Shown here: in pieces, positions 1-64,000 of the stretch | Layout of the letters: each line of letters opens with the position of its first letter | Position numbering within the stretch: position 1 is the first letter of the stretch | Assembly: GCF_000758325.1 (NCBI RefSeq) | Contig: NZ_CP009459.1 | Span: forward strand, 3,472,001-3,536,000 | DNA from: Cedecea neteri | GTDB taxonomy: Bacteria; Pseudomonadota; Gammaproteobacteria; Enterobacterales; Enterobacteriaceae | Length of the DNA: 64,000 nucleotides | Direction of reading: 5' to 3' | Made by a program: the position numbers and the translations under genes | Notes under the pieces: generated by a model | The model's database searches: none | What the model was told of the DNA's origin: nothing | The model's input: only the letters and a program-made list of their open reading frames with translations

Positions 1-399
1 CCCCTCGGGCGATTGATCCACATGGTGAATCAGCATAAAGATCGCCTGTTAAACGATTCACTCTCCCCGCTGGATATCACCGCGACCCAGTTTAAGGTGC
101 TGTGCTCCATTCACTATGAAGTGTGTATTACCCCAGTCGAGCTGAAAAAAGTGCTTTCCGTTGACCTCGGTGCGTTAACCCGAATGCTGGACCGCCTGCT
201 GTGCAAAGGCTGGGTCGAGCGTTTGCCGAACCCCAACGATAAGCGCGGCGTTCTCATCAGGCTGACGCCAGAAGGCGTGGCGCTGTGTGAAGAATGCCGA
301 AACCTGGTGGGGCTTAGCCTCCATAAAGAACTCACTAAAAACCTGACGGACGACGAAGTCGATACGCTTTATCGCCTGTTGAAAAAGGTATTGCCGTAA
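1..399 (+). CDS. marR: MarR, multiple antibiotic resistance repressor (5' end missing)
   Basis: Winged-helix repressor of the marRAB operon; in E. coli it binds marO and is released by phenolic ligands and copper. The window opens inside the gene: reading from base 1 gives [11 protein letters not shown], which corresponds to about residue 13 of the 144-residue E. coli protein, so roughly 12 residues are missing upstream. The DNA-binding helix and wing ([13 protein letters not shown], then the [10 protein letters not shown] wing) are intact and nearly identical to E. coli. marA follows after 20 bases, as in the classical operon. The operator and promoter lie outside the window. Confidence 0.97.
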
Positions 400-419
400 A
401 CCTGCAAAGAGGTGAAACG

Positions 420-812
420 ATGTCCAGACGCAACAATGATGCGGTCACAATTCAAAGCATTTTGGGGTGGATTGAAGAGAACCTGGAAACCCCGCTCTCG
501 CTGGAGAAGGTTTCTCAGCGTTCAGGCTACTCCAAGTGGCATCTGCAGCGGATGTTTAAAAAAGAAACCGGCCACTCAATGGGCCAGTACATCCGTAACC
601 GTAAGCTGACAGAAATCGCGCTGAAGCTTAAAGAGAGCAACGAACCGATCCTTTATCTGGCCGAGCGCTACGGTTTTGAATCGCAGCAGACCTTAACCCG
701 CACCTTTAAGAACTACTTCTCGGTGCCGCCGCACAAGTACCGCGTAACCCGTCTCGCTGGCGAAGGCAAATATCTGCACCCGTACAACCAGTATTGCAGT
801 TTGTGTAACTAA
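420..812 (+). CDS. marA: MarA, AraC-family transcriptional activator
   Basis: Monomeric AraC/XylS activator that binds marboxes and turns on acrAB, tolC, micF and other stress genes. The 130-residue product is only the two-HTH DNA-binding module: first HTH around residues 30-50 ([19 protein letters not shown]), second around 80-105 ([19 protein letters not shown]), as in E. coli MarA. The ATG is preceded by GAGGTGAAACG. It sits between marR and marB in the conserved order. SoxS and Rob are the alternatives, but the marR/marB context settles the identity. Confidence 0.98.
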
Positions 813-850
813 CGCATCACCGTCTGTTTTGCAGACGTAACCGAGGAAAT

Positions 851-1063
851 ATGAAAGTCATCTCCGCAGCCGCGCTCCTTCTGGCGCTGGCATCAACTAA
901 CGCTCTTGCGGAGCAATCCGGCAGCTTCAACGCCACTCAGGCTAACTACGGCAACATGATAACCTGCTCCGGCAGTCAACTGCCTAAAGGCCCGCAGCAA
1001 ACGGCGGCTGAACGTTCAGAAGAGCTGGGTTCACCGTACTACCACGGTCATTCGCGTTCGTAA
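851..1063 (+). CDS. marB: MarB, small periplasmic protein of the mar operon
   Basis: A 70-residue protein with a Sec signal peptide (MKVISAAALLLALASTNALA, cut expected after ALA). MarB lowers marA expression by an unknown route in E. coli. The ATG is preceded by GAGGAAAT. It is the last gene of marRAB and is followed by a GC-rich hairpin. Two residues suited to redox or metal roles are limited to one Cys, so no enzymatic role is suggested. Confidence 0.93.
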   Translation: MKVISAAALLLALASTNALAEQSGSFNATQANYGNMITCSGSQLPKGPQQTAAERSEELGSPYYHGHSRS

Positions 1064-1074
1064 GATAAAGGCTG

Positions 1075-1096
1075 ACCCGCCCGATGCTGGGCGGGT
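1075..1096 (+). terminator. Hairpin after marB
   Basis: ACCCGCCC-GATGCT-GGGCGGGT, a perfect 8-bp GC-rich stem 12 bases after the marB stop and just before the convergent eamA gene. There is no clear U-run, so it may act as a weak or bidirectional terminator. Confidence 0.55.
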
Positions 1097-1106
1097 GCCG
1101 CGAATA

Positions 1107-2009
1107 TCAGGATGAAGCCCGCTTCACCGACCGGCCAAAACGCAGACCAAAGACGTTAATATACAGCCCGCCCATAATCAGCACTGCTCCCAGCAACTGC
1201 ATTACCGTCAGCTTTTCACCGAGCAGCAACGCCGCGCTGGCCATACCCACCACAGGTACCAGCAGCGACAGCGGCGCCACGCGCCAGGTTTCATAGCGCC
1301 CCAGCAGCGTGCCCCAGATACCGTAGCCCACAATGGTGGAGATAAACGCCAGATAGATCAGCGACAGAATAGTCGTCATATCGATGTTCACCAGACTTTG
1401 CAGCATCGTTGCCGGGCCGTCCAGCAGCCAGCTTGCCGCAAAGAACGGCAGCACCGGGATAAGCGCACTCCAGACAATCAGCGACATGATCGCCGGGCGT
1501 TGCTCATGCTGCATGATCATCTTGTTAAAGATATTGCCGAACGCCCAGCTCATACCTGCCGCCAGGGTCAGCATAAAGCCGAGCAGCGCGACATGCTGGC
1601 CTTCGAAACTGCCCTCAATCAGCACCAGCACGCCGAAGACCGCCAGGGTGATCCCGGCCAGTTGCTTAGCCTGCAGGCGCTCGCCAAAGAAAAACGTTCC
1701 CAGAATGATGGTGAAAAACGCCTGAGACTGCAGCACCAGCGAAGCCAGCCCGGCGGGCATCCCAAACTTGATCGCAGTAAACAGGAAGGCAAACTGCCCG
1801 AAGCTGATGGTCAGCGCATAGGCTGCCAGCAGCCGGAACGGCAGCTTTGGCCGGGCCACAAACAGCAGCGCCGGAAACGCCACCAGCAAAAAGCGCAGCC
1901 CCGCCAGCATCAGCGGCGGCATATTATGTAGTCCCAGCTTAATCACTACAAAATTCACACCCCAAATCACCACCACCAGTAACGCCAGCAGTCCATCTTT
2001 ACGCGTCAT
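1107..2009 (-). CDS. eamA: EamA, DMT-family exporter of cysteine/O-acetylserine
   Basis: Inner-membrane drug/metabolite transporter with two EamA repeats of five helices (10 TM segments across 300 residues). E. coli EamA exports cysteine-pathway metabolites. The start MTRKDGLLALL was chosen at 2009 because GGGGTGGAAT lies directly upstream; an upstream in-frame codon at 2069 would add 20 residues not found in the family. Convergent with marRAB and divergent from ydeE, exactly as in E. coli. Confidence 0.93.
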   Translation of the reverse strand: MTRKDGLLALLVVVIWGVNFVVIKLGLHNMPPLMLAGLRFLLVAFPALLFVARPKLPFRLLAAYALTISFGQFAFLFTAIKFGMPAGLASLVLQSQAFFTIILGTFFFGERLQAKQLAGITLAVFGVLVLIEGSFEGQHVALLGFMLTLAAGMSWAFGNIFNKMIMQHEQRPAIMSLIVWSALIPVLPFFAASWLLDGPATMLQSLVNIDMTTILSLIYLAFISTIVGYGIWGTLLGRYETWRVAPLSLLVPVVGMASAALLLGEKLTVMQLLGAVLIMGGLYINVFGLRFGRSVKRASS

Positions 2010-2209
2010 TATTCCACCCCTGTATTTATTATCGATTTGTAAAAAAATAAACCTTATCCCCTTAAGCAAACAGATACAGATCCCACTTTTTGTCAGGAGT
2101 ACAGATGTGTTGTATCGTGCTTATGTCAGATCTGGTTGCTATACCAGGCTGATTTTTCGTGATAAATCTTTCCCGTTCCCTTACCTCTTGATCGCTAAAA
2201 CAGGCCACC

Positions 2210-3421
2210 ATGACCGCCCTCAGAAATCTGTTTGCAGGTAAACAACTTGCAACAACTGTATTACTTATTTCTTCGCTGTTGCTGACGATCGGGCGAGGTC
2301 TGACGCTGCCGTTTATGACCATTTATCTTTCACGCGAATACCATATGGCGCTGAAGGATATCGGCCTGGCGATTACCGTCGCGCTGGTGGCCGGGGTGCT
2401 ATTCAGCCTGTGGTTTGGCATTCTTGCGGACAAATTTGATAAGAAAAAGGCGATGCTGTTGGCTATCGTCATTTTCTTCGGCGGCTTTGCGGTGATCCCG
2501 CTGGTGCACCACGCCGGGCTGGTGGTGCTGTTTTACTCCATTATCAACTGTTCTTACACCGTGTTCTCCGTGGTGGTGAAGGCGTGGTTTTCCGAAACGC
2601 TGGACATCAGCCTGAAGCCCAAAATCTTCTCCCTCAACTACACCTTCGTAAACGTTGGCTGGACGGTTGGTCCGCCGATCGGCACCTTTGTGGTGATGTA
2701 CAGCACCAACCTGCCGTTCTGGCTCTCCGCCATGACCGCCCTGCTGCCGATTCTGATGATTGCCCGTTACGTAAAAAGCCTGCCCGTAAGCACCAGCGCC
2801 GCGGATGTGGAAGACAAGGTTCTGCCGTCGCCCCGCATGATGCTGCGTGATAAACAGCTGATGTGGTTCACTACCTCGGCATTTTTAGGCTCGATGGTTT
2901 ACGGCGCGTTCGCCGGCTGCCTGTCGCAATACGCGATTGTGATCGGCGATACCGGTCTGGCGGAAAAAGTGGTCAGCGTCGTGCTGTCGGTCAACGCCAT
3001 TGTGGTCGTCGCTTTCCAGTACTTCCTGGGCAAAAACATTCGCCCCGATAACATCAAAAAGATGATGTTCTTCGGCACGTTGTTTTTCGTCTGCGGCCTC
3101 GGCGGCTTTATGATCTCTGGCACTAACCTGTGGCTGTGGGGCCTGTCTTCGCTGGTGTTTACCATTGGGGAGCTGATCTACGCGCCGGGGGAATACATGC
3201 TGGTCGACAACATCGCGCCGTCGGGGCTGAAATCAAGCTACTTTGCCGCCCAGCAGCTCGGCTGGCTTGGTGGAGCCTGCAACCCGCTGGTCACCGGGCT
3301 ACTGTTGAGCTGGCTGCCGCCTTACATGCTGTTCGTGGTGCTGATGGGGACAATTTTACTGGCTTACTACGCCATCGTGATCGGCATGAATACGCCGCCC
3401 CGCCAGCCCATAACGGCCTGA
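2210..3421 (+). CDS. ydeE: YdeE, MFS dipeptide/drug exporter
   Basis: Major facilitator superfamily protein, 403 residues, 12 predicted TM helices. The signature loop between TM2 and TM3 is clear (GILADKFDKKKAM), and the N-terminal TIGRGLTLPFMTIYLSR stretch matches E. coli YdeE, which exports dipeptides. Its place next to eamA in divergent orientation is also the E. coli arrangement. Substrate here is inferred from the orthologue. Confidence 0.88.
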   Translation: MTALRNLFAGKQLATTVLLISSLLLTIGRGLTLPFMTIYLSREYHMALKDIGLAITVALVAGVLFSLWFGILADKFDKKKAMLLAIVIFFGGFAVIPLVHHAGLVVLFYSIINCSYTVFSVVVKAWFSETLDISLKPKIFSLNYTFVNVGWTVGPPIGTFVVMYSTNLPFWLSAMTALLPILMIARYVKSLPVSTSAADVEDKVLPSPRMMLRDKQLMWFTTSAFLGSMVYGAFAGCLSQYAIVIGDTGLAEKVVSVVLSVNAIVVVAFQYFLGKNIRPDNIKKMMFFGTLFFVCGLGGFMISGTNLWLWGLSSLVFTIGELIYAPGEYMLVDNIAPSGLKSSYFAAQQLGWLGGACNPLVTGLLLSWLPPYMLFVVLMGTILLAYYAIVIGMNTPPRQPITA

Positions 3422-3435
3422 CGAGGCGCCGATGA

Positions 3436-4614
3436 TTACACGTCTTTTTCGTATTTGATAAAGCCGGACTTCTTCGCCACTTTGTCATACAGCGTCTGCG
3501 CCGTGGCATTGGTTTCATGGGTATGCCAGTACAAACGAGAACTGTTGTTGGCTGCGGCGTGCTCACGTACCGCTTCAATCAGCGCCCGGCCAACGCCTTT
3601 GCCTCTCGTCTGCGGCGCCGCGAACAGATCTTCCAGGTAGCAATAATTCGTGGCAGACCAGGTGCTGCGGTGATAGAGGAAATGAGTGAAACCGAGCATG
3701 GTGCCCTGGTCGTCAAAAGCCCCGAATCCCCACAGCGGCTCCTGCGCATCCAGCATACGTTCCCACGTCAAATCGGTGACACTGTCACTGATTTGAGCAT
3801 CGTAAAAGGTCAGATAGCCCTGCCAGAGCGCCTGCCACTGCGCCCGGTCGCCCGCCGTTAACAGGCGGACATTCACCTGGCGAGCGGGTTCGCTCTTCTG
3901 ACGGCTAAGTACGTCGCGAATAGCTGCAAGCCCAACACGCTGTACGCCGTCAGCCATATTGTCCGCGGCAAGCCAGCGTTCAAACGCGCTTTTCACCAGC
4001 GGCCATTCGCCATCGGTGATGGAGAACCACGCCGTATCGCGGGTACGCCCTTTGTAGATGCCCATCTGGCGGAACACGCCTTCAAAACGGAAGCCCAGGC
4101 GCAGCGCCGCACGGCGGGATGGCCCGTTCAGGCTGTCGCACTTCCACTCATAGCGGCGGTAGCCCAGCGCTTCAAACGCATACTTCATCAGCAAAAAATG
4201 GGCTTCCGTGGCCAGAGCGGTGCGCTGCAGCCGCGGCGAAAACACCACAAAGCCGACTTCGATACTGCCGTTCGCCGGGTCAATGCGCATCAGCGACAGC
4301 GACCCGAGAGCTTTACCGTTGGCGTTGTCCACCACGGCGAAATGAAAAGCATCCGGGCTTTGTGCAGCCCCGGCAATGTACTGCATAAAATCAGCTTCGG
4401 TATCGAACGGCCCGACGCTGAGATAAGTCCAGCCGCGCGCATCTTCAGCCTGACTCCAGGCCTGCCAGAGCTGTGCCCCGTGCTGCGCCACACTTAATGG
4501 CTCGAGGCGGCAAAACTGCCCGTTTAACGTGACGCGATCCGGCAGCGGGCGACGCTGCCAGTCAGGAAGAGATAAGCCAATCGGCTGCTGGAAACTGTTG
4601 ACGGTAAAAGACAT
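3436..4614 (-). CDS. Tandem GNAT N-acetyltransferase (two fused domains)
   Basis: A 392-residue cytosolic protein made of two GNAT domains. Residues about 25-215 form a RimJ/RimL-like domain (RLEPLSVAQHGAQLW, then LGFRFEGVFRQMG near its end, typical of acetyl-transfer to amines or protein N-termini). Residues about 245-392 form a classical GNAT domain whose acetyl-CoA loop reads QTRGKGVGRALIEAV. Start at 4614 (MSFTVNSF) is supported by CAGAGGTTAGC. Neighbours, ydeE on the other strand and urtE, give no hint of substrate. Single-domain homologues are common; the fusion is less so. Confidence 0.8.
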   Translation of the reverse strand: MSFTVNSFQQPIGLSLPDWQRRPLPDRVTLNGQFCRLEPLSVAQHGAQLWQAWSQAEDARGWTYLSVGPFDTEADFMQYIAGAAQSPDAFHFAVVDNANGKALGSLSLMRIDPANGSIEVGFVVFSPRLQRTALATEAHFLLMKYAFEALGYRRYEWKCDSLNGPSRRAALRLGFRFEGVFRQMGIYKGRTRDTAWFSITDGEWPLVKSAFERWLAADNMADGVQRVGLAAIRDVLSRQKSEPARQVNVRLLTAGDRAQWQALWQGYLTFYDAQISDSVTDLTWERMLDAQEPLWGFGAFDDQGTMLGFTHFLYHRSTWSATNYCYLEDLFAAPQTRGKGVGRALIEAVREHAAANNSSRLYWHTHETNATAQTLYDKVAKKSGFIKYEKDV

Positions 4615-4708
4615 GCTAACCTCTGGAATTCGATGGTGAATGTCGAAAACTATAGGCGCACAGAGGTTCAGCCAAAAGTACCACAATCGGTAAATTTTGG
4701 CAGACCAC

Positions 4709-5407
4709 TTATATCGCCACCAGCCCCCGGACGCCCTCTTGTTCCATGGCGCTGCCGAGCCCGCGCTGGATAATTTCCCCGCGCGACATCACCAGATACT
4801 GGTCCGCAAGCTCTACGGCAAAATCGTAAAACTGCTCCACCAGCAAAATCGCCATATCTCCGCGCCCGGCGAGGTGGCGAATCACCTGGCCGATCTCTTT
4901 AATGATCGACGGCTGGATCCCTTCCGTTGGCTCATCCAGAATCAGCAGCTGTGGCTTACAGGCCAGGGCCCGGCCAATCGCCAGCTGCTGCTGCTGCCCG
5001 CCGGAGAGATCGCCGCCCCGCCTGAGCTTCATCTCTTTAAGCACCGGAAAGAGTTGGTAAATTTCGTCCGGGACGGCCTTTGCCTTCCGCCCGGAAAAGC
5101 GCGACAGCCCCATCAGCAGGTTTTCTTCCACCGTCAACCGAGGAAAGATTTCCCGTCCCTGTGGCACGTAGGCAATACCGGCCTGCACACGCTGGTGCGG
5201 CTTACGCTGGGTGATGGTTTGCCCCTGCCAGCTAATACTGCCGCTTTTCACCGGCACCAGCCCCATCAGGCTTTTTAGCAGCGTGGTTTTCCCTACGCCG
5301 TTACGCCCGAGCAGGCAGGTCACTTCCCCCACGCGTACCTCAAAACTGACGCCGCGCAGAATATGGCTGCCGCCGTAATACTGGTTTAGCTCATTCACCT
5401 GCAGCAT
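4709..5407 (-). CDS. urtE: UrtE, urea ABC transporter ATPase
   Basis: ATP-binding subunit of the HAAT-family urea importer, 232 residues. Walker A GRNGVGKTT (about 34-42), signature LSGGQQQQ (about 134), Walker B LLILDEPTEGIQPSI. The EGIQPSI segment is typical of UrtE and of the LivF-like branch. Last of the five urt genes, 9 bases after urtD. Confidence 0.94.
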   Translation of the reverse strand: MLQVNELNQYYGGSHILRGVSFEVRVGEVTCLLGRNGVGKTTLLKSLMGLVPVKSGSISWQGQTITQRKPHQRVQAGIAYVPQGREIFPRLTVEENLLMGLSRFSGRKAKAVPDEIYQLFPVLKEMKLRRGGDLSGGQQQQLAIGRALACKPQLLILDEPTEGIQPSIIKEIGQVIRHLAGRGDMAILLVEQFYDFAVELADQYLVMSRGEIIQRGLGSAMEQEGVRGLVAI

Positions 5408-5416
5408 ATTTTCTCC

Positions 5417-6217
5417 TTAACGGCCAAGGTAGACCTCAATAACCTGCTCATTCGCCTGCACTTCGCGCAACGATCCTTCCGCCAGCACCTGCCCCTGATG
5501 CAGGACGGTAACGTGATCGGCAATGGTTTCCACAAAGCCCATATCGTGCTCAACCACCATCAGCGAATGCTTCCCCGCGAGGCTACGGAACAGCTCCGCC
5601 GTGTATTCGGTCTCGGCATCGGTCATGCCCGCCGCAGGCTCGTCCAGCAGCAGTAAATGCGGCTCCTGTACCAGCAGCATGCCGATTTCGAGGAACTGCT
5701 TTTGCCCGTGGGACAACAGCCCGGCCCGGCGATGGCGCTCCCCGGTCAGCCGCAGCGTTACCAGCATGTCATCAATGCGGTCGCGCTGTTCGCCGTTGAG
5801 TTTCGCCCTCAGGCTCGCCCACACCGACTTCTCGTTTTTCTGCGCGATCTCCAGATTCTCGAAGACCGTCAGCGCCTCAAATACCGTGGGCTTTTGAAAT
5901 TTCCGGCCAATTCCCCGCCGGGCAATTTCAATGGGTTCCAGCCGCATCAGATCGATGGACTGATCGTAAAAAGCCTTGCCGCTTTGGGGTTTGGTCTTGC
6001 CGGTGATCACGTCCATCAGCGTGGTTTTTCCCGCCCCGTTTGGCCCAATAACGCAGCGCAGCTCCCCCACGCCAATGTTCAGCGACAGGTTGCTTAACGC
6101 CTGAAACCCATCGAAGTTAACGTTGATATTTTCCAGCGCCAGCACCGGGTCGGTCTGTTCGCGAAAGCGATCCGTGGGGTACTGGCGAGTAAACAGAGAC
6201 TCGGCAGGCTGCATCAT
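5417..6217 (-). CDS. urtD: UrtD, urea ABC transporter ATPase
   Basis: Second ATPase of the urea importer (LivG-like branch), 266 residues. Walker A GPNGAGKTT, signature LLSHGQKQFLEIG (the family uses SHGQ), Walker B LLLLDEPAAGMTDAET. The start overlaps the urtC stop (ATGATG across 6212-6217); either of the two adjacent ATGs could be used, with AAAGGAGAT as ribosome binding site. Confidence 0.94.
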   Translation of the reverse strand: MMQPAESLFTRQYPTDRFREQTDPVLALENINVNFDGFQALSNLSLNIGVGELRCVIGPNGAGKTTLMDVITGKTKPQSGKAFYDQSIDLMRLEPIEIARRGIGRKFQKPTVFEALTVFENLEIAQKNEKSVWASLRAKLNGEQRDRIDDMLVTLRLTGERHRRAGLLSHGQKQFLEIGMLLVQEPHLLLLDEPAAGMTDAETEYTAELFRSLAGKHSLMVVEHDMGFVETIADHVTVLHQGQVLAEGSLREVQANEQVIEVYLGR

Positions 6218-7287
6218 TTATCTCCTTTGCGCAGCAGGCCAATCACCCCGCGCGGTAAAAACAGCGTCACCAGAATAAAAATCAGGCCAAGGAACAGCTG
6301 CCAGTACTCCGGCACCGCCATGGTGAAGTAGCTTTTCGCCCCGTTCACCAGCCCTGCGCCTAATACCGGGCCAATCAGCGTGCCGCGCCCGCCCAGCGCC
6401 ACCCAAATAGCGGCCTCGATGGAGTTGGTCGGCGACATTTCGCCCGGGTTAATAATGCCCACCTGCGGCACATACAGCGCCCCGGCTAAGCCGCACAGTA
6501 CCGCAGAAAGCGTCCACACCAGCAGCTTGAAGCCCCGGGGATCGTACCCGCAGTACGTCAGGCGGTTTTCCGCATCGCGCACCGCCGTCAGAACGCGGCC
6601 AAACTTGCTGCGCGCCAGCCAGAACCCGAGACCAATGCTCGCCACTAAAAGCAGAACGGTCGCGATAAACAGCCCGATACGCGTCCCGACAGCCGTGACC
6701 GGCATCCCTAACAGCGTGGTAAAGCCGGTAAAACCGTTATTGCCGCCAAAGCCAGTTTCATTGCGGAAAAACAGCAGCATCCCCGCATAGGTCAAGGCCT
6801 GCGTCATGATCGAAAAATACACGCCCTTAATCTTTGAGCGAAAGGCGAAGTAGCCGAATACGAATGCCAACAGCCCAGGAACTGCCATCGCCAGCAGCAG
6901 CGCCCAGGCGAAGTGCTGTGTGCCAAACCAGTACCACGGCAGCTCGCTCCAGGAGAGAAACGACATAAACCCGGGCAGCCCGTCGCCCGCGGCCTGGCGC
7001 ATCAGGTACATGCCCATGGCATACCCGCCGAGGGCGAAAAACAGCCCGTGCCCGAGGGAAAGTAACCCGGCATAGCCCCAGACCAGATCCAGCGCTACCG
7101 CAACGACGGCATAACAGAGGATCTTGCCGACAAGCGTCATCGTGTAGGTCGACAGGCTGAGCGGATTACTGGCTGGCAACAGGGTCAGAAACGGCAGCGT
7201 CAGCAGCAAAATCACCAGCAGCGTGCCCAGCCCCAAAGCCAGGCCCGGGGCTTTACGCCCGAGCGTTAAAGTCAGCGGCATACTCAT
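6214..7287 (-). CDS. urtC: UrtC, urea ABC transporter permease
   Basis: LivM-type permease, 357 residues with about 10 TM helices and the conserved GYAGLLSLGHGLFFALGGYA segment around residues 70-90. Start codon overlaps the urtB stop in an ATGA, so translation is probably coupled. With UrtB it forms the membrane channel for periplasmic urea. Confidence 0.94.
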   Translation of the reverse strand: MSMPLTLTLGRKAPGLALGLGTLLVILLLTLPFLTLLPASNPLSLSTYTMTLVGKILCYAVVAVALDLVWGYAGLLSLGHGLFFALGGYAMGMYLMRQAAGDGLPGFMSFLSWSELPWYWFGTQHFAWALLLAMAVPGLLAFVFGYFAFRSKIKGVYFSIMTQALTYAGMLLFFRNETGFGGNNGFTGFTTLLGMPVTAVGTRIGLFIATVLLLVASIGLGFWLARSKFGRVLTAVRDAENRLTYCGYDPRGFKLLVWTLSAVLCGLAGALYVPQVGIINPGEMSPTNSIEAAIWVALGGRGTLIGPVLGAGLVNGAKSYFTMAVPEYWQLFLGLIFILVTLFLPRGVIGLLRKGDK

Positions 7288-8858
7288 CAGTCAATGACCC
7301 TCCCTTTGAGTGCAAACAGCCCCTGTGGCCGCTTCTGAATAAACAGTACGATCAACACCAGAATTAAAATTTTGCCCAGCACCGCGCCAATTTGCGGCTC
7401 GAGGATCTTGTTGAAGATGCCCAGCCCAAACGCCGCGGCCACGCTCCCGGCAAGCTGCCCGACGCCGCCCAGCACCACCACCAGGAAGGAGTCGATGATA
7501 TAGCCCTGGCCAAGCTCCGGGCCGACGTTACCCAGCTGAGACAGCGCCACACCGCCCAACCCGGCAATGCCGGACCCAAGCCCAAAGGCAAGCATATCCA
7601 CGCGCCCGGTCGAAACGCCGCAGCAGGCCGCCATCGCGCGGTTTTGCGTCACGGCTCTCACGTTCATGCCCAGCCGCGTTTTATTCAGCAGCAGCCAGGT
7701 AAACAGCAGCACCAGCAGCACAAAGCCCAGCACCACCAGACGGTTCCACGGCAGGATCAGGTTCGGCAGCACCTGCAGCCCACCGGACAGCCAGGCGGGG
7801 TTAGCCACTTCCACGTTCTGCGCGCCAAACAGCATGCGCACGATCTGAATCAGCATCAGGCTGATGCCCCAGGTCGCCAGCAGCGTCTCCAGCGGGCGGC
7901 CATACAAATGGCGGATAATCGTGCGTTCAAGCGCCATGCCGATCCCGGCGGTGATCGCAAACGCCACCGGCAGCGCAACCAGCGGATAAAGCGCCAGCCA
8001 CGACGGGGCAAACTGCTGAAAAGCAGCCTGAACGCCCCATGCCGAGTAGGCCCCCAGCATCAGCATTTCGCCGTGCGCCATGTTGATCACGCCCAGCAGG
8101 CCATAAGTGATCGCCAGCCCCAGCGCGGCCAGCAGCAGAATCGAGCCCAGAGAAAGCCCCATAAATGCCTGGCCGAGAACATCCCCGAGCATCTGGCGAC
8201 GTTCGATTTGGTGCAGCCCGTCAACGGCCGCCTGGCGCACGTTGGCATCCGGCTCCACGCCAGCATCAGTCAATGGCTTGAGCATCGCTTCGGTATCCGG
8301 GTCGGTGGACTTGCCCAACAGCTTAACGGCCTCCATGCGCACGGCGGCCTCCGGGCTGGCTAGCTCAAGGCGGGCGGCGGCCAGCTCAAGCGCGTCCCGC
8401 ACGCTTTGCTCTTTTTCTGCGCTAATCCGCTTTTGTAAAACGGGCAGCAGCTCCGACGGAGCCTCTTTCTGCAAGGCTTTCGCGGCGTTTAAACGAGTGG
8501 TGACGTTGTCACTTATTAATTGATGGCTGGCCAGCGCCCCGGCGACTAAAACGCGCAGCCGGTTGGTTAAACGGAGCTTTTTGGTTTCCCCCAGCGGCTG
8601 GGCTTCATCGCCCAACGCCGTCAGCGTGGCACCGGTCTGGTTAAAAGCCGAATGCCCGTCCGTAACCAGTGTTTCCTGCTGCAACGCATTGAGCAGTGGT
8701 AAACGAGCGGGATCCGGCGCCAGCGTCCAGCTTTGCAGCAGGTCAGCCTGCGCCGTGCGGTTTGCCGCCGCAAACGTTTCTGCATCCCCGGCGGCGGCAA
8801 GCCCCGGCAATAATGCGGCCACAACCAGCAGCAGCCGGGCCAGTGTTGCTAATGTCAT
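7287..8858 (-). CDS. urtB: UrtB, urea ABC transporter permease with N-terminal helical domain
   Basis: LivH-type permease of 523 residues. A signal peptide (ending around AALLPGLAAA) is followed by about 200 residues of HEAT-like helical repeats (for example SPEAAVRMEAVKLLGKS), presumably periplasmic, then the LivH permease core starting near residue 225 (SLGSILLLAALGLAITYGL). The long N-terminal extension is a known variant of UrtB in proteobacteria. Ribosome binding site AGGAGAACGCC. Separated from urtA by a palindromic repeat element. Confidence 0.93.
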   Translation of the reverse strand: MTLATLARLLLVVAALLPGLAAAGDAETFAAANRTAQADLLQSWTLAPDPARLPLLNALQQETLVTDGHSAFNQTGATLTALGDEAQPLGETKKLRLTNRLRVLVAGALASHQLISDNVTTRLNAAKALQKEAPSELLPVLQKRISAEKEQSVRDALELAAARLELASPEAAVRMEAVKLLGKSTDPDTEAMLKPLTDAGVEPDANVRQAAVDGLHQIERRQMLGDVLGQAFMGLSLGSILLLAALGLAITYGLLGVINMAHGEMLMLGAYSAWGVQAAFQQFAPSWLALYPLVALPVAFAITAGIGMALERTIIRHLYGRPLETLLATWGISLMLIQIVRMLFGAQNVEVANPAWLSGGLQVLPNLILPWNRLVVLGFVLLVLLFTWLLLNKTRLGMNVRAVTQNRAMAACCGVSTGRVDMLAFGLGSGIAGLGGVALSQLGNVGPELGQGYIIDSFLVVVLGGVGQLAGSVAAAFGLGIFNKILEPQIGAVLGKILILVLIVLFIQKRPQGLFALKGRVID

Positions 8859-8888
8859 GGCGTTCTCCTGAATGGTTTTATCCTGATG

Positions 8889-8990
8889 CCCCTCACCCTA
8901 ACCCTCTCCCCAGAGGGGAGAGGGAATAAAATGCAGAGGCTATCAACGCTTTTCCCCCTCTCCCTTACAGGGAGAGGGCCGGGGTGAGGG
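8889..8990. repeat. Palindromic GGGAGAGGG repeat pair between urtA and urtB
   Basis: Begins CCCCTCACCCTAACCCTC, forms a short hairpin (CTCTCCCCagaGGGGAGAG), and ends with the inverted counterpart GGGAGAGGGCCGGGGTGAGGG. The same unit recurs at 11021-11199, 17989-18132 and 46560-46646. It resembles REP/BIME elements and lies in an operon spacer where it could stabilise the upstream urtA message, giving more binding protein than permease. Confidence 0.8.
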
Positions 8991-9013
8991 TAAAATGCGT
9001 CGAGGGGCGAACA

Positions 9014-10285
9014 TCAGTTGCTGGCGGTCTTCACCGGCAGATCTGATTTCTTATCATTCCCCGGAATAAACGGGCTCCACGGCTGGGCGCGCACCGGCTT
9101 ATCCGTCTGCCATACCACGTTGAACTGGCCGTTGCTTTCGATCTCGCCGATCATCACCGGTTTGTGCAGATGGTGGTTGGTGGCGTCCATGGTCAGGGTA
9201 AAGCCGGAAGGCGCGTTAAAGGTCTGCCCGGCCATCGCCGCGCGGACTTTATCCACGTCCGTCGTGCCCGCTTTCTCTACGGCCTGCGCCCACATGTGAA
9301 TACCGACGTAAGTCGCTTCCATCGGATCGTTGGTGACCACGGTATTGGCGTTCGGCAGGTTGTGGGTTTTGGCGTAGGCCTTCCACTCGCTGACGAACTG
9401 TTTGTTGGTCGGGTTATCGACGGACTCGAAGTAGTTCCAGGCCGCGAGGTTACCCACCAGCGGTTTGGTGTCGATGCCACGCAGCTCTTCCTCACCTACG
9501 GAGAAGGCCACCACCGGCACGTCGGTCGCCTTCAGGCCCTGGTTCGCCAGCTCTTTGTAGAACGGCACGTTGGAGTCGCCATTGATGGTGGAGATCACCG
9601 CCGTCTTACCGCCCGCGGAGAATTTTTTGATATTGGCTACGATGGTCTGGTAGTCGCTGTGTCCAAACGGCGTGTAGACTTCTTCGATGTCTTTATCCTG
9701 GACGCCCTTAGAGTGCAGGAAGGCGCGCAGGATCTTGTTGGTGGTTCGCGGATAAACGTAATCCGTGCCCAGCAGGAAGAAGCGTTTCGCCGCCCCGCCG
9801 TCTTCGCTCATCAGGTATTCCACCGCCGGAATCGCCTGCTGGTTAGGTGCCGCCCCGGTGTAGAACACGTTAGGTGACATCTCTTCCCCTTCGTACTGCA
9901 CCGGGTAGAACAGCAGGCCGTTCAGCTCCTCAAAGACCGGCAGCACCGATTTACGCGACACGGACGTCCAGCAGCCAAAGACCACGGCCACTTTGTCCTG
10001 GCTCAGCAACTGGCGGGCTTTTTCAGCGAACAGCGGCCAGTTAGACGCCGGATCAACCACCACCGGCTCGAGTTTTTTCCCCAGCACGCCGCCCTTAGCA
10101 TTAATGTCGTCGATGGTCATTAACGCCACGTCTTTCAGCGGCGTTTCTGAGATAGCCATGGTGCCCGACAGCGAGTGCATGATCCCGACTTTGATGGTGT
10201 CCGCCGCATGGGCTGCGAAAGCCCACCCGAAGCTGACAACCGAAGCGGAAAGCGCGAAAGCTTTAACAAAGGTACGACGTTGCAT
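9014..10285 (-). CDS. urtA: UrtA, periplasmic urea-binding protein
   Basis: Substrate-binding protein of the urea ABC importer, 423 residues, Peripla_BP_6 fold (DTIKVGIMHSLSGTMAISE start of the mature domain). The signal peptide begins MQRRTFVKAFALSAS and carries a twin-arginine RRTFVK motif, so export by Tat is likely. Ribosome binding site CAGGGGAG. It follows the GntR gene by only 32 bases, so both are probably on one transcript. Confidence 0.94.
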   Translation of the reverse strand: MQRRTFVKAFALSASVVSFGWAFAAHAADTIKVGIMHSLSGTMAISETPLKDVALMTIDDINAKGGVLGKKLEPVVVDPASNWPLFAEKARQLLSQDKVAVVFGCWTSVSRKSVLPVFEELNGLLFYPVQYEGEEMSPNVFYTGAAPNQQAIPAVEYLMSEDGGAAKRFFLLGTDYVYPRTTNKILRAFLHSKGVQDKDIEEVYTPFGHSDYQTIVANIKKFSAGGKTAVISTINGDSNVPFYKELANQGLKATDVPVVAFSVGEEELRGIDTKPLVGNLAAWNYFESVDNPTNKQFVSEWKAYAKTHNLPNANTVVTNDPMEATYVGIHMWAQAVEKAGTTDVDKVRAAMAGQTFNAPSGFTLTMDATNHHLHKPVMIGEIESNGQFNVVWQTDKPVRAQPWSPFIPGNDKKSDLPVKTASN

Positions 10286-10317
10286 AAGTCTGACTCCCCT
10301 GAAGTAACAATAAGTGA

Positions 10318-11016
10318 TTAGCTCAGCTTGAATTGCCGGGCCTGGTGCAGCATATGAAGCGTTATCTGACGAACCTCTTTCTGACTTGCGGCGATGTGGT
10401 CGTGTAGTCGGGTTTGGGCCTCCTCAAGGTTACGGTCCCGGACGGCGAGCAGGATCTGCCCATGTTCGGCATAGGTTGCGCTGACGCGCGGCTGGCGGGT
10501 AAAGTCCAGCCTGCGCACAATGCGAATTTTTTCGGTGATCTCCCGGTGAACCCTCGCCATTTCAGAGTTACCCGCCGCAGAGACCAGCGTCATGTGAAAA
10601 GCCTCGTCGTGCGGGGCGACGTTCATTCCCTCAGCCAGCGGTGGTTCATCCAGCCAGAACTGTTTCAGCGCCTGCAGCGGCAGCGGGAAAACGGAGTCAG
10701 CCCGCTGGCAAAGCCGTTTCACCGCCTCCAGCTCCAGTACAATACGCAGATCGTAAAGCGCCTCGAGATGATCGAAATCGACCGCGCGGATCTGCCAGCC
10801 GCTGCGGGGCTGTACGTCGACATAGCCTTCCTGCTGCAGGGCATAAAGCGCCTGGCGAACCGGCGTGCGGCTGGCGTTCATGCGCTCCGCAATTTCATTT
10901 TCGCTAAAGCGGTCCCCTGGCAGCAGCAGGAAGTCGAAGATTTCCTGTTTGAGCTGCTGGTAGATGCGCTCGGCTACGGCTTCTGGTCGCTTTGGCATAG
11001 TGGTTTTCCGTGTCAT
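10318..11016 (-). CDS. GntR-family regulator (FCD domain) of the urea cluster
   Basis: About 232 residues: N-terminal winged helix (ENEIAERMNASRTPVRQALYAL, residues about 42-63 of the long form) and an all-helical FCD ligand-binding domain with the metal-binding His/Asp pattern (HDEAFHMTLV). Start set at 11016 (MTRKTTMPKRP); MPKRP at 10998 is equally possible. It lies between the catabolic genes and urtA, so it probably senses an intermediate of urea breakdown. A GntR-like palindrome at 16655-16665 is a candidate operator. Confidence 0.82.
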   Translation of the reverse strand: MTRKTTMPKRPEAVAERIYQQLKQEIFDFLLLPGDRFSENEIAERMNASRTPVRQALYALQQEGYVDVQPRSGWQIRAVDFDHLEALYDLRIVLELEAVKRLCQRADSVFPLPLQALKQFWLDEPPLAEGMNVAPHDEAFHMTLVSAAGNSEMARVHREITEKIRIVRRLDFTRQPRVSATYAEHGQILLAVRDRNLEEAQTRLHDHIAASQKEVRQITLHMLHQARQFKLS

Positions 11017-11020
11017 TTTT

Positions 11021-11199
11021 ACCCTCACCCCGGCCCTCTCCCTGGAAGGGAGAGGGAGGAAAAGTGAAGATCCTCTCCCTTCAGGGCGAGGGGAAAAAAA
11101 GTGAGTGCGTTTGCCTGTTTTTATCTCCTCATCCCGTTCGGGATGCGAGGCTCTGTTTTTATTCCCTCTCCCCTCTGGGGAGAGGGTTAGGGTGAGGGG
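11021..11199. repeat. Triple palindromic GGGAGAGGG repeat between urea carboxylase and gntR
   Basis: Three hairpin units: the first starts ACCCTCACCCCGGCCCTC, the middle is a degenerate CCTCTCCCTTCAGGGCGAGG, the last ends GGGGAGAGGGTTAGGGTGAG. A small hairpin CATCCCGTTCGGGATG sits between them. Same family as the elements at 8889 and 17989. It separates the catabolic half of the cluster from the regulator/transport half. Confidence 0.8.
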
Positions 11200-11209
11200 C
11201 TAAATCCCC

Positions 11210-14200
11210 CTACACCGCCTCCAGCCACAGCAAAGCATCCCCAGGCCCCACCGGTCGGCCCTGCTGGCACTGGATCCGTACCACCTTGCCGTCGCATGGC
11301 GCGCTAACCAGCAACTCCATTTTCATCGCCTCTACGACGAGCAACGGCTCGCCCTGCTTCACGCTTTGCCCCGGCTCCACGAGGATCTTCCAGATATTGC
11401 CGTTGAGGTCGGCGCTCACCAGCTGTCCGGTCTGCTCCTCCTCCGGCAATTCCGCCGCCATCAGCGCGCTCTCCACCGCCACGCTCTCCTGCTCTTTCCA
11501 GTGCGCCACTTCGCTCAGGAAAGCTTCCTGCTGGCGGCTGCGGAAATTGGCAATATCGTCGGCGTTGTCCGCCAGAAAACGACTATATTCGGCAAAATCG
11601 AATTCAACGTCTTCGATCTCAACCTGCGCGCGCCCTTCCCGGAACGCCGTGCGGAACGCGGTTAGTTCTTCCTCGCTCACCGGGTAGAAACGCACCTGGT
11701 CGAAGAACTTGAGCAGCCACGGCTCGTCGCCAAACTGTTCGTTTTTGAGGAATTTGTTCCAGATGGGCAGCGTGCGGCCCACCAGCTGATAGCCCCCGGG
11801 CGAATCCATGCCGTAGATGCACATATACATTCCGCCGATCCCTACCGTGCCTTCTGCCGTCCACGTTCGTGCCGGGTTGTACTTCGAACTCAACAGCCGG
11901 TGACGCGGGTCGAGCGGCACGGCGCAAGGTGCACCTAGATACACATCCCCCAGGCCAAGCACCAGATAGCTGGCGTCGAACAGGATCTGTTTCACTTCAT
12001 CGCGGCTTTGCAGCCCATTGGTACGCTGAATAAAATCCACGTTGTTCGGCAGCCACGGCGCGTCTTCCCGCACCGTTTGCTGATAACGTTCCACCGCCGC
12101 CAGCGTGGCGCTGTCTTCAAAGGCCAGTGGCAAATGCACGATGCGGGAAGGAATTTTCAGCTGAGTCACATCGCCCAGCTGCTTTTCAATGCCCAGCAGC
12201 AGCGTGAGCAGCTGGCTCTGGGATATACGCTGGCTGTCATAACGGATCTGCAGCGAACGCACGCCGGGGGAAAGCTCCTCAATGCCCGCCTGCGCCGCCT
12301 GGTGAATGGCCTGCATCAACAGATAAATACGCAGCCGCAGCGCCAGGTCGAGCACGTTATCGCCGTATTCAATCAGTACGTAGTTGTCGCCAGCCTGACG
12401 GTAAACCACCGCCGGAAGCGTACCCTGAGCGGGAATTTCCGCCAGAATCGCCTCGCTGGTTGTCGCGCCTGGCGCAATGGAGGGATGCAGATCCGGCAGG
12501 CTTCCACCGGCACATAGATTGGTCACCGCCACCTGCTGGGCAATTTCCAGCGACTGCGCGTGCTCAAAGCTGATGGCGTGGAAACGAATGCGATCGCCCG
12601 GCTTCACCTGCCCGACTTTCCACAACTCCGCTTTGGCAATGGTCACCGGGCAGACAAATCCGCCGAGGCTTGGGCCGTCGCGCGTCAGGATCACCGGGAA
12701 ATCACCGGTAAAGTTCACCGCGCCGATGGCATATTCGCAGTCGTGCACGTTGGAAGGATGCAGCCCCGCCTCGCCGCCGTCGGCTCTGGTCCACTCCGGC
12801 TTAGGCCCGACAAGGCGCACGCCGAGCCGGTTAGAGTTGTAGTGAACCTGCCACTCGGCGTTGAAAAAGGTCTCCATTGATTCCGGGGTGAAGAAGTCCG
12901 GCGCGCCGTGTGGCCCGTAAAGCACGCCGATCTCCCACAGCTCGCCATACTGCGGGATCAACGCGGGTTCCGGGGCCTGCGGCAGGCTAATTGGCGCTGG
13001 CGTGGTGCAGGCCGGGAGACAAGGCTGGGAGATAGCCAGCACATCGGCCACCCGCAGCGTGCGCCCGGCGTGGCCGCCAAACTGGCCGAGGGCAAAAGTG
13101 GAGCGACTGCCGAGATACACCGGCACGTCAAAGCCGTTACGCACCGCCAGATAGGTACGGCACCCGCTGGAGGCTCTGCCGAGCGTCAGGATCTGTCCGG
13201 CTTTGACCACCGTGGGCTGCCAGAAGGTCACCGGCTGGTCATCCAGCGTGGCCGGGCAAGGCGCACCGGTCAGCGCGATGGTAGCCTCGCTGTGGAAACG
13301 CAGCGTCGGCCCCTGCAGGGTAAACTCCAGCCCGGCGGCGGAAGGATGGTTGCCGACGATGCGGTTCGCCAGGCGGAAAGCAAAATCATCCATCGGCCCG
13401 GACGGCGGCACGCCGATATCCCAGTATCCGAGGCGACCAGGACTGTCCTGAACGCTGCTCCAGGTGCCCGGCTCCAGCACTTCCACGGCCTGCGCCTGAT
13501 AACTCACGCTGTCCAGCAGGCGCGTCCACATCACCCCGGCCTTAAACTCCGGCAGGCGGACGATCTGGCGCAGATAATCCAGATTGGTGGCGATCCCGTG
13601 CAGCCGGGTGGCTGCCAGCGCGTCGTTTAGTTTACTTAACGCCTGCAGGCGGTCATCGCCGTGAACGATGATCTTGGCGATCATCGGATCGTAAAACGCG
13701 CTGACTTCGCTGCCGGTGCTGACCCAGCCGTCAACCCGCACGCCTTCAGGGAAATAAACGTCGGTTAATACACCCGGCGACGGCTGGAAATTTTTCAGCG
13801 CATCTTCGGCATAAATGCGGACTTCAATAGCCGCCCCCTGAGGCGCTTCGGCCATTTTTTGCCAGTCCGGAGACGCGCCTGCCGCCACCTGCACCATGCA
13901 TTCGATCAGATCCAGCCCCGTGACACATTCGGTTACCGGATGTTCAACCTGCAGGCGAGTGTTCACCTCCAGGAAGTAGAACGCATCCCGCGCGGCGTCG
14001 TAGATAAATTCCACGGTTCCCGCACTGCGGTAATCAACGGATTCACCCAGCGCCACGGCGGCACGGTGCAGCGCTGCGCGCGTGCTCTGCGGCAAATTGG
14101 GGGCTGGTGTTTCTTCGACAACTTTTTGGTTACGGCGCTGCAGCGAGCAATCACGCTCTCCTAAGGCAACCACCTTCCCTTTACCATCGCCAAAGATCTG

Positions 14201-14830
14201 CACCTCCAGGTGCCGGGCTTTATCGACAAAGCGTTCGATAAACACGCCGTCATCGCTGAAAAACTGCGCGCCCATACGCTTCACGCTTTCCCAGGCCTCA
14301 AGCAGCGCCGGTTCGCTGTCACAGCGGGTCAGGCCGATCCCGCCCCCGCCCGCCGTGGTTTTGAGCATCACCGGGTAGCCGATTTCCGCCGCCGCCAGCT
14401 GCGCTTCTGCCAGGGATGTCAGCAATCCGGTGCCCGGCGTCATCGGTACGTCTACGCCAGAAGCCAGCTCGCGGGCGCGGTGCTTCAGGCCAAAATCACT
14501 GATTTGCTGCGCGGTGGGTCCGATAAAAACAACGCCTGCCGCTTCACAAGCCTCGGCAAATTCCGCCCGCTCAGAGAGAAAGCCGTAACCGGGGAAAATC
14601 GCCTCCGCGCCACTCTCTTTTGCCGCCGCCAGTATTTTCTCGATATTCAGATACGTGTCGCTGGCCTTATCTCCGCCGAGCGCTATCGCTTCATCGGCAT
14701 CAATCACGTGCTGAGCGCTGGCATCCGCGTCGGAATAAACGGCCACGCTGGTGATGTTCATTTTCTTCAGCGTGCGAATGGCGCGGCAGGCAATTTCACC
14801 GCGGTTGGCAATCAGAACCTTGCTAAACAT
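11210..14830 (-). CDS. uca: Urea carboxylase (biotin-dependent)
   Basis: 1206 residues with the full urea carboxylase layout: biotin carboxylase (residues 1 to about 445, FSKVLIANRGEIACRAIR start, ATP-grasp loop KTTAGGGGIGLTR), then the carboxyltransferase halves related to KipA (from about 468) and KipI (from about 890), then a C-terminal biotinyl domain with VVEAMKMELLV near residue 1167. It converts urea, ATP and bicarbonate to allophanate. Start at 14830 is supported by GAGAGGGATT; it lies 11 bases after atzF. Guanidine carboxylase shares this architecture; the Urt transporter next door favours urea but does not prove it. Confidence 0.9.
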   Translation of the reverse strand: MFSKVLIANRGEIACRAIRTLKKMNITSVAVYSDADASAQHVIDADEAIALGGDKASDTYLNIEKILAAAKESGAEAIFPGYGFLSERAEFAEACEAAGVVFIGPTAQQISDFGLKHRARELASGVDVPMTPGTGLLTSLAEAQLAAAEIGYPVMLKTTAGGGGIGLTRCDSEPALLEAWESVKRMGAQFFSDDGVFIERFVDKARHLEVQIFGDGKGKVVALGERDCSLQRRNQKVVEETPAPNLPQSTRAALHRAAVALGESVDYRSAGTVEFIYDAARDAFYFLEVNTRLQVEHPVTECVTGLDLIECMVQVAAGASPDWQKMAEAPQGAAIEVRIYAEDALKNFQPSPGVLTDVYFPEGVRVDGWVSTGSEVSAFYDPMIAKIIVHGDDRLQALSKLNDALAATRLHGIATNLDYLRQIVRLPEFKAGVMWTRLLDSVSYQAQAVEVLEPGTWSSVQDSPGRLGYWDIGVPPSGPMDDFAFRLANRIVGNHPSAAGLEFTLQGPTLRFHSEATIALTGAPCPATLDDQPVTFWQPTVVKAGQILTLGRASSGCRTYLAVRNGFDVPVYLGSRSTFALGQFGGHAGRTLRVADVLAISQPCLPACTTPAPISLPQAPEPALIPQYGELWEIGVLYGPHGAPDFFTPESMETFFNAEWQVHYNSNRLGVRLVGPKPEWTRADGGEAGLHPSNVHDCEYAIGAVNFTGDFPVILTRDGPSLGGFVCPVTIAKAELWKVGQVKPGDRIRFHAISFEHAQSLEIAQQVAVTNLCAGGSLPDLHPSIAPGATTSEAILAEIPAQGTLPAVVYRQAGDNYVLIEYGDNVLDLALRLRIYLLMQAIHQAAQAGIEELSPGVRSLQIRYDSQRISQSQLLTLLLGIEKQLGDVTQLKIPSRIVHLPLAFEDSATLAAVERYQQTVREDAPWLPNNVDFIQRTNGLQSRDEVKQILFDASYLVLGLGDVYLGAPCAVPLDPRHRLLSSKYNPARTWTAEGTVGIGGMYMCIYGMDSPGGYQLVGRTLPIWNKFLKNEQFGDEPWLLKFFDQVRFYPVSEEELTAFRTAFREGRAQVEIEDVEFDFAEYSRFLADNADDIANFRSRQQEAFLSEVAHWKEQESVAVESALMAAELPEEEQTGQLVSADLNGNIWKILVEPGQSVKQGEPLLVVEAMKMELLVSAPCDGKVVRIQCQQGRPVGPGDALLWLEAV

Positions 14831-14841
14831 AATCCCTCTCC

Positions 14842-16638
14842 TTAAGCGCCAGGTTGACGGGCAAGCCAGGCTTTCCAGCCGCCCCATGGGGTAATATCCG
14901 TGGCACCTTCTGTCGCACACGGTTCACAAATGAAGCCCTTCACGCTGCGGCCGTCCTGCAGAGTCAGCGTGCCGATCCCCAACGGCGCGGGAATTTCGGC
15001 AACAAACTCACCGAAGCGCGCAAGCGGGATATCCCACAGTTCAACGGCGATAGGCTGCCCTTCGGCGGCACGCACCAGGCCTGGCTTAGGCGGCTGGGTA
15101 TTGGCCAGGGCATAAAGGCGATAGGTTTCTGCCGTGTGGGTTGCTTCGACGAAGACGGCGTTGCGGCCAGTTAGCTGGTGGTTAAGCGGCATTCCGCGCA
15201 AATGAGCGCCCACAACAGCGACGCGCACGAAGCTGCTGGCTGGTGTCATGGTCTTTTGTTCAGGCACTTTCTGGGACGTTGCTCCGGCAGGCAGATCATG
15301 CTGCGCCTGCCACTGCGCGCCAAAATGGCTGAGCGCAGCATCATGCCAGGCGGGTGCAATCAGCGTTATCCCAGCAGGCAGACCATCGGCCCGGAAATCC
15401 GCCGGAAGCGCCAGCGCGCTGAGGTCAGCCAGGTTGGTAAAGTTGGTGTAGGTGCCAAACTGCGAGTTATAGGCCACCGGCTCATCATGCATTTCCGCCA
15501 GCGTGTGAATCGTCGGCGATGTCGGCACCACAAGGGCATCAAACGCGGCGAGCTGCTGCTGAATACGGCGGGCAAGTTCAGCGCGGATGTATTCCGCCTG
15601 CCAGGCATCGCAGGCCGTGAAGCTCAGCCCTTTGGCGACGATCCCACGCACCGTGGGGTCCATCGCATCAGGATGCTTTTCGAGGATCTCTTTCACCGCG
15701 ACGGTACGCTCGGCCACCCACGCGCCGTTATACAGCTGCTCGGCCAGCCGGGTGAAATCAGTGAAATCTACCGCCACCAGCTCCGCACCCATTGCCATTA
15801 ACTTATCCAGCGCCAGCTGGAAAGCCTCTTCGCTGAGTTTGTCGCCGAAGAACGTCAGGCGATCTGGAATGGCAAAGCGCAGGCGCGGGCTGAAGCGAGC
15901 CGGGGCTGTATGAGGGTTGCTGCGGGAATAAGGATCGAGCGGATCGTATCCCCCTGCTACGTTGGCAACCAAAGACGCATCCGCCGCCGAATGGGCGAAG
16001 ATAGAAACGCAGTCATTCAGGCGACAGGCAGGGACCACGCCCGCCGTAGACAGCCAGCCTTTGGTCGGTTTTAAGCCGACGATGTTATTGAACCCGGCGG
16101 GAACGCGGCCGGAGCCAGCGGTGTCGGTTCCCAGTGAGAAGCAAACCAACCCGCGAGCCACCACGGAAGCGGAGCCTGAACTCGAGCCGCCGCTGACGTA
16201 GTCCGGGTTGAAGCTGTTCACCACCGCGCCATACGGTGAACGAGTGCCGACGAGGCCGGTCGCAAACTGATCGAGGTTAGTTTTACCCACCACAATGGCC
16301 CCGGCGGCTCGAAGCCGCCCGATGACCGTCGCATCGCTGGCGGGATGATAAGTAAATACCGGGCAGGCGGCGCTGGTTGGCATCCCGGCTACGTCTATAT
16401 TGTCTTTGACCGCAAACGGCACGCCAAATAGCGGGAAAGCCGTAGGCGTTTTTTCTCCATCATTAATGACCTGCAATAACGCCTTTATTTGCTCATTAAT
16501 TTGCTGTTCGCTGGCGATATAAATCCACGCATTATCCTGGCGTGAAATATTGGCCATTAATTGCTGATAAGCGTCGGGCAACCTTTCCGGCTGCGCCTGG
16601 TAATCGGCTACCCACTGCGACAATAAAGCGACTGACAT
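14842..16638 (-). CDS. atzF: Allophanate hydrolase (AtzF type)
   Basis: 598 residues. N-terminal amidase-signature domain with catalytic Lys in PFAVKDNIDVAG and the Ser/cis-Ser pair in SGGSSSGSASVVARG; C-terminal domain of about 130 residues (FVRVAVVGAHLRGMPLNHQ) typical of allophanate hydrolases, which removes the carboxyl product. Hydrolyses allophanate to two ammonia and CO2. Start at 16638 (MSVALLSQ); a GTG at 16653 is in frame but overlaps the putative operator. First gene of the urea transcript. Confidence 0.9.
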   Translation of the reverse strand: MSVALLSQWVADYQAQPERLPDAYQQLMANISRQDNAWIYIASEQQINEQIKALLQVINDGEKTPTAFPLFGVPFAVKDNIDVAGMPTSAACPVFTYHPASDATVIGRLRAAGAIVVGKTNLDQFATGLVGTRSPYGAVVNSFNPDYVSGGSSSGSASVVARGLVCFSLGTDTAGSGRVPAGFNNIVGLKPTKGWLSTAGVVPACRLNDCVSIFAHSAADASLVANVAGGYDPLDPYSRSNPHTAPARFSPRLRFAIPDRLTFFGDKLSEEAFQLALDKLMAMGAELVAVDFTDFTRLAEQLYNGAWVAERTVAVKEILEKHPDAMDPTVRGIVAKGLSFTACDAWQAEYIRAELARRIQQQLAAFDALVVPTSPTIHTLAEMHDEPVAYNSQFGTYTNFTNLADLSALALPADFRADGLPAGITLIAPAWHDAALSHFGAQWQAQHDLPAGATSQKVPEQKTMTPASSFVRVAVVGAHLRGMPLNHQLTGRNAVFVEATHTAETYRLYALANTQPPKPGLVRAAEGQPIAVELWDIPLARFGEFVAEIPAPLGIGTLTLQDGRSVKGFICEPCATEGATDITPWGGWKAWLARQPGA

Positions 16639-16654
16639 AAGCTGGCATCCCACC

Positions 16655-16665
16655 TGGTATACAAG
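16655..16665. promoter_or_regulatory. GntR-like palindrome in the atzF leader
   Basis: TGGTATACAAG, centred on the palindrome GTATAC, just downstream of the expected sigma-54 transcription start and 17 bases before the atzF ATG. Many FCD-type GntR operators have a GTATAC-like core; a repressor bound here would block the transcript. Assignment to the regulator at 10318 is inference. Confidence 0.5.
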
Positions 16666-16678
16666 ATGGAATAGCTAA

Positions 16679-16694
16679 AGCAATTGCAGTGCCA
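16679..16694 (-). promoter_or_regulatory. Sigma-54 (RpoN) promoter of the urea cluster
   Basis: On the minus strand TGGCACTGCAATTGCT: the -24 GG and -12 GC dinucleotides are exactly 10 bases apart and the flanks match TGGCAC-N5-TTGCW completely. Transcription would start near 16668, about 30 bases before atzF. Confidence 0.85.
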
Positions 16695-16769
16695 ATATTA
16701 TTTCATGCTGTTTTAAAAGTGTTTTTTATTAAAAAATAAGTTTTAGTTATATTAAGAGCACCGCGGCGG

Positions 16770-16786
16770 GGCGTTATTTTAGTGCG
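16770..16786 (-). promoter_or_regulatory. NtrC-like enhancer site
   Basis: Minus strand CGCACTAAAATAACGCC agrees at 12 of 17 positions with the E. coli glnA NtrC site TGCACTAAAATGGTGCA. It lies about 110 bases upstream of the predicted sigma-54 start, a normal enhancer distance. Confidence 0.6.
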
Positions 16787-16809
16787 CGTGAATAATTAAA
16801 GGGATATAT

Positions 16810-16840
16810 CTGGCGGTGAATATAATACCTTCGCCGCCAG
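16810..16840 (-). terminator. Inverted repeat after the dehydrogenase gene
   Basis: Minus strand CTGGCGGCGAA ... TTCACCGCCAG, an 11-bp stem with one mismatch and a 9-base loop, 7 bases after the stop of the gene at 16847. It is not followed by a U-run, so termination strength is uncertain. Confidence 0.45.
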
Positions 16841-16846
16841 GGAGGA

Positions 16847-17719
16847 TTATTTCCCGCTGCGACGAGCGGAAACGGTGGCTAATGCGGCCCAGTCGAGATG
16901 TTCATCGCCGTGGGCCAGCGCATCGAGGTAGTTATCCCGCAATACGCCTGCAAAGCCCATTGGCACATTTTTATTTTCCGCCGCCTGCTGAGCCAGGCGT
17001 ACGTCCTTCAGCCCCAGCTTCATGGTAAACCCGGCCGGGCTATAGCGAGATTCGGCGATCATCGCGCCATAGTTTTTATACGCTGGCGCGGCAAACAGAG
17101 TGCTGGTCAGCATGCCGAGGAAATCCCCGGCGGCCACATCGTAGGCTCCAACCAGCGCAGAGGATTCCCCCATCGCTTCGATGGCGCTGGCGAGCATAAA
17201 GTTAGCCGCCAGCTTCACCGCCGCCGCCTGCTCTGGCCTGTCGCCAAAGCGCCAGGTTTTTTGTCCCAGCACATCGAAGATCGGCTGCACGCTGTCCAGC
17301 AGTTCAGCTTGCCCTGCGGTAAGGATATTGAGATTGCCCGCAGCGGCAACGTCCACGCGGCCCAGTACCGGCGCAGCAATATAGCGATGCCCGGTTGCGC
17401 TGGCTTTTTCCGCCATCTCATTGGTAAAAGCGACGGAAACCGTGGCCATGTTGATCCAGATTGCGCCCTGCGGCAGTGCATCGAGCGCGCCCTGCTCAAT
17501 CACCACACGGCGGCTGGTGTCGTCGTCGGCCAGCATCGTGATCAACACTTCGCTGTCGGTGAACGCTGCTGGCGTGGCGCATATTGTCGCCCCTTTCGCT
17601 TTTAAGGCTTCCGCAGGTGCGGGAGAACGGTTCCAGACGGCAACCTGATGCCCGGCTTTCAGCAGGTTTTCGGCCATTGGCTGGCCCATACCGCCCAGCC
17701 CGATAAATCCAATACGCAT
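16847..17719 (-). CDS. NAD(P)-dependent 3-hydroxyacid dehydrogenase (GarR/MmsB family)
   Basis: 290 residues of the beta-hydroxyacid dehydrogenase family. N-terminal Rossmann motif GFIGLGGMGQPMAENLLKAGH, the family motif near residue 118 reads APVLGRVDVAAAGNL (usually APVSGG, so the usual Ser-Gly-Gly is replaced by Leu-Gly-Arg), and the catalytic Lys lies in AAAVKLAANFML. Imine reductases and glyoxylate/succinic semialdehyde reductases belong to the same fold; the altered APVLGR motif suggests the imine reductase-like or a divergent branch. Substrate unknown. Followed upstream on the same strand by ydcY. Confidence 0.8.
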   Translation of the reverse strand: MRIGFIGLGGMGQPMAENLLKAGHQVAVWNRSPAPAEALKAKGATICATPAAFTDSEVLITMLADDDTSRRVVIEQGALDALPQGAIWINMATVSVAFTNEMAEKASATGHRYIAAPVLGRVDVAAAGNLNILTAGQAELLDSVQPIFDVLGQKTWRFGDRPEQAAAVKLAANFMLASAIEAMGESSALVGAYDVAAGDFLGMLTSTLFAAPAYKNYGAMIAESRYSPAGFTMKLGLKDVRLAQQAAENKNVPMGFAGVLRDNYLDALAHGDEHLDWAALATVSARRSGK

Positions 17720-17731
17720 AATAACTCCTGG

Positions 17732-17965
17732 CTAGAGAATGGTTCCGCCGCGGGTCAACTGCTCGCGGCGCTCTTCGGCTTCTTCTGTATGGTGATTGCC
17801 TTTGTGGGCAATGGCGATACGCAGCCGCTGCTGCTGGGCATAGCGGTCTTCCCGCGTCAGCGCTGCGTCGTCGCTGAGTTCAATCAGCAGTTCGTTCATT
17901 GGGATGATGATGTCTTTGGCAATGGCGTCGTCTACGCGGCTGATAACGTCAGCAAGATGGGTCAT
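17732..17965 (-). CDS. ydcY: YdcY, DUF2526 small protein
   Basis: 77 residues, closely matching E. coli YdcY, which has the same length and the same MNELLI.LSDDA.L.REDRY pattern and EQLTRGGTIL-type C-terminus. Soluble, charged, no known function. ATG preceded by AAGGAACACGCC. The following dehydrogenase gene starts 12 bases later, so the two may be co-transcribed. Confidence 0.9.
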   Translation of the reverse strand: MTHLADVISRVDDAIAKDIIIPMNELLIELSDDAALTREDRYAQQQRLRIAIAHKGNHHTEEAEERREQLTRGGTIL

Positions 17966-17988
17966 GGCGTGTTCCTTATTATGTGTTG

Positions 17989-18132
17989 CCCCTCACCCTA
18001 ACCCTCTCCCCAAAGGGGAGAGGGGATAAAAAGAGAAACCCGTTTTCCAGGGAGAGGGAATAAAGAATTTAGGCATCTATATTCCCGCTTTTATTCCCCC
18101 TCTCCCTTCCAGGGAGAGGGCCGGGGTGAGGG
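17989..18132. repeat. Palindromic GGGAGAGGG repeat pair
   Basis: Two inverted units (start CCCCTCACCCTAACCCTC, end AGGGCCGGGGTGAGGG) with a third short remnant (CCAGGGAGAGGG) between them. Same family as the repeats at 8889 and 11021. It fills most of the spacer between ydcY and the peptide-binding protein gene. Confidence 0.8.
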
Positions 18133-18142
18133 TTGATATCAC

Positions 18143-19741
18143 TTAATCCAGCTTAGCTTTGGAGAAATCACTCCCGGCCAGGCTGACGGTATAACCGTTC
18201 ACGTTGCTGCGGGTCGCGTAGAAGGTTTTACCGTTCGCCAGCGCGATCCACGGCGCCTGCTGATAGTAAATTTCCTGCGCCTGCACGTAGAGCTTCGCGC
18301 GGGCGGCCGGGTCGCTGGTCAACTTCGCTTTCTGAACCAGTGAATCGTAGTTTTTGTCACACCAGCGGGCGACGTTCGAACCGCTGGCGACGCTGCCGCA
18401 GCCCAGCAGGGTATCGGCAAAGTTATCCGGGTCGCCGTTGTCGGACATCCAGCCAAACAGCGCCGAGGAGTGTTCCCCTTTCCGCATCCCGGACAGGTAT
18501 TCACCCCACTCGAAGGTGACGATTTTGGCGTTCACGCCCACTTTCGCCCAGTCGCTCTGGATCATCTCCGCGATGCGCCGTGAGTTCGGGTTGTACGGCC
18601 GCTGCACCGGCATGGACCACAGATCGGTATCAAAGCCCTTCTCCAGCCCGGCCTGCTTCAGCAAGGCTTTGGCTTTTTCTGGGTCGTAGCCGTAGTCTTT
18701 CAGATCCTTGTCGTAGCCCAGCATGGTGGGCGGGATAGGTGATTTTGCTACTGAGCCGGAGCCCATAAAGATGGCGTTTACGATGGCTTTTTTGTCCACC
18801 GCATAGTTCAGCGCCTGGCGCACCAGCGCGTTATCGAACGGCTTCTTGCTGGTGTTGAACGCCAGATAACCGACGTTCAGGCCATCGATGCTGTGCAGCG
18901 CCAGATCTTTGTCCGCTTTAATGGCGTCGAACTGGACTGGACTCGGTGCAGGGATAATCTGACACTCATTTTTCTGCAGCTTCGCCAGCCGGGTTTGTAC
19001 GTTCGGAGTGATGGAGAAAATCAGGTGTTTGGTCGGGACTTCGCCTTTCCAGTAATTCGGGTTGGCGACGTAGCGAATCACCGAATCCACTTTGTAGTCC
19101 TGCAGCGCGTAAGGCCCGGTGCCGATCGGGTTGTTGTCCACGCGTTCCGGCGTACCGGCCTTCAGCATCGCATCCGCGTACTCCGCAGACAAAATAGAGG
19201 CAAAGTCCATGCCCCAGTCGGCGAGAAACGCCGCATTCGGCTCGCTCAACGTGAACTGGACGTGATAGTCATCCAGCTTTTTAACGTCCACGATGAGCTT
19301 GTCGAGGCCGACGTCGTTGAAGTATTCGTAGTTCGCCTGCGACACCTTGTGGTACGGGTTGTTGGCGTCTTTCTGGCGCATAACCGAGAACACAACATCG
19401 TCGGCGTTGAAGTCACGCGTGGGCTTAAAGAACTTGTTGCTGTTGAACTTCACGCCCTTGCGCAGGGTGAAGGTATAGGTTTTACCGTCGGGACTGATTT
19501 TCCATTCCGTCGCCAGCGACGGCACCGGCGTGTTGTCGGTCAGGCTGAAATCAATCAGGCGGTTGTACAGGGTTTGCGAGCTGGCGACAAAGCTTGGGCC
19601 GGAGCTGGCAATTTGCGGGTTAAAGGATTCAGGAGAGGCTTCGGAGCAGTAAACCAGCGTGCTGTTCGCTGCCGCCATCGCGCTTCCTGCCGGGAGGAGC
19701 GCGCTCAGCAGCAGGCCGAGCAGTGTTTTCCCTTTAGACAT
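18143..19741 (-). CDS. Periplasmic peptide-binding protein (DppA-like, SBP family 5)
   Basis: 532 residues with a signal peptide (LLSALLPAGSAMAAA) and the SBP_bac_5 fold; the family signature reads IGTGPYALQDYKVDS and the start of the mature domain TLVYCSEASPESFNPQ resembles DppA. It should bind dipeptides or a related ligand for an ABC importer such as Dpp, but no permease or ATPase genes are adjacent, so it would work with a transporter encoded elsewhere. E. coli has no exact equivalent at this locus; whether this is dppA itself relocated or a paralogue cannot be told. Confidence 0.85.
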   Translation of the reverse strand: MSKGKTLLGLLLSALLPAGSAMAAANSTLVYCSEASPESFNPQIASSGPSFVASSQTLYNRLIDFSLTDNTPVPSLATEWKISPDGKTYTFTLRKGVKFNSNKFFKPTRDFNADDVVFSVMRQKDANNPYHKVSQANYEYFNDVGLDKLIVDVKKLDDYHVQFTLSEPNAAFLADWGMDFASILSAEYADAMLKAGTPERVDNNPIGTGPYALQDYKVDSVIRYVANPNYWKGEVPTKHLIFSITPNVQTRLAKLQKNECQIIPAPSPVQFDAIKADKDLALHSIDGLNVGYLAFNTSKKPFDNALVRQALNYAVDKKAIVNAIFMGSGSVAKSPIPPTMLGYDKDLKDYGYDPEKAKALLKQAGLEKGFDTDLWSMPVQRPYNPNSRRIAEMIQSDWAKVGVNAKIVTFEWGEYLSGMRKGEHSSALFGWMSDNGDPDNFADTLLGCGSVASGSNVARWCDKNYDSLVQKAKLTSDPAARAKLYVQAQEIYYQQAPWIALANGKTFYATRSNVNGYTVSLAGSDFSKAKLD

Positions 19742-19755
19742 AGTGTTTGCCTTTT

Positions 19756-19830
19756 ATTTGCTTGCCAAATGGTTGAGCTACTTATTATTTCTCACTGTAA
19801 TAACAGCACAGCCCTTAGCGACAAGCAAAT
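19756..19830. repeat. Spaced 9-bp inverted repeat upstream of the peptide-binding gene
   Basis: ATTTGCTTG at 19756-19764 and CAAGCAAAT at 19822-19830 are perfect inverted copies 57 bases apart in the AT-rich spacer upstream of the peptide-binding protein. Could be a paired regulator site; no regulator is suggested by the sequence. Confidence 0.3.
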
Positions 19831-19889
19831 GGCAAACCCTTCCTTTCTATACAATTGTGGCGGTTAACGTGGGCGTTCAGCGGAGTGGC

Positions 19890-21089
19890 TCAGCCCGCCA
19901 CCTTCACGCCCTGCCCGGCAAAATCACGCCACAGGCAGGTCAGCACCGCCACGACCATCAGCGCCAGAGAGACCAGCGAAATCGTAGTAAACCCGTGCTC
20001 GGTATAAAGCGGCCCGTAGCTGCTGCTGCCGGCAAACACTGCCAGATAGGTGACGGCGCTGTTCAATCCCATCAGCGTGCCGCGCTTAGCCGGGTCGATG
20101 GCCGTCAGGCGCTGGATCAGTAAGTTCACGCCCAGGTGGTTCACCAGGCCCAGCACAAACAGAAGGCCAATAACCCCGATCAGCGAACCGCCAAGCATCG
20201 CCAGGCCCAGATAAACAAAGGCGGCCACCAAAAGCACAAGCGGCATCAGGCGTTTAGGGCCAAACCGATCCACCATCCCACTGAGCAAGGCGGCACAGCC
20301 GAACCCCGCCCCATAGGCAATCGCCACCCCGCCGTTGGCCGTCACCGGCAGGCCGAGATCCTGATGCAGGTGATCGCCTAGATAGGCATAAATCCCGTAA
20401 AACGCTGTCATAAACGCACCACAAACCACCAGCAATGACTTGATGCCCGGCAGCCCCAGGGCAGATAGCGGTGAAGGCGCAATGCCCGCCGCCGGGCGAT
20501 CCTGCATGTTCAATCTGACGAGCGCGATCAGCGCCAGGGCCGCCAGACAGCTCACGGACACATACACCGCGCGCCAGCTGAACAACTCGGTCAGCACCAC
20601 GGAAAACGACACGCCAGCGATCATGCTCAGCGTCCAGCCGGTCAGCACCTTGCCGATGGTCCGGCTTTCACGCCCTGGCTCCGCGATGGCGGCGGCGCTG
20701 GCATAAATCGCGGGTAGCGCAATACCGGAAGCCATCCCGGCTATCAGTTGAGCGGCAATAAATACCGTCACGGAAGGCGAAGCCGCGCAAAGCAGCAGCG
20801 CTGCGCCCAGCAGTAGCATGGTGAATTTGAGCATCCGCGCCGAACCGACTAAATCGATTAAACGAGCCAGGAAAAGTGCGCTCGCCGCCGTCCCCAGGCC
20901 AAAAGCCGCCGCGGCCATCATCACCGTCGGCACCCCAGCCCCGATAGACGACGCCACTGCCGGCGCAATAGGCCCCAGCACCATTGAGTTAGCGCCGATA
21001 ACGCCGACGCAGCCGGTCAGCACATACACGGCTTTGGCGGGAGACAGAGACGGCTCTGGATGCAGTTCCAGACACTGGCTGTTTTTCAT
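19890..21089 (-). CDS. MFS transporter (DHA1-like efflux)
   Basis: 399 residues with 12 predicted TM helices; TM2-TM3 loop LARLIDLVGSARML matches the MFS signature region. Resembles arabinose/drug efflux MFS proteins of the YdhP/AraJ type. Start at 21089 (MKNSQCLEL) has CAGGAAGAAAA upstream. A divergent Lrp/AsnC regulator shares the 90-base promoter region, so the transporter is probably its target, perhaps for amino-acid or related export. Substrate not determinable. Confidence 0.8.
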   Translation of the reverse strand: MKNSQCLELHPEPSLSPAKAVYVLTGCVGVIGANSMVLGPIAPAVASSIGAGVPTVMMAAAAFGLGTAASALFLARLIDLVGSARMLKFTMLLLGAALLLCAASPSVTVFIAAQLIAGMASGIALPAIYASAAAIAEPGRESRTIGKVLTGWTLSMIAGVSFSVVLTELFSWRAVYVSVSCLAALALIALVRLNMQDRPAAGIAPSPLSALGLPGIKSLLVVCGAFMTAFYGIYAYLGDHLHQDLGLPVTANGGVAIAYGAGFGCAALLSGMVDRFGPKRLMPLVLLVAAFVYLGLAMLGGSLIGVIGLLFVLGLVNHLGVNLLIQRLTAIDPAKRGTLMGLNSAVTYLAVFAGSSSYGPLYTEHGFTTISLVSLALMVVAVLTCLWRDFAGQGVKVAG

Positions 21090-21122
21090 TTTTCTTCCTG
21101 GCAATGATTAAACTTGACTTAC

Positions 21123-21150
21123 ATTCGATAAAAACCAATTTTATCCGAAT
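21123..21150. promoter_or_regulatory. Inverted repeat in the MFS/Lrp divergent promoter
   Basis: ATTCGATAAAA-ACCAA-TTTTATCCGAAT: the two arms are inverted copies apart from one extra base. It lies between the two divergent starts, so it is a good candidate site for the Lrp/AsnC protein encoded to the right. Confidence 0.55.
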
Positions 21151-21179
21151 GAAATTCAGCGTCATTACTCAGAGGCAAT

Positions 21180-21698
21180 ATGAAAAAAGAAACAGACAGT
21201 ATTAAGCAGAACGGTGCGGCAGAGCGAAATCTTGATGCCGCTGACCGAAGAATATTAGGCGCGCTGGTGGAGGATGCGACCATCAGCTACGCCGTACTCG
21301 GCGAAAAGGTTGCGCTTTCGGCCCCGGCAGTCCACGAAAGGGTCAAGCGCCTGAAGCGTTCCGGGGTGATCCAGCAGACGGCGGCCTTGCTCGACCCGAA
21401 AGCTATTAGCAAATCCCTGCTGGCCTTCGTGCACATTGATACCAAAGGTTGGGGAAAAACGCCGGATCTGCTGCGAATTTCCGCCTATCCGGAAGTGGAA
21501 GAGATCCATTCCGTGGCCGGGGACACGTCCATGCTGCTGAAGGTCCGCACCGAGGATTCAAGGGCGCTTGAGGCTCTGCTGGCACATCTGTATGAGATCA
21601 ACGGCGTGGTGGCGACAAGGACATATATTGTGTTGTCCACCTATCTTGAGCGCCCTGTCCAGCCGGGCATTACCCGCGACTGGCCGGAGCAGGACTAA
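21180..21698 (+). CDS. Lrp/AsnC-family transcriptional regulator
   Basis: 172 residues: N-terminal HTH (ISYAVLGEKVALSAPAVHERVKRL reads as the helix-turn-helix around residues 38-62), then a RAM/AsnC ligand domain with the conserved VAGDTSMLLKVRT strand. Such proteins form octamers that sense amino acids. Divergent to the MFS gene. The N-terminal 20 residues are longer than in Lrp itself. Confidence 0.88.
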   Translation: MKKETDSIKQNGAAERNLDAADRRILGALVEDATISYAVLGEKVALSAPAVHERVKRLKRSGVIQQTAALLDPKAISKSLLAFVHIDTKGWGKTPDLLRISAYPEVEEIHSVAGDTSMLLKVRTEDSRALEALLAHLYEINGVVATRTYIVLSTYLERPVQPGITRDWPEQD

Positions 21699-21700
21699 CG

Positions 21701-22762
21701 TCATTTCACGATATAGCGCGTGGAGGCAAAGTTATTCAGTATCTTATGGATAATAAAAGTCACGGCCAGGGTGCCGACAATCGCCACCGACACCGATGAA
21801 ATACGGTACAGCGCGCTAAAAACGATATCCTGATTAGGGTGCATGTATTGCCCGAACATCAGCGCCAGCGTGGTCAGAATAGAAAAGCCCACGCCTGGCC
21901 CGACCTTCTCAAACACGTGGATTCGCGCCGCCAGCAGCAGGCCGAGGCTAATCAGCGGCATCAGCAGGATCAGATGGCGGCTAAAATCGTAGATCACCAG
22001 TTGCACCAGAATCGCGTACAGGCATCCGGCAATCACCCCGACGATGCGCCACCAGGACGAAAGGATCGCCCCGCGAAAATGCATGGGAAACAGGGCAAAA
22101 ATGCCCGCCATCAGCGCGGCCAGAGAGTCATTCAGCGTGTAGACCTGAAACACGGTGAATAAGATAGTCGCCGTTAACGAGGCAAGAAGCGTTTCATGCA
22201 TCACCCGTGGCCCGTCCTTTTGAATCGCAGGCGGCGGCTTGCGCGGCTCGACGTCCGGCAGCAAATAGCAACTCAGCGCCGACAGTCCCACGGCCAAAAG
22301 GCTGCCAATGATGTTAGAAAACATCAGGTCGCTCATGTCGGTGGTCGGGTAGCTCAGGAAGTTGGCCATCACGCTTAAACAGACCACGCCCATGGAGCCA
22401 AACAGAAAGAGCGGCCCCCGGCTCATCAGGTAGAAGCGCGTCATGTACATCAGGAACACAATCAGCGTCATCGGCAGCGGGTAATTCGCCAGCACCGCAA
22501 ACAGCAGCGTCATTTCCACGCAGTTCAGCAGCGCGTTGGCGATCATCTGCCGGGCAATATGGCCGTTAAAAATGGGCACCAGCCCGGTGAGCATGATGGG
22601 GTAAACCACGTAGAACACCCCGTACTGTGTGTTAACCCAGCTGTAGACAAACATCCCCACACAGCCCGCCATCACGATTCGCAGCATATGGCGGAAATCA
22701 TTGCCGCTGAACGGCGTCGGCGCGTTGCGCTTCAGCGGGCCAAGAATAAATTTAATAAACAT
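21701..22762 (-). CDS. DUF2955/FUSC-like efflux membrane protein
   Basis: 353 residues with two blocks of TM helices (roughly residues 28-165 and 190-345) separated by a short cytoplasmic loop (PDVEPRKPPPAIQ). This halved FUSC arrangement and the partner HlyD gene recall AaeB/YhcP-type aromatic acid efflux. Its start overlaps the end of the HlyD gene by 11 bases, so translation is probably coupled. Substrate unknown. Confidence 0.82.
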   Translation of the reverse strand: MFIKFILGPLKRNAPTPFSGNDFRHMLRIVMAGCVGMFVYSWVNTQYGVFYVVYPIMLTGLVPIFNGHIARQMIANALLNCVEMTLLFAVLANYPLPMTLIVFLMYMTRFYLMSRGPLFLFGSMGVVCLSVMANFLSYPTTDMSDLMFSNIIGSLLAVGLSALSCYLLPDVEPRKPPPAIQKDGPRVMHETLLASLTATILFTVFQVYTLNDSLAALMAGIFALFPMHFRGAILSSWWRIVGVIAGCLYAILVQLVIYDFSRHLILLMPLISLGLLLAARIHVFEKVGPGVGFSILTTLALMFGQYMHPNQDIVFSALYRISSVSVAIVGTLAVTFIIHKILNNFASTRYIVK

Positions 22763-23813
22763 AATGCAGGTAGCTCACCAGCCTGATTTGCATCCCGCCG
22801 ATAAACGAAGCGAAAGCGGAAGGCGAATTGTAGAGCTGCACCGTGGCCCGTGCCCCCGCTGGCAGATCTGGCGTTTTCCCGTCTTCAAGCAGCAAATGAA
22901 TGCGCATGCGCTGCGCGTCCCTCACCCAGCGGTTTGAGGTCTCCGGGGCGGAAAGCTGCCCGTTGATGGCCTGCTGCCCCTGCAACACGCCCGCATCTTT
23001 GCTGGTGACGCGGGCTTTGAAAACCTGCCCCGGCAGCCCGTCGAATACGATATCGGCCGTTGTCTCTGGCCGAGTTTTGCTCAGGCTTTTTTCCCGGAAG
23101 TCGGCCACGATATCGAGCTTGTCGTTGACCAGCGCCAGCGCGGGAGTACCGGCCCCGGCATACCAGCCCTCTTTTAGCTGCAAGTTACTGATAACGCCGT
23201 CGCTACTGGCAACCACGCGGGTGTAATCCAGATTGAGTTGCGCGTCGTTCAGCAGGTTGCGGTATTTTTGCAGCGTGACGTTTTGATCCCCGCGTTCACC
23301 CCGCGAAATCACCAACTGCGCCAGCGCAGCCTGGAGGTTGTTGACGTTTTGCACCGAGCTTTGCCAGCGTGTAAAAGCCGCATCCAGATCCTGTTTAGAA
23401 ATCAGGTTGCCGCTGCTCAGCCCGTTAAAGCGGTGATAGCTGCGCCCGGCGTTGTCGGCATCCAGTTGGGCAGCTTTAATTTTTGCCCGCGCGGCGCTGA
23501 TTTGGGCGTCAATTTGTTGGTTGTCGAGCATCGCCTGCTGATAGGCAATTTCCGCACGCTCGAGCTGATTCTGGTAAGGCTTATTGTCTATCTCGAACAG
23601 CACATCCCCTTTTTTCACCACGCTGTTATTGCTGACGTAGATATGCGTCACGTAGCCCGAAACGCGGGATGAAACCGGGGTCACCACGCGCATCACGGTA
23701 GAGTCCGGGGTTTGTGGTACCCAGATGTCGGCGGCCAGAAAATAGCAAAACATCGCGGCAAACAGCGCCAGCGTGACTTTTACCCAGCGGGTAAATCGTT
23801 GTTCAGGGGTCAT
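22752..23813 (-). CDS. HlyD/EmrA-family membrane fusion protein
   Basis: 353 residues: one N-terminal TM helix (VTLALFAAMFCYFLAADIW), a lipoyl-like half motif (VTPVSSRVSGYVTHIYVSNN), an alpha-hairpin coiled coil (about residues 85-205) and the second lipoyl half (VVASSDGVISNLQLKEG). It links the inner-membrane DUF2955 protein to the periplasm. Middle gene of marR-hlyD-DUF2955. Confidence 0.88.
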   Translation of the reverse strand: MTPEQRFTRWVKVTLALFAAMFCYFLAADIWVPQTPDSTVMRVVTPVSSRVSGYVTHIYVSNNSVVKKGDVLFEIDNKPYQNQLERAEIAYQQAMLDNQQIDAQISAARAKIKAAQLDADNAGRSYHRFNGLSSGNLISKQDLDAAFTRWQSSVQNVNNLQAALAQLVISRGERGDQNVTLQKYRNLLNDAQLNLDYTRVVASSDGVISNLQLKEGWYAGAGTPALALVNDKLDIVADFREKSLSKTRPETTADIVFDGLPGQVFKARVTSKDAGVLQGQQAINGQLSAPETSNRWVRDAQRMRIHLLLEDGKTPDLPAGARATVQLYNSPSAFASFIGGMQIRLVSYLHYVY

Positions 23814-23861
23814 AACTACTCGCTAAATGAGAAATACGCCGGGAAGCCCGGCGTGAAAGAA

Positions 23862-24320
23862 CTACCGAATTTTGATCATGTTGGCGGCCAGCAGGTTTAC
23901 CGTCTGGCTGAATTGCTCTATTTGCTCCGCCGGAATGCCTTGTGCGACCTGGGCCTGGCAGTGCTCCACCGTTTCACTTACCGCCTTAATCGCTTTCTGG
24001 CCCGCAGTCGTCAGCGAAATAAATTTCACCCGCCTGTCTTTTTCATCCGGCGTGCGGGTGACGTAGCCCTCTTTTTCCAGCTGGGCCAGCGTGCGCGTCA
24101 GAGGCGGCAGGTCGATACCCTGCGCCCGGGCCAGATCCGTGACGGTGATTTTCTCCCCCGCTACACTGAGCTGCATCAGCGTCGTCCAGCTGCTTTGCGT
24201 CAGCCCGGTAAACGCCACGGCATCATCCACGATGCCGCGCCACAGGCGCACCAGCATCGCCAGGCGCATCCCCAGCGGGCGGTCGGGAAAATCGACAATG
24301 TCGTACTTATCGTCATGCAT
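23862..24320 (-). CDS. MarR-family regulator of the efflux operon
   Basis: 152 residues with the winged-helix core (KITVTDLARAQGIDLPPLTRTLAQLEKEG) and wing (RTPDEKDRRVKF). First gene of the three-gene efflux operon, 48 bases before hlyD, an arrangement like emrRAB. Presumably represses its own operon until a phenolic or drug ligand is bound. Confidence 0.88.
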   Translation of the reverse strand: MHDDKYDIVDFPDRPLGMRLAMLVRLWRGIVDDAVAFTGLTQSSWTTLMQLSVAGEKITVTDLARAQGIDLPPLTRTLAQLEKEGYVTRTPDEKDRRVKFISLTTAGQKAIKAVSETVEHCQAQVAQGIPAEQIEQFSQTVNLLAANMIKIR

Positions 24321-24354
24321 TGGGTAGTTCCCATATTAATAGTCACAAGGATAA

Positions 24355-24366
24355 TTATCATGATAA
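24355..24366. promoter_or_regulatory. MarR-type palindromic operator
   Basis: TTATCATGATAA, a perfect 12-bp palindrome within AATTATCATGATAAGTATTTATC, 35 bases upstream of the marR-type gene. MarR proteins usually bind AT-rich palindromes of this size near their own promoters. Confidence 0.6.
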
Positions 24367-24430
24367 GTATTTATCTGGTGAATACAACTGACAATAACCA
24401 GGGGTAATTACTGAGGAAGAGGCAAAGACA

Positions 24431-24450
24431 AAAGCGCCCGCAGGCGCTTT
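24431..24450 (-). terminator. Rho-independent terminator of the flavodoxin gene
   Basis: AAAGCGCC-TGCG-GGCGCTTT on the minus strand followed by TTGTCTTT; 8-bp stem, 18 bases past the stop codon at 24468. Confidence 0.8.
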
Positions 24451-24467
24451 ACAAAAGAGGAGAAACG

Positions 24468-25019
24468 TTAGCTCAGGCGGGCAGCAATATCCGCTACGCG
24501 AGCACCGTATTTCACCGCGGTGTCCAGGTCGCCCTGGGCAATTTGCTCAGCGCCTGCGTCAGCCGGAGACTGCACCAGCAGCCCGACTGAGCCACCCAGG
24601 TTGTTCGCGTCTTCGCGGGTCGCCGCCAGAGTATTAGACGGTAACTGGCCGAGGCTCACCCAAATGCCGCCGTGCTGAGAAGCCAGGGTTTGCATCCACT
24701 GCAGGCTAACCTGCTTGTCGCCGTTCAGGCTGGCGCTGTTGGTGAAGCCACCGAATACTTTGTCCTGCCAGCCACGGGTGAACCACACTTTGGAGGAGGC
24801 ATCGGCAAACTTCTTGAACTGCCACGGCACGTTGCCCATGTAGGTCGGCGCCCCAAAGATAATGCCTTTGGCGTCATTCAGTTTTTGCCAGTCCGCTTCC
24901 TGAATATCACCGTTGCTGTCTACGGCGATCAGGTCGGCGTTTGCCCCTTGTGCAACATGCTCTGCCACACGTTTGGTGTGACCGTATCCGGAAAAGTAAA
25001 TAACAGCGATTTTAGCCAT
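24468..25019 (-). CDS. Flavodoxin-family NAD(P)H:quinone oxidoreductase
   Basis: 183 residues with an FMN-binding flavodoxin fold: phosphate loop YFSGYGHTKRVAEHV at residues 7-21 and second FMN loop GAPTYMGNVPWQFKKF around 75-90. Related to WrbA but shorter than typical. Such enzymes make two-electron reductions of quinones and give protection from electrophiles. Divergent from srfA; the shared region holds nested inverted repeats that look like an HxlR-type operator. Start at 25019 (MAKIAVIYFSG) chosen; an ATG five codons upstream is weaker. Confidence 0.83.
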   Translation of the reverse strand: MAKIAVIYFSGYGHTKRVAEHVAQGANADLIAVDSNGDIQEADWQKLNDAKGIIFGAPTYMGNVPWQFKKFADASSKVWFTRGWQDKVFGGFTNSASLNGDKQVSLQWMQTLASQHGGIWVSLGQLPSNTLAATREDANNLGGSVGLLVQSPADAGAEQIAQGDLDTAVKYGARVADIAARLS

Positions 25020-25112
25020 AATTTTTCTCGACATGGTTAGAAGGAAAGCCCCGGCCAGAAGGCCGCAAAATCGGGGTTCATCGTGTCTGTCTTTTTCTTC
25101 CTGGTCAAGAAG

Positions 25113-25145
25113 TTACCCGCCAGTAAGTGACTTACTTCCGGGTAA
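25113..25145. promoter_or_regulatory. Nested inverted repeats upstream of the flavodoxin gene
   Basis: Outer arms TTACCCG and CGGGTAA enclose an inner palindrome GTAAGTGACTTAC. AGTnACTT-type symmetrical sites are characteristic of HxlR-family redox/quinone sensors that control quinone reductases. No HxlR gene is next to it in this window. Confidence 0.5.
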
Positions 25146-25298
25146 GTATCGCCCGCATATTACCGCCCCATTTTGTCTAATAGCCAGATAATTTACCCAT
25201 TTTGCCGTCTCTTCTGCCGTTTGACTTAGGGCCGCTTCGTTAAACTGTAAGGCGTGAAGATGGCTCTCGGGTGAGCCGTTAACAGCAGGATTGATGAC

Positions 25299-26675
25299 GT
25301 GGCAAAAACATTATTGCGCAGCGGATGCCTGGATGACTTTCTCGCGCTGGGCGAAAACGGTCAGGCAGTGTTTGATTCCGCGTTTCAGATACGCGAAACA
25401 TTACGCCTTCGTAAACAGCAGGCCGTCGCCGACGCGCTGGCCATTCCCCAGCCCAACGACGAAGGCGACCGCGTTGACTGGTATGCGCCTCAGGAAGGCA
25501 GCGTCACCAGTTGGGCTGCCGCCAGCGATGAAGAGCGCCGCACCGCCCTTCGCTATCTGGATAATTGCTTATCCAACGTGGCCTCGCTCAGCGCCCGCTG
25601 CCAGCAGGCGGAAAAAACCTCGATTCGCCTCTTTGGCGCACTACTGGAAAAAGCCCTGCAGTTCCCCGGCAGTCAGCACGTCTACCTGGTGAACGGCAAG
25701 CCGGTGATTACCTTCTGGGGGTTCGTGAATCTTAACCAGGGCGCACGGGACGATGTGCTGGAGTGCCTGCGGGCGGTGAAATCGCGCGAGCCTGAAATTG
25801 CGTTTATCCCGGAAGAAGCAATCCCGGAGCCAGAGCCGCTGCCGGTAGAAATTAGCGAGCCAGAAAAGCCGCTGCTTGAAGCCCCAATGGCGGTTCAGGT
25901 GGATGATGATTCTCCGGTTTATAGCCTTGCCGCAGTGAAAAAAACCGTATCCGAAGAAGAAAAACCGGCCCCGAGCCCGGAAGCCGTCGCCGTAGTCGCG
26001 AAACCTCGCCGCCGCTGGCTGCTGCCGGTCGCCGCGGTGATTGCCGTCGCCGTTGCAGCTCCAGTGGGTTATCTGCTGCTTAGCGGGAGCCAGACCGCAC
26101 CGGTCGCAACCGCCCAGGCCGAAGTCCCGCCTAAACCTATTGCGCCAGCGCCCATTCAGGCCGTAGACGTAGCCAAAACTACCCTGCCGCTGACGCCTGC
26201 CGAAGTTGTGGTGCCACCTAAGCCTGAGCCAGCGCCGGTTGCCGCGCCGGAAGAAAATCCTGAGCCGATTACCGTGGCCGTAGACGTACCGAAAAATGCG
26301 TTAATTCTCCCGGCAGAAGCCGTGAAAATTGGCTCCACTAAATTCCTCAACGGCACCTGGCGAGCACAGATCGATTTCAGTGACCCAATCACCGGTAAAG
26401 CCCCAAGCCTGCGCTACCAGATAGCGAACAACAAAGGCACGGTGCGCCTGGTGCACGGCGATAACATTGTCTGTAAAGCAGAGATGTTTTCTGGCCTGCA
26501 TCAGAACGGCGCGCTGATGATTAAAACCCGCGGCAGCGCTCGCTGCAGCGACGGCAGCCGCTACCCGATGCCGGAAGTGACCTGTAAAACCGGCAGCAAC
26601 GGCGCCGCCGTTTGCACCGGTCGCTATGAAGGCGACAAAGTCATACCGATCACCTTCCGAAAAGTGAGTAACTGA
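25299..26675 (+). CDS. srfA: SrfA, membrane-anchored protein of the srfABC operon
   Basis: 458 residues. N-terminal soluble domain (1-180), an acidic/Pro-rich linker, a single TM helix around 240-260 (RWLLPVAAVIAVAVAAPVG), a second Pro/Ala-rich linker and a C-terminal domain of about 120 residues with four Cys (IVCKAEM, SARCSDG, VTCKTG, AVCTG), probably two disulfides in the periplasm. Start is GTG at 25299 with AGGA eight bases upstream. Homologues carry the Salmonella name SrfA (SsrB-regulated factor); molecular function unknown. First gene of an operon with tight spacing (2 bases to srfB). Confidence 0.85.
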   Translation: MAKTLLRSGCLDDFLALGENGQAVFDSAFQIRETLRLRKQQAVADALAIPQPNDEGDRVDWYAPQEGSVTSWAAASDEERRTALRYLDNCLSNVASLSARCQQAEKTSIRLFGALLEKALQFPGSQHVYLVNGKPVITFWGFVNLNQGARDDVLECLRAVKSREPEIAFIPEEAIPEPEPLPVEISEPEKPLLEAPMAVQVDDDSPVYSLAAVKKTVSEEEKPAPSPEAVAVVAKPRRRWLLPVAAVIAVAVAAPVGYLLLSGSQTAPVATAQAEVPPKPIAPAPIQAVDVAKTTLPLTPAEVVVPPKPEPAPVAAPEENPEPITVAVDVPKNALILPAEAVKIGSTKFLNGTWRAQIDFSDPITGKAPSLRYQIANNKGTVRLVHGDNIVCKAEMFSGLHQNGALMIKTRGSARCSDGSRYPMPEVTCKTGSNGAAVCTGRYEGDKVIPITFRKVSN

Positions 26676-26677
26676 TC

Positions 26678-29650
26678 ATGCTGGCGACCCTTTTTCACTA
26701 CAAGCCGAGCGTCACGCTCATCAAAGACAGCGGCATTCAGTTTCTGGACTTTGGCCTTGCGCCGCAGACTAACGCCGCCCACGCCGGGCGCTTTGTGCGC
26801 CAGACGGCCAACGGCCCGCTGTTACGCCTTGATTACGATGTTGTGCCCGGGAAATTTACCCTGCCGGGCGAAAACGGCACCGCGCCAGAAGTGGTGAAAC
26901 CCGAAAGCACCATTACGCTTGGCCACTCCCTGCGGGTGATGGACAAAACCTGGCTGCCGCTGCCGTTCCTGCGCTTTAACCCGCCGCGTACCTTTGTGGG
27001 CGGCCCGGATAACTGGGCCCGCGTGCAGGTGCGCGTTCTGGAGACGCCGGATTCCGCAGGGAATACGGTGCGTATCAGCATCGCGCTGGACAGTAAAATT
27101 TACACGGACGATCATCCTGCCGCACATCTGGCGCCGACGGAAAACGACGTCCGCAACGGCGCCCGTTTTGCGCTGGCCTGGCACAACCACGAGATCAAAG
27201 ATTTTCTCGACCAGACCTGGGTAGACGGCTGGCTGCGCGAAACCTTCACCCAGTTTGCCACCCGCGTGGAAGAACGCACCGAGCGTGAGCTCGCCGCCGC
27301 AATGAAAGCCTTTGAATATCAGGCTCACTATCTGAACATTCTGGAGCTTATCGGCAACCAGCTCGCCGTCCCGGAAGTGAAGATCGTCACCGCCACGCTG
27401 CAATCCCCGCCGATTGACGTAGATCTGGTGCTGGATGTGGGCAACACCCACACCTGCGGCGTGTTGATTGAAGACCACGGCGAGGAGAACGATGGCCTGC
27501 GCCAGACCGCCGAGCTGCAGATCCGCTCCCTGAGTGAGCCGCAACTAATCAACGACGCGATGTTTACCAGCCGCCTGGAGTTCAGCGAGGCGAAGTTCGG
27601 CAAGCAGCACTTTTCCGTTGAAAGCGGGCGCGATGACGCCTTTGTCTGGCCGTCCATTGCCCGCGTGGGCGACGAGGCTCGCCGCATGGCCTGCGCCCGT
27701 TTGGGCACCGAAGGCGCCAGCGGGATCTCCAGCCCGCGCCGCTACCTGTGGGACGTCACGCCAGCCAGCCAGGACTGGCGCTTCAGCCAGATGGGCGTGA
27801 AAACCCAGCGCGAGCCGCTGGCGACCGCGTTCCCGCTGATGAACCTGATGAACGACGACGGTCAGCCGCTGTACGCCCTGCCGATGGACGAACGCCTGCC
27901 GGTGTTTTCACCGCAGTACAGCCGCAGCTCGCTGATGACCCTGATGCTGTGCGAGCTGCTCTCCCAGGCGCTGATGCAGATCAACAGCATTGGCTCCCGC
28001 CAGAGCATGGGGCACCCGACCTCACCTCGCCAGTTGCGCAACCTGATCCTGACTTTACCTTCCGCTATGCCAAAACCGGAGCGCGAGCTGTTCCGCCAGC
28101 GTATGCAGGAGGCCGTCGGCCTGGTGTGGAAAGCGATGGACTGGCACCCGACCGACGAAGGCTTCACCCTCGAGCGCGACAAAAAGAAAAGTATCGTGCC
28201 GGTGCCGGAAGTGCAGATGGAGTGGGACGAAGCCACCTGCGGCCAGCTGGTCTGGCTATATAACGAGGCGCTGGTTAACTACGCCGGGCAAACCGGGCGT
28301 TTCTTTGAAAGCCTCGCCCGCCCCGACCGCGCCCTGACGCCGGACGAACCCGTCGGCAAAACCCTGCGCGTGGCGTCGATTGACATCGGTGGCGGCACAA
28401 CTGATATGGCGATCACCCAGTATCAACTGGACGACGGCGTGGGCAGCAACGTGAAAATCGCGCCGCGGCTACTGTTCCGTGAAGGCTTTAAGGTCGCCGG
28501 GGACGATATTTTGCTGGACGTGATTCAGCGCTGCGTCCTGCCTGCCTTGCAGGCGCATATCCATAAAGCGGGCGTAGCCGATGCGCCAGGCCTGATGACC
28601 ACGCTGTTCGGGGAATCTGGCCGCATGGACACCCGAGCCACCCTGCGCCAGCAAACGGCGCTCCAGCTGTTTATTCCGCTTGGCCATGCGGTGCTTTCTT
28701 TCTGGGAAGAGAGCGATCCGGAAGAGCCGGATTCGGTGCTGGAGGCGACCTTCGGCGAGCTATTGACCCAGCAGCCAACCCGCAACGTGATCAATTACAT
28801 TCAGCAGGCGGTGCAGCACGAGCTGCCAGCCGACGCGCCGCAGTTTGACATCATGAGCGTACCGCTGCAGGCGGAAATTGCCGCGCTGCAGGATGCGCTG
28901 CTGGCGGGCCAGTTCACCCTCACCGCCCCGCTGCAGGCGCTGTGCGAAGTGATCAACCATTATTGCTGTGACGTGCTGTTAGTCACCGGTCGCCCTGGCT
29001 GCCTGCCTGGCGTGCAGGCGCTGCTGCGCCACCTGCAGCCGGTGCCGGTTAACCGCATTGTCTGGCTCGATAACTACCAGACCCACGAGTGGTATCCGTT
29101 CAGCCAGCAGGGGCGCATCGGTAACCCGAAATCTACCGCCGCGGTGGGCGCGATGCTGTGCAGCCTGGCGATGGATCTGCGCCTGCCGAGCTTTAACTTT
29201 AAAGCCGCCGATATTCAGGCTTATTCCACCGTGCGCTATCTAGGCATGCTGGACGGCAACGACCGCCTGCTGGAAGACAACGTCTGGTACCGGGATATCG
29301 ATCTCGACAGCCCGCAGGCGAGCCTGGACACCCGAGTCCACTTCCCGCTGCGCGGCAACGCCTGCCTGGGCTTTCGTCAGCTGGATAACGCCCGCTGGCC
29401 AGCCACGCCGCTCTACACGCTGGCGATTAACTCGCCCCAGCTGGCGAAATCTATTGCCGGAGACGGCGTGCTGAACGTGCGCCTGAAGCAGACCCGTGAG
29501 GCAGAATCATTCAGCCTTGCCGAAGCCTGGCTGTCGGACGGCAGCAAAGTCCCCCTCGAACAACTGAGTTTTAAACTGAATACTCTCGCAGGCAGCTACA
29601 GCGGGGCGACGCATTACTGGATAGACAGCGGGAGCGTATACCAAAAATGA
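26678..29650 (+). CDS. srfB: SrfB, actin/Hsp70-like ATPase-motif protein
   Basis: 990 residues, cytosolic. Two elements of the sugar kinase/Hsp70/actin ATPase fold can be seen: phosphate-1-like LVLDVGNTHTCGVLIED at about 249-265 and phosphate-2-like SIDIGGGTTDMAI at about 566-578, with an adenosine-type LLVTGRPGCLPGVQALL near 766. The family is annotated as virulence factor SrfB without known activity. Overlaps srfC by 4 bases. What it phosphorylates or polymerises, if anything, is not known. Confidence 0.87.
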   Translation: MLATLFHYKPSVTLIKDSGIQFLDFGLAPQTNAAHAGRFVRQTANGPLLRLDYDVVPGKFTLPGENGTAPEVVKPESTITLGHSLRVMDKTWLPLPFLRFNPPRTFVGGPDNWARVQVRVLETPDSAGNTVRISIALDSKIYTDDHPAAHLAPTENDVRNGARFALAWHNHEIKDFLDQTWVDGWLRETFTQFATRVEERTERELAAAMKAFEYQAHYLNILELIGNQLAVPEVKIVTATLQSPPIDVDLVLDVGNTHTCGVLIEDHGEENDGLRQTAELQIRSLSEPQLINDAMFTSRLEFSEAKFGKQHFSVESGRDDAFVWPSIARVGDEARRMACARLGTEGASGISSPRRYLWDVTPASQDWRFSQMGVKTQREPLATAFPLMNLMNDDGQPLYALPMDERLPVFSPQYSRSSLMTLMLCELLSQALMQINSIGSRQSMGHPTSPRQLRNLILTLPSAMPKPERELFRQRMQEAVGLVWKAMDWHPTDEGFTLERDKKKSIVPVPEVQMEWDEATCGQLVWLYNEALVNYAGQTGRFFESLARPDRALTPDEPVGKTLRVASIDIGGGTTDMAITQYQLDDGVGSNVKIAPRLLFREGFKVAGDDILLDVIQRCVLPALQAHIHKAGVADAPGLMTTLFGESGRMDTRATLRQQTALQLFIPLGHAVLSFWEESDPEEPDSVLEATFGELLTQQPTRNVINYIQQAVQHELPADAPQFDIMSVPLQAEIAALQDALLAGQFTLTAPLQALCEVINHYCCDVLLVTGRPGCLPGVQALLRHLQPVPVNRIVWLDNYQTHEWYPFSQQGRIGNPKSTAAVGAMLCSLAMDLRLPSFNFKAADIQAYSTVRYLGMLDGNDRLLEDNVWYRDIDLDSPQASLDTRVHFPLRGNACLGFRQLDNARWPATPLYTLAINSPQLAKSIAGDGVLNVRLKQTREAESFSLAEAWLSDGSKVPLEQLSFKLNTLAGSYSGATHYWIDSGSVYQK

Positions 29651-31788
29651 AGCAGTTAACTACCACGCTCAGCCATCTGGTGAACTGGGTTCAGATGACC
29701 CGCACTTTCTCTCCGCTGCTCGATAACGAAGCGGACAGCCTTTTGGCCCGCCTCCAACAGCTCAGCGAGCGCCACCGTCGCATCAGCGCGCTGGAGGATG
29801 CCCCGCTGACGCTGGGCATTTATGGTCACGCCCTGGACGGCAAAAATCATCTGCTGAATACCCTGCAGGGCAGCCCGAATGGCCGCATTGATATTCAGCT
29901 CGGCGATAAACGGCTGGACTACCTGACGCACATCAACCCTGGCCATACTCCAGCGGCGATGGCGGTGCGTTTTAGCGCGCAGCACCCGCCGGAAGTGGAT
30001 AATTACCCGCTGCTGCTGACGCTGTTTAGCGAGGCCGAACTGGCGCAGCAGTTTATCAACCGCTATCACGCCTCTGACGCGCCCCGCCTGGCAACGTCGA
30101 GTGCGGTTGCCCTGCGGCTGACCGAACTGGAATCCCGCCGTCTGTCTGTGGCTGCGCCAGGTTTAACCCGTGAGCAAACGGCCGATCTGCTGTACGGCTA
30201 CCACCGCCTCCAGCGCCGCCAGCATCACCTGGATGAGCGCCTGGTTTACCGCATGGCAGAGCTTGCGCCTTGCCTTTCGACAGAAGATCGCGCCTCGCTG
30301 TTCGCCCTGCTGTGGGGCGAAGATAGCGCCCTGACGGAAACCTGGCTGCGGCTGGCGCAGGCCTTGCAGCACCTGGGCTGCGTGGAACAGGTTCTGGTCC
30401 CGGCAAGCCTCGTGGTGGACAGTTTCCTGCTGCCTGCCGAAGGTTTTCTCATTCCTTTCGGCCCGGAAGACGCACCAGAACAAGCGGATGTGATGGTTTG
30501 CCCGCTGGTGGGAAATCAGCCGGGTTCACACCTCAGCCTGCCGCAGAATGACCTCGCGCAGCTGTGCGCCGAAGTTATTTTCACCCTCAGCCAGCCGACC
30601 GCGCTGAGCAACGTGGATTTACTGGATATCCCGGCGAATCAGCTCAGCTGGTACACCACCCGGCTTCAGCCGGACACGCTGCTGGTGTGTAACGCCGTCA
30701 GCGAGCGCAGTGAAGTTCAGGCGACGGGGAAAGCGCTGGCATGGTGGGTCGACAGCACACAAAGCCCGGGGCACAGCGCGCTGCCGGGTCTGGTCTGGGC
30801 CATCACGCCGTTTGACGCCCGTTTTACGCTGGGTGCCAGCCTGGATGACGGCGTTCAGCGCCTGATCGGCAACCCGGGCAAGCGCTGGGGCACGCTGCAG
30901 GCGCTCGACAGCAGAAACATGCATCGCCTGCTGGAATGGTTGACTGATGCGCTGAATGGCACCCGCCGGGAACAGCGGCTCGCCGCCCTGCGCGGTGACC
31001 TGGAAACGCAAATCGTCGAACTGTTCCAGCGCTTTATTGACGCGCAGCAGGCCACCCCACAACAGGCTCGCCAGCAGGCGGAGGATCTGGTGCGTGCTCT
31101 GCAGGCCAGAGCGACACAGCACGGTGATTTACTGGCAAGCCTGGTGCCATCCCGGGATGCTCTGCAGCAGATCTGGCTGCAGCACCAACAGCAGCATCAG
31201 CCTAAACCCGAAGGCTTTGCGCTGGAGATAGACTTGTTTGCCGACGCGGCCGACCATATTGCCCCTCAGACCGAAGGCATCAGCTACGCCCGCGCCGTGC
31301 ACCAGCTTTGGGTTAACCACCTGCGCCTGCTGGGCCAGCGTCGGGAAGCCGCGCACCAGTTTGGCCTCGACAGCGTTCAGCTTCAGGCGCTGTGCGATGG
31401 GCTGATCGTCGCCAGCTACCGGCTGGATGTGCCGATGAGGCTGGAGCGCAGCATGCAAAACGGCGATTCCGGGCTTGAGCTGGATATTTCCCGCGCCAGC
31501 ACGGTACTGGGTGATTTTATTGCCTGGCTGGGCTACGCCAGCGTGCCGGTTTCCGATCGCCCTGCAAGCCGTGTCAATAAAGGCCAGGCCGTGTTTGCAC
31601 CACCCGCCCAGGCGGATATCAGCCGCCGTCTGACAAAGCTGGGCGAGCAGCCAACTCGCGGTAACGCCAGCTACGTGTACGACTGGCTGGTCGCACTGTA
31701 TACCCGGGCAACGGAGAATATCGGCTATCAAAACCCGCTGGATATTAACGAGAAGCAGCGGCAGACGCTGGTGAAGCTGCTGGGTTGA
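29647..31788 (+). CDS. srfC: SrfC, P-loop protein of the srfABC operon
   Basis: 713 residues. A Walker A-like loop YGHALDGKNHLL at about 58-69 sits where a GTPase P-loop would be; no other motif is certain. Later regions are helix-rich with Gln/Ala-rich coiled-coil stretches (about 455-520). Annotated family: putative virulence factor SrfC; some members resemble dynamin-like or effector proteins. ATG overlaps the srfB stop (ATGA). No signal peptide. Confidence 0.85.
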   Translation: MKQLTTTLSHLVNWVQMTRTFSPLLDNEADSLLARLQQLSERHRRISALEDAPLTLGIYGHALDGKNHLLNTLQGSPNGRIDIQLGDKRLDYLTHINPGHTPAAMAVRFSAQHPPEVDNYPLLLTLFSEAELAQQFINRYHASDAPRLATSSAVALRLTELESRRLSVAAPGLTREQTADLLYGYHRLQRRQHHLDERLVYRMAELAPCLSTEDRASLFALLWGEDSALTETWLRLAQALQHLGCVEQVLVPASLVVDSFLLPAEGFLIPFGPEDAPEQADVMVCPLVGNQPGSHLSLPQNDLAQLCAEVIFTLSQPTALSNVDLLDIPANQLSWYTTRLQPDTLLVCNAVSERSEVQATGKALAWWVDSTQSPGHSALPGLVWAITPFDARFTLGASLDDGVQRLIGNPGKRWGTLQALDSRNMHRLLEWLTDALNGTRREQRLAALRGDLETQIVELFQRFIDAQQATPQQARQQAEDLVRALQARATQHGDLLASLVPSRDALQQIWLQHQQQHQPKPEGFALEIDLFADAADHIAPQTEGISYARAVHQLWVNHLRLLGQRREAAHQFGLDSVQLQALCDGLIVASYRLDVPMRLERSMQNGDSGLELDISRASTVLGDFIAWLGYASVPVSDRPASRVNKGQAVFAPPAQADISRRLTKLGEQPTRGNASYVYDWLVALYTRATENIGYQNPLDINEKQRQTLVKLLG

Positions 31789-31799
31789 GTTTTTTGGGG

Positions 31800-31820
31800 C
31801 CCTCTTCCAAAGGGAGAGGG
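31800..31820. repeat. Short GGGAGAGGG repeat remnant after srfC
   Basis: CCCTCTTCCAAAGGGAGAGGG, one hairpin arm pair of the repeat family found at 8889. The preceding TTTTTT lies upstream, not downstream, so it is not a good terminator on the plus strand. Confidence 0.6.
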
Positions 31821-31828
31821 CGATCGGT

Positions 31829-31888
31829 ATGTTATTAACCGCCCAGTATCTGCGCCCCGGCACCGCTTTCGGTTCGCTGAACGGGTAA
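31829..31888 (+). pseudogene. Relic of the ABC-F gene 5' end
   Basis: Nineteen codons (MLLTAQYLRPGTAFGSLNG then stop). Bases 31832-31879 align without gaps to 39782-39829, the start of the ABC-F gene, with 43 of 48 identical; the protein there reads LLTAQSLHLDTAFGSL. The similarity stops abruptly on both sides. The copies are direct repeats about 7.95 kb apart and bracket the inverse autotransporter gene. Confidence 0.85.
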
Positions 31889-31931
31889 AACTGTTGTTAC
31901 TAAAGGAACAAAAGTAACTGCCGTTCCCCTT

Positions 31932-31957
31932 CGACTCCCCATTACACCGGGGAGTCG
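31932..31957 (-). terminator. Hairpin after the inverse autotransporter gene
   Basis: CGACTCCCC-ATTACACC-GGGGAGTCG, a perfect 9-bp stem 23 bases past the stop at 31980. No U-run follows on the minus strand, so it may be a stability hairpin rather than a classical terminator. Confidence 0.5.
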
Positions 31958-31979
31958 TTCCAGTCAGTAAAAATCGGCG

Positions 31980-34900
31980 TCAGAAATAAGTTTTTTTCCA
32001 GTTACGCAGGCCGATAACATTAGTCCCACCCAGGTTTGTCTGAGCTGCCCAATTATGATTACTCCCCACATACTTATATGTTTTTCCCGCATAAGTAATA
32101 TGTGCAGTATCCCTTTGTAGACCAGTATCGCCCCTGAAACACGTTACAAGCCCCGACCATGACTGAAAACTATCTAACATCTGATCTGAATCAACGGAAA
32201 CATCCACACTACCCGTGCCTGTTCCAACATCGGTTGCGCCGTTGCCGCCCCTGACACGCTCCATACGCGTATCCATCCTGATAGACATTGGGGCTATAAG
32301 CTTATTGCCATTAAATGATATAGAGGATGTCCCGCGATCGACATTAAGCTGATGTTCTCTGCCAAACCCACTATCCTGACAAGAAGCCGCATCCCACTCC
32401 GCGCTTGAGCTTATTCTAATCCTGGATTCGAAATAATAGTGCTGCCAAATTTGGTGCGGCTCGAGGTTCTTTACGCTCACTGTCCAATCCTTCGAGTCTT
32501 TCAGCTCATCGAATCCTTCGGCCTCTATTCTCACCTGCAGCTTTTTCCCCCAGAATTCGCTTTTTGGCGTTACATCCGCAAAATACAGGTGTCCAGGATT
32601 CGTGTCATACACCTTTTTGAAATGCTCAACATTGGAATCATCGACTACCTTTACCGTCACGCGTTTAGCTGAAACGTATTCATCCCCGCTGTTACCCCAC
32701 TGAATATACATTGAGTCACCGGTATATACAGGAGTCCAGTCACCATTACCTAAGTGTATTTCTGCGCCTTTGTTCTTATATTTAAGAACCTTTAACTCCA
32801 CTTCTGGTTTTGCATAAACTTTTGCATCATAGAACCCGTGGCTGGCATTAAAATAATCATTCGCCGCAGAGAATAACGTCAGGCGAGTCATTCCCTTCCC
32901 TAAATTCCCTTGTAGATCTCCTGAATCAGTGAGGTTAATAACAGTACTGTCACTTGACGACCAGCGATAGGATCCCTCAGACGGTAGTTTATCTACCGTA
33001 TCTTGCCTTACGAATGCCTTTTCATTCGACATGTCCACTATTGTGGCGTTAAATTTGATATTAACTGTCCCCTTATTCAGGATGTAGGAGACATCCACCG
33101 ATTCCGCATTAAATCGCTCAGTAGCCGGTGACCTGATAGTCAATAAGGCGACGCCTGGTTTCACGGCCGAAAGTACGCCCGTATCCTTATTCACCACCAC
33201 CACATTGCCATTATCTGAAAAATATTCGGTCTTAAGGTTATCAACATCAGCATTACTGAATGAAACTAAGATGCGGTGGTCCTTGCCATCAGCCCAGGAT
33301 GCATTTATCTGTTTATTGACTGCGGTCAATTTTGGTGAGGCTTTATCTACCGTCAGATCATAGCTTGCCTGAGCGGGGTTATACTGCGTGTTCCCGGATG
33401 TCTGAACTGTCACCGTCACTTTGCCTGATTTATGCAGCGTGAGCCCCCCTGAGTTGTTGACACTTGCCACACTCTCATCTGAGACTGACCACATTTGCCG
33501 CACACCGCCCGGCACCCCGGTTACTTGTTGAGCGGTATAACTTTTAGCCCAAACTGTGCTCAGATCTTTATTGGCAAAGCGCAGTTCTGGCGTAATAGCC
33601 CCGATATCCACGCTAATATCTTTGCCGATGGTTTTCTTATCTACCTGAGCTCTCAGGATCGCCGTTCCTTTTACGTTTGAGCTGCCTTCTGCGACGTAAT
33701 TACCACCGCCCATATCATTAACTTTAGTTAGCTTTAATCCTGGCAGCGTGCCAACATTCTGGATAGCGACCACCTTGCCCGGAATGACATTCCCGTATTG
33801 ATCTTTCAGATGTACGGTAAAGGTGACCTTCTCTTTCCCATCCGAGCCAATAAGCTTTTTGTCAGCGCCAAAGGTGGACGCCGTGTCATCCACATCGGCC
33901 GGTGATACCATCACCTTGCTTGCTGCTTTGCTGTTTTTATCATCCAGCAACGCAGTCATCAGAAGCTCACCTGCGGTATTGCTGCGTACCTGTGTTTTTG
34001 CAACACCATTTTGGTCCGTCCTGGATGCCCGATCATAGCTTACTGACTGCCCCGTCAGATGCCAGGAGACGTTCATATCCGGTAATTTATTACCATTCGC
34101 ATCGACAACAGTGGCACTATAGGTTACGCCATTAACATCGCCGGCAATGATGCTGTTTTTACTCGCCAGGACTTGCGTGATCTTCCAACTGCTTACGTCC
34201 CCCTTAACTGTCAGAACCTTGGTTTTACTGAACGTCTTGTTATTCACTTTGACAGAAAGCGTTGCTGTCCCTGTCGTTGTGCCGCTTACGTTCATTGCAT
34301 AGTGGCCCGGCTTACCGACAACTTCCTCGCTTCGCTCTACGGTGACCGTAGCCGTACCTGAGGTCTTCTGGCCGCTGACGACCTGACCTGTCAACGGGTT
34401 GTCATATTTATCGCGTAAAAACAGATTCAATATAGCCACTTCTTTCCCGGCTGCGATCGTCGCCGGCGAGAGCGTTAACTCCGAGCGGCTTTCATCTACG
34501 GCTTCGGCACTGAACGCTACATCCGGTGCTGACGTGTTCCCTGACGGCAAAATAAGCTTAACCTCTGCTGTACCCGTTTTCTCACGCGTCAACGTCACTT
34601 TCGCTTTACCCGCACTGTCCGTTATGGTGACCTGCGCAGCCAGTTTGCTTCCTTCATTCGCGTTCCAGGTGACCGGGATCCCTGCACCCAGAGCATTACC
34701 GTTATTATCAACCAGTACGGCGCTGTAGGTTACGACTTGCCCCACGACGGCAGCCCCAGGCGTTACTGTAATAGCGCCTTTTAATACCGCCGAATGCTTG
34801 TCCGCCATAATAGTAAGACTGGCATGCTGGCTGGCTTTCACCCCATTTATCTCAGCGGTAATATCGGTTGTACCAGCCTTTCTGCCCGTAACCTTTGCAG

Positions 34901-37900
34901 CATAAACGCCCGATGATATTTCATCGAAAGCCGTACTCATGCTCATGCTGAGGTCAGGGGTAAAGTGGAGTTCAATATTGTTTTTCAGGCCCGGGAGAAG
35001 ATTACCCTCTGCATCTTTGGCGATAACAGTGACAACGGTATTCTCTTTTTCCGCAACAATATTGGCAGGTCTAATGCTAAGGGAAGATGTATCAGCATCG
35101 ACACTCCCTGCGGTAAAGATCGCATCTTTGTCTGCTGCAACCTGTACACCGCCGCCCAACATAGCGGTGACACGCACCTTACCGGCTGTCGTGCTGCTCA
35201 ATTTAACGTCCGCTATACCCTGGTCGTTGGTATAGCTAAGGCGTGGAACTGTATTGCCAAATGCGGAATCCCAACCCACGGCCACACCGGGCAACTTGTT
35301 ATTGCCATTTTGATCCTTGACCTGCACTCGTATCGCAACGGTATCTACGCCGTTAGCTTTTGCGGTATCACTGCCAATAACCTGAACGCTGTCAATTTGT
35401 GCGGTATTTTGACTGGCAAGCAGTCCAAGCGAGACCTGCTGGTCAGCTTTTCCACTTTTCGCGATGACGGCCCAGATCCCCTCTTTGGTCCCAGTGACAT
35501 TAGCCTGATAGATACCTTGCCCTTTCTCAGCGGCAGTAAAATCTATACTTGCCTCATTACTGCTCCAGTCAACGTGCTGTCCCGGCACTGGGTTATTCCA
35601 GCGATCTGTCAGCCTTAACTCGGCTATCGCAACTGCATTTCCGTCCGCCGTTATTGTATTCGGTGATATTGAAAGCTTGCCATGCTCGACCGTTCCCGGA
35701 GCGAAATCGACCTGCGTGCTGCCTTCATTACCGTTATAAAGCATAGCCGTGACCGTTGTCGTAACGGCCTCGGTGCCCTTCAGTGCAACAACCGCGTCGC
35801 CCTGTGCATTGGTCATGGATACAGAATGACCAAGTTGGTTGCGATCTGCCTTCCAGGCTATGGCCGCACCCGACAACGGATTGCTATTCGCGTCCACCAC
35901 TTTTGCTGTCAATATTACCGGCGTTGGCTGCCCGACTATTGTATTCTGTGAATCTGCAGTCACTGTTACCCTGCCGGTAGCCGCGTCTGCCTCAGCCTTC
36001 AGTTTCAACGCATTTTTCGCTCCGTTGTTAAGCTTCGCATCAATGTTAACTTCTCCGGCCTTAGTGGTTATCAGCGTGGCAAAAGCGAAGCCATTTTTAT
36101 CGGTAAGTTGCTGCTCTGGCGTGATAGCTGCACCGTCTTTGCTGCTTAACATGACAGTAACCCCTTCCAGAGGGTTGTCATGAACGTCGCGAACCTGTAC
36201 GACCAGTTGTACCGGATCAACGCCGTTGGCGGTGAGTGTCTGTCGATCGCTGGTAAATTGTTTAATCAGCCCCTGATCTTTATCAGCAACAAAGGCAAAG
36301 GGGGATGCGGATTGCGATGTAGACTGAATGGATGCGGTAATCACCACATCAGCGTGGCTCTTTGTGCTGGTTACTGGCGTTTCAGCCACCCCATTCTCAT
36401 CAGTATAAGTCCGGGTCTTACCGATAACGACGACGCTATCGTCTTTGTTAGACGTCCAGTCAACCGGCATATCTGAAAGCAGGTTGCCGTGCTTATCCGT
36501 CACAACGGCCTGGAACACGGCGGGCGTTATACCATCGGCAATGCCGGAAGCTTCCATCCCATAGACAGAAGCAATGGTTGCAGATCCCGTGTGCCCAATA
36601 AAAGTGGTTTCCCGCGTAACTGCAGCCTGATTCACGCTGGCCGTTACGTAGGATATCCCGGCAAACGTGCTGGTTAGCGTGGTGTTTGCCTGCCCCTGAG
36701 CATCAGTTTTAACGCTTGTTTCTGCAAGTTTTGCCCCGTTATCCGCACTCAACGCCACCGGCATATCCGGCACGGGATTGCCCTGCGCATCCATGACTTT
36801 CACGCTGATGGTTTTCGGTGTTGTGCCGTCCGCCATGGAGATGTCAGGCGTCACAGTGAGATCTTTATCCGCTATCCATGCCGTGGCAGAATCGGCACGG
36901 AAGGTCAGCTTCACGTCTTTAGTTCCATTGCCATTAATACTGGCAGTAACAGCCGTTTCACCAGCCCGAATGCTGGTTACCGGCACGGTAACCTCTCCTT
37001 GCTCGTCCGTCTCCGCCGTATCCGGAACGAAAGCTTCATTGTCAGCCTTTAAGCTGACAGCCTGGGCAGGAACAGGGATGTTATTGGCGTCAACGACCTT
37101 CACTTTAATTTTGTTTTCGGCTTGGCCATTGGCAATCGCGTTATCCGCGACAGCTTCCAGCGTTTCAATCCATGCGGTGAGATCGTCTGCCACCGTTGTC
37201 ACTTGTGTAGAGAAGCGCATATTTCGCGTTACAACCGCCACCGTAAACAGCCCAGAAACGTTACCCGCCGTCAATGTGGCGACATATTCGCCGGCAGCAG
37301 TGCGGGTAAAATCTGTCACGGTAGGCGCATCGCCATAATTCAGGGCTGTTGCTACCTCTGCGCTGATTTCATCAGCAGCAATATCGACCGGATTATTCTC
37401 ACGATCTCTAATTAAAAGCGTCAGCAATTGCTGCGCTTTTCCATTAGCAGGTAAGGTTACGTTGGCAGGTGATAAAGTACTCGTATTGCTATCGATAGCG
37501 GCCTGAATAACCGTTACTTGAGTGTCTGCGCGTTGAGAAACGTTGCCTTTTTTATCCACGGCTACAGCACTTACGGTATAGGTATTGACAGCATCTGGCC
37601 CCGTCTGGATATTTGGTAATACAACAGCCCAATCCACACCGTTCTGAACGACTTTCCCTCCAGCAGAGAGCAAACCGGAAATCGACCAGTCGATCCGCTC
37701 CAGCCCATATTTACTGTTTACAGAAACATCCAACGTTTTTTGTTCACCAGCATACCCAGCGATCAAGTCTGCTGTACGCAGATGAATAACATCTTTCTTA
37801 CGATATTCCAGGACGATATTATTATTACGTTCAACTAAATCGTAGCGGCTACCGAGCAGACTGCGCGGGGCGCCAGCGGCATCTAATTTGATCTGCCGCT

Positions 37901-39038
37901 GCCATGGCACACCAATCTGGTAATTCAAATCCGCGCCGAATCGCGTATCATTCTGACCGGATTTCCCCTTGCGTTGCTCAGCGTTAAACGTCAGCAGCGG
38001 TATAGGGGTATAATTTACCCCGAAGGTAAAGGCATGTGGATCTTGCTCGCGGGTACCCTTGCCGAAAAGCGCTACTTCTTTGCCGTAATATTGCTCATAG
38101 GTCAGCTTTCCGCCCAGTTGAGGTAGCGCTGGCAGCCATGCCTGCAGCCGAAGATCCCAACCGTTTGCCGGCCGTTCCTTATAGTCCTCGAAATCACGTG
38201 AATTCTTCCATTCGGTCAGACGATGGTAGCTATTGGCACTCAGTTTCAGAAAGTCGCGCCAATATTCCACTCCCAACCCCAGACGGGCGAAATCGCGGGA
38301 AAGGTCGTAGTCCAGGAAAACATTGCCACCCAGCATCCAGTCTTCATAAAACTGGCGATATCCAATACCTATATTTGACTGGGCACGGTCATCGGTTCGA
38401 TGCAGACTCCCCTGGGTAAAGGCCAGACGATGATCCTGTTCATAAAAAGGAACCAACAGATCAAGCTGAGAGTTTTTCAGCGAAAAGTTCTTATTAGCAT
38501 CAAGTTGTACACGGGCTGTACCGAACCGACTCATCCACTGCTGAATTTCACTGTTCGCTGCCCCTGTCGCTATTCCTCTGGCCATGGATGCGGCTGCATC
38601 ACCGTTAGGTCGACTTGCCAGTATACCGCCGGCTTTCGAGGCTATGCCTGCAACTTCATGCGCTTGCGCATCTGAAGTCTGCTTTTTGTCCCACTGAATT
38701 TTAGACGAAGGGCCCCCGGGTACGTCGAGTTCATCCCCCATTTGCAGGTTGTCGAAACCTTTAGCAAAGGTGCGGAACTGGTTCAGCTTACGTAACTCGT
38801 CCAGCGTCATATTATATTTTTTCGCTACACTGGAAACCGTTTCACCAGCCGACAGCGTATATACCTGGTTTCGGGTTGTATTATGCGACGCACTTTGTAA
38901 AAACTGTTTATCACTTCCCGCACCTATTACAGCAGGTGTGAATGCTACTGCAAGTGGAGACAATATCTGGATACCAACATTAAACCAGACCAACAGTTTT
39001 TTACGAAATGAAGCGAAAACAATGGGTTTATCAGACAT
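31980..39038 (-). CDS. Inverse autotransporter adhesin (intimin/invasin family)
   Basis: 2352 residues. Order: long signal region (1-41, YeeJ-like), LysM domain (about 57-106, YTLSAGETVSSVAKKYNMT) for peptidoglycan, 12-strand beta-barrel (about 155-430), about 13 Big_1 Ig-like repeats (about 515-1790, recurrent VKVVDANGNPVP-type strands), about three Big_2 repeats (1790-2130) and a C-terminal tip with a probable Cys pair (AASCQDSG and LVTCFRG). The N-terminus stays in the outer membrane and the Ig rod projects outward, giving adhesion or biofilm functions. The 3' part uses more AT-rich codons than the srf genes, a sign of transfer. Start ATG with AAGGACTGACTTCT. Confidence 0.93.
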   Translation of the reverse strand: MSDKPIVFASFRKKLLVWFNVGIQILSPLAVAFTPAVIGAGSDKQFLQSASHNTTRNQVYTLSAGETVSSVAKKYNMTLDELRKLNQFRTFAKGFDNLQMGDELDVPGGPSSKIQWDKKQTSDAQAHEVAGIASKAGGILASRPNGDAAASMARGIATGAANSEIQQWMSRFGTARVQLDANKNFSLKNSQLDLLVPFYEQDHRLAFTQGSLHRTDDRAQSNIGIGYRQFYEDWMLGGNVFLDYDLSRDFARLGLGVEYWRDFLKLSANSYHRLTEWKNSRDFEDYKERPANGWDLRLQAWLPALPQLGGKLTYEQYYGKEVALFGKGTREQDPHAFTFGVNYTPIPLLTFNAEQRKGKSGQNDTRFGADLNYQIGVPWQRQIKLDAAGAPRSLLGSRYDLVERNNNIVLEYRKKDVIHLRTADLIAGYAGEQKTLDVSVNSKYGLERIDWSISGLLSAGGKVVQNGVDWAVVLPNIQTGPDAVNTYTVSAVAVDKKGNVSQRADTQVTVIQAAIDSNTSTLSPANVTLPANGKAQQLLTLLIRDRENNPVDIAADEISAEVATALNYGDAPTVTDFTRTAAGEYVATLTAGNVSGLFTVAVVTRNMRFSTQVTTVADDLTAWIETLEAVADNAIANGQAENKIKVKVVDANNIPVPAQAVSLKADNEAFVPDTAETDEQGEVTVPVTSIRAGETAVTASINGNGTKDVKLTFRADSATAWIADKDLTVTPDISMADGTTPKTISVKVMDAQGNPVPDMPVALSADNGAKLAETSVKTDAQGQANTTLTSTFAGISYVTASVNQAAVTRETTFIGHTGSATIASVYGMEASGIADGITPAVFQAVVTDKHGNLLSDMPVDWTSNKDDSVVVIGKTRTYTDENGVAETPVTSTKSHADVVITASIQSTSQSASPFAFVADKDQGLIKQFTSDRQTLTANGVDPVQLVVQVRDVHDNPLEGVTVMLSSKDGAAITPEQQLTDKNGFAFATLITTKAGEVNIDAKLNNGAKNALKLKAEADAATGRVTVTADSQNTIVGQPTPVILTAKVVDANSNPLSGAAIAWKADRNQLGHSVSMTNAQGDAVVALKGTEAVTTTVTAMLYNGNEGSTQVDFAPGTVEHGKLSISPNTITADGNAVAIAELRLTDRWNNPVPGQHVDWSSNEASIDFTAAEKGQGIYQANVTGTKEGIWAVIAKSGKADQQVSLGLLASQNTAQIDSVQVIGSDTAKANGVDTVAIRVQVKDQNGNNKLPGVAVGWDSAFGNTVPRLSYTNDQGIADVKLSSTTAGKVRVTAMLGGGVQVAADKDAIFTAGSVDADTSSLSIRPANIVAEKENTVVTVIAKDAEGNLLPGLKNNIELHFTPDLSMSMSTAFDEISSGVYAAKVTGRKAGTTDITAEINGVKASQHASLTIMADKHSAVLKGAITVTPGAAVVGQVVTYSAVLVDNNGNALGAGIPVTWNANEGSKLAAQVTITDSAGKAKVTLTREKTGTAEVKLILPSGNTSAPDVAFSAEAVDESRSELTLSPATIAAGKEVAILNLFLRDKYDNPLTGQVVSGQKTSGTATVTVERSEEVVGKPGHYAMNVSGTTTGTATLSVKVNNKTFSKTKVLTVKGDVSSWKITQVLASKNSIIAGDVNGVTYSATVVDANGNKLPDMNVSWHLTGQSVSYDRASRTDQNGVAKTQVRSNTAGELLMTALLDDKNSKAASKVMVSPADVDDTASTFGADKKLIGSDGKEKVTFTVHLKDQYGNVIPGKVVAIQNVGTLPGLKLTKVNDMGGGNYVAEGSSNVKGTAILRAQVDKKTIGKDISVDIGAITPELRFANKDLSTVWAKSYTAQQVTGVPGGVRQMWSVSDESVASVNNSGGLTLHKSGKVTVTVQTSGNTQYNPAQASYDLTVDKASPKLTAVNKQINASWADGKDHRILVSFSNADVDNLKTEYFSDNGNVVVVNKDTGVLSAVKPGVALLTIRSPATERFNAESVDVSYILNKGTVNIKFNATIVDMSNEKAFVRQDTVDKLPSEGSYRWSSSDSTVINLTDSGDLQGNLGKGMTRLTLFSAANDYFNASHGFYDAKVYAKPEVELKVLKYKNKGAEIHLGNGDWTPVYTGDSMYIQWGNSGDEYVSAKRVTVKVVDDSNVEHFKKVYDTNPGHLYFADVTPKSEFWGKKLQVRIEAEGFDELKDSKDWTVSVKNLEPHQIWQHYYFESRIRISSSAEWDAASCQDSGFGREHQLNVDRGTSSISFNGNKLIAPMSIRMDTRMERVRGGNGATDVGTGTGSVDVSVDSDQMLDSFQSWSGLVTCFRGDTGLQRDTAHITYAGKTYKYVGSNHNWAAQTNLGGTNVIGLRNWKKTYF

Positions 39039-39401
39039 AGAAGTCAGTCCTTTATTAGAGATGAAACAGTCCTTTGGGTACTCAATAAAAAATACAGCGA
39101 CTCACTTAGATGGAATTACACTTATTCATTAAAATAACTCGTTATGGCAACACTTAATTTCACACCAAATTTATAAGAAATCCCAAACCCTAATAATGTA
39201 GTTGGCTCCAACACCAAATAACAATAAGTTCATACAAGGAAAAGAATAGTCCTTCATGAATGTAGGACTATTCCTTCAAGATGAAGAAACCTAAAACCTT
39301 TACTGATATAAAACAATTCAATAACATTAAACCATTTAATATAAAATAGATTAATTAATAAGAGGTAAACTATTCGTCTCATCTGACTTTTCAAAAATAA
39401 A
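39039..39401. other. AT-rich spacer upstream of the adhesin
   Basis: No gene is supported here. It holds the adhesin promoter region and, at 39244-39273, a strong hairpin. Base composition is clearly more AT-rich than the flanking housekeeping genes. Confidence 0.6.
39244..39273. repeat. Perfect 10-bp inverted repeat
   Basis: GAATAGTCCT-TCATGAATGT-AGGACTATTC in the spacer between the adhesin and the ABC-F locus. Could be a terminator, an operator or the end of a lost element; no partner copy is seen in the window. Confidence 0.6.
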
Positions 39402-39515
39402 GTTAACGAAAACCATGTCGCCAGCTGGGTCACCCTGAAGATTCTCTCCGGCCTTACTGCCGCATTCTCTGTAGTTATCAAACAGGCGAACACAACAAAT
39501 TCTGGCAGGTGGTAA
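39402..39515 (+). pseudogene. Decayed DUF2000 gene fragment
   Basis: Translated, it starts VNENHVASWVTLKIL and runs on through LTAAFS to a stop. The intact DUF2000 gene at 54256 reads VNYDYVASWITLKIH followed, after five extra residues, by LTAAFS. At DNA level GTCGCCAGCTGG.TCACCCTGAAGATTC is shared. The fragment lacks the start and the whole C-terminal half, so it is a remnant of a third DUF2000 copy. Confidence 0.75.
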
Positions 39516-39565
39516 ACCATTAGCTTTCCCGCTACAATCCGCTCACCTATTCACTCAACATATAT

Positions 39566-39573
39566 AAGGAGGA
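39566..39573 (+). promoter_or_regulatory. Strong Shine-Dalgarno of the ABC-F leader ORF
   Basis: AAGGAGGA, nearly full complementarity to the 16S 3' end, six bases before the leader ATG at 39579. A TACAAT at 39533-39538 is a reasonable -10 box for the transcript; no good -35 is visible. Confidence 0.65.
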
Positions 39574-39578
39574 TCCCC

Positions 39579-39662
39579 ATGATGTCTTGTGAGCGCTTTA
39601 ACCGTTCGCATACTTTTGGCGATCGTCTCTGCTCAAGCGTTATCGGTTCCGTGCTGCGATAA
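39579..39662 (+). CDS. Putative leader peptide upstream of the ABC-F gene
   Basis: A 27-residue ORF (MMSCERFNRSHTFGDRLCSS, then VIGSVLR) with an exceptionally good ribosome binding site, ending 110 bases before the ABC-F start. Its last codons run into the first arm of a strong hairpin at 39631-39675 and its stop codon (39660-39662) lies in the second arm. That geometry is typical of ribosome-dependent attenuators such as the erm and ABC-F leaders of Gram-positive bacteria. No similarity to a known arrest peptide was recognised. Confidence 0.6.
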   Translation: MMSCERFNRSHTFGDRLCSSVIGSVLR

Positions 39663-39763
39663 CTTCGGCTTGAGCGAAGAAACTTACTGAATCCCTTCTC
39701 TCGGGCTTACCGGGTTATCGTCAGCGTTATACGACGAGGCGTTTGTACGCCATAACTCTTGAG
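39631..39763 (+). promoter_or_regulatory. Alternative hairpins in the ABC-F leader (putative attenuator)
   Basis: Arm A GCTCAAGCGTTATCG (39631-39645) pairs with arm B CGATAAC-TTCG-GCTTGAGC (39657-39675): 7 plus 8 bp with a 4-base bulge. A can instead pair with arm D ATAACTCTTGAG (39752-39763) in 11 of 12 positions; D contains the GAG that is the likely ribosome binding site of the ABC-F gene. B can pair with a second GTTATCG at 39714-39720, and GTTAT (39726-39730) plus GGCG can pair with CGCCATAAC (39748-39756). The repeated complementary copies imply mutually exclusive folds. Confidence 0.6.
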
Positions 39764-39772
39764 TAAGCACAT

Positions 39773-41503
39773 ATGAGCACTTTATTAACCGCCCAATCTC
39801 TGCACCTCGACACCGCTTTCGGTTCGCTGCTGGAGTCCATCACTTTTACCCTGAAAAAAGGCGACCGTATTGGCCTGATCGGTCACAACGGCTGCGGCAA
39901 AAGCACCCTGCTGAAACTGCTGGACGGCACCCTTTCTCCTACCACTGGCTCGGTGACGCGTGCGGCAACCTGCCTGATGGCAAGGGTTGAACAGCATCTG
40001 CCGGAAAGCCTCAACGCGATGACCATGCTCGATGCCGTGCTGGCGCAAATTGAGGAAAACCAGCGAGATAGCGAACGCTGGCGGGCAGAAGCCCTGTTGG
40101 CAAGCATGGGCTTTAGCGAAACGGACTGGCGGCTGACCTCCGGCACGCTGAGCGGCGGGCAGCATACTCGCCTGCTGCTGGCGCGAGCGCTGATCAGTGA
40201 ACCAGATTTACTGCTGCTGGATGAGCCCAGTAACCACCTGGACTTGCCCACGCTGCTGTGGCTGGAACAGTTCCTGCGCAGCTGGAGCGGCAGCTTCGTG
40301 CTGGTTTCGCACGACCGCAGCCTGCTGGATAACGTCACCAACGGTAGCTGGATCCTGCGCGATCGCTCGCTGCATTTCTTTGCGCTGCCGTGTTCTCAGG
40401 CACGTAGCGCGTTGGAAGAACGTGACAAGACCGATGCCCACCGTCATCAGGCGGAGCAAAAGGAAATTGATCGCATTACCGCCAGCGCCAAACGGCTGGC
40501 GATTTGGGGCCGGGTCTACGACAACGAAGATCTCTCCCGAAAAGCCAAGCAGATGGAGAAGCGCATTGACCGGCTGAAGGACGAGCAAACTGAGCTCACG
40601 GCGGGCAGCCAGTGGCAGCTTAAGCTGAAAGGCGAAGCGCTGATTGCCGACAGGCTGCTGGAGCTGGAAGCGTTAAACGTTCGGCCCGCGCCGGAGTGTG
40701 AGCCGCTGTTTACCCTGCCCTTACAAAGGGTGAAAAGCGGCGACCGCGTGGCGGTGATAGGCCGGAACGGCTGCGGCAAGTCTTCTCTGCTACGCCTGCT
40801 TTGGCAGCAGTACCAGCAGCCGGAACGTGAGGACGCTATTCGCCTGCATCCTCGCGTGCACATGGGGTATTACGACCAGACGCTACACCAGCTTAACGAC
40901 GGTGATTCGCTGCTGGCGGCGCTGGAGCCTTTTGCCCCGCTCAGCGAGCAGGACCGGAAAATGGCGTTAATCAGCGCCGGATTCCCGTGGCTGCGGCACC
41001 AGCAAACCGTCAGTACGCTGAGCGGCGGCGAACGTTCGCGTCTGCTGTTCGTTGGTCTGACCCTGGCCCGCTACTCCCTGCTGATGCTGGATGAGCCAAC
41101 CAACCACCTGGACATGGAAGGCAAAGAGGCGCTGGCGGAAACGCTGCAAACCTTTGAAGGTGGCGTGCTGTTAGTGACCCACGATCGGGAATTGATCGCC
41201 AAAGGCTGTAACCGCTTCTGGCTGGTGGATAACGGCGTGTTAAGCGAATGGCACGACCTGGACGCGCTCTATGTCCTGCTGACCGCCGAGGAAACCGGGC
41301 AGCCGGTGGCCGACGCAAAGCCGCAGCCAAAGCAAACCGTGGCTCAGCCCTGGCGTGAAAGCGATGCACTGCTGGAACGGCTTATCGAGCTGGAAGAAAA
41401 GCTGGCGGAGGACGTGGCGCGGAAGGAAAAGCACCAGAAACCGGCGCTGCAAAAACAGTGGCGGGAAGAGATTGAGGCGTTAAATAAAAAGTTAGCGATT
41501 TAA
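39773..41503 (+). CDS. ABC-F family ATPase (ribosome-associated)
   Basis: 576 residues with two ABC domains and no TM segments: Walker A GHNGCGKST (about 37-45) and GRNGCGKSS (about 328), signatures TLSGGQHTRLLLARAL and TLSGGERSRLLFVGLTL, Walker B LLLLDEPSNHLD and LLMLDEPTNHLD, linker rich in charged residues (about 225-280), and a C-terminal coiled coil. ABC-F proteins bind the ribosomal E site; members are translation factors (EttA, Uup) or antibiotic-resistance proteins (Vga, Lsa, Msr). It is not EttA, Uup, YbiT or YheS by its termini. A leader ORF precedes it and a terminator follows. Confidence 0.85.
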   Translation: MSTLLTAQSLHLDTAFGSLLESITFTLKKGDRIGLIGHNGCGKSTLLKLLDGTLSPTTGSVTRAATCLMARVEQHLPESLNAMTMLDAVLAQIEENQRDSERWRAEALLASMGFSETDWRLTSGTLSGGQHTRLLLARALISEPDLLLLDEPSNHLDLPTLLWLEQFLRSWSGSFVLVSHDRSLLDNVTNGSWILRDRSLHFFALPCSQARSALEERDKTDAHRHQAEQKEIDRITASAKRLAIWGRVYDNEDLSRKAKQMEKRIDRLKDEQTELTAGSQWQLKLKGEALIADRLLELEALNVRPAPECEPLFTLPLQRVKSGDRVAVIGRNGCGKSSLLRLLWQQYQQPEREDAIRLHPRVHMGYYDQTLHQLNDGDSLLAALEPFAPLSEQDRKMALISAGFPWLRHQQTVSTLSGGERSRLLFVGLTLARYSLLMLDEPTNHLDMEGKEALAETLQTFEGGVLLVTHDRELIAKGCNRFWLVDNGVLSEWHDLDALYVLLTAEETGQPVADAKPQPKQTVAQPWRESDALLERLIELEEKLAEDVARKEKHQKPALQKQWREEIEALNKKLAI

Positions 41504-41507
41504 GCGT

Positions 41508-41538
41508 AAAGCCATCCTTCGGGATGGCTTTGTTTTTT
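41508..41538 (+). terminator. Rho-independent terminator of the ABC-F gene
   Basis: AAGCCATCC-TTCG-GGATGGCTT followed by TGTTTTTT, directly after the stop codon. It overlaps the end of the convergent hydrolase gene. Confidence 0.93.
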
Positions 41539-42295
41539 ACGCTCTGCATTGCTCGGCCAGCACTCTCGCCAGCCCGGCCGGGTTCTCCCAGGACATGGAA
41601 TGCCCGGCACTCGGCACAACGGCCGTCGTCACCCCGGCCTGCTGGAAAGCGGTAAAATCTTCATCCGGCAGCGAAAGCTCACCGAAAATAAGCGTTTTGG
41701 GGATTTTTAGCTGAGCAAAAAGCTGATACCAGTCCGGCTCAATGCCGTTGACCAGACTTACTGCGGCACGCCAGGCCGCTTCGGGACAGGTGCTTTGCAA
41801 ACTGCCTGACCACGGATTTGCCTCGTTAGCCGCGATTGCTTTTTGGTAACCATGCGCCACAAATTCGTCTACGGTCTGTGCGGCAATCATGCGGCTGTAC
41901 ATCCCACCGCCGGCACGAAAATTGGGTTCCGACACCATCAACCCCGCAATTTTCCCCGGCAGGGCCGCGGCCACTTCAATCGCGATACTGCCGCCCATGC
42001 TATGCCCGTATAAAAAGAAACGATTTAATCCTAAATGCTCAACCAGCTCAGCCACCACGGTTGCCTGCTCGTGGGTGCTGTAGCCGTATTCCTGCGGCCT
42101 TTCGCTGTAACCGCTGCCGGGTAAATCGATGAGAATACTGCGCCGGGAACTCCAGGCCGGATCGCTGACGACGCGGGGATATTCATAAGAGGACGCACAG
42201 CCAAGGCCGTGAATGAACAGCAGCGGCACACCCCCGCCGGGTAAATCCAGATAGCGCACGCGGCATTGCGCCGTGGCGGAGAAGAAGTTTTGCAT
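41537..42295 (-). CDS. SOS-box-controlled alpha/beta hydrolase
   Basis: 252 residues of the alpha/beta hydrolase fold: oxyanion loop LLFIHGLGCASSYEY at about 26-40, nucleophile elbow YGHSMGGSIA (Ser near 98), catalytic His in PSAGHSMSWENP near the C-terminus and an acid in LIFGELSLPDED. No signal peptide, so cytosolic. Start set at 42295 (MQNFF) because AAGGGA is then well spaced; a start two codons upstream is possible. A LexA box sits 25 bases upstream, so expression should rise after DNA damage. Substrate unknown. Confidence 0.82.
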   Translation of the reverse strand: MQNFFSATAQCRVRYLDLPGGGVPLLFIHGLGCASSYEYPRVVSDPAWSSRRSILIDLPGSGYSERPQEYGYSTHEQATVVAELVEHLGLNRFFLYGHSMGGSIAIEVAAALPGKIAGLMVSEPNFRAGGGMYSRMIAAQTVDEFVAHGYQKAIAANEANPWSGSLQSTCPEAAWRAAVSLVNGIEPDWYQLFAQLKIPKTLIFGELSLPDEDFTAFQQAGVTTAVVPSAGHSMSWENPAGLARVLAEQCRA

Positions 42296-42319
42296 CAGCA
42301 TTCCCTTTTCTTACAATAA

Positions 42320-42335
42320 CTGTTTTTATATACAG
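42320..42335. promoter_or_regulatory. LexA (SOS) box of the alpha/beta hydrolase gene
   Basis: CTGTTTTTATATACAG, fitting CTG-N10-CAG with the AT-rich centre of the LexA consensus. The umuD box at 51896-51911 (CTGTTTATATATACAG) differs at one central position only. It lies 25 bases upstream of the hydrolase start on the minus strand. Confidence 0.82.
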
Positions 42336-42440
42336 TATACCGTATTTTCCTGCCACTCCTTTCTCTAAAATGCTCCTGGCCGGCCTGGCTTTTAATGGCT
42401 TGCTCCTCTGCCGCAGTCGACAAAGGAGCAAGGGCAGAAA

Positions 42441-43778
42441 TTACTTCAGGGGTTCGGGCAGCTTGATTACCCAGAAATCGTTCTGTGATTCCGGTTTTTC
42501 CAGCGGCTTCAGCTCGATTTTGGTCGCCACTTCCGCTCCGTCTTTCAGCAGATGACCTTTGCCGTCCACCCGGTAGTCATCGGCATTCGGCAGCACGGCC
42601 TGCAGGCCAAAGTCGTTGTCGTTGATCACGGCAATCGTCTGGTTATCAATCAGCGCCATGCCTTCGGCTTTTTCCTGCTGCCAGCCCAACTTGCGCAGAT
42701 CGACAACCTCTTTTTTGCTCGCCAGCTTGATGCCGCGCGCCTTCAGTTGTTCAGCATCGTCAAACTCTGGGGCTTTTTCTTTATCGAACCCAGCCAGATC
42801 TGTGGCGCCGTTCAGATCGACCACGTAGACCAGGTTGCGCATCTGTTTGTTTTTGTCGCCGCCTTGCTCAATCAGCAGCAGGCGATGGTTGTCCAGCGCC
42901 ACGATATCGCCAATTTTGGCATCTTTGGCTTTTTTATAGACGTCCACGTCGATCGGGTAGCCGTACATTTCGGTTTTACCGGTCGCCGGGTCGAGGCTGA
43001 CCAAACGCGTGAACTGCGCGCTGTTTTTGGTTTTGCCGTCAATATCCAGCGTACTTTGCACCGCCGCAATAATCCGCCCATCCGGCATACGGGTTATGCC
43101 TTCGAACCCACGGTTAGGCTGGCGCCATTTGACGATATTCGGCAATCCGCCCGCCACGCCCTGTTCACCGTGCTCAGCCTGCGGGCCATATTTTTTCAGG
43201 ATTTTACCGTCAGCATCGACGTGAATAACGAACGGGCCATACTCGTCACACAGCCAGTAACCGCCCTTGCCGTCCGGCGTGACGCCTTCGGTGTCCAGCC
43301 CACGCTTGTCGCTCTTCAGCTGTTGCAGCGTATCGCTCAGGGCGATTTCATTGGTGGCGCCGATCAGCCCTTCCGGCAGCGGCAGCCCGCTAATGGGCCC
43401 CTGCTCATCATGCAGCGGCTTCGCGTCGATGGCTTCGGCTTTACCATTGCTCACGCGAATCGTCATCAGTAGAGGCGTGAAGTCAGGGTTTGCAAAAATC
43501 TTGGACTCCTTTTTCCCGGCTTTCGGTGAGTCCGCATTGGGGCCTCGATCCGTCACGGTGGTAAAGATCAGGTCGTCGCCCTGCTTGCCCATAAAGGTCA
43601 GGCCCGAACCAACGCCTACCGGCAGTCCGTGAGGGAAGTTAGCGGCGTATTCACCTTTGTAGGCCACGCTGTCTCCTTGCGGGAACGTGACAACGTAACG
43701 GTCAACCTGCGCATCCGCAGCGTAAACAGCCAGAGGGAAAACGGTACTGCAAAGTAAGGCAAGTGTTTTTAATTTCAT
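42441..43778 (-). CDS. Periplasmic phytase-like esterase (PF13449 type)
   Basis: 445 residues with a clear signal peptide (MKLKTLALLCSTVFPLAVYA). The body is a beta-propeller-like esterase-of-phytase family protein: FTTVTDRGPNADSP and GLDTEGVTPDGKGGYWLCDEYGP are the family-typical Asp-rich loops, probably binding calcium. Homologues are annotated as esterase-like activity of phytase; true substrate (a phosphoester or other ester) is unproven. A long 9-bp hairpin (CTTGCTCCT/AGGAGCAAG, 42399-42432) follows the stop codon and may be its terminator. Confidence 0.82.
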   Translation of the reverse strand: MKLKTLALLCSTVFPLAVYAADAQVDRYVVTFPQGDSVAYKGEYAANFPHGLPVGVGSGLTFMGKQGDDLIFTTVTDRGPNADSPKAGKKESKIFANPDFTPLLMTIRVSNGKAEAIDAKPLHDEQGPISGLPLPEGLIGATNEIALSDTLQQLKSDKRGLDTEGVTPDGKGGYWLCDEYGPFVIHVDADGKILKKYGPQAEHGEQGVAGGLPNIVKWRQPNRGFEGITRMPDGRIIAAVQSTLDIDGKTKNSAQFTRLVSLDPATGKTEMYGYPIDVDVYKKAKDAKIGDIVALDNHRLLLIEQGGDKNKQMRNLVYVVDLNGATDLAGFDKEKAPEFDDAEQLKARGIKLASKKEVVDLRKLGWQQEKAEGMALIDNQTIAVINDNDFGLQAVLPNADDYRVDGKGHLLKDGAEVATKIELKPLEKPESQNDFWVIKLPEPLK

Positions 43779-43871
43779 GGTTTTTATACATATCGGTGGT
43801 TAAGGTACCGGAGTTATAAAATAGCCAGATGACAGTAAGATTACACTTTGTGCTCTTAATTCCCCGCCCGG

Positions 43872-43898
43872 TAAATATCCTCTACGCGCTGCCGATAA
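43872..43898 (+). promoter_or_regulatory. Sigma-28 (FliA) promoter of the chemoreceptor gene
   Basis: TAAATATC-N11-GCCGATAA: the -10 element is identical to the FliA consensus and the spacing is exact; the -35 keeps TAAA. It lies 77 bases before the chemoreceptor start, so the gene belongs to the class III flagellar regulon. Confidence 0.88.
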
Positions 43899-43974
43899 CC
43901 TTACAGCCAGCAGTGTTGAATGCCCTTCATCCGCTGTCTGGGATAAGAATATTTCACCGATTTAAGGATTTAGT

Positions 43975-45513
43975 ATGTCAGTCAGGCGTTTTTCGATTTT
44001 GGTTTTCAGCACGCTGTTGCTTATTTTTCTCGCCAGCACGGCCTCCAACATTTGGTCCCTTACCCGCAGCAACCACGCCCTCAATGACGTTAACAGCGAA
44101 ATCCGCGTCGTGTTATCCGTGATCGACCCCATTAACCACAGTCGCACGATGCGCGTTCGCGCCATGCAGGCTATTCAGGAGATGGAATCCGGCAACGCCG
44201 TGCAGGCCAGCCAAAGCCTTGCAGGGGCAAAAGAAGCGTTGGGTAAAGCAGACACCAGCTTCCAGGCTTACCTGGCTGCGGCCAAACAACCCGGGGAACA
44301 AACGCTCGCCGATGAATATAAAGCCGCCTGGCTCGCCTACCGCGACGGTGGACTACAGCCCCTGCTGGACGCTGCCAAAGCCAATGACAAAGTCCGCAGC
44401 GCTGAACTGGTCACGGCCACTATCCCGGCGCTCGATCGCGGGTTCGAAATCACGCTGGATAAGCTGCTGGCGTTCCGGGAAGAGCACGCGCACCGGCTCA
44501 ACGACGACGCGCAGGCCGGTTTTCATTCGAGTTTTGTCGCCATTGGTCTGTTTGCCGCGCTGTTTATCGCGATTCTTGCCGCCGCCTTTGTTTTGCTGAA
44601 AGTGCGCGTCCTGAAAGAGCTGGATACCGCGAAGGCCCACTGTGCTGAAATTGCCAACGGCCTGCTGCATCGCTCCATTGATATCAAATCCAATGATGAA
44701 ATTGGCCAGATGATGCACAGCCTCGAGCAAATGCGCCTGTCGCTCACCGAAATCATTAGCCAGGTACGCGAGTCCAGCACTACCGTCGGCTATGCATCAG
44801 AAGAGATTGCGGCGGGCAATACCGACCTGTCCGCCCGCACCGAAGAGCAGGCGGCCTCGCTGGGTGAAACGGCGGCCAGCATGGAGCAGTTGACCGTCAC
44901 GGTTAAGCGGACGTCAGAAAGCTCGCATCAGGCCAATACGCTGGCTAACGGTATGCGCGCGGCGGCGAGTGAAGGTCAGCAAATCGTCGACCAGGTCATT
45001 GGCTCCATGCGCAATATCGAAACCAGCTCCGGCAAAATCGACAGCATTATCTCCATCATTGAAGACATCGCTTTCCAGACCAATATTCTTGCCCTTAACG
45101 CAGCGGTTGAGGCCGCACGTGCCGGTGAACAAGGCCGAGGTTTTGCGGTGGTCGCGGCCGAGGTGCGCAACCTCGCCCAGCGATCTTCCGTGGCGGCAAA
45201 AGAAATTAAGGAGTTGATTGAGCTGTCCGGCCAGCAGGTCACCAACGGCAGCGAGCTGGTAAACCGTGCCGGGGAAAGCATGAAGCGTATTTCCGCGTCG
45301 ATTACTCAGGTCACCACGCTGATGGCCGAGATTGCTGTCTCTACCGGCGAGCAAAGCCGCGGCATTGAGCAGATTAATCAGGCCGTGCTGCAAATGGACG
45401 TGGTCACCCAGCAAAATGCCGCGCTGGTTGAGCAGGCTTCCGCTGCCGCGCATTCGCTTAAAGATCAGTCTCACCGGCTCAATGAAGCCGTTTCGGTGTT
45501 TAAACTCGCCTGA
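43975..45513 (+). CDS. Methyl-accepting chemotaxis protein
   Basis: 512 residues: TM1 (about 7-27), periplasmic four-helix-bundle ligand domain (28-187) of the Tar/Tsr type, TM2 (about 188-208), HAMP (210-262) and a signalling domain with the invariant hairpin tip [20 protein letters not shown]. Methylation helices flank the tip (for example [20 protein letters not shown]). The C-terminus ends AVSVFKLA and lacks the NWETF-type tail that binds CheR/CheB, so it should depend on other receptors for efficient adaptation. Ligand unknown. Confidence 0.93.
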
Positions 45514-45637
45514 TCACATTGCGGCTATCTCATCGCGCGTTGGGGTAGCCTTTGTTTATCTTCTATAGCGATAAATATTGATCTGCGTCACGGTCTGCCG
45601 TTAAATACAGTCTCTTGTTACTAGTCTGTTACTCATC

Positions 45638-46555
45638 ATGATCGTTCGCCCGCCTCAACACTGGTTAGCTCGCCTCTTCGTCTGGCACGGTTCGGTACTG
45701 GAAAAAATCTATTCCCGCCTGCTGCTGAATCTGCTGCTTTCTATTAGCGTTATTTTCTTCCTGCCGTGGTATGAAACCCTCGGGATCAAGCTCACCATCG
45801 CACCGTTTAGCATTCTCGGCGTGGCGATCGCCATTTTCCTCGGGTTCCGCAACAGCGCCTGCTACGCACGTTTTAACGAAGCGCGCTTGCTGTGGGGGCA
45901 ACTGGCTATCACCTCGCGCTCTTTGCTGCGTGAGGTGAAAACGCTGGCGGGGGATCAGCCTGAGGCGGTGCAGCGGTTTGTGAACTTACAGGTTGCCTTC
46001 TGCAACAGCCTGCGCATGACGCTGCGTAAAAAGCCGCAGCAGGAAATGCTTAGCCGTTACCTGAACCCGCAGGATCTGGCCTGGGTCAGCGAAAGTCACG
46101 CGCCGTGTAACCGCATTTTGATGCTGATGGGAAGCTGGCTGAATCAACAGCGCGAGAACGGCGTGATTTCCGATGTGCTGTGGCGCAGCCTGGACAATCA
46201 TCTTAACGAGCTGTCGGCTGTGTCCGGCGGCTGCGAACGCATTATGTCTACGCCGATGCCCTTCGCTTACAGCCTGATTCAGCACCGCACGGTGTATATC
46301 TTCTGCATCATGCTGCCGTTTGCTCTGGTGACCGATCTGCACTACATGACGCCATTTGTTTCCGTGTTTGTGTCGTATACCTTTATCTCTCTGGATTCGC
46401 TGGCCGAAGAGCTGGAAGATCCGTTTGGTACAGAGGATAACGACCTGCCGCTGGATGCCATTTGCGTGGCAATTGAACGTGATTTACGGGATATGAACGA
46501 TGAGACGGAGAAACCGGAGGCGCTGAAGCCGAACCGACATTATCGGCTGAGCTAG
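45638..46555 (+). CDS. yneE: Bestrophin-like channel YneE
   Basis: 305 residues of the bestrophin/UPF0187 family, with the N-terminal pore-helix segments LLLSISVIFFLPWYETLG and VAIAIFLGFRNSACYARFNEARLLWG. The Klebsiella homologue (KpBest) forms a pentameric sodium-selective channel, the E. coli orthologue is YneE. Pore-lining Ile/Phe residues are placed as in KpBest as far as can be seen. Flanked by the chemoreceptor and a repeat element. Confidence 0.9.
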   Translation: MIVRPPQHWLARLFVWHGSVLEKIYSRLLLNLLLSISVIFFLPWYETLGIKLTIAPFSILGVAIAIFLGFRNSACYARFNEARLLWGQLAITSRSLLREVKTLAGDQPEAVQRFVNLQVAFCNSLRMTLRKKPQQEMLSRYLNPQDLAWVSESHAPCNRILMLMGSWLNQQRENGVISDVLWRSLDNHLNELSAVSGGCERIMSTPMPFAYSLIQHRTVYIFCIMLPFALVTDLHYMTPFVSVFVSYTFISLDSLAEELEDPFGTEDNDLPLDAICVAIERDLRDMNDETEKPEALKPNRHYRLS

Positions 46556-46559
46556 TTCG

Positions 46560-46646
46560 CCCCTCTCCCCGGAAGGGGGATGAGGAAAACAGAGATTGCC
46601 GTTCTTTTATCCCTTCTCCCCTTGGGGAGAAGGTTCGGATGAGGGG
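46560..46646. repeat. Palindromic GGGAGAAGG-type repeat pair between yneE and dbpA
   Basis: Begins CCCCTCTCCCCGGAAGGGGG and ends CTTGGGGAGAAGGTTCGGAT followed by GAGGGG. A diverged member of the family at 8889. It lies between the two convergent genes and so may help end both transcripts. Confidence 0.7.
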
Positions 46647-46655
46647 AAAGCTTGT

Positions 46656-48029
46656 TTACTTCAGCAGGCGAACCTTCACTGACTTACCTTTGATTTTGCC
46701 CTGCTGCAGTTGCTTCCACGCGTGGCGCGCCACGGACTGACGCACCGCAACGTAGACATGGATTGGGTGGACGTCGATTTTGCCGATGTCTGCACCTTCC
46801 AGTCCCATATCCCCGGTTAACGCCCCCAGAATATCACCCGGACGCATTTTGGCTTTCTTGCCGCCATCGATGCAAAGCGTCGCCATTTCTGCCTCCAGCG
46901 GCTTCACGGAAACGCCTGACGGGATCTGCTGCCATTTCAGCGAAAGATTCAGCATTTCCGCCAGCACGCTCGCGCGCTGCGCTTCTTCCGGGGCGCAGAA
47001 GCTGATAGCCAGCCCGCTTTGCCCGGCTCGCGCGGTGCGGCCAATGCGGTGAACGTGCACTTCCGGGTCCCACGACAGTTCGTAGTTAATGACCATTTCC
47101 AGCGCTTTAATATCCAGCCCTCGCGCCGCAACATCCGTTGCCACCAGTACGCGACTGCTGCCGTTGGCAAAACGCACCAGCGTCTGGTCACGGTCACGCT
47201 GTTCCATGTCGCCGTGCAGCGCCAGGGCACTTTGATGACGTTCATTCAGCGCATCGCAAACGGCCTGGCAATCTTTCTTGGTGTTACAGAAAACAACGCA
47301 GGAGGCAGGCTGATGCTTGCTGAGCAAAGCCAGCAGCAGGCCGATTTTGCCCCCGCGGGAGACTTCATAAAACTGCTGTTCAACGGACGGCAGCTCATCA
47401 ACGGTATCAATCTCAATAGTCTGCGGGTCACGCTGAATTCGCCCGCTGATAGCGGCAATGGCTGCAGGCCAGGTGGCGGAGAAAAGCAGCGTCTGGCGCC
47501 TGGCTGGCGCATGGGCAATAACTTCATCGATGGCGTCGGCAAAGCCCATGTCCAGCATACGGTCAGCTTCGTCCAGCACCAGCGTTTGCAGAGCCTCCAG
47601 CTTCACCGTTTCTTTTTTCAGGTGATCTAACAGGCGGCCCGGCGTGGCCACGATAATGTGCGGCGCATGCTGCAACGAGTCGCGCTGTACGCCAAAGGGC
47701 TGGCCGCCACACAGGGTTAAAATTTTAATATTTGGCATGTAGCGTGCCAGGCGACGCAGCTCTTTGGCGACCTGGTCGGCCAGCTCGCGCGTTGGGCACA
47801 GCACCAGCGACTGGGTTAAAAACTGGCTGGCATCAATGTGCTGCAGCAGGCCAAGCCCGAAAGCGGCGGTTTTGCCGCTGCCGGTTTTAGCCTGCGCACG
47901 GACGTCTTTTCCGGCCAGAATGGCGGGCAAAGCCGCTTCCTGAACGGGCGTCATTTCGTGATACCCCAGTTCGCTAAGGTTGGCGAGTTGTGCTTCAGGT
48001 AAAGCGTTCAGTGCGGAAAAAGCGGTCAC
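46656..48029 (-). CDS. dbpA: DbpA, ATP-dependent RNA helicase
   Basis: DEAD-box helicase for 50S assembly, activated by 23S rRNA hairpin 92. Motifs: Q-motif (ELGYHEMTPVQEAALP), Walker A AKTGSGKTAAFG, DEAD box LVLDEADRMLD, SAT, and HRIGRTARAG; C-terminal RNA-binding domain (about 385-457) ends GKSVKVRLLK as in E. coli. Start set at the GTG at 48029, giving 457 residues like E. coli; an ATG at 48038 adds three codons. Confidence 0.96.
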   Translation of the reverse strand: MTAFSALNALPEAQLANLSELGYHEMTPVQEAALPAILAGKDVRAQAKTGSGKTAAFGLGLLQHIDASQFLTQSLVLCPTRELADQVAKELRRLARYMPNIKILTLCGGQPFGVQRDSLQHAPHIIVATPGRLLDHLKKETVKLEALQTLVLDEADRMLDMGFADAIDEVIAHAPARRQTLLFSATWPAAIAAISGRIQRDPQTIEIDTVDELPSVEQQFYEVSRGGKIGLLLALLSKHQPASCVVFCNTKKDCQAVCDALNERHQSALALHGDMEQRDRDQTLVRFANGSSRVLVATDVAARGLDIKALEMVINYELSWDPEVHVHRIGRTARAGQSGLAISFCAPEEAQRASVLAEMLNLSLKWQQIPSGVSVKPLEAEMATLCIDGGKKAKMRPGDILGALTGDMGLEGADIGKIDVHPIHVYVAVRQSVARHAWKQLQQGKIKGKSVKVRLLK

Positions 48030-48130
48030 AATGGTCATCTCTTAATAATAACGGGCAGGCGCGTATGCTAGCAGATTCGCGTGATTCAGGCGTGAGTTTA
48101 TCAATTTTGCTGCGTTAGCGAGTGAAACAG

Positions 48131-48164
48131 TAAAAACGGCACCTTTCGCTAAGGCACCGTTTTT
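48131..48164 (-). terminator. Terminator downstream of the DUF1543 gene
   Basis: Minus strand AAAAACGGTGCC-TTAGCGAAA-GGTGCCGTTTTT, an imperfect stem ending in a U-run, 19 bases past the stop at 48183. Confidence 0.75.
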
Positions 48165-48182
48165 CCGTAGAGGACAAGAGAG

Positions 48183-48686
48183 TTATTCGCTAATCGGCAA
48201 ATAACCCTGCCATTCTGGCCTGAAGTGTTCGCCCTGCTCCGCTTTTTCCAGATGGATAAAATAATCCCCCACGCTTTCTAACAGCAGGCAGTCATCGACA
48301 TCTTTCAGGTTGTCTTTGTGCTGCTGATAGCTTTCGACCAGCAGGCTGGCAATCGCCTTCTCTTTTGCCTGGGCTGGATTTTCCGCCACGAAGAAATCAA
48401 AGTCATGCAGCTCCGCCAGCGTTTTCGGGCTGTAGCCGCCGACGTTCACAAAAAAGAGCTTTGGCGTTTGTTCAGCGGGTTTATCTGAAAGACTAATGCG
48501 GTAACCGTCGGCCCAGCGTAGCTTGCCGTAACCGTCGATATGGATTTTATCTTTGTCACCAAACCATGCCGCTCGCAGCGCGGGCCACGCGTCCTCCGGC
48601 TTCCCGGCAGCCACAAACTGGACATCATGCACTTCAATATTGGATTTTCCGGCATTGCCGCCCACATAAAAGACGTAAAGTTCCAT
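48183..48686 (-). CDS. DUF1543 domain protein
   Basis: 167 residues made of two related halves: MELYVFYVGGNAGKSNIEVH...DIQ-type start and LFFVNVGGYSPKTLAELHDF start of the second half, both with the Y/FVGGY..... E.HD pattern of DUF1543. Soluble, acidic, no known function. Ribosome binding site AAGGAGAACAA. A 30-base inverted repeat overlaps its promoter region. Confidence 0.82.
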   Translation of the reverse strand: MELYVFYVGGNAGKSNIEVHDVQFVAAGKPEDAWPALRAAWFGDKDKIHIDGYGKLRWADGYRISLSDKPAEQTPKLFFVNVGGYSPKTLAELHDFDFFVAENPAQAKEKAIASLLVESYQQHKDNLKDVDDCLLLESVGDYFIHLEKAEQGEHFRPEWQGYLPISE

Positions 48687-48700
48687 TTGTTCTCCTTATT

Positions 48701-48730
48701 AATCGCTATATAAAATAATATATAACGATT
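48701..48730. promoter_or_regulatory. Inverted repeat upstream of the DUF1543 gene
   Basis: AATCGCTATATA-AAATAA-TATATAACGATT, arms identical at 11 of 12 positions, 15 bases before the DUF1543 start in the divergent promoter shared with the DUF2000 gene. Looks like a dimer operator; the regulator is not evident. Confidence 0.5.
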
Positions 48731-48871
48731 GATATTTGAATGACTTTCCATGTGCATTAAAGATTGATCGCCAACAGGAACGGGGATAAAAAAACGATTA
48801 CTATGCTTAAGCTTCTCGCCCTAAGCTAAATCAGCAGCCAATGCAGAAGCTTAAACAGACAAGGAGCCAGA

Positions 48872-49291
48872 ATGTTCGAAGATAATGACTATAAGCTGTA
48901 TGTCATCGTGAACCGCAATGCCGACGTCAGCGTGCAAATGAATGCCGTGGGCCACCTGTGCGGCGGTATTATGCTTAAAGTCGATGAGCCTGTATTTCAT
49001 GACTATCCTAACCAGGATAGCGGCTTAAGCGCCTGGATGAACCATTATCCAGTGGTTGTACTTCAGTCTAAAAACAGCGGCCAGCTGGCAACAGCGCTGG
49101 AGAAATGCAGGGAAGAAGGCGTGCTGTATAACTTCTTTACCACCACCATGCTGTCGCACTCTTCTGAGCAGCAGATCAAAGATACGCGCGACACGCCTTT
49201 CGCTGAACTCGATTTTATTGGCATTGCGCTGTACGGTGAAACTGAGAAACTCAAGCCGCTGACAAAAAAGTTTTCAGTCTTTAAAGGTTAA
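48872..49291 (+). CDS. DUF2000 family protein
   Basis: 139 residues with the DUF2000 (peptidyl-tRNA hydrolase-like fold) pattern: KLYVIVNRNADVSVQMNAVGHLCGG at the start, a YPVVVLQSKNSGQLATALEKC middle and FIGIALYGE near the end. Function unknown. ATG with AAGGAGCCAGA. A second, diverged DUF2000 gene lies at 54256 and a relic of a third at 39402. Confidence 0.82.
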   Translation: MFEDNDYKLYVIVNRNADVSVQMNAVGHLCGGIMLKVDEPVFHDYPNQDSGLSAWMNHYPVVVLQSKNSGQLATALEKCREEGVLYNFFTTTMLSHSSEQQIKDTRDTPFAELDFIGIALYGETEKLKPLTKKFSVFKG

Positions 49292-49330
49292 ACACTCCGG
49301 GTAATGATGCCTTGCGCAGTTACCCAACCC

Positions 49331-49474
49331 TTACCCTTCGTCTCCGGCGTAAAAATTGATGATGTCATCTTCAAACCAGCAGCCCACTTTGTAATACATC
49401 GCACAGCCAATCAGAAAGCTGGCAATGAGTATTAATGCTGTCAACAATCCTTTCACTTCGAAACGCTCTCCCAT
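49331..49474 (-). CDS. Small membrane protein (47 residues)
   Basis: MGERFEVKGLLTALILIASF... one TM helix (residues about 9-25) then a short acidic tail ending FYAGDEG, with two Cys near the helix (GCAMYYKVGC). The ribosome binding site is weak (AGCAAG). Coding is likely from the amphipathic layout and clean stop, but this is a short ORF and no name is recognised. Confidence 0.5.
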   Translation of the reverse strand: MGERFEVKGLLTALILIASFLIGCAMYYKVGCWFEDDIINFYAGDEG

Positions 49475-49640
49475 GATACTTGCTGTGATATTGACAGGCC
49501 GGTTGAAAAAAAGTTCAGCGGCGAAACTATTCTGGCCGTAGCACGATCATCACAGGCTCTTCGGTCTTTACGATGGCAATTCTGTCACAACGTTCTGGTT
49601 AACTTGGGTTGCTAATTTTCTGAGCAAGCCAGGTGCCATT

Positions 49641-50171
49641 GTGTCCGATAACCACCCTCATTTCAAAAACGTCAGCGGTTTCTTTTTCCGCGCTGTTCCG
49701 GCGGAGTTTCTCAGCAGCGTGCTTTCGCGCACCCGGCCCGATTCCCCGGGGCGTTACCATCGGCCAGGGCAAACAATTCTTTATATGAGCCCGGTACGTG
49801 AGTGGGCAAGGCTGGCGATTGCCGCCCATATGCAAAAAGACGGCAAGCCGCGGCTGCTCGTCCCACTGTATGTCGAAGGCGCACGAGTGCTGGACCAGCG
49901 AGATGAATATTCATGTCTGGCTTTAGGCATCAACCGCGACCTGTCTAATCACTGCTGGCTCAGCGCTCTGCAGCAAAATATTGAACCGCCTTCCTGGCAA
50001 AACGCTGACCTGGCTCGCTTCTCCAATGCCGATGGCATTATCGACCGTTCCAGAAGTATTCCCGATGGCTGGCACCTGAATTTATTCCGCTGGAACGATC
50101 TTGGCGGCCCACGCGTCACGGTGTGCGGAGAACCGATCGCTGTTCCGCATCCCGAAAAAGTGAATTTGTAA
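49641..50171 (+). CDS. RES-domain protein, orphan
   Basis: 176 residues with a RES domain: the Arg in GRYHRPGQTILYMSP, the Tyr in ILYMS, the Glu in PVREWARLA and a Ser-rich C-terminal segment (DRSRSIPDGWHLNLF). RES toxins degrade or modify NAD and usually pair with an Xre/MbcA-type antitoxin. No antitoxin-like ORF is adjacent. Start is a GTG with no clear ribosome binding site; an internal start is possible. Convergent with umuC, 11 bases apart. Confidence 0.72.
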   Translation: MSDNHPHFKNVSGFFFRAVPAEFLSSVLSRTRPDSPGRYHRPGQTILYMSPVREWARLAIAAHMQKDGKPRLLVPLYVEGARVLDQRDEYSCLALGINRDLSNHCWLSALQQNIEPPSWQNADLARFSNADGIIDRSRSIPDGWHLNLFRWNDLGGPRVTVCGEPIAVPHPEKVNL

Positions 50172-50182
50172 CGGCAGCACAC

Positions 50183-51454
50183 TCAGCACACCCACGCCTG
50201 CGGCAGATCGGCATAGCGAGTGGTATAGCGCGGCGACAGCATATCGCGCTTCATCGCCCACGACTGCTGTATACCCTGCCCGGCAAAATAGATCGTGCCT
50301 TTGCCCTGTTTTTGATTCAGAAAGTCCAGCACGGTCATTAATTTTTCGCCGTTAGGGCGTGGAACATGGTTGTCGAACAAATCGAATTGCGCCACACCCT
50401 GACTAAAAAAATCCCCCAGCATAACGCCGGCTTTCTGGTAGCGATGCCCCGCCTGCCAGATAGCGTCCAGGCTCTGCAGCGCGGCCTGGATAATATCCCG
50501 GCTGTCCTGCGTGGGAATGAGCAGCGAGACGGACGAGCAGTTGCCGTAATAGGGTTCGTTCACGGCAAACGGACTGCTTTTCACAAAGGCAGAGATCACC
50601 CGGCAATATTGATGCTCAGCCCGCAGCTTTTCCGCCGCCCGGCTGGCGTAGCTGCCGATCGCCTGGCGCATATCCTCATACTCGGTTATGCGTTCTCCGA
50701 ACGAGCGGCTGCAGATAATCTCCTGTTTGGCGGCGGAGAACTCATCCATTTCAAGGCATGACTCGCCGCGCAATTCGCGCACCGTTCTTTCCAGCACCAC
50801 GCTAAAGTGCCGCCGAATAAAACGAATATCCGCATCGGCGAGCTGTAAAACCGTTTTGATGCCCATGGCGTCGAGCTTTTTCGACAGCCGCCGCCCCACG
50901 CCCCAGACTTCCCCGACGGGCAGCTGTGCCATAAGCCAGCGCTGGTGCGCCGGTCGGGATAAATCAACCACACCGCCGGTTCGCTCCTGCCAGGTTTTTG
51001 CCGCGAGGTTTGCCAGTTTAGCCAGCGTTTTTGTTGGTGCGATGCCTACGCCTACCGTCAGGCGGGTGCGCTGGCGAATGGTCGAACGGATCGTCTGGCC
51101 AAAGGCCTTCAGGTTGTAGCAATTGCTCACGCCCGTTAAGTCACAAAATGCTTCGTCAATGGAGTAAATCTCGACCCTCGGCAGCAGCTCTTCAAGCACG
51201 CCCATCACCCGCTCGCTCATGTCGGCATACAGCTCGTAGTTGCTGCTAAACGTCAGCACGCCGTGCCGCCTGAGCGCCTCTTTCTGTTTAAAGAACGGTT
51301 CCCCCATTTTGACAAAGGACCGGGCTTCCGCAGAGCGGGCGATGACGCAGCCATCGTTATTGGATAAGACCACCACCGGCTTTCCGGCTAAATCCGGGCG
51401 GAATACCGTTTCGCAGGAGGCGTAGAAGCTGTTGACGTCCACCAGCGCAAACAT
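50183..51454 (-). CDS. umuC: UmuC, DNA polymerase V catalytic subunit
   Basis: 423 residues, Y-family polymerase. Catalytic Asp in FALVDVNSFYASCE and the Asp-Glu pair in YSIDEAFCDLTG; helix-hairpin-helix around 175-205 (PVGEVWGVGRRLSKKL); C-terminal little-finger and beta-clamp motif near QFDLFDN. Forms PolV with processed UmuD for translesion synthesis. Starts 2 bases after the umuD stop. Confidence 0.97.
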   Translation of the reverse strand: MFALVDVNSFYASCETVFRPDLAGKPVVVLSNNDGCVIARSAEARSFVKMGEPFFKQKEALRRHGVLTFSSNYELYADMSERVMGVLEELLPRVEIYSIDEAFCDLTGVSNCYNLKAFGQTIRSTIRQRTRLTVGVGIAPTKTLAKLANLAAKTWQERTGGVVDLSRPAHQRWLMAQLPVGEVWGVGRRLSKKLDAMGIKTVLQLADADIRFIRRHFSVVLERTVRELRGESCLEMDEFSAAKQEIICSRSFGERITEYEDMRQAIGSYASRAAEKLRAEHQYCRVISAFVKSSPFAVNEPYYGNCSSVSLLIPTQDSRDIIQAALQSLDAIWQAGHRYQKAGVMLGDFFSQGVAQFDLFDNHVPRPNGEKLMTVLDFLNQKQGKGTIYFAGQGIQQSWAMKRDMLSPRYTTRYADLPQAWVC

Positions 51455-51456
51455 GC

Positions 51457-51876
51457 TTAGCCCGCCGCTTTGATGATAAAAGTGACGATGCCGAAAATAT
51501 CGAGTTCGGCTTCATCGGTGACGGGAATCGGTGCCCAGGCGCTATTCATCGGCAGTAGCATCACCGTGGGGCGAAGCTGCAGGCGCTTCACGGTGAACGC
51601 CCCGTCAATCGCCGCAATGACTATATCGCCCTGTGACGCCGTTCTTGAGCTGTCCACAATCAGCAAGTCCCCTTCGCCAATTCCCCCTTCCACCATCGAA
51701 TCCCCCGCCGCCTTTACGAAATAGGTCGCGCCGGGATTGCGCACCAGCAGTTTATTGAGATCGATACGTTGCTCAACATAGTCCTGAGCCGGTGACGGAA
51801 ACCCGCACTGCACCAGGTCAGCAAAAAGAGGAAAAGAAGCGTCAGGGCAACAGGCCGCAGGTTTGAGAAGGTTCAT
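51457..51876 (-). CDS. umuD: UmuD, SOS mutagenesis protein (LexA-like peptidase)
   Basis: 139 residues. Cleavage site Cys24-Gly25 (LVQCGFPSP), catalytic Ser60 in [10 protein letters not shown] and Lys97 in FTVKRLQL, exactly the E. coli numbering. RecA filament triggers self-cleavage to UmuD'. Start at 51876 ([10 protein letters not shown]); the longer frame upstream covers the LexA box and is not used. Confidence 0.97.
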
Positions 51877-51895
51877 GATACCGCCAATACAAATA

Positions 51896-51911
51896 CTGTT
51901 TATATATACAG
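51896..51911. promoter_or_regulatory. LexA (SOS) box of umuDC
   Basis: CTGTTTATATATACAG, 20 bases upstream of umuD; matches the LexA consensus CTG-N10-CAG with AT centre. Confidence 0.93.
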
Positions 51912-52087
51912 TATCAGGTAAAAAAGACACTTCAAGTAAGAAAACACGTACTTTTGCTAAGCCCTTCGTTTTGCAAGCGAAAAAATTCGAGCGTGCTGGC
52001 AGAAACCACAAAAACCTTCAGGTGTAATGAGCATCAGCATAATGATAGGGTCGATTGCAGGCCCGTTACCCAACAAAAGGACGCGTG

Positions 52088-54124
52088 ATGACACAGCCAG
52101 TGAGTCAGGATTTGCTTAGCCAGCTCGAAACCCCGGAAGATGCCGCGGCGCTAAGCTGGGTGGAAAAACAAAATAAGCGCACCACGGACAGGTTTGCCAC
52201 GGGAGAGCGTTTCCAGCAAATGCGGGGCGCGATCCTGCAGTCGCTGGACGATAAAACCAACATTCCCTGGGGGAGTCATTACCGCAACGCGGTGTATAAC
52301 TTCTGGCAGGATGACGAACACCCTCGTGGCATCTGGCGCCGCACCACTGAAAGCTCTTATTTTACCGCCGCGCCAGAATGGGAAACGGTGCTGGATGTCG
52401 ATCGCCTGAATGAAGAGGAAGGCGCGAACTGGAGCTATCATGGCGCCGATCTCCTCCATCCGGACTATTCCCGGGCGCTGATCTTTTTATCCAGCGGCGG
52501 CGATGCCTGTGAAATTCGTGAATTCGATCTGGTGAGCAAAACGTTTATCCCCGAAGGCTTTTTCCTGCCGGAAAGCAAAAGTTCGGTCAGTTGGCTGGAT
52601 GAAAACACGCTGCTGCTGGCGCTCGATGCAGGGGAGGATACGCTCACCACCTCCGGCTATCCACGCCGCGTCTATCGCTGGGCTCGGGGCACATCGCCGC
52701 AGGATGCACCGCTGATCTACGCCGGTGAAGCAACGGACATGGCCGTTTCGGCCTGGCATGATGACACCCCTGGTTTTGAGCGAGATGTGGTGCGCTGCAG
52801 CAAAGACTTTTACCACGGACAAACCTGGCTGTTGAGCGGCCAGAACACCCTGACACTTATCGCCATTCCCGAAGACGCATCCTGTGGATTTTTCAAAGAC
52901 TGGCTGCTGATAACGCTGACTTCCGACTGGCCAATCGCTGAGACAACCTGGCCTGCAGGTGCCCTGCTGGCTATTGATTTAGCTGATTTTCAGCGAGGTG
53001 AGCGCAATTTTATTTCGCTCTTCACGCCAAACTCGCGCACGACGCTGCAAGGCTACAGCTCAACCCGCGATTACCTCCTGCTTAATCTGAGCCAGGACGC
53101 CGTTGAGAAGGTTGAAATTGTGAAAATCGACAACGGGCAGCGACACTGTATAAAAACGCTTGAGCTACCCGATTTCACCAACGTCTCCGCCGGGGGTATC
53201 GACGATGAAAGTAACCGCTACCGGCTGGTCAGCCACGGGTTCCTGCAGCCCCACAGCCTGAGCTATGGCGATCTCGACACCGGCACGCTCAGCCTCGTGA
53301 AGCAGGATCCGACCTGCTTTGACGCAGGGGAATTTAATGTGACCCAGCACTTTGCCCTTTCGCTGGACGGAACCCGCGTCCCCTACTTCCAGGTGGCCGC
53401 CAAAACGCTGGCACTGTCCGGTGAGAATCCAACGCTGCTGTACGGTTACGGTGGATTCGAGGTCTCTTTAACGCCGCATTATCTCGGTGCCAAAGGCGCG
53501 ACGTGGCTGCAAAAAGGCGGGGTTTATGTCGTCGCGAATATTCGCGGCGGCGGTGAATATGGCCCGGCCTGGCACCAGGCTGCGCTCAAACAGCATCGCC
53601 ATCGCGCCTGGGAAGATTTTACCGCTGTTGCCACCGATCTGGCGGCGCGGAAAGTCACCTGTGCCGCAAAACTTGCCGCTCAGGGCGGGAGCAACGGCGG
53701 CCTGCTGATCGGCAATATGCTTACCGACTACCCAGAATTATTTGGCGCGCTGGTGTGTGAAGTCCCGCTGCTGGATATGCTGAACTATCATCGCTGGCTC
53801 GCGGGAGCGTCCTGGATTGCCGAATATGGCGACCCGGACATTGCCGAAGAGCGAGAGTGGCTGCGGCGCTATTCTCCGTTCGATAAAGTGTCCGCCGATG
53901 TGAATTATCCCCCTACGCTGTTCACCACCGGCACCCAGGATGACAGGGTTAGCCCGGCTCATGCCCGCCGAATGGTGGCACGGATGCAGCAGCAAGGGCA
54001 CGCGAACGTCTGGCTGTATGAGGAAACGGACGCTGGCCACGGCAGCGCGCCGGAAAATAGCCAGACGGCGTCCCATCAGGCTATGATCGAAGAGTTCCTC
54101 TGGCAGATGCTGACCGGGAAATAA
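52088..54124 (+). CDS. Prolyl oligopeptidase family serine peptidase (S9A)
   Basis: 678 residues: N-terminal beta-propeller (about 70-400) and C-terminal alpha/beta hydrolase domain. Catalytic Ser535 in AAQGGSNGGLLIG, Asp in GTQDDRVSP (618/619) and His651 in TDAGHGSAPE. Start at 52088 (MTQPVSQ) with AAAAGGACGCGTG; no signal peptide, so cytosolic. Distinct from E. coli PtrB in sequence. Would cut short Pro-containing or other oligopeptides. Stands alone as a single-gene unit. Confidence 0.88.
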   Translation: MTQPVSQDLLSQLETPEDAAALSWVEKQNKRTTDRFATGERFQQMRGAILQSLDDKTNIPWGSHYRNAVYNFWQDDEHPRGIWRRTTESSYFTAAPEWETVLDVDRLNEEEGANWSYHGADLLHPDYSRALIFLSSGGDACEIREFDLVSKTFIPEGFFLPESKSSVSWLDENTLLLALDAGEDTLTTSGYPRRVYRWARGTSPQDAPLIYAGEATDMAVSAWHDDTPGFERDVVRCSKDFYHGQTWLLSGQNTLTLIAIPEDASCGFFKDWLLITLTSDWPIAETTWPAGALLAIDLADFQRGERNFISLFTPNSRTTLQGYSSTRDYLLLNLSQDAVEKVEIVKIDNGQRHCIKTLELPDFTNVSAGGIDDESNRYRLVSHGFLQPHSLSYGDLDTGTLSLVKQDPTCFDAGEFNVTQHFALSLDGTRVPYFQVAAKTLALSGENPTLLYGYGGFEVSLTPHYLGAKGATWLQKGGVYVVANIRGGGEYGPAWHQAALKQHRHRAWEDFTAVATDLAARKVTCAAKLAAQGGSNGGLLIGNMLTDYPELFGALVCEVPLLDMLNYHRWLAGASWIAEYGDPDIAEEREWLRRYSPFDKVSADVNYPPTLFTTGTQDDRVSPAHARRMVARMQQQGHANVWLYEETDAGHGSAPENSQTASHQAMIEEFLWQMLTGK

Positions 54125-54255
54125 ACGTGGGCGGTGCGTCAAAGGCGCGCCGCTTCGCCATTAGCACATCTAATGCAACAGCATATTTTTTAATTTTTAT
54201 TTATCGCTCAAAAGCTATTTAATTCGTCCTCAATCAATGAAAAGGAGACCGATAA

Positions 54256-54654
54256 ATGGCTGGCGAGAATAACCTGGCAATCCTGCTGAGCAATGCTGCC
54301 CCGGAGCTTAACCCAGGGAAATATGTTTTTTGCACTTTACCCGCGCCTTCAGCGGAATTAAAAGATGCAGCCATTGTGACCGTCCGGGAGGTTGAAGGTG
54401 TCACGCTGGTTTTGCCGCAGGATCTGGCAGATAAACATGCCGTTAACTACGACTACGTCGCCAGCTGGATCACCCTGAAGATTCATTCATCCCTCGCCGC
54501 TGTGGGGCTTACCGCCGCATTTTCACGCGCGCTGGCAAAGCAAGGTATCAGCTGTAACGTAGTGGCTGGGTATTATCACGACCATATTTTCGTGGCGCAT
54601 ACAGATACCGAATCAGCCATGTCGGCCTTGTCATCTTTGGCATCCGAGGCATAA
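54256..54654 (+). CDS. DUF2000 family protein (second copy)
   Basis: 132 residues: AILLSNAAPELNPGKYVFCT start, central SWITLKIHSSLAAVGLTAAF and C-terminal CNVVAGYYHDHIFVAH, matching the DUF2000/ACT-like layout. His and Asp in YYHDHIF suggest a metal or substrate site. The same central stretch survives in the relic at 39402. ATG with AAAAGGAGACCGATAA. Function unknown. Confidence 0.82.
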   Translation: MAGENNLAILLSNAAPELNPGKYVFCTLPAPSAELKDAAIVTVREVEGVTLVLPQDLADKHAVNYDYVASWITLKIHSSLAAVGLTAAFSRALAKQGISCNVVAGYYHDHIFVAHTDTESAMSALSSLASEA

Positions 54655-54700
54655 GCGGGAAATAAGAAGGGGAAGCTTTTGCCTCCCCTTAACAGCGCTA

Positions 54701-55537
54701 TCAGCTGCGGATAAATTTCAGGATGTCCGCATTGATGGTATCGGCATGCGTGGTATGCATCCCGTGAGGATAGCCGGGGTAGATGTGCAGCGTGCTGTTG
54801 CTGAGCAGTTTATCCTGCAGGATAGCCGCATTTTTGTACGGCACAACCTGGTCGTCATCGCCCTGCAGAACCAGAACCGGCACTGTGATGGCTTTCAGGT
54901 CGTCGGTCTGGTCGGTTTCTGAAAACGCTTTGATCCCTTCATAGTGGGCTTTCGCGCTCCCGGCCATGCCCTGCCGCCACCAGTTCCGAATGCTTCCTTC
55001 AGAAACGTCAGCGCCCTGGCGGTTAAAGCCATAGAACGGGCCAGAGGCAACATCAAGGTAAAACTGCGCGCGGTTTGCCGCCAGCGCCTTACGGAAGCCG
55101 TCAAACACCTCAAGCGGCGTCCCGCCCGGATTACTCGCCGTTTTCACCATTAATGGTGGAACGGCACTGACTAAAACGGCTTTCGCAACGCGCCCCTGAG
55201 GCTGCCCGTATTGGGCGACATAGCGAGCCACCTGCCCGCCGCCGGTTGAATGGCCGACGTGCACCGCATTTTTCAGATCCAGATGTTCCACCACCGCAGA
55301 GGCATCCGCCGCATAATGATCCATATCGTGCCCGTCGCTAACCTGATCAGAGCGGCCATGCCCGCGCCTGTCGAAGGCAATAACCCGGAAACCTTCGCCT
55401 AAGAAAAACAGCATCTGGTTATCCCAGTCATCGGCGCTTAGCGGCCAGCCGTGATGAAAAACAATCGGTTGAGCCGTTTTCGGCCCCCAGTCTTTATAAA
55501 AGATATTAACGCCATCTTTCGTCTTTACGAATGTCAT
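54701..55537 (-). CDS. Alpha/beta hydrolase (non-haem chloroperoxidase-like)
   Basis: 278 residues, of the bacterial perhydrolase/chloroperoxidase type: FYKDWGPKTAQPIVFHHGWP oxyanion loop, VGHSTGGGQVARY nucleophile elbow (Ser near 98), Asp in LQGDDDQVVP and His in YPGYPHGM. Start at 55537 (MTFVKTKDGV) with AGGAGTGAGGTTT. Cytosolic; natural substrate unknown, promiscuous esterase activity likely. Confidence 0.88.
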   Translation of the reverse strand: MTFVKTKDGVNIFYKDWGPKTAQPIVFHHGWPLSADDWDNQMLFFLGEGFRVIAFDRRGHGRSDQVSDGHDMDHYAADASAVVEHLDLKNAVHVGHSTGGGQVARYVAQYGQPQGRVAKAVLVSAVPPLMVKTASNPGGTPLEVFDGFRKALAANRAQFYLDVASGPFYGFNRQGADVSEGSIRNWWRQGMAGSAKAHYEGIKAFSETDQTDDLKAITVPVLVLQGDDDQVVPYKNAAILQDKLLSNSTLHIYPGYPHGMHTTHADTINADILKFIRS

Positions 55538-55697
55538 AAACCTCACTCCTTGCTGCTATGAATTACGTTTAACCAGATAAAGCATAGTCGATGGACGTGG
55601 CGTGACCGTAAATCCTGCTGGCATTCGCCGCCGCAATCCGTACCATACACGCCAGCATGACACGCTGTGCGTGTTGGATTCAGAGCCCGAGACTTTC

Positions 55698-56618
55698 ATG
55701 ACCACTCAAAAAGAACAGTACAACCTGAACAAGTTACAGAAACGCCTGCGCCGCAACGTGGGTGAAGCGATTGCCGATTACAACATGATTGAAGACGGCG
55801 ACCGTATTATGGTTTGCCTTTCCGGCGGCAAAGACAGCTACACCATGCTGGAAATCCTGCGTAACCTGCAGCAAAGCGCGCCAATCAGCTTTAGCCTCGT
55901 GGCGGTAAACCTCGACCAGAAACAGCCGGGGTTCCCTGAGCACATTTTGCCCGCTTATCTGGAAAGCATCGGCGTTGAATACAAGATTGTGGAAGAGAAC
56001 ACCTACGGCATCGTGAAAGAGAAGATCCCGGAAGGCAAAACCACCTGCTCTCTGTGTTCGCGCCTGCGCCGCGGCATTCTTTACCGAACCGCCACCGAAC
56101 TGGGCTGTACCAAAATAGCACTGGGCCACCATCGCGACGATATTCTGCAGACGCTGTTCCTGAACATGTTCTATGGCGGCAAGATGAAGGGCATGCCACC
56201 GAAGCTGATGAGCGATGACGGCAAACATATTGTTATCCGCCCACTGGCCTACTGCCGCGAGAAAGATATTGAGCGTTTTGCCATCGCCCGCGAATACCCA
56301 ATTATTCCGTGCAATCTGTGCGGCTCGCAGCCAAACCTGCAGCGTCAGGTGATTGCCGACATGCTGCGCGACTGGGATAAACGCTACCCGGGCCGTATTG
56401 AGACGATGTTCAGCGCCATGCAGAACGTGGTGCCGTCGCATCTCTGCGATACCGAGCTGTTTGATTTTGCAGGCATTACCCACGGTTCAGACGTGGTGAA
56501 CGGCGGCGACCTGGCGTTCGATCGCGAAGAGATCCCTATGCAGCCCGTTGGCTGGCAGCCGGAAGAAGACAGCGCTGATGCCCCGCTGCAGCGTCTGGAT
56601 ATTCTGGAAATTAAATAA
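55698..56618 (+). CDS. ttcA: TtcA, tRNA 2-thiocytidine(32) synthetase
   Basis: 306 residues with the PP-loop [11 protein letters not shown] and the iron-sulfur Cys pair in [11 protein letters not shown] plus a third Cys in IPCNLCGSQ. Thiolates C32 in several tRNAs. Sequence almost identical to E. coli through the core; start at 55698 ([12 protein letters not shown]) matches the E. coli N-terminus, the longer ORF upstream does not. Confidence 0.98.
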
Positions 56619-56626
56619 TCCCCATT

Positions 56627-56646
56627 CCCTCTCCGCCCGGAGAGGG
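56627..56646 (+). terminator. Hairpin after ttcA (repeat-derived)
   Basis: CCCTCTCCG-CC-CGGAGAGGG, perfect 9-bp stem, 8 bases after the ttcA stop. Its arms match the GGGAGAGGG repeat family, so it may be a repeat serving as a 3' stabiliser. Confidence 0.55.
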
Positions 56647-56652
56647 AAAACT

Positions 56653-56805
56653 TCAATGGTGTGTCGGCGGGTCGATTATCGGCCTTGGATCCGGGTCGGT
56701 CGGCGGATCGGGTATCGGCTGCGGCCGCGGAAGCGGGTCCGGTACCGGTACGGGTTCGGTGGGAAAAGCCGGGTCGCTCATCATCAGGCTGTTGCGATAC
56801 AGCAT
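56653..56805 (-). CDS. Proline-rich microprotein (50 residues)
   Basis: Starts MLYRNSLMMSDPAFPTEPV, then a run of Pro-Asp/Pro-x units (about 18 Pro) ending PPTHH. AGGAG lies seven bases before this ATG. The gene is convergent with ttcA and downstream of FnrS. Similar short Pro-rich ORFs occur next to ttcA/zntB in relatives as far as I recall, but I cannot name it. Hydrophilic, no TM; function unknown. Confidence 0.5.
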   Translation of the reverse strand: MLYRNSLMMSDPAFPTEPVPVPDPLPRPQPIPDPPTDPDPRPIIDPPTHH

Positions 56806-56861
56806 CGTCATCTCCTGCGTGGGTGAATCGCCCTTTAAAGCATAGTCCACAAATCACAGGC

Positions 56862-56983
56862 AAAAAAAAGCCGACTTTAAAAGTCGGCATTGTATGAATC
56901 AATTGTGCTATGCAGTAATTCTAAAAAAGGAAGTAAGACAATATGGAGCGCAACGCCCATCGCTTGACGTTGCATTCACCTGC
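56862..56983 (-). ncRNA. fnrS: FnrS small regulatory RNA
   Basis: The minus strand opens GCAGGTGAATGCAACGTCAA and continues with the seed GCGATGGGCGTTGCGCTCC, both as in E. coli FnrS, and ends in a GCCGACTTTTAAAGTCGGC hairpin with TTTTTTTT. About 122 nt. FnrS is Hfq-dependent, induced anaerobically by FNR and represses aerobic metabolism mRNAs such as sodB and maeA. The final hairpin also ends the upstream zntB transcript if it reads through. Confidence 0.95.
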
Positions 56984-57018
56984 GAGAGAGAGTTTGCGCC
57001 TGCGCGGCTTTCGGTTTC

Positions 57019-57032
57019 TTGATTTTGCTCAA
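57019..57032 (-). promoter_or_regulatory. FNR box of fnrS
   Basis: TTGAGCAAAATCAA on the minus strand (consensus TTGAT-N4-ATCAA), centred about 42 bases upstream of the FnrS 5' end, the class II activator position. Confidence 0.88.
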
Positions 57033-57078
57033 TAACAGCGCCGTTTTCGCCCACAAACCCGCTTAAAATTCCGCAACT

Positions 57079-58062
57079 TTACAGCCATTTACTGCGATGT
57101 AACCACCAGGCAACACCGCCGATCATAACCACCAACATTATGCAGAACAGCGCGAAGCCGAAGGCCCAGCCGCCGCCGGGAATACCGCCGAGGTTTACAC
57201 CGAACAGCCCGGTTAAAAACGTGCTGGGTAAAAATACCATCGCCATCAGCGACATGGTGTAGGTTCTGCGGTTTAAGGATTCCTGCATGACCTGGGAGAT
57301 TTCATCTGTCATCACGCCGGTGCGGGCGATGCAGGCATCGATTTCGTCCAGCCCCCTGCCCAGCCTGTCGGCAATATCCTGCATGCGGCGGCGCTGGTCG
57401 TCGTTCATCCAGCTAAGCCGTTCGCTGGCGAGGCGAGCGTAGACGTCACGCTGCGGAGACATATAGCGACGCATGACAATCAGTTGTTTACGCAACAACG
57501 CCAAAGCCCCACGAGGCGGTACCTGCTGATCGAGCAGGTTGTCTTCAAGGTCGATGATTTTATCGTGCATCTGTTCGATAAATTCACTGGCGTGGTCGGT
57601 GAGCGCATCGCAGGCATCCACCAGCCAGCTGCCGCAGTCGGTTGGACCGGTGCCTTCATTCAGGTCGTTCACCACATCATCCAGCGCAAGAACTTGCCGC
57701 CTGCGGGTTGAGACAATCAACCGTTCGTCAATGTAAAGCCGCACGGCCACCAGCTGGTCCGGGCGTTCATCGGTGTTGCCGTTGATACAACGCAGCGTGA
57801 TTAGCGTGCCGTCACCCACGCGAGAAACGCGGGGGCGCATGCTTTCACCGGCTAACGCCTCCCTGACATAGTTCGGCAGTAGCGGCGTGTTGGCCAGCCA
57901 GTCGGCGCTGTCGGCGTTGGTGTAATTCAGATGTAGCCAGCAGGGATGCTCGCTGTCGATAATTTCATTGTTGTCGAGCGGCTTCACGCCGCCCTTGCCA
58001 TCCAGTTGCCAGGCAAACACCGCGTCCGGCACATGCAACTCGCTGCCTTTAATTACATCCAC
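57079..58062 (-). CDS. zntB: ZntB, zinc transporter
   Basis: 327 residues, CorA superfamily: long cytoplasmic funnel then two TM helices, with the pore motif GVN in [13 protein letters not shown]. In E. coli it imports Zn coupled to protons. N-terminus ([18 protein letters not shown]) and C-terminus (WWLHRSKWL) match E. coli, and the neighbourhood (FnrS, ttcA, dbpA) is conserved in outline. Confidence 0.97.
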
Positions 58063-58246
58063 TGCGCAATCCTCAAGCTGGGTCAGTTCTTTCTGTCAGT
58101 CTAGCCATCTCTGATACGAAGGCAACCGCTGGTTGGCGTGAAACAGTCTGAATTAGCTGGGAAAATCGCTTAATCATTAGACAACCCACCGTCAGGGGCT
58201 AAAGTTAAACACAGAGCGATATCTGCCCGGAGGGATAAGGATCAGC

Positions 58247-59425
58247 ATGTTATCAGAGCGACGTAAGCCCACCTCGGATCTGGAATTACGTCTGGCCATG
58301 ATGCGCCAGCGTTCCGTCACCATCAGTACCTGTTGGTTTCTCTGGCTCAACCTGCTGTTCTCTGCATTTATATTCGGGCGAGATATTTTCACGCCACTGC
58401 GCGAATCGACGGGAACCGTTCGTTTTCAGAATCTGCTCGACGGCACCATGATAGTGATATCCGTGCTTTGTGCGGCCACGCTTTTTATGGTCAATATGAT
58501 CGACAATAAGCAAAGCGAGCCGCTGCGAGTCTTTACCCACCGCGTGATAGTGCTGCTTAGCCCTTGCTGGGCATTGGGCTTTGTTATTTTGCTGTCGGAG
58601 CATGATGTCAGAACGGTGTTTCCTTTTGCCTCGTTGCTGATTTTTTCCGCGCTTGTTTCACTCTATTCCGACACGAGGGCGCTCTATGCCTTTGTGATTC
58701 CGGTCTGGCTGGTAGCGTTTGCCGGGAATCTTTTCTACCCGACAGGTGACGTTATATTCCTTAGCCTTATTTACCTGCTTATCGCCGCTGTTTTTGAATC
58801 GGGCCGACGTATTTTGCACGGCTGGTGTCGGCTGGCCATGCAGCGGGAACTGGAAAACAACACATTGATTCATCAGCTAAAATCGCTGGCAAACAGAGAT
58901 CCACTGACCGGCATCGCCAACCGCCGCAGCTTTCAGCTGTTGCTGGATAAAAGCGTGCAGCGTGGGCAGCAGATGAACGCTTCGCTGTCGCTCATCATGG
59001 TGGACGTGGACCATTTCAAAAACTACAACGACCGCTATGGTCATCTGGCTGGCGACGAATGCCTGATTCGCGTCGCCCATATTCTGGAGGCATCTGTCCG
59101 CCACCATCGGGATCTGGTGGCGCGTTTCGGTGGCGAGGAGTTTGTTATTCTGCTGCCGGGTGCCAACAGCGAAGAGGCCGTGCTGGTTGCGCAGCGCATC
59201 CAACGTAACCTGGCTCAGGCCGCGCTGGAGCACAGCGCTTCGCCCGTAAATCCAGCGGTTACGGTGAGCCTGGGGATAGCGGGCTGGGCGAAAGAAATTA
59301 GTACGACCCGACTTATTGCAGAGGCAGATGCCGCGCTGTATTCGGCTAAAGAACAAGGGAGAAACCGCTGGCACCGCTATGGCGTGGAAAGCAACGTCGT
59401 AGCCGATGAGCCTGTCGCGGGATAA
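58247..59425 (+). CDS. Membrane diguanylate cyclase
   Basis: 392 residues: about six TM helices in residues 25-205 (a MASE-like sensor) then a GGDEF domain (about 220-380) with active site ARFGGEEFVILLP and LTGIANRRSFQ/VDVDHFKNYNDRYGH motifs, so it should make c-di-GMP. The inhibitory RxxD site five residues before GGEEF is HHRD here, so product inhibition is probably lost. ATG with AAGGATCAGC. It occupies the place of E. coli dgcM next to zntB but lacks PAS domains. Confidence 0.87.
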   Translation: MLSERRKPTSDLELRLAMMRQRSVTISTCWFLWLNLLFSAFIFGRDIFTPLRESTGTVRFQNLLDGTMIVISVLCAATLFMVNMIDNKQSEPLRVFTHRVIVLLSPCWALGFVILLSEHDVRTVFPFASLLIFSALVSLYSDTRALYAFVIPVWLVAFAGNLFYPTGDVIFLSLIYLLIAAVFESGRRILHGWCRLAMQRELENNTLIHQLKSLANRDPLTGIANRRSFQLLLDKSVQRGQQMNASLSLIMVDVDHFKNYNDRYGHLAGDECLIRVAHILEASVRHHRDLVARFGGEEFVILLPGANSEEAVLVAQRIQRNLAQAALEHSASPVNPAVTVSLGIAGWAKEISTTRLIAEADAALYSAKEQGRNRWHRYGVESNVVADEPVAG

Positions 59426-59426
59426 A

Positions 59427-59450
59427 AAAACCGGGCGATGGCCCGGTTCT
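59427..59450 (-). terminator. Shared hairpin terminator between DGC and ybiI
   Basis: AACCGGGC-CATC-GCCCGGTT followed by TTTTTT on the minus strand: intrinsic terminator of ybiI; its stem also lies directly after the DGC stop. Confidence 0.85.
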
Positions 59451-59452
59451 TA

Positions 59453-59719
59453 CTAGCGTAACTGGCTGTCTTTGGAGCCGCGTCGGTTATAGCCTGAAAA
59501 CGTGGCCCGGTGCGCATCTTCCGCCTGCTGGCAGTTAATACATAACCTCACGCCCTGAATCGCTTTGCGCCGTGCTTCCGGAATGCGTTCGCCGCATTCT
59601 TCGCAGTACTCAAGGCTTTCGCCCTTCGGTAGCTCGCTGCGCGCTCTGGCCACGGCGTCGTCTACGGTACTGTCGATTTGCTCCTGAACGGCGCCGTCAT
59701 TGGCCCAACCTGATGCCAT
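59453..59719 (-). CDS. ybiI: YbiI, DksA/TraR-type C4 zinc-finger protein
   Basis: 88 residues, nearly collinear with E. coli YbiI (MASGWAND start, GYNRRGSKDSQLR end). Four Cys in EYCEECGERIPEARR ... RLCINCQQ form the DksA-type zinc finger. Presumed RNA polymerase secondary-channel binding is inferred from the DksA family and not shown. ATG with GGAGGTGACGAG. Confidence 0.95.
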   Translation of the reverse strand: MASGWANDGAVQEQIDSTVDDAVARARSELPKGESLEYCEECGERIPEARRKAIQGVRLCINCQQAEDAHRATFSGYNRRGSKDSQLR

Positions 59720-59791
59720 CTCGTCACCTCCGCAATCGCTATGCCTGAGGTGACTATAATAACACTTTTTTTGACTAAATTTTAGCCGCGC

Positions 59792-61411
59792 TTAGTGCTT
59801 AATAATATACATCGTGCGGCTGTAGGCCACGTCTTCCGGGTTGTTGATCGGGTAGCCTTTCAGCCACGGTTTAATCAGGCGACCGTTGGTGTACTGGTAG
59901 ATTGGCGCGATGGGCGCTTTTTCCTGAATGATTTTTTCGGCGGCGTTGTAATCCGCGTTCCGTGCTTTGTCGGTGGTTTCCTGCGCGGCCTGGGACAGCA
60001 GCTTGTCGTATTCAGGGGAATTGAAGCGTGAAATATTCCCGCTGTGGGTAGACGTTAACAGCGACAGGAAAGTAGAAGGTTCATTGTAATCCCCTACCCA
60101 TGACGCACGAATGACATCGAAATTGCCGGTGTTGCGGCTGTCGATGTAAGTCTTCCATTCCTGATTTTGCAGCTTCACGTCAACGCCCAGATTTTTCTTC
60201 CACATCGATGCAATGGCAATCGCTATCTTCTGGTGGTTTTCGGAAGTGTTGTACAACAGCGTCAGTTTCAGCGGTTTGGCATCGCCATAGCCGGCGGCAC
60301 GCAGCAGCATTTTCGCCTGGGCGTTCAGCTCCTGCTGGCTCATGTCTTCGAACGGAGAGCGGTCCGGCTTAAAGCCCGCGGTCACGTCAGGCGTAAAGCG
60401 CCACGCCGGTTTCTCTCCAGTACCCAGCACTTTTTCAGCCATCAGGCGGCGGTCGATGGTCATACTCAGGGCAAGGCGCACTCGAGCATCCGCCGTAGGC
60501 CCTTTCTGCGTATTAAACGCATAATAATAAGTGCCAAGCTGCGGCGGTGTGTAAACCTGCCCCGGAATGTCTTTCAGCAGTTTCTGGTAGAGATTTTTCG
60601 GGAAAGATTCGGTGATGTCGATATCACCGGCCAGGTAGCGCTTGGTGGCCGCCGACTCCTGGTTGATCGGAATAAAGGTCACTTTGGTCAGCACCGTTTT
60701 TCCGTTGTCCCAGTAGTTTTTATTCGGCACCACAACCAGCTTCTCGTTCACCACGCGGTCCTGCAGCGTAAATGCGCCATTGCCCACGAGATTGCCGGGT
60801 TTCGTCCACTCATTACCCAATTTTTCAACAACCGCTTTAGGCGTGGGATAGAAGGCAAAGTTTGCCGCCAGGCTTGGGAAGAACGGCACGGGTTTATCAA
60901 GCTGTACGCGCAGCGTTTTAGCATCCACGGCGGTAACGCCTAGCTGGTCTGCGGGCAATTTCCCGTCGATAATCGCCTGGGCGTTGGTGATACCCGCGAG
61001 CGCGGCAAACCAGGCAAACGAAGAGGTATTTTTAGGGTCAACCAGGCGTTGCCAGCTGTAAACAAAGTCCTGGGCGGTGACAGGCGTTCCATCGGACCAG
61101 CGGGCGTTGTCGCGGAGCGTAAACGTCCAGATGCGGTTGTCGTTGCTTTGCCATTTGGTGGCAACACCCGGCACCAGCTCACCCTTTTCGTTTTGGTTGA
61201 CCAGGCCTTCAAACAGGTCGCGAATCACCTGAATTTCCGGCAGGCCAACCGCTTTGATAGGGTCCAGGCTCGCGGGTTCATCTTTAATATGTCTGACTAA
61301 CTCCTGACTGCTCGCCAGCTTCGTTCCCGCAGGAACATCCGCCGCCCAGGCGCTTTGCAGCATGGTGGCCATGGCCAACGCACAACAGCTAAAACTGAGG
61401 CTTTTTTTCAT
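59792..61411 (-). CDS. mppA: MppA, periplasmic murein-peptide-binding protein
   Basis: 539 residues, SBP family 5, with a signal peptide (MKKSLSFSCCALAMATMLQS). Binds murein tripeptide L-Ala-gamma-D-Glu-mDap and delivers it to the Opp permease. Start at 61411 with AAGGAAAGCG. OppA is the main alternative, but the position next to mpaA and ycjG, which handle the same peptide, supports MppA. Confidence 0.9.
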   Translation of the reverse strand: MKKSLSFSCCALAMATMLQSAWAADVPAGTKLASSQELVRHIKDEPASLDPIKAVGLPEIQVIRDLFEGLVNQNEKGELVPGVATKWQSNDNRIWTFTLRDNARWSDGTPVTAQDFVYSWQRLVDPKNTSSFAWFAALAGITNAQAIIDGKLPADQLGVTAVDAKTLRVQLDKPVPFFPSLAANFAFYPTPKAVVEKLGNEWTKPGNLVGNGAFTLQDRVVNEKLVVVPNKNYWDNGKTVLTKVTFIPINQESAATKRYLAGDIDITESFPKNLYQKLLKDIPGQVYTPPQLGTYYYAFNTQKGPTADARVRLALSMTIDRRLMAEKVLGTGEKPAWRFTPDVTAGFKPDRSPFEDMSQQELNAQAKMLLRAAGYGDAKPLKLTLLYNTSENHQKIAIAIASMWKKNLGVDVKLQNQEWKTYIDSRNTGNFDVIRASWVGDYNEPSTFLSLLTSTHSGNISRFNSPEYDKLLSQAAQETTDKARNADYNAAEKIIQEKAPIAPIYQYTNGRLIKPWLKGYPINNPEDVAYSRTMYIIKH

Positions 61412-61579
61412 CGCTTTCCTTCCGTGTTTTTGCATTCAGGAGATTGGTGTAAGTTACTGTAGCGTAATTTATTCTTTTGATTCCAGGAAAAAGCTCACAT
61501 CTGCGGATTAAGGTGAGTTTTCCCTAAAACATTGCTATTAATGACGCTAATAGCCGCTTTATTCAGTGAGAGGAATATC

Positions 61580-62286
61580 ATGCCCACGACCCGCCCTCGC
61601 CCCAGCGCGGCCATCTGCCGCCGGGCTGTGAACGCTACGGCAAATCGGTATTAGGTGCGCCGCTGCTCTATTTCCCAGCGACTCAAACGGAAGAACGCAG
61701 CGGGCTTATCATTGCCGGTACTCACGGGGATGAAAACGCCGCAATGGTGGCGCTTTCCTGCGCCTTAAGAACGCTTGAGCCGCAGTTCAGGCGGCATCAT
61801 GTGGTGCTGGCTGTGAACCCGGACGGCTGCCAGCTTGGCCTGCGCGCCAACGCGCACGGCGTCGACCTGAACCGCAACTTCCCGGCGGCCAACTGGAAAG
61901 CGGGCGATACCGTTTACCGCTGGAACAGCAGCGCGGACAAGCGTGATGTGGTGCTTTCTACCGGGCAAACGCCGGGATCCGAACCGGAAACCACCGCGCT
62001 GTGTCAGCTTATTCATCAGCTGCAGCCCGCCTGGGTAGTCTCTTTTCACGATCCGCTGGGCTGTATCGAAGATCCGCACAGTTCCGCGCTGGGACACTGG
62101 CTGGCAGAAGCCTTTGCGCTCCCGCTGGTGACCAGCGTTGGTTACGAAACGCCGGGGTCGTTCGGCAGCTGGTGTGCCGACTTAGGCCTGCCGTGTATTA
62201 CGGCTGAATTCCCACCGATTTCAGCCGATGAGGCCAGCGAGCGCTACCTGCGGGCGATGACTGACCTTTTGCACTGGCACAGGTAA
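61580..62286 (+). pseudogene. mpaA: MpaA, murein tripeptide amidase, with an N-terminal frameshift
   Basis: Zinc carboxypeptidase (M14) that removes mDap from the murein tripeptide. The ATG at 61580 (AGAGGAATATC) reads MPTTRPRPSAA and stops early; one base missing at the CCCC of 61600-61603 would join it to the frame LPPGCERYGKSVLGAPLLYF, which carries on to 62286 with the Zn ligands (GTHGDEN), NPDGCQLGLRAN and the C-terminal HDPLGCIED and TAEFPPIS. The downstream frame has no ATG/GTG/TTG start until 61744, which would drop GTHGDEN. Either a true null allele or a sequencing error in a C-run. Confidence 0.85.
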
Positions 62287-62289
62287 ACG

Positions 62290-63255
62290 TTAAGGGTAAA
62301 GTTTGCCCGTTTCAAAATGCAGCGAGGGCTCCACGTCGACGGCAAGCCAGGTGGGGCCATCGAGGTCGGCAAAGCGCACCTTAGCCGCCAGCGGTAAAGC
62401 GGCGGCAATGGCGCGCGATGTGCATAGCATACAGCCGAGCATGACATCAAAACCCTGTTCCCGCGCGGCCTGAGCCAGCAATAATGCCTCGGTTAAGCCC
62501 CCGGTTTTATCGAGTTTAACGTTCACCATGTCGTAGCGTCCGACAAGCGCTGGCAGGCTGCTGCGGGTGTGGCAGCTTTCGTCGGCACAAATCGGCAGCG
62601 GGTGAATAAAATTCGCCAGCGCGTCATCATCCCCCGCCGGCAGCGGTTGTTCCAGCATCGCCACGTTGAGATCGGCCAGCAGCTGGCAGCGGGCGGCCAG
62701 GCCATCGCTGCGCCAGGACTCGTTGGCATCCACAATCAAAATGGCTTCCGGCACCGCCGCCCGGATGGCCACCATCCGTTCGGTGATAAGGCGATCGTCC
62801 AGTTTTACCTTGAGCAAACGCGCACCCTTCTGCCAAAGCAACGCCGCTGAGGCAGCCATTTGTTCCGGGGCGGCAATCGTCACGGTTTGCGCCGTGGTCA
62901 CCATTTCCGGCAATTCGACGGCGTTCAGGGCTGATATCGTGGTGTGTTTCAGGCGGGCTTCCAGGTCCCAAAGCGCGCTGTCAATGGCGTTCCGCGCCGC
63001 CCCAGCCGGAAGAGCCTGCTGTAATTCAGCGCGCGTCATACCGCGCTCAAGCTGTGAAAGTACCGTGGTGATTTGGGCCAGTACCGAAGCATCGCTTTCG
63101 CCATAGCGCGGGTATGGCGTGCATTCGCCGACGCCTTTTATGCCGTTCTCTTCAATTTCCACCACCACCACTATCGCCTCACTGCGGGTTCCACGCGATA
63201 TCACAAATGGCGTATGGAGCGGCCAGGCTTCCTGGTAAACTTTCACTGTTCTCAT
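62290..63255 (-). CDS. ycjG: L-Ala-D/L-Glu epimerase (YcjG)
   Basis: 321 residues, enolase superfamily (muconate lactonising subgroup). Catalytic Lys in LLKVKLDD (KxK) and Lys in VNVKLDKTGG; metal ligands in LIVDANESW, MLEQPLP and CADESCH. Epimerises L-Ala-D-Glu from murein recycling. Stop is 4 bases past the convergent mpaA stop. Start at 63255 preferred (GGGAG spaced 7); the adjacent ATG at 63258 is possible. Confidence 0.95.
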   Translation of the reverse strand: MRTVKVYQEAWPLHTPFVISRGTRSEAIVVVVEIEENGIKGVGECTPYPRYGESDASVLAQITTVLSQLERGMTRAELQQALPAGAARNAIDSALWDLEARLKHTTISALNAVELPEMVTTAQTVTIAAPEQMAASAALLWQKGARLLKVKLDDRLITERMVAIRAAVPEAILIVDANESWRSDGLAARCQLLADLNVAMLEQPLPAGDDDALANFIHPLPICADESCHTRSSLPALVGRYDMVNVKLDKTGGLTEALLLAQAAREQGFDVMLGCMLCTSRAIAAALPLAAKVRFADLDGPTWLAVDVEPSLHFETGKLYP

Positions 63256-63393
63256 CATCAGTCTCCCTTGGGGTTATCGCCTGAGTATAGCGAGCCCGCG
63301 CTTTTGCATGTACTTTCAGTTTTTTATGTTCATCACGGATTTCCTGGAATACACTGTCCCCGGCGTTAATTTTATGTAAAAGGAAGATTAAAC

Positions 63394-63900
63394 ATGTCAC
63401 AAACCGTTCATTTCCAGGGCAACCCGGTCAAGGTTGCAGGTCAGATCCCACAGACGGGCAGCAAAGCCGCCGCCTTCTCTCTGGTCGCGAAAGATCTTTC
63501 TGACGTTGCGCTGAGCCAGTTTGCCGGCAAACGTAAAGTGCTGAATATTTTCCCAAGCATCGACACCGGTGTGTGTGCCGCGTCCGTGCGCAAATTCAAC
63601 CAGCTGGCTACCGAGCTGGATAACACCGTTGTGCTGTGTATTTCTGCCGACCTGCCGTTCGCTCAGTCCCGTTTCTGCGGCGCTGAAGGCCTGAACAACG
63701 TTGTCACCCTGTCCACCCTGCGTAACCCTGAGTTCCAACAGACTTACGGCGTCAGCATTGCCGAAGGCGCGCTGAAAGGCCTGACCGCACGTGCGGTAGT
63801 GGTTATCAATGAAAACGATGAAGTGATCTTCAGCGAGCTGGTGAATGAAATCACCACCGAGCCGGATTACGCTGCGGCACTGGAAGTGCTGAAGGCTTAA
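63394..63900 (+). CDS. tpx: Tpx, thiol peroxidase
   Basis: 168 residues, atypical 2-Cys peroxiredoxin: peroxidatic Cys in [11 protein letters not shown] and resolving Cys in [10 protein letters not shown]. Reduces lipid hydroperoxides with thioredoxin. Sequence almost identical to E. coli. ATG with AAGGAAGATTAAAC. Confidence 0.98.
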
Positions 63901-63921
63901 GCTTAAAGCCTGTATGAAAAG

Positions 63922-63948
63922 AAAACCCCGGGAGACCGGGGTTTTTTG
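63922..63948 (+). terminator. Terminator between tpx and tyrR
   Basis: AAAACCCCGG-GAGA-CCGGGGTTTT followed by TTGTTTTT, a strong intrinsic terminator usable for both convergent genes. Confidence 0.93.
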
Positions 63949-63951
63949 TTT

Positions 63952-64000
63952 TTACTCTTCGCCCTTCTTCTGGCTCAGCCCGTACTCACGCAGCTTGTTG
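63952..64000 (-). CDS. tyrR: TyrR C-terminus (partial)
   Basis: Minus-strand translation NKLREYGLSQKKGEE then stop matches the C-terminal end of E. coli TyrR, the aromatic amino-acid regulator, and lies next to tpx as in E. coli. The rest of the gene is beyond the window. Confidence 0.88.
   Translation of the reverse strand, partial: NKLREYGLSQKKGEE

What the first reader, a model, noticed from the sequence alone, without database searches (positions are those of the whole stretch)
39566..39790. Leader ORF and switchable hairpins control an ABC-F gene
A 27-codon ORF with a near-perfect Shine-Dalgarno sits 110 bases before an ABC-F gene. Arm A (39631-39645) lies in the last codons of the ORF and can pair either with B (39657-39675) or with D (39752-39763), the latter holding the likely ribosome binding site of the ABC-F gene; further GTTATCG/CGATAAC copies allow a second alternative pair. 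Ribosome-stalling attenuation of ABC-F resistance genes is known in Firmicutes. A ribosome stalled on arm A would free D; this is inference.
Basis: partly seen in the sequence, partly recalled or inferred. Interest (0 to 1): 0.75.

Follow-up and report, generated by a model that had tools for sequence, protein, structure and literature searches.

The report
Leader-peptide switch before ABC-F gene
A short hidden gene and a foldable RNA stretch sit before a ribosome-binding protein gene in many gut and water bacteria and probably switch it on when ribosomes get stuck, which suggests that this untested protein helps ribosomes cope with antibiotics.

Summary
The 27-codon leader ORF (39579-39662, SD AAGGAGG) precedes the ABC-F gene (39773-41503) in every close homologue examined: 80 of 80 named loci, 29 of 29 loci of an order-wide scan, 10 of 10 plasmid-collection records; a 39%-identical homologue lacks it. 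Four RNA arms follow. A:B + C:D and A:D enclosing B:C are alternatives, and both hide D, the ABC-F ribosome-binding site. Both carry compensatory changes. In the window, blocking leader codons 14-24 with a ribosome footprint raises predicted SD accessibility from 0.10 to 0.5-0.6; 0 of 200 shuffles match. A D-anchored version of the test is met by 69 of 123 sequences; most Aeromonas-, Pantoea- and Morganella-type ones and both Klebsiella fail. Best reading: translational attenuation in which a stalled leader ribosome turns on PAF1. Stalling, inducer and resistance are untested. Searches listed no account of this leader.

The parts
39533..39538 (+). -10-like hexamer TACAAT, probable promoter of the leader transcript (no -35 identified)
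   Evidence: Best TATAAT-like hexamer lies at -32 to -35 from the leader SD in 78 of 115 sequences; the general promoter scan did not list it
39566..39572 (+). Shine-Dalgarno AAGGAGG of the leader ORF
   Evidence: Sequence; an AAGGAG-type SD precedes the leaders listed
39579..39662 (+). 27-codon leader ORF MMSCERFNRSHTFGDRLCSSVIGSVLR, stop TAA
   Evidence: codons 2-17 pN/pS 0.62 against 0.92 in both other frames
39588..39610 (+). Hairpin 0 inside the leader ORF (codons 4-11), followed by TACTTTTGG; possible RNA-polymerase pause hairpin
   Evidence: GTGA..TCAC in 64 of 92 unique leaders, other stems predicted in the remaining 28; core pairs 39589-39593 with 39605-39609 kept almost throughout, but covariation not above shuffles in 71 Enterobacteriaceae-type leaders
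39606..39626 (+). Codons 10-16 (S-H-T-F-G-D-R), the part of the leader with most coding-type conservation; proposed arrest motif
   Evidence: Synonymous:nonsynonymous differences, summed over pairs, 361:132 at S10, 676:38 at G14, 729:65 at R16; S-[HR]-x-[FLY]-[GS]-like stretches in other lineages
39631..39645 (+). Arm A (codons 18-23 of the leader), pairs with B or with D
39653..39679 (+). Arm B (GCTGCGATAAC + GGCTTGAGCGAAG), includes last two codons and stop of the leader; pairs with A or with C
   Evidence: B:C helix 39653-39663 with 39714-39725: 99.3% of cells paired, 5 of 11 pairs changed on both sides
39695..39725 (+).
39738..39751 (+). Small hairpin between C and D
   Evidence: 3 of 5 pairs changed on both sides, 85.5% of cells paired
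39752..39768 (+). Arm D, contains the weak SD (TTGAG/GTAAG) of the ABC-F gene; pairs with A or with C
39773..41503 (+). ABC-F ATPase, 576 aa, PAF1-like

Best explanation
This is a translational attenuator. The leader is translated constitutively. With no stall, arm D, which holds the ABC-F start signal, is hidden either by C (structure A:B + C:D) or by A (structure A:D enclosing B:C): a double lock. A ribosome that stalls with its P site around codons 14-24, just after the conserved F-G-D-R codons, covers A but leaves B free; B then captures C, neither A nor C can hold D, and the ABC-F protein is made. A ribosome finishing normally at the stop covers B, so C re-captures D and the gene stays off. 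The likely trigger is a ribosome-targeting antibiotic that stalls elongation in a sequence-dependent way, and the product, a PAF1-like ABC-F, then acts on drug-stalled ribosomes. Shown here: leader, arms, conservation, compensatory changes. Modelled: SD release. Inferred: stalling, drug, resistance.
For: Leader in 80 of 80, 29 of 29, 10 of 10 loci; G525 also has it. Compensatory changes: structure A:D+B:C 93.5% of cells paired, 16 of 39 pairs changed on both sides, shuffles mean 7.2, 0 of 500 as high; slid versions at most 12 pairs. A:B+C:D 89.7%, 12 of 36 pairs, shuffles mean 6.9, 2 of 500 as high. L103 changes A, B and D together, CTCAGG with CCTGAG twice. Aeromonas-type A:D is GCTCTTGC with GCAAGAGC (read). 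Footprint scan of the window: SD unpaired 0.10-0.13 with no ribosome or P site at codons 1-12 or 27-28, 0.55-0.62 at codons 14-22; 0 of 200 shuffles. Codons 18-27 pN/pS 2.7, so RNA is under selection there; codons 2-17 pN/pS 0.62. No terminator-like site beyond chance level. ABC-F fold: nearest solved structures are ABC-Fs, resistance types among them.
Against: No experiment; no transcript or ribosome-profiling data seen. Equilibrium folding meets both criteria in only 69 of 123 unique sequences, and 8 go the other way: 64 of 97 Enterobacteriaceae-type, 1 of 5 Pantoea-like, 3 of 9 Vibrio/Photobacterium-type, 1 of 10 Aeromonas-type, 0 of 2 Morganellaceae. Klebsiella L100 and L157 do not rise. 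In one search, 8 of 15 do not rise by 0.1, and L100, L149 and L154 are no better than shuffles; Serratia L084 rises and falls. Predicted start-codon accessibility in the window is already 0.74 and does not rise (0.22 with the P site at codon 15). Two measures favour covariation weakly: further pair types (38 and 44 of 500 shuffles as high), and the slid control of A:B+C:D has up to 11 pairs against 12. Peptide constraint is modest and mostly at three codons; S14 and C16 replace G and R in some Serratia. The trailing VLR-stop conservation is explained by RNA pairing. NCBIfam's resistance ABC-F model is missed (341.9 against 380 bits).
Confidence: 0.74

Rival explanations
1. General translation-stress sensor of the ToiL type: almost any slowed ribosome on the leader, whatever the drug or starvation, opens the ABC-F start site; the peptide sequence matters little.
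For: E. coli toiL pairs with its downstream ribosome-binding site and senses several drug classes (PMC12121999 passages). Peptide constraint here is modest (pN/pS 0.62).
Against: In the window only P sites at codons 13-26 raise predicted SD accessibility, not codons 1-12, unlike toiL, where stalling anywhere is said to suffice. G14 and R16 change mostly synonymously.
Confidence: 0.25
2. The leader arrests in response to a cell metabolite, an aminoacyl-tRNA shortage (Arg or Ser) or an intrinsic arrest that PAF1 itself relieves, so the circuit is housekeeping feedback and not drug resistance.
For: The 26-28 residue leader with scattered conserved residues resembles ligand-sensing leaders (recalled) more than the 3-4 residue leaders of VmlR, CplR, VmlR2 and LsaA (PMC10201436 passages). 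MsrD suppresses its own leader-dependent induction (PMC10314930 abstract). EttA acts on ribosome pausing (abstract listing).
Against: No run of one amino acid in the leader. Patchy distribution (103 of 392 family genomes match the leader DNA; in 5426 E. coli genomes only a 63-base stretch of uup matches, in 4) fits an accessory, not a housekeeping, gene.
Confidence: 0.17
3. Transcription attenuation or Rho-dependent termination is the main output; SD hiding is secondary.
For: MsrD and VmlR use transcription attenuation (PMC10314930 abstract; PMC9226507 passages). Hairpin 0 followed by a short T run lies in the leader. An untranslated gene would invite Rho, as reported for topAI.
Against: Terminator-like sites in 39100-39900: 1 found against 0.8 expected, and that one is inside the leader ORF; arms C and D are not followed by a T run.
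Confidence: 0.2
4. Not a switch: conserved ORF and repeats are a passive structured 5' region or a protein-binding or riboswitch site.
For: Several lineages show no predicted SD release.
Against: SD-led ORF of 26-28 codons (30 in L113) in every close homologue examined, coding-type changes, two mutually exclusive structures both with compensatory changes. No Rfam family reaches its gathering score at the leader.
Confidence: 0.06

Closest known systems
ErmC-type translational attenuator (ermCL-ermC, Gram-positive)
   Same: Arms that alternate, SD hidden by default, stalled leader ribosome changes pairing and frees the SD
   Different: Controls an ABC-F and not an rRNA methylase; 27-codon leader; extra A:D lock; Gram-negative chromosomes; inducer unknown (four-arm details of ermC recalled; figure legend in PMC10219788 seen)
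uORF attenuators of Gram-positive ABC-F genes (VmlR MIN, CplR MR[I/M], VmlR2 MK[L/Q], LsaA MAGN, MsrD MsrDL)
   Same: uORF before an ABC-F gene; ribosome stalling on it changes leader RNA
   Different: The leaders of VmlR, CplR, VmlR2 and LsaA are 3-4 residues (MsrDL length not seen) and VmlR, CplR and MsrD work at least partly through terminators; here 26-28 codons, no terminator found, and in the window release is predicted only for stalls at codons 13-26
toiL-topAI of E. coli
   Same: Enterobacterial uORF whose codons pair with the downstream ribosome-binding site
   Different: Different gene; stalling anywhere in toiL is said to work; no four-arm alternation in the passages seen
PAF1 subfamily of ABC-F ATPases (Murina et al. 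2019, PMC6723617)
   Different: The terms uORF, attenuation, upstream open reading and leader peptide do not occur in its main text; membership here rests on distribution, not on a tree with their sequences

Membership tests
ErmC-like leader-peptide translational attenuator | SD-led short ORF upstream, conserved with the gene | tested here: met
   80 of 80, 29 of 29, 10 of 10 loci
ErmC-like leader-peptide translational attenuator | Mutually exclusive RNA helices, both alternatives hiding or freeing the gene's SD | tested here: met
   Pair counts and folding
ErmC-like leader-peptide translational attenuator | Covering arm A by a ribosome frees the SD | tested here: inconclusive
   Clear in the window, 69 of 123 sequences by both criteria, absent in several lineages
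ErmC-like leader-peptide translational attenuator | Drug-dependent ribosome arrest at a defined codon | not testable with these tools
   Needs toeprinting or ribosome profiling
ABC-F family | Two ABC domains joined by a P-site tRNA interaction linker | tested here: met
Ribosome-protection (ARE) ABC-F, NCBIfam NF000355 | Score above the curated cut-off | tested here: not met
   341.9 bits against 380; it may work like one, but is not filed as one
Ribosome-protection (ARE) ABC-F | Confers antibiotic resistance | not testable with these tools
   No experiment; predicted for PAF1 in PMC6723617 (section 16 read)
PAF1 (Murina et al. 2019) | In Vibrio, Enterobacter, Klebsiella, Serratia, Citrobacter, not Escherichia | tested here: met
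   4 of 5426 E. coli genomes matched, each only in 63 bases of uup
PAF1 (Murina et al. 2019) | Clusters with PAF1 sequences in a tree | not tested
   Their sequences were not at hand

The most novel reading that the evidence does not exclude
PAF1 is an inducible, chromosomal ribosome-protection system of Gram-negative bacteria, controlled by a doubly locked four-arm attenuator whose 26-28 residue leader carries a new arrest motif (S-[H/R]-x-[F/L/Y]-[G/S] followed in most by D/N-R) that senses an elongation-stalling antibiotic; the same leader has been kept from Aeromonas and Vibrio to Klebsiella.
Probability: 0.42. Interest if true: 0.82.

Novelty: new variant of a known kind. Interest (0 to 1): 0.68.

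Why it matters
PAF1 was predicted in 2019 to be an unrecognised resistance factor, in Vibrio, Klebsiella, Enterobacter, Serratia and Citrobacter (PMC6723617, section 16). A leader attenuator that accompanies every close homologue examined is independent evidence that the protein is made on demand when ribosomes stall, and it supplies a direct assay, the leader itself, for finding the inducing compound and hence the likely drug spectrum. It would also extend leader-controlled ABC-F genes from Gram-positives to Gram-negatives.

Tried and rejected
Trailing I-[VA]-L-R-stop as the arrest motif: at first it looked invariant (65 IVLR and 24 IALR of 114 unique), but codons 18-27 have pN/pS 2.7, B:C pairing explains GCTGCGATAAC, and a ribosome at the last codon does not free the SD (0.10). 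Rejected.

C4-E5 and S10-H11 as peptide motifs: they lie in hairpin 0, so RNA pairing may explain them; G14 and R16 lie outside the proposed helices. Their third positions are C or T only, so a codon-usage or pause-site reason is not excluded. The synonymous and nonsynonymous counts are sums over non-independent pairs of 75 leaders.

Rfam at gathering scores: no match at the leader; the only hit in the window is FnrS. Intrinsic terminator in the leader: at chance level. E. coli genomes by DNA: 4 of 5426 match, only in uup. A class-wide sample: 0 of the other 368 genomes at E <= 1e-100; some of these belong to the same order. The general promoter scan did not list the -10-like hexamer.

First footprint script hit the time limit with no output; rerun on fewer sequences (44; 37). 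Measuring -16..+3 gave a weaker contrast (32 Enterobacteriaceae-type, 0.40 to 0.54) than the SD-only measure. A D-anchored measure on all sequences gave a mixed result, reported as such; the anchor may be off in the Vibrio and Aeromonas types. L068 was dropped for want of an anchor. In one search the script took a wrong upstream ORF for L079; corrected and left out. L113 (lost leader stop, three codons longer) was left out. L009 (the window again) was left out when 56 representatives were chosen, and L050 (longer spacer) was then left out of the 55-sequence alignment A1. Structural matches: the first 22 rows are ABC-Fs, with resistance and housekeeping types interleaved, so the model does not tell which it is.

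Literature searches; none of the papers listed described a leader before PAF1. The lists are capped (20 of 138, 20 of 23, 12 of 13, 15 of 55), and the library lacks most subscription papers and preprints.

Full report
What is there. The window (a Cedecea-like genome; nearest named loci are Enterobacter sp. Cy-643, Enterobacteriaceae bacterium RIT693, Enterobacter sp. Ag1 and Cedecea davisae) holds at 39579-39662 a 27-codon ORF, MMSCERFNRSHTFGDRLCSSVIGSVLR, behind AAGGAGG, 110 bases before an ABC-F gene at 39773-41503.

Conservation of the leader. The one scan of genome contigs found 153 relatives of the ABC-F protein and kept the best 80 (62-97% identity); all 80 have an SD-led leader of 27 codons (28 in two, 30 in one) at -188 to -239. 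An order-wide search found 32 of 295 genomes with a homologue, the window's own included; the 29 further loci returned all have the leader, as does G525, while the one 39%-identical homologue, G160, has none. Ten of 40 plasmid-collection records were fetched and all ten have it: Morganella, Proteus, two Vibrio, Photobacterium, Aeromonas, three Pantoea, Klebsiella. In the GTDB family, 103 of 392 genomes match the leader DNA, 100 of them at a single place; the 30 loci returned, one of them the window itself, all have the ABC-F gene next to it. In a class-wide sample 0 of the other 368 genomes have the gene at E <= 1e-100.

RNA anatomy. The four arms allow two global structures. Structure 1: A (39631-39645) with B, and C with D. 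Structure 2: A with D, enclosing B (39653-39679) with C. Both hide D (39752-39768), which contains the weak SD of the ABC-F gene. On 55 representative sequences, structure 2 has 93.5% of cells paired and 16 of 39 pairs with changes on both sides (shuffled mean 7.2, 0 of 500 as high; slid versions at most 45.8% paired and 12 pairs); structure 1 has 89.7% and 12 of 36 (shuffled mean 6.9, 2 of 500 as high; slid versions at most 42.1% paired and 11 pairs). The count of further pair types is only slightly above shuffles (38 and 44 of 500 as high). By helix: B:C 99.3% and 93.1%, A:D 91.7%, A:B 96.1% and 85.1%, C:D 87.5% and 86.8%. The structures were drawn from the window and a relative, which favours them over slid versions on cells paired. 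RNAalifold, given the alignment alone, chose B:C and the small hairpin. Concrete cases: in Rahnella L103 arm A reads CTCAGG and both B and D read CCTGAG; in some Vibrio-type leaders TTG in B goes with CAA in C where others have CTG with CAG. The Aeromonas type pairs A GCTCTTGC with D GCAAGAGC, although the alignment does not place these columns together.

Switch. In the window the lowest-energy fold is structure 2; in Klebsiella L100 it is A:B with other pairing downstream. I blocked a ribosome footprint (-14 to +16 around the P-site codon) at each codon in turn. In the window the SD stretch (-15 to -7) is 0.10-0.13 unpaired with no ribosome or with the P site at codons 1-12, 0.33 at codon 13, 0.55-0.62 at codons 14-22, 0.49-0.51 at 23-24, 0.33-0.35 at 25-26, and 0.10 at 27-28. 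So a stalled ribosome, not one that terminates normally, would open the gene. The start codon itself is mostly open throughout (0.74 free) and dips to 0.22 with the P site at codon 15. None of 200 dinucleotide shuffles of 39630-39756 reaches the observed difference of 0.48 (largest 0.25). Averages over 25 Enterobacteriaceae-type sequences (every fourth unique one) rise from 0.25 to about 0.5, over 7 Vibrio/Photobacterium-type from 0.03 to about 0.4; over 5 Aeromonas-type they fall slightly, 0.47 to about 0.4. With a D-anchored measure on all unique sequences, 74 of 123 rise by more than 0.1, 8 fall by more than 0.1, and 69 of 123 exceed both the free and the last-codon state: 64 of 97 Enterobacteriaceae-type, 1 of 5 Pantoea-like, 3 of 9 Vibrio/Photobacterium-type, 1 of 10 Aeromonas-type, 0 of 2 Morganellaceae. 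In a 15-sequence check 8 do not rise by 0.1 (two Klebsiella, three Pantoea, Morganella, Proteus, Aeromonas), and of six tested against 60 shuffles each, L131 and L156 have 0, L084 has 2, and L100, L149 and L154 have 56-58 shuffles as good. The two measures disagree for Serratia L084. Equilibrium folding ignores kinetics and proteins, so this limits, but does not overturn, the model.

Peptide or RNA? Codons 18-27 change residues freely but bases little (pN/pS 2.7), as expected of RNA arms; codons 2-17 show pN/pS 0.62 against 0.92 in both shifted frames (75 unique 27-codon leaders). Within them, G14 (676 synonymous to 38 nonsynonymous differences, summed over pairs), R16 (729:65) and S10 (361:132) stand out. 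G14 and R16 lie between a conserved hairpin in the leader (39588-39610) and arm A, and sit where a stall begins to free the SD. I read S-[H/R]-x-[F/L/Y]-[G/S]-[D/N]-R as the likely arrest motif; in 63 of 75 leaders codon 15 is Asp and in 70 of 75 codon 16 is Arg. ErmBL is reported to stall at an Asp codon (abstract in the listing); the parallel is speculative and fails in the Vibrio and Aeromonas types.

Transcription. A TATAAT-like hexamer, TACAAT at 39533-39538 here, lies 32-35 bases before the leader SD in 78 of 115 sequences, and in 10 of 13 relatives homology begins at 39494-39533. Terminator-like sites are at chance level, the only one lying inside the leader ORF, so control of translation start is favoured.

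The ABC-F protein. It is an ABC-F by sequence and predicted fold but misses NCBIfam's ribosome-protection model (341.9 against 380 bits). Its distribution matches PAF1, which Murina et al. (PMC6723617; [quoted passage not shown] The terms uORF, attenuation and leader peptide do not occur in its main text. The ABC-F leaders in the passages I saw are Gram-positive; those of VmlR, VmlR2, CplR and LsaA are 3-4 residues. The papers listed include none on a leader before this gene; the lists are capped.

Verdict. A conserved, covarying, four-arm leader-peptide attenuator before a PAF1-like ABC-F gene. The architecture is shown by sequence; the release of the SD is modelled and lineage-dependent; ribosome stalling, the inducer and resistance are inferred.

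Noticed in passing
31832-31879 and 31790-39493: A 48-base, 90%-identical copy of the start of the ABC-F gene (39782-39829) lies beyond the 2352-aa invasin/inverse-autotransporter-like gene (31980-39038, naming recalled). In L039, L041 and L042 the gene ending at 31788 lies about 130-210 bases before the homologous leader region, so a block of about 7.7 kb seems to have been inserted here, leaving a remnant.
   Followed up: partly
41510-41538: Stem AGCCATCC/GGATGGCT followed by a T run just after the ABC-F stop codon, a likely intrinsic terminator (read).
   Followed up: no
56866-56983: FnrS small RNA on the minus strand, 125.8 bits.
   Followed up: no
8888-8993, 11019-11201, 17988-18133: Repeated short elements that also occur before the ABC-F leader in L039 and L041, REP-like in appearance.
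   Followed up: no
L113, upstream of 2501: Rahnella laticis leader has lost its usual stop (CGATAA reads CGACAA) and ends three codons later, a natural test of whether the stop position matters.
   Followed up: no
   Followed up: no
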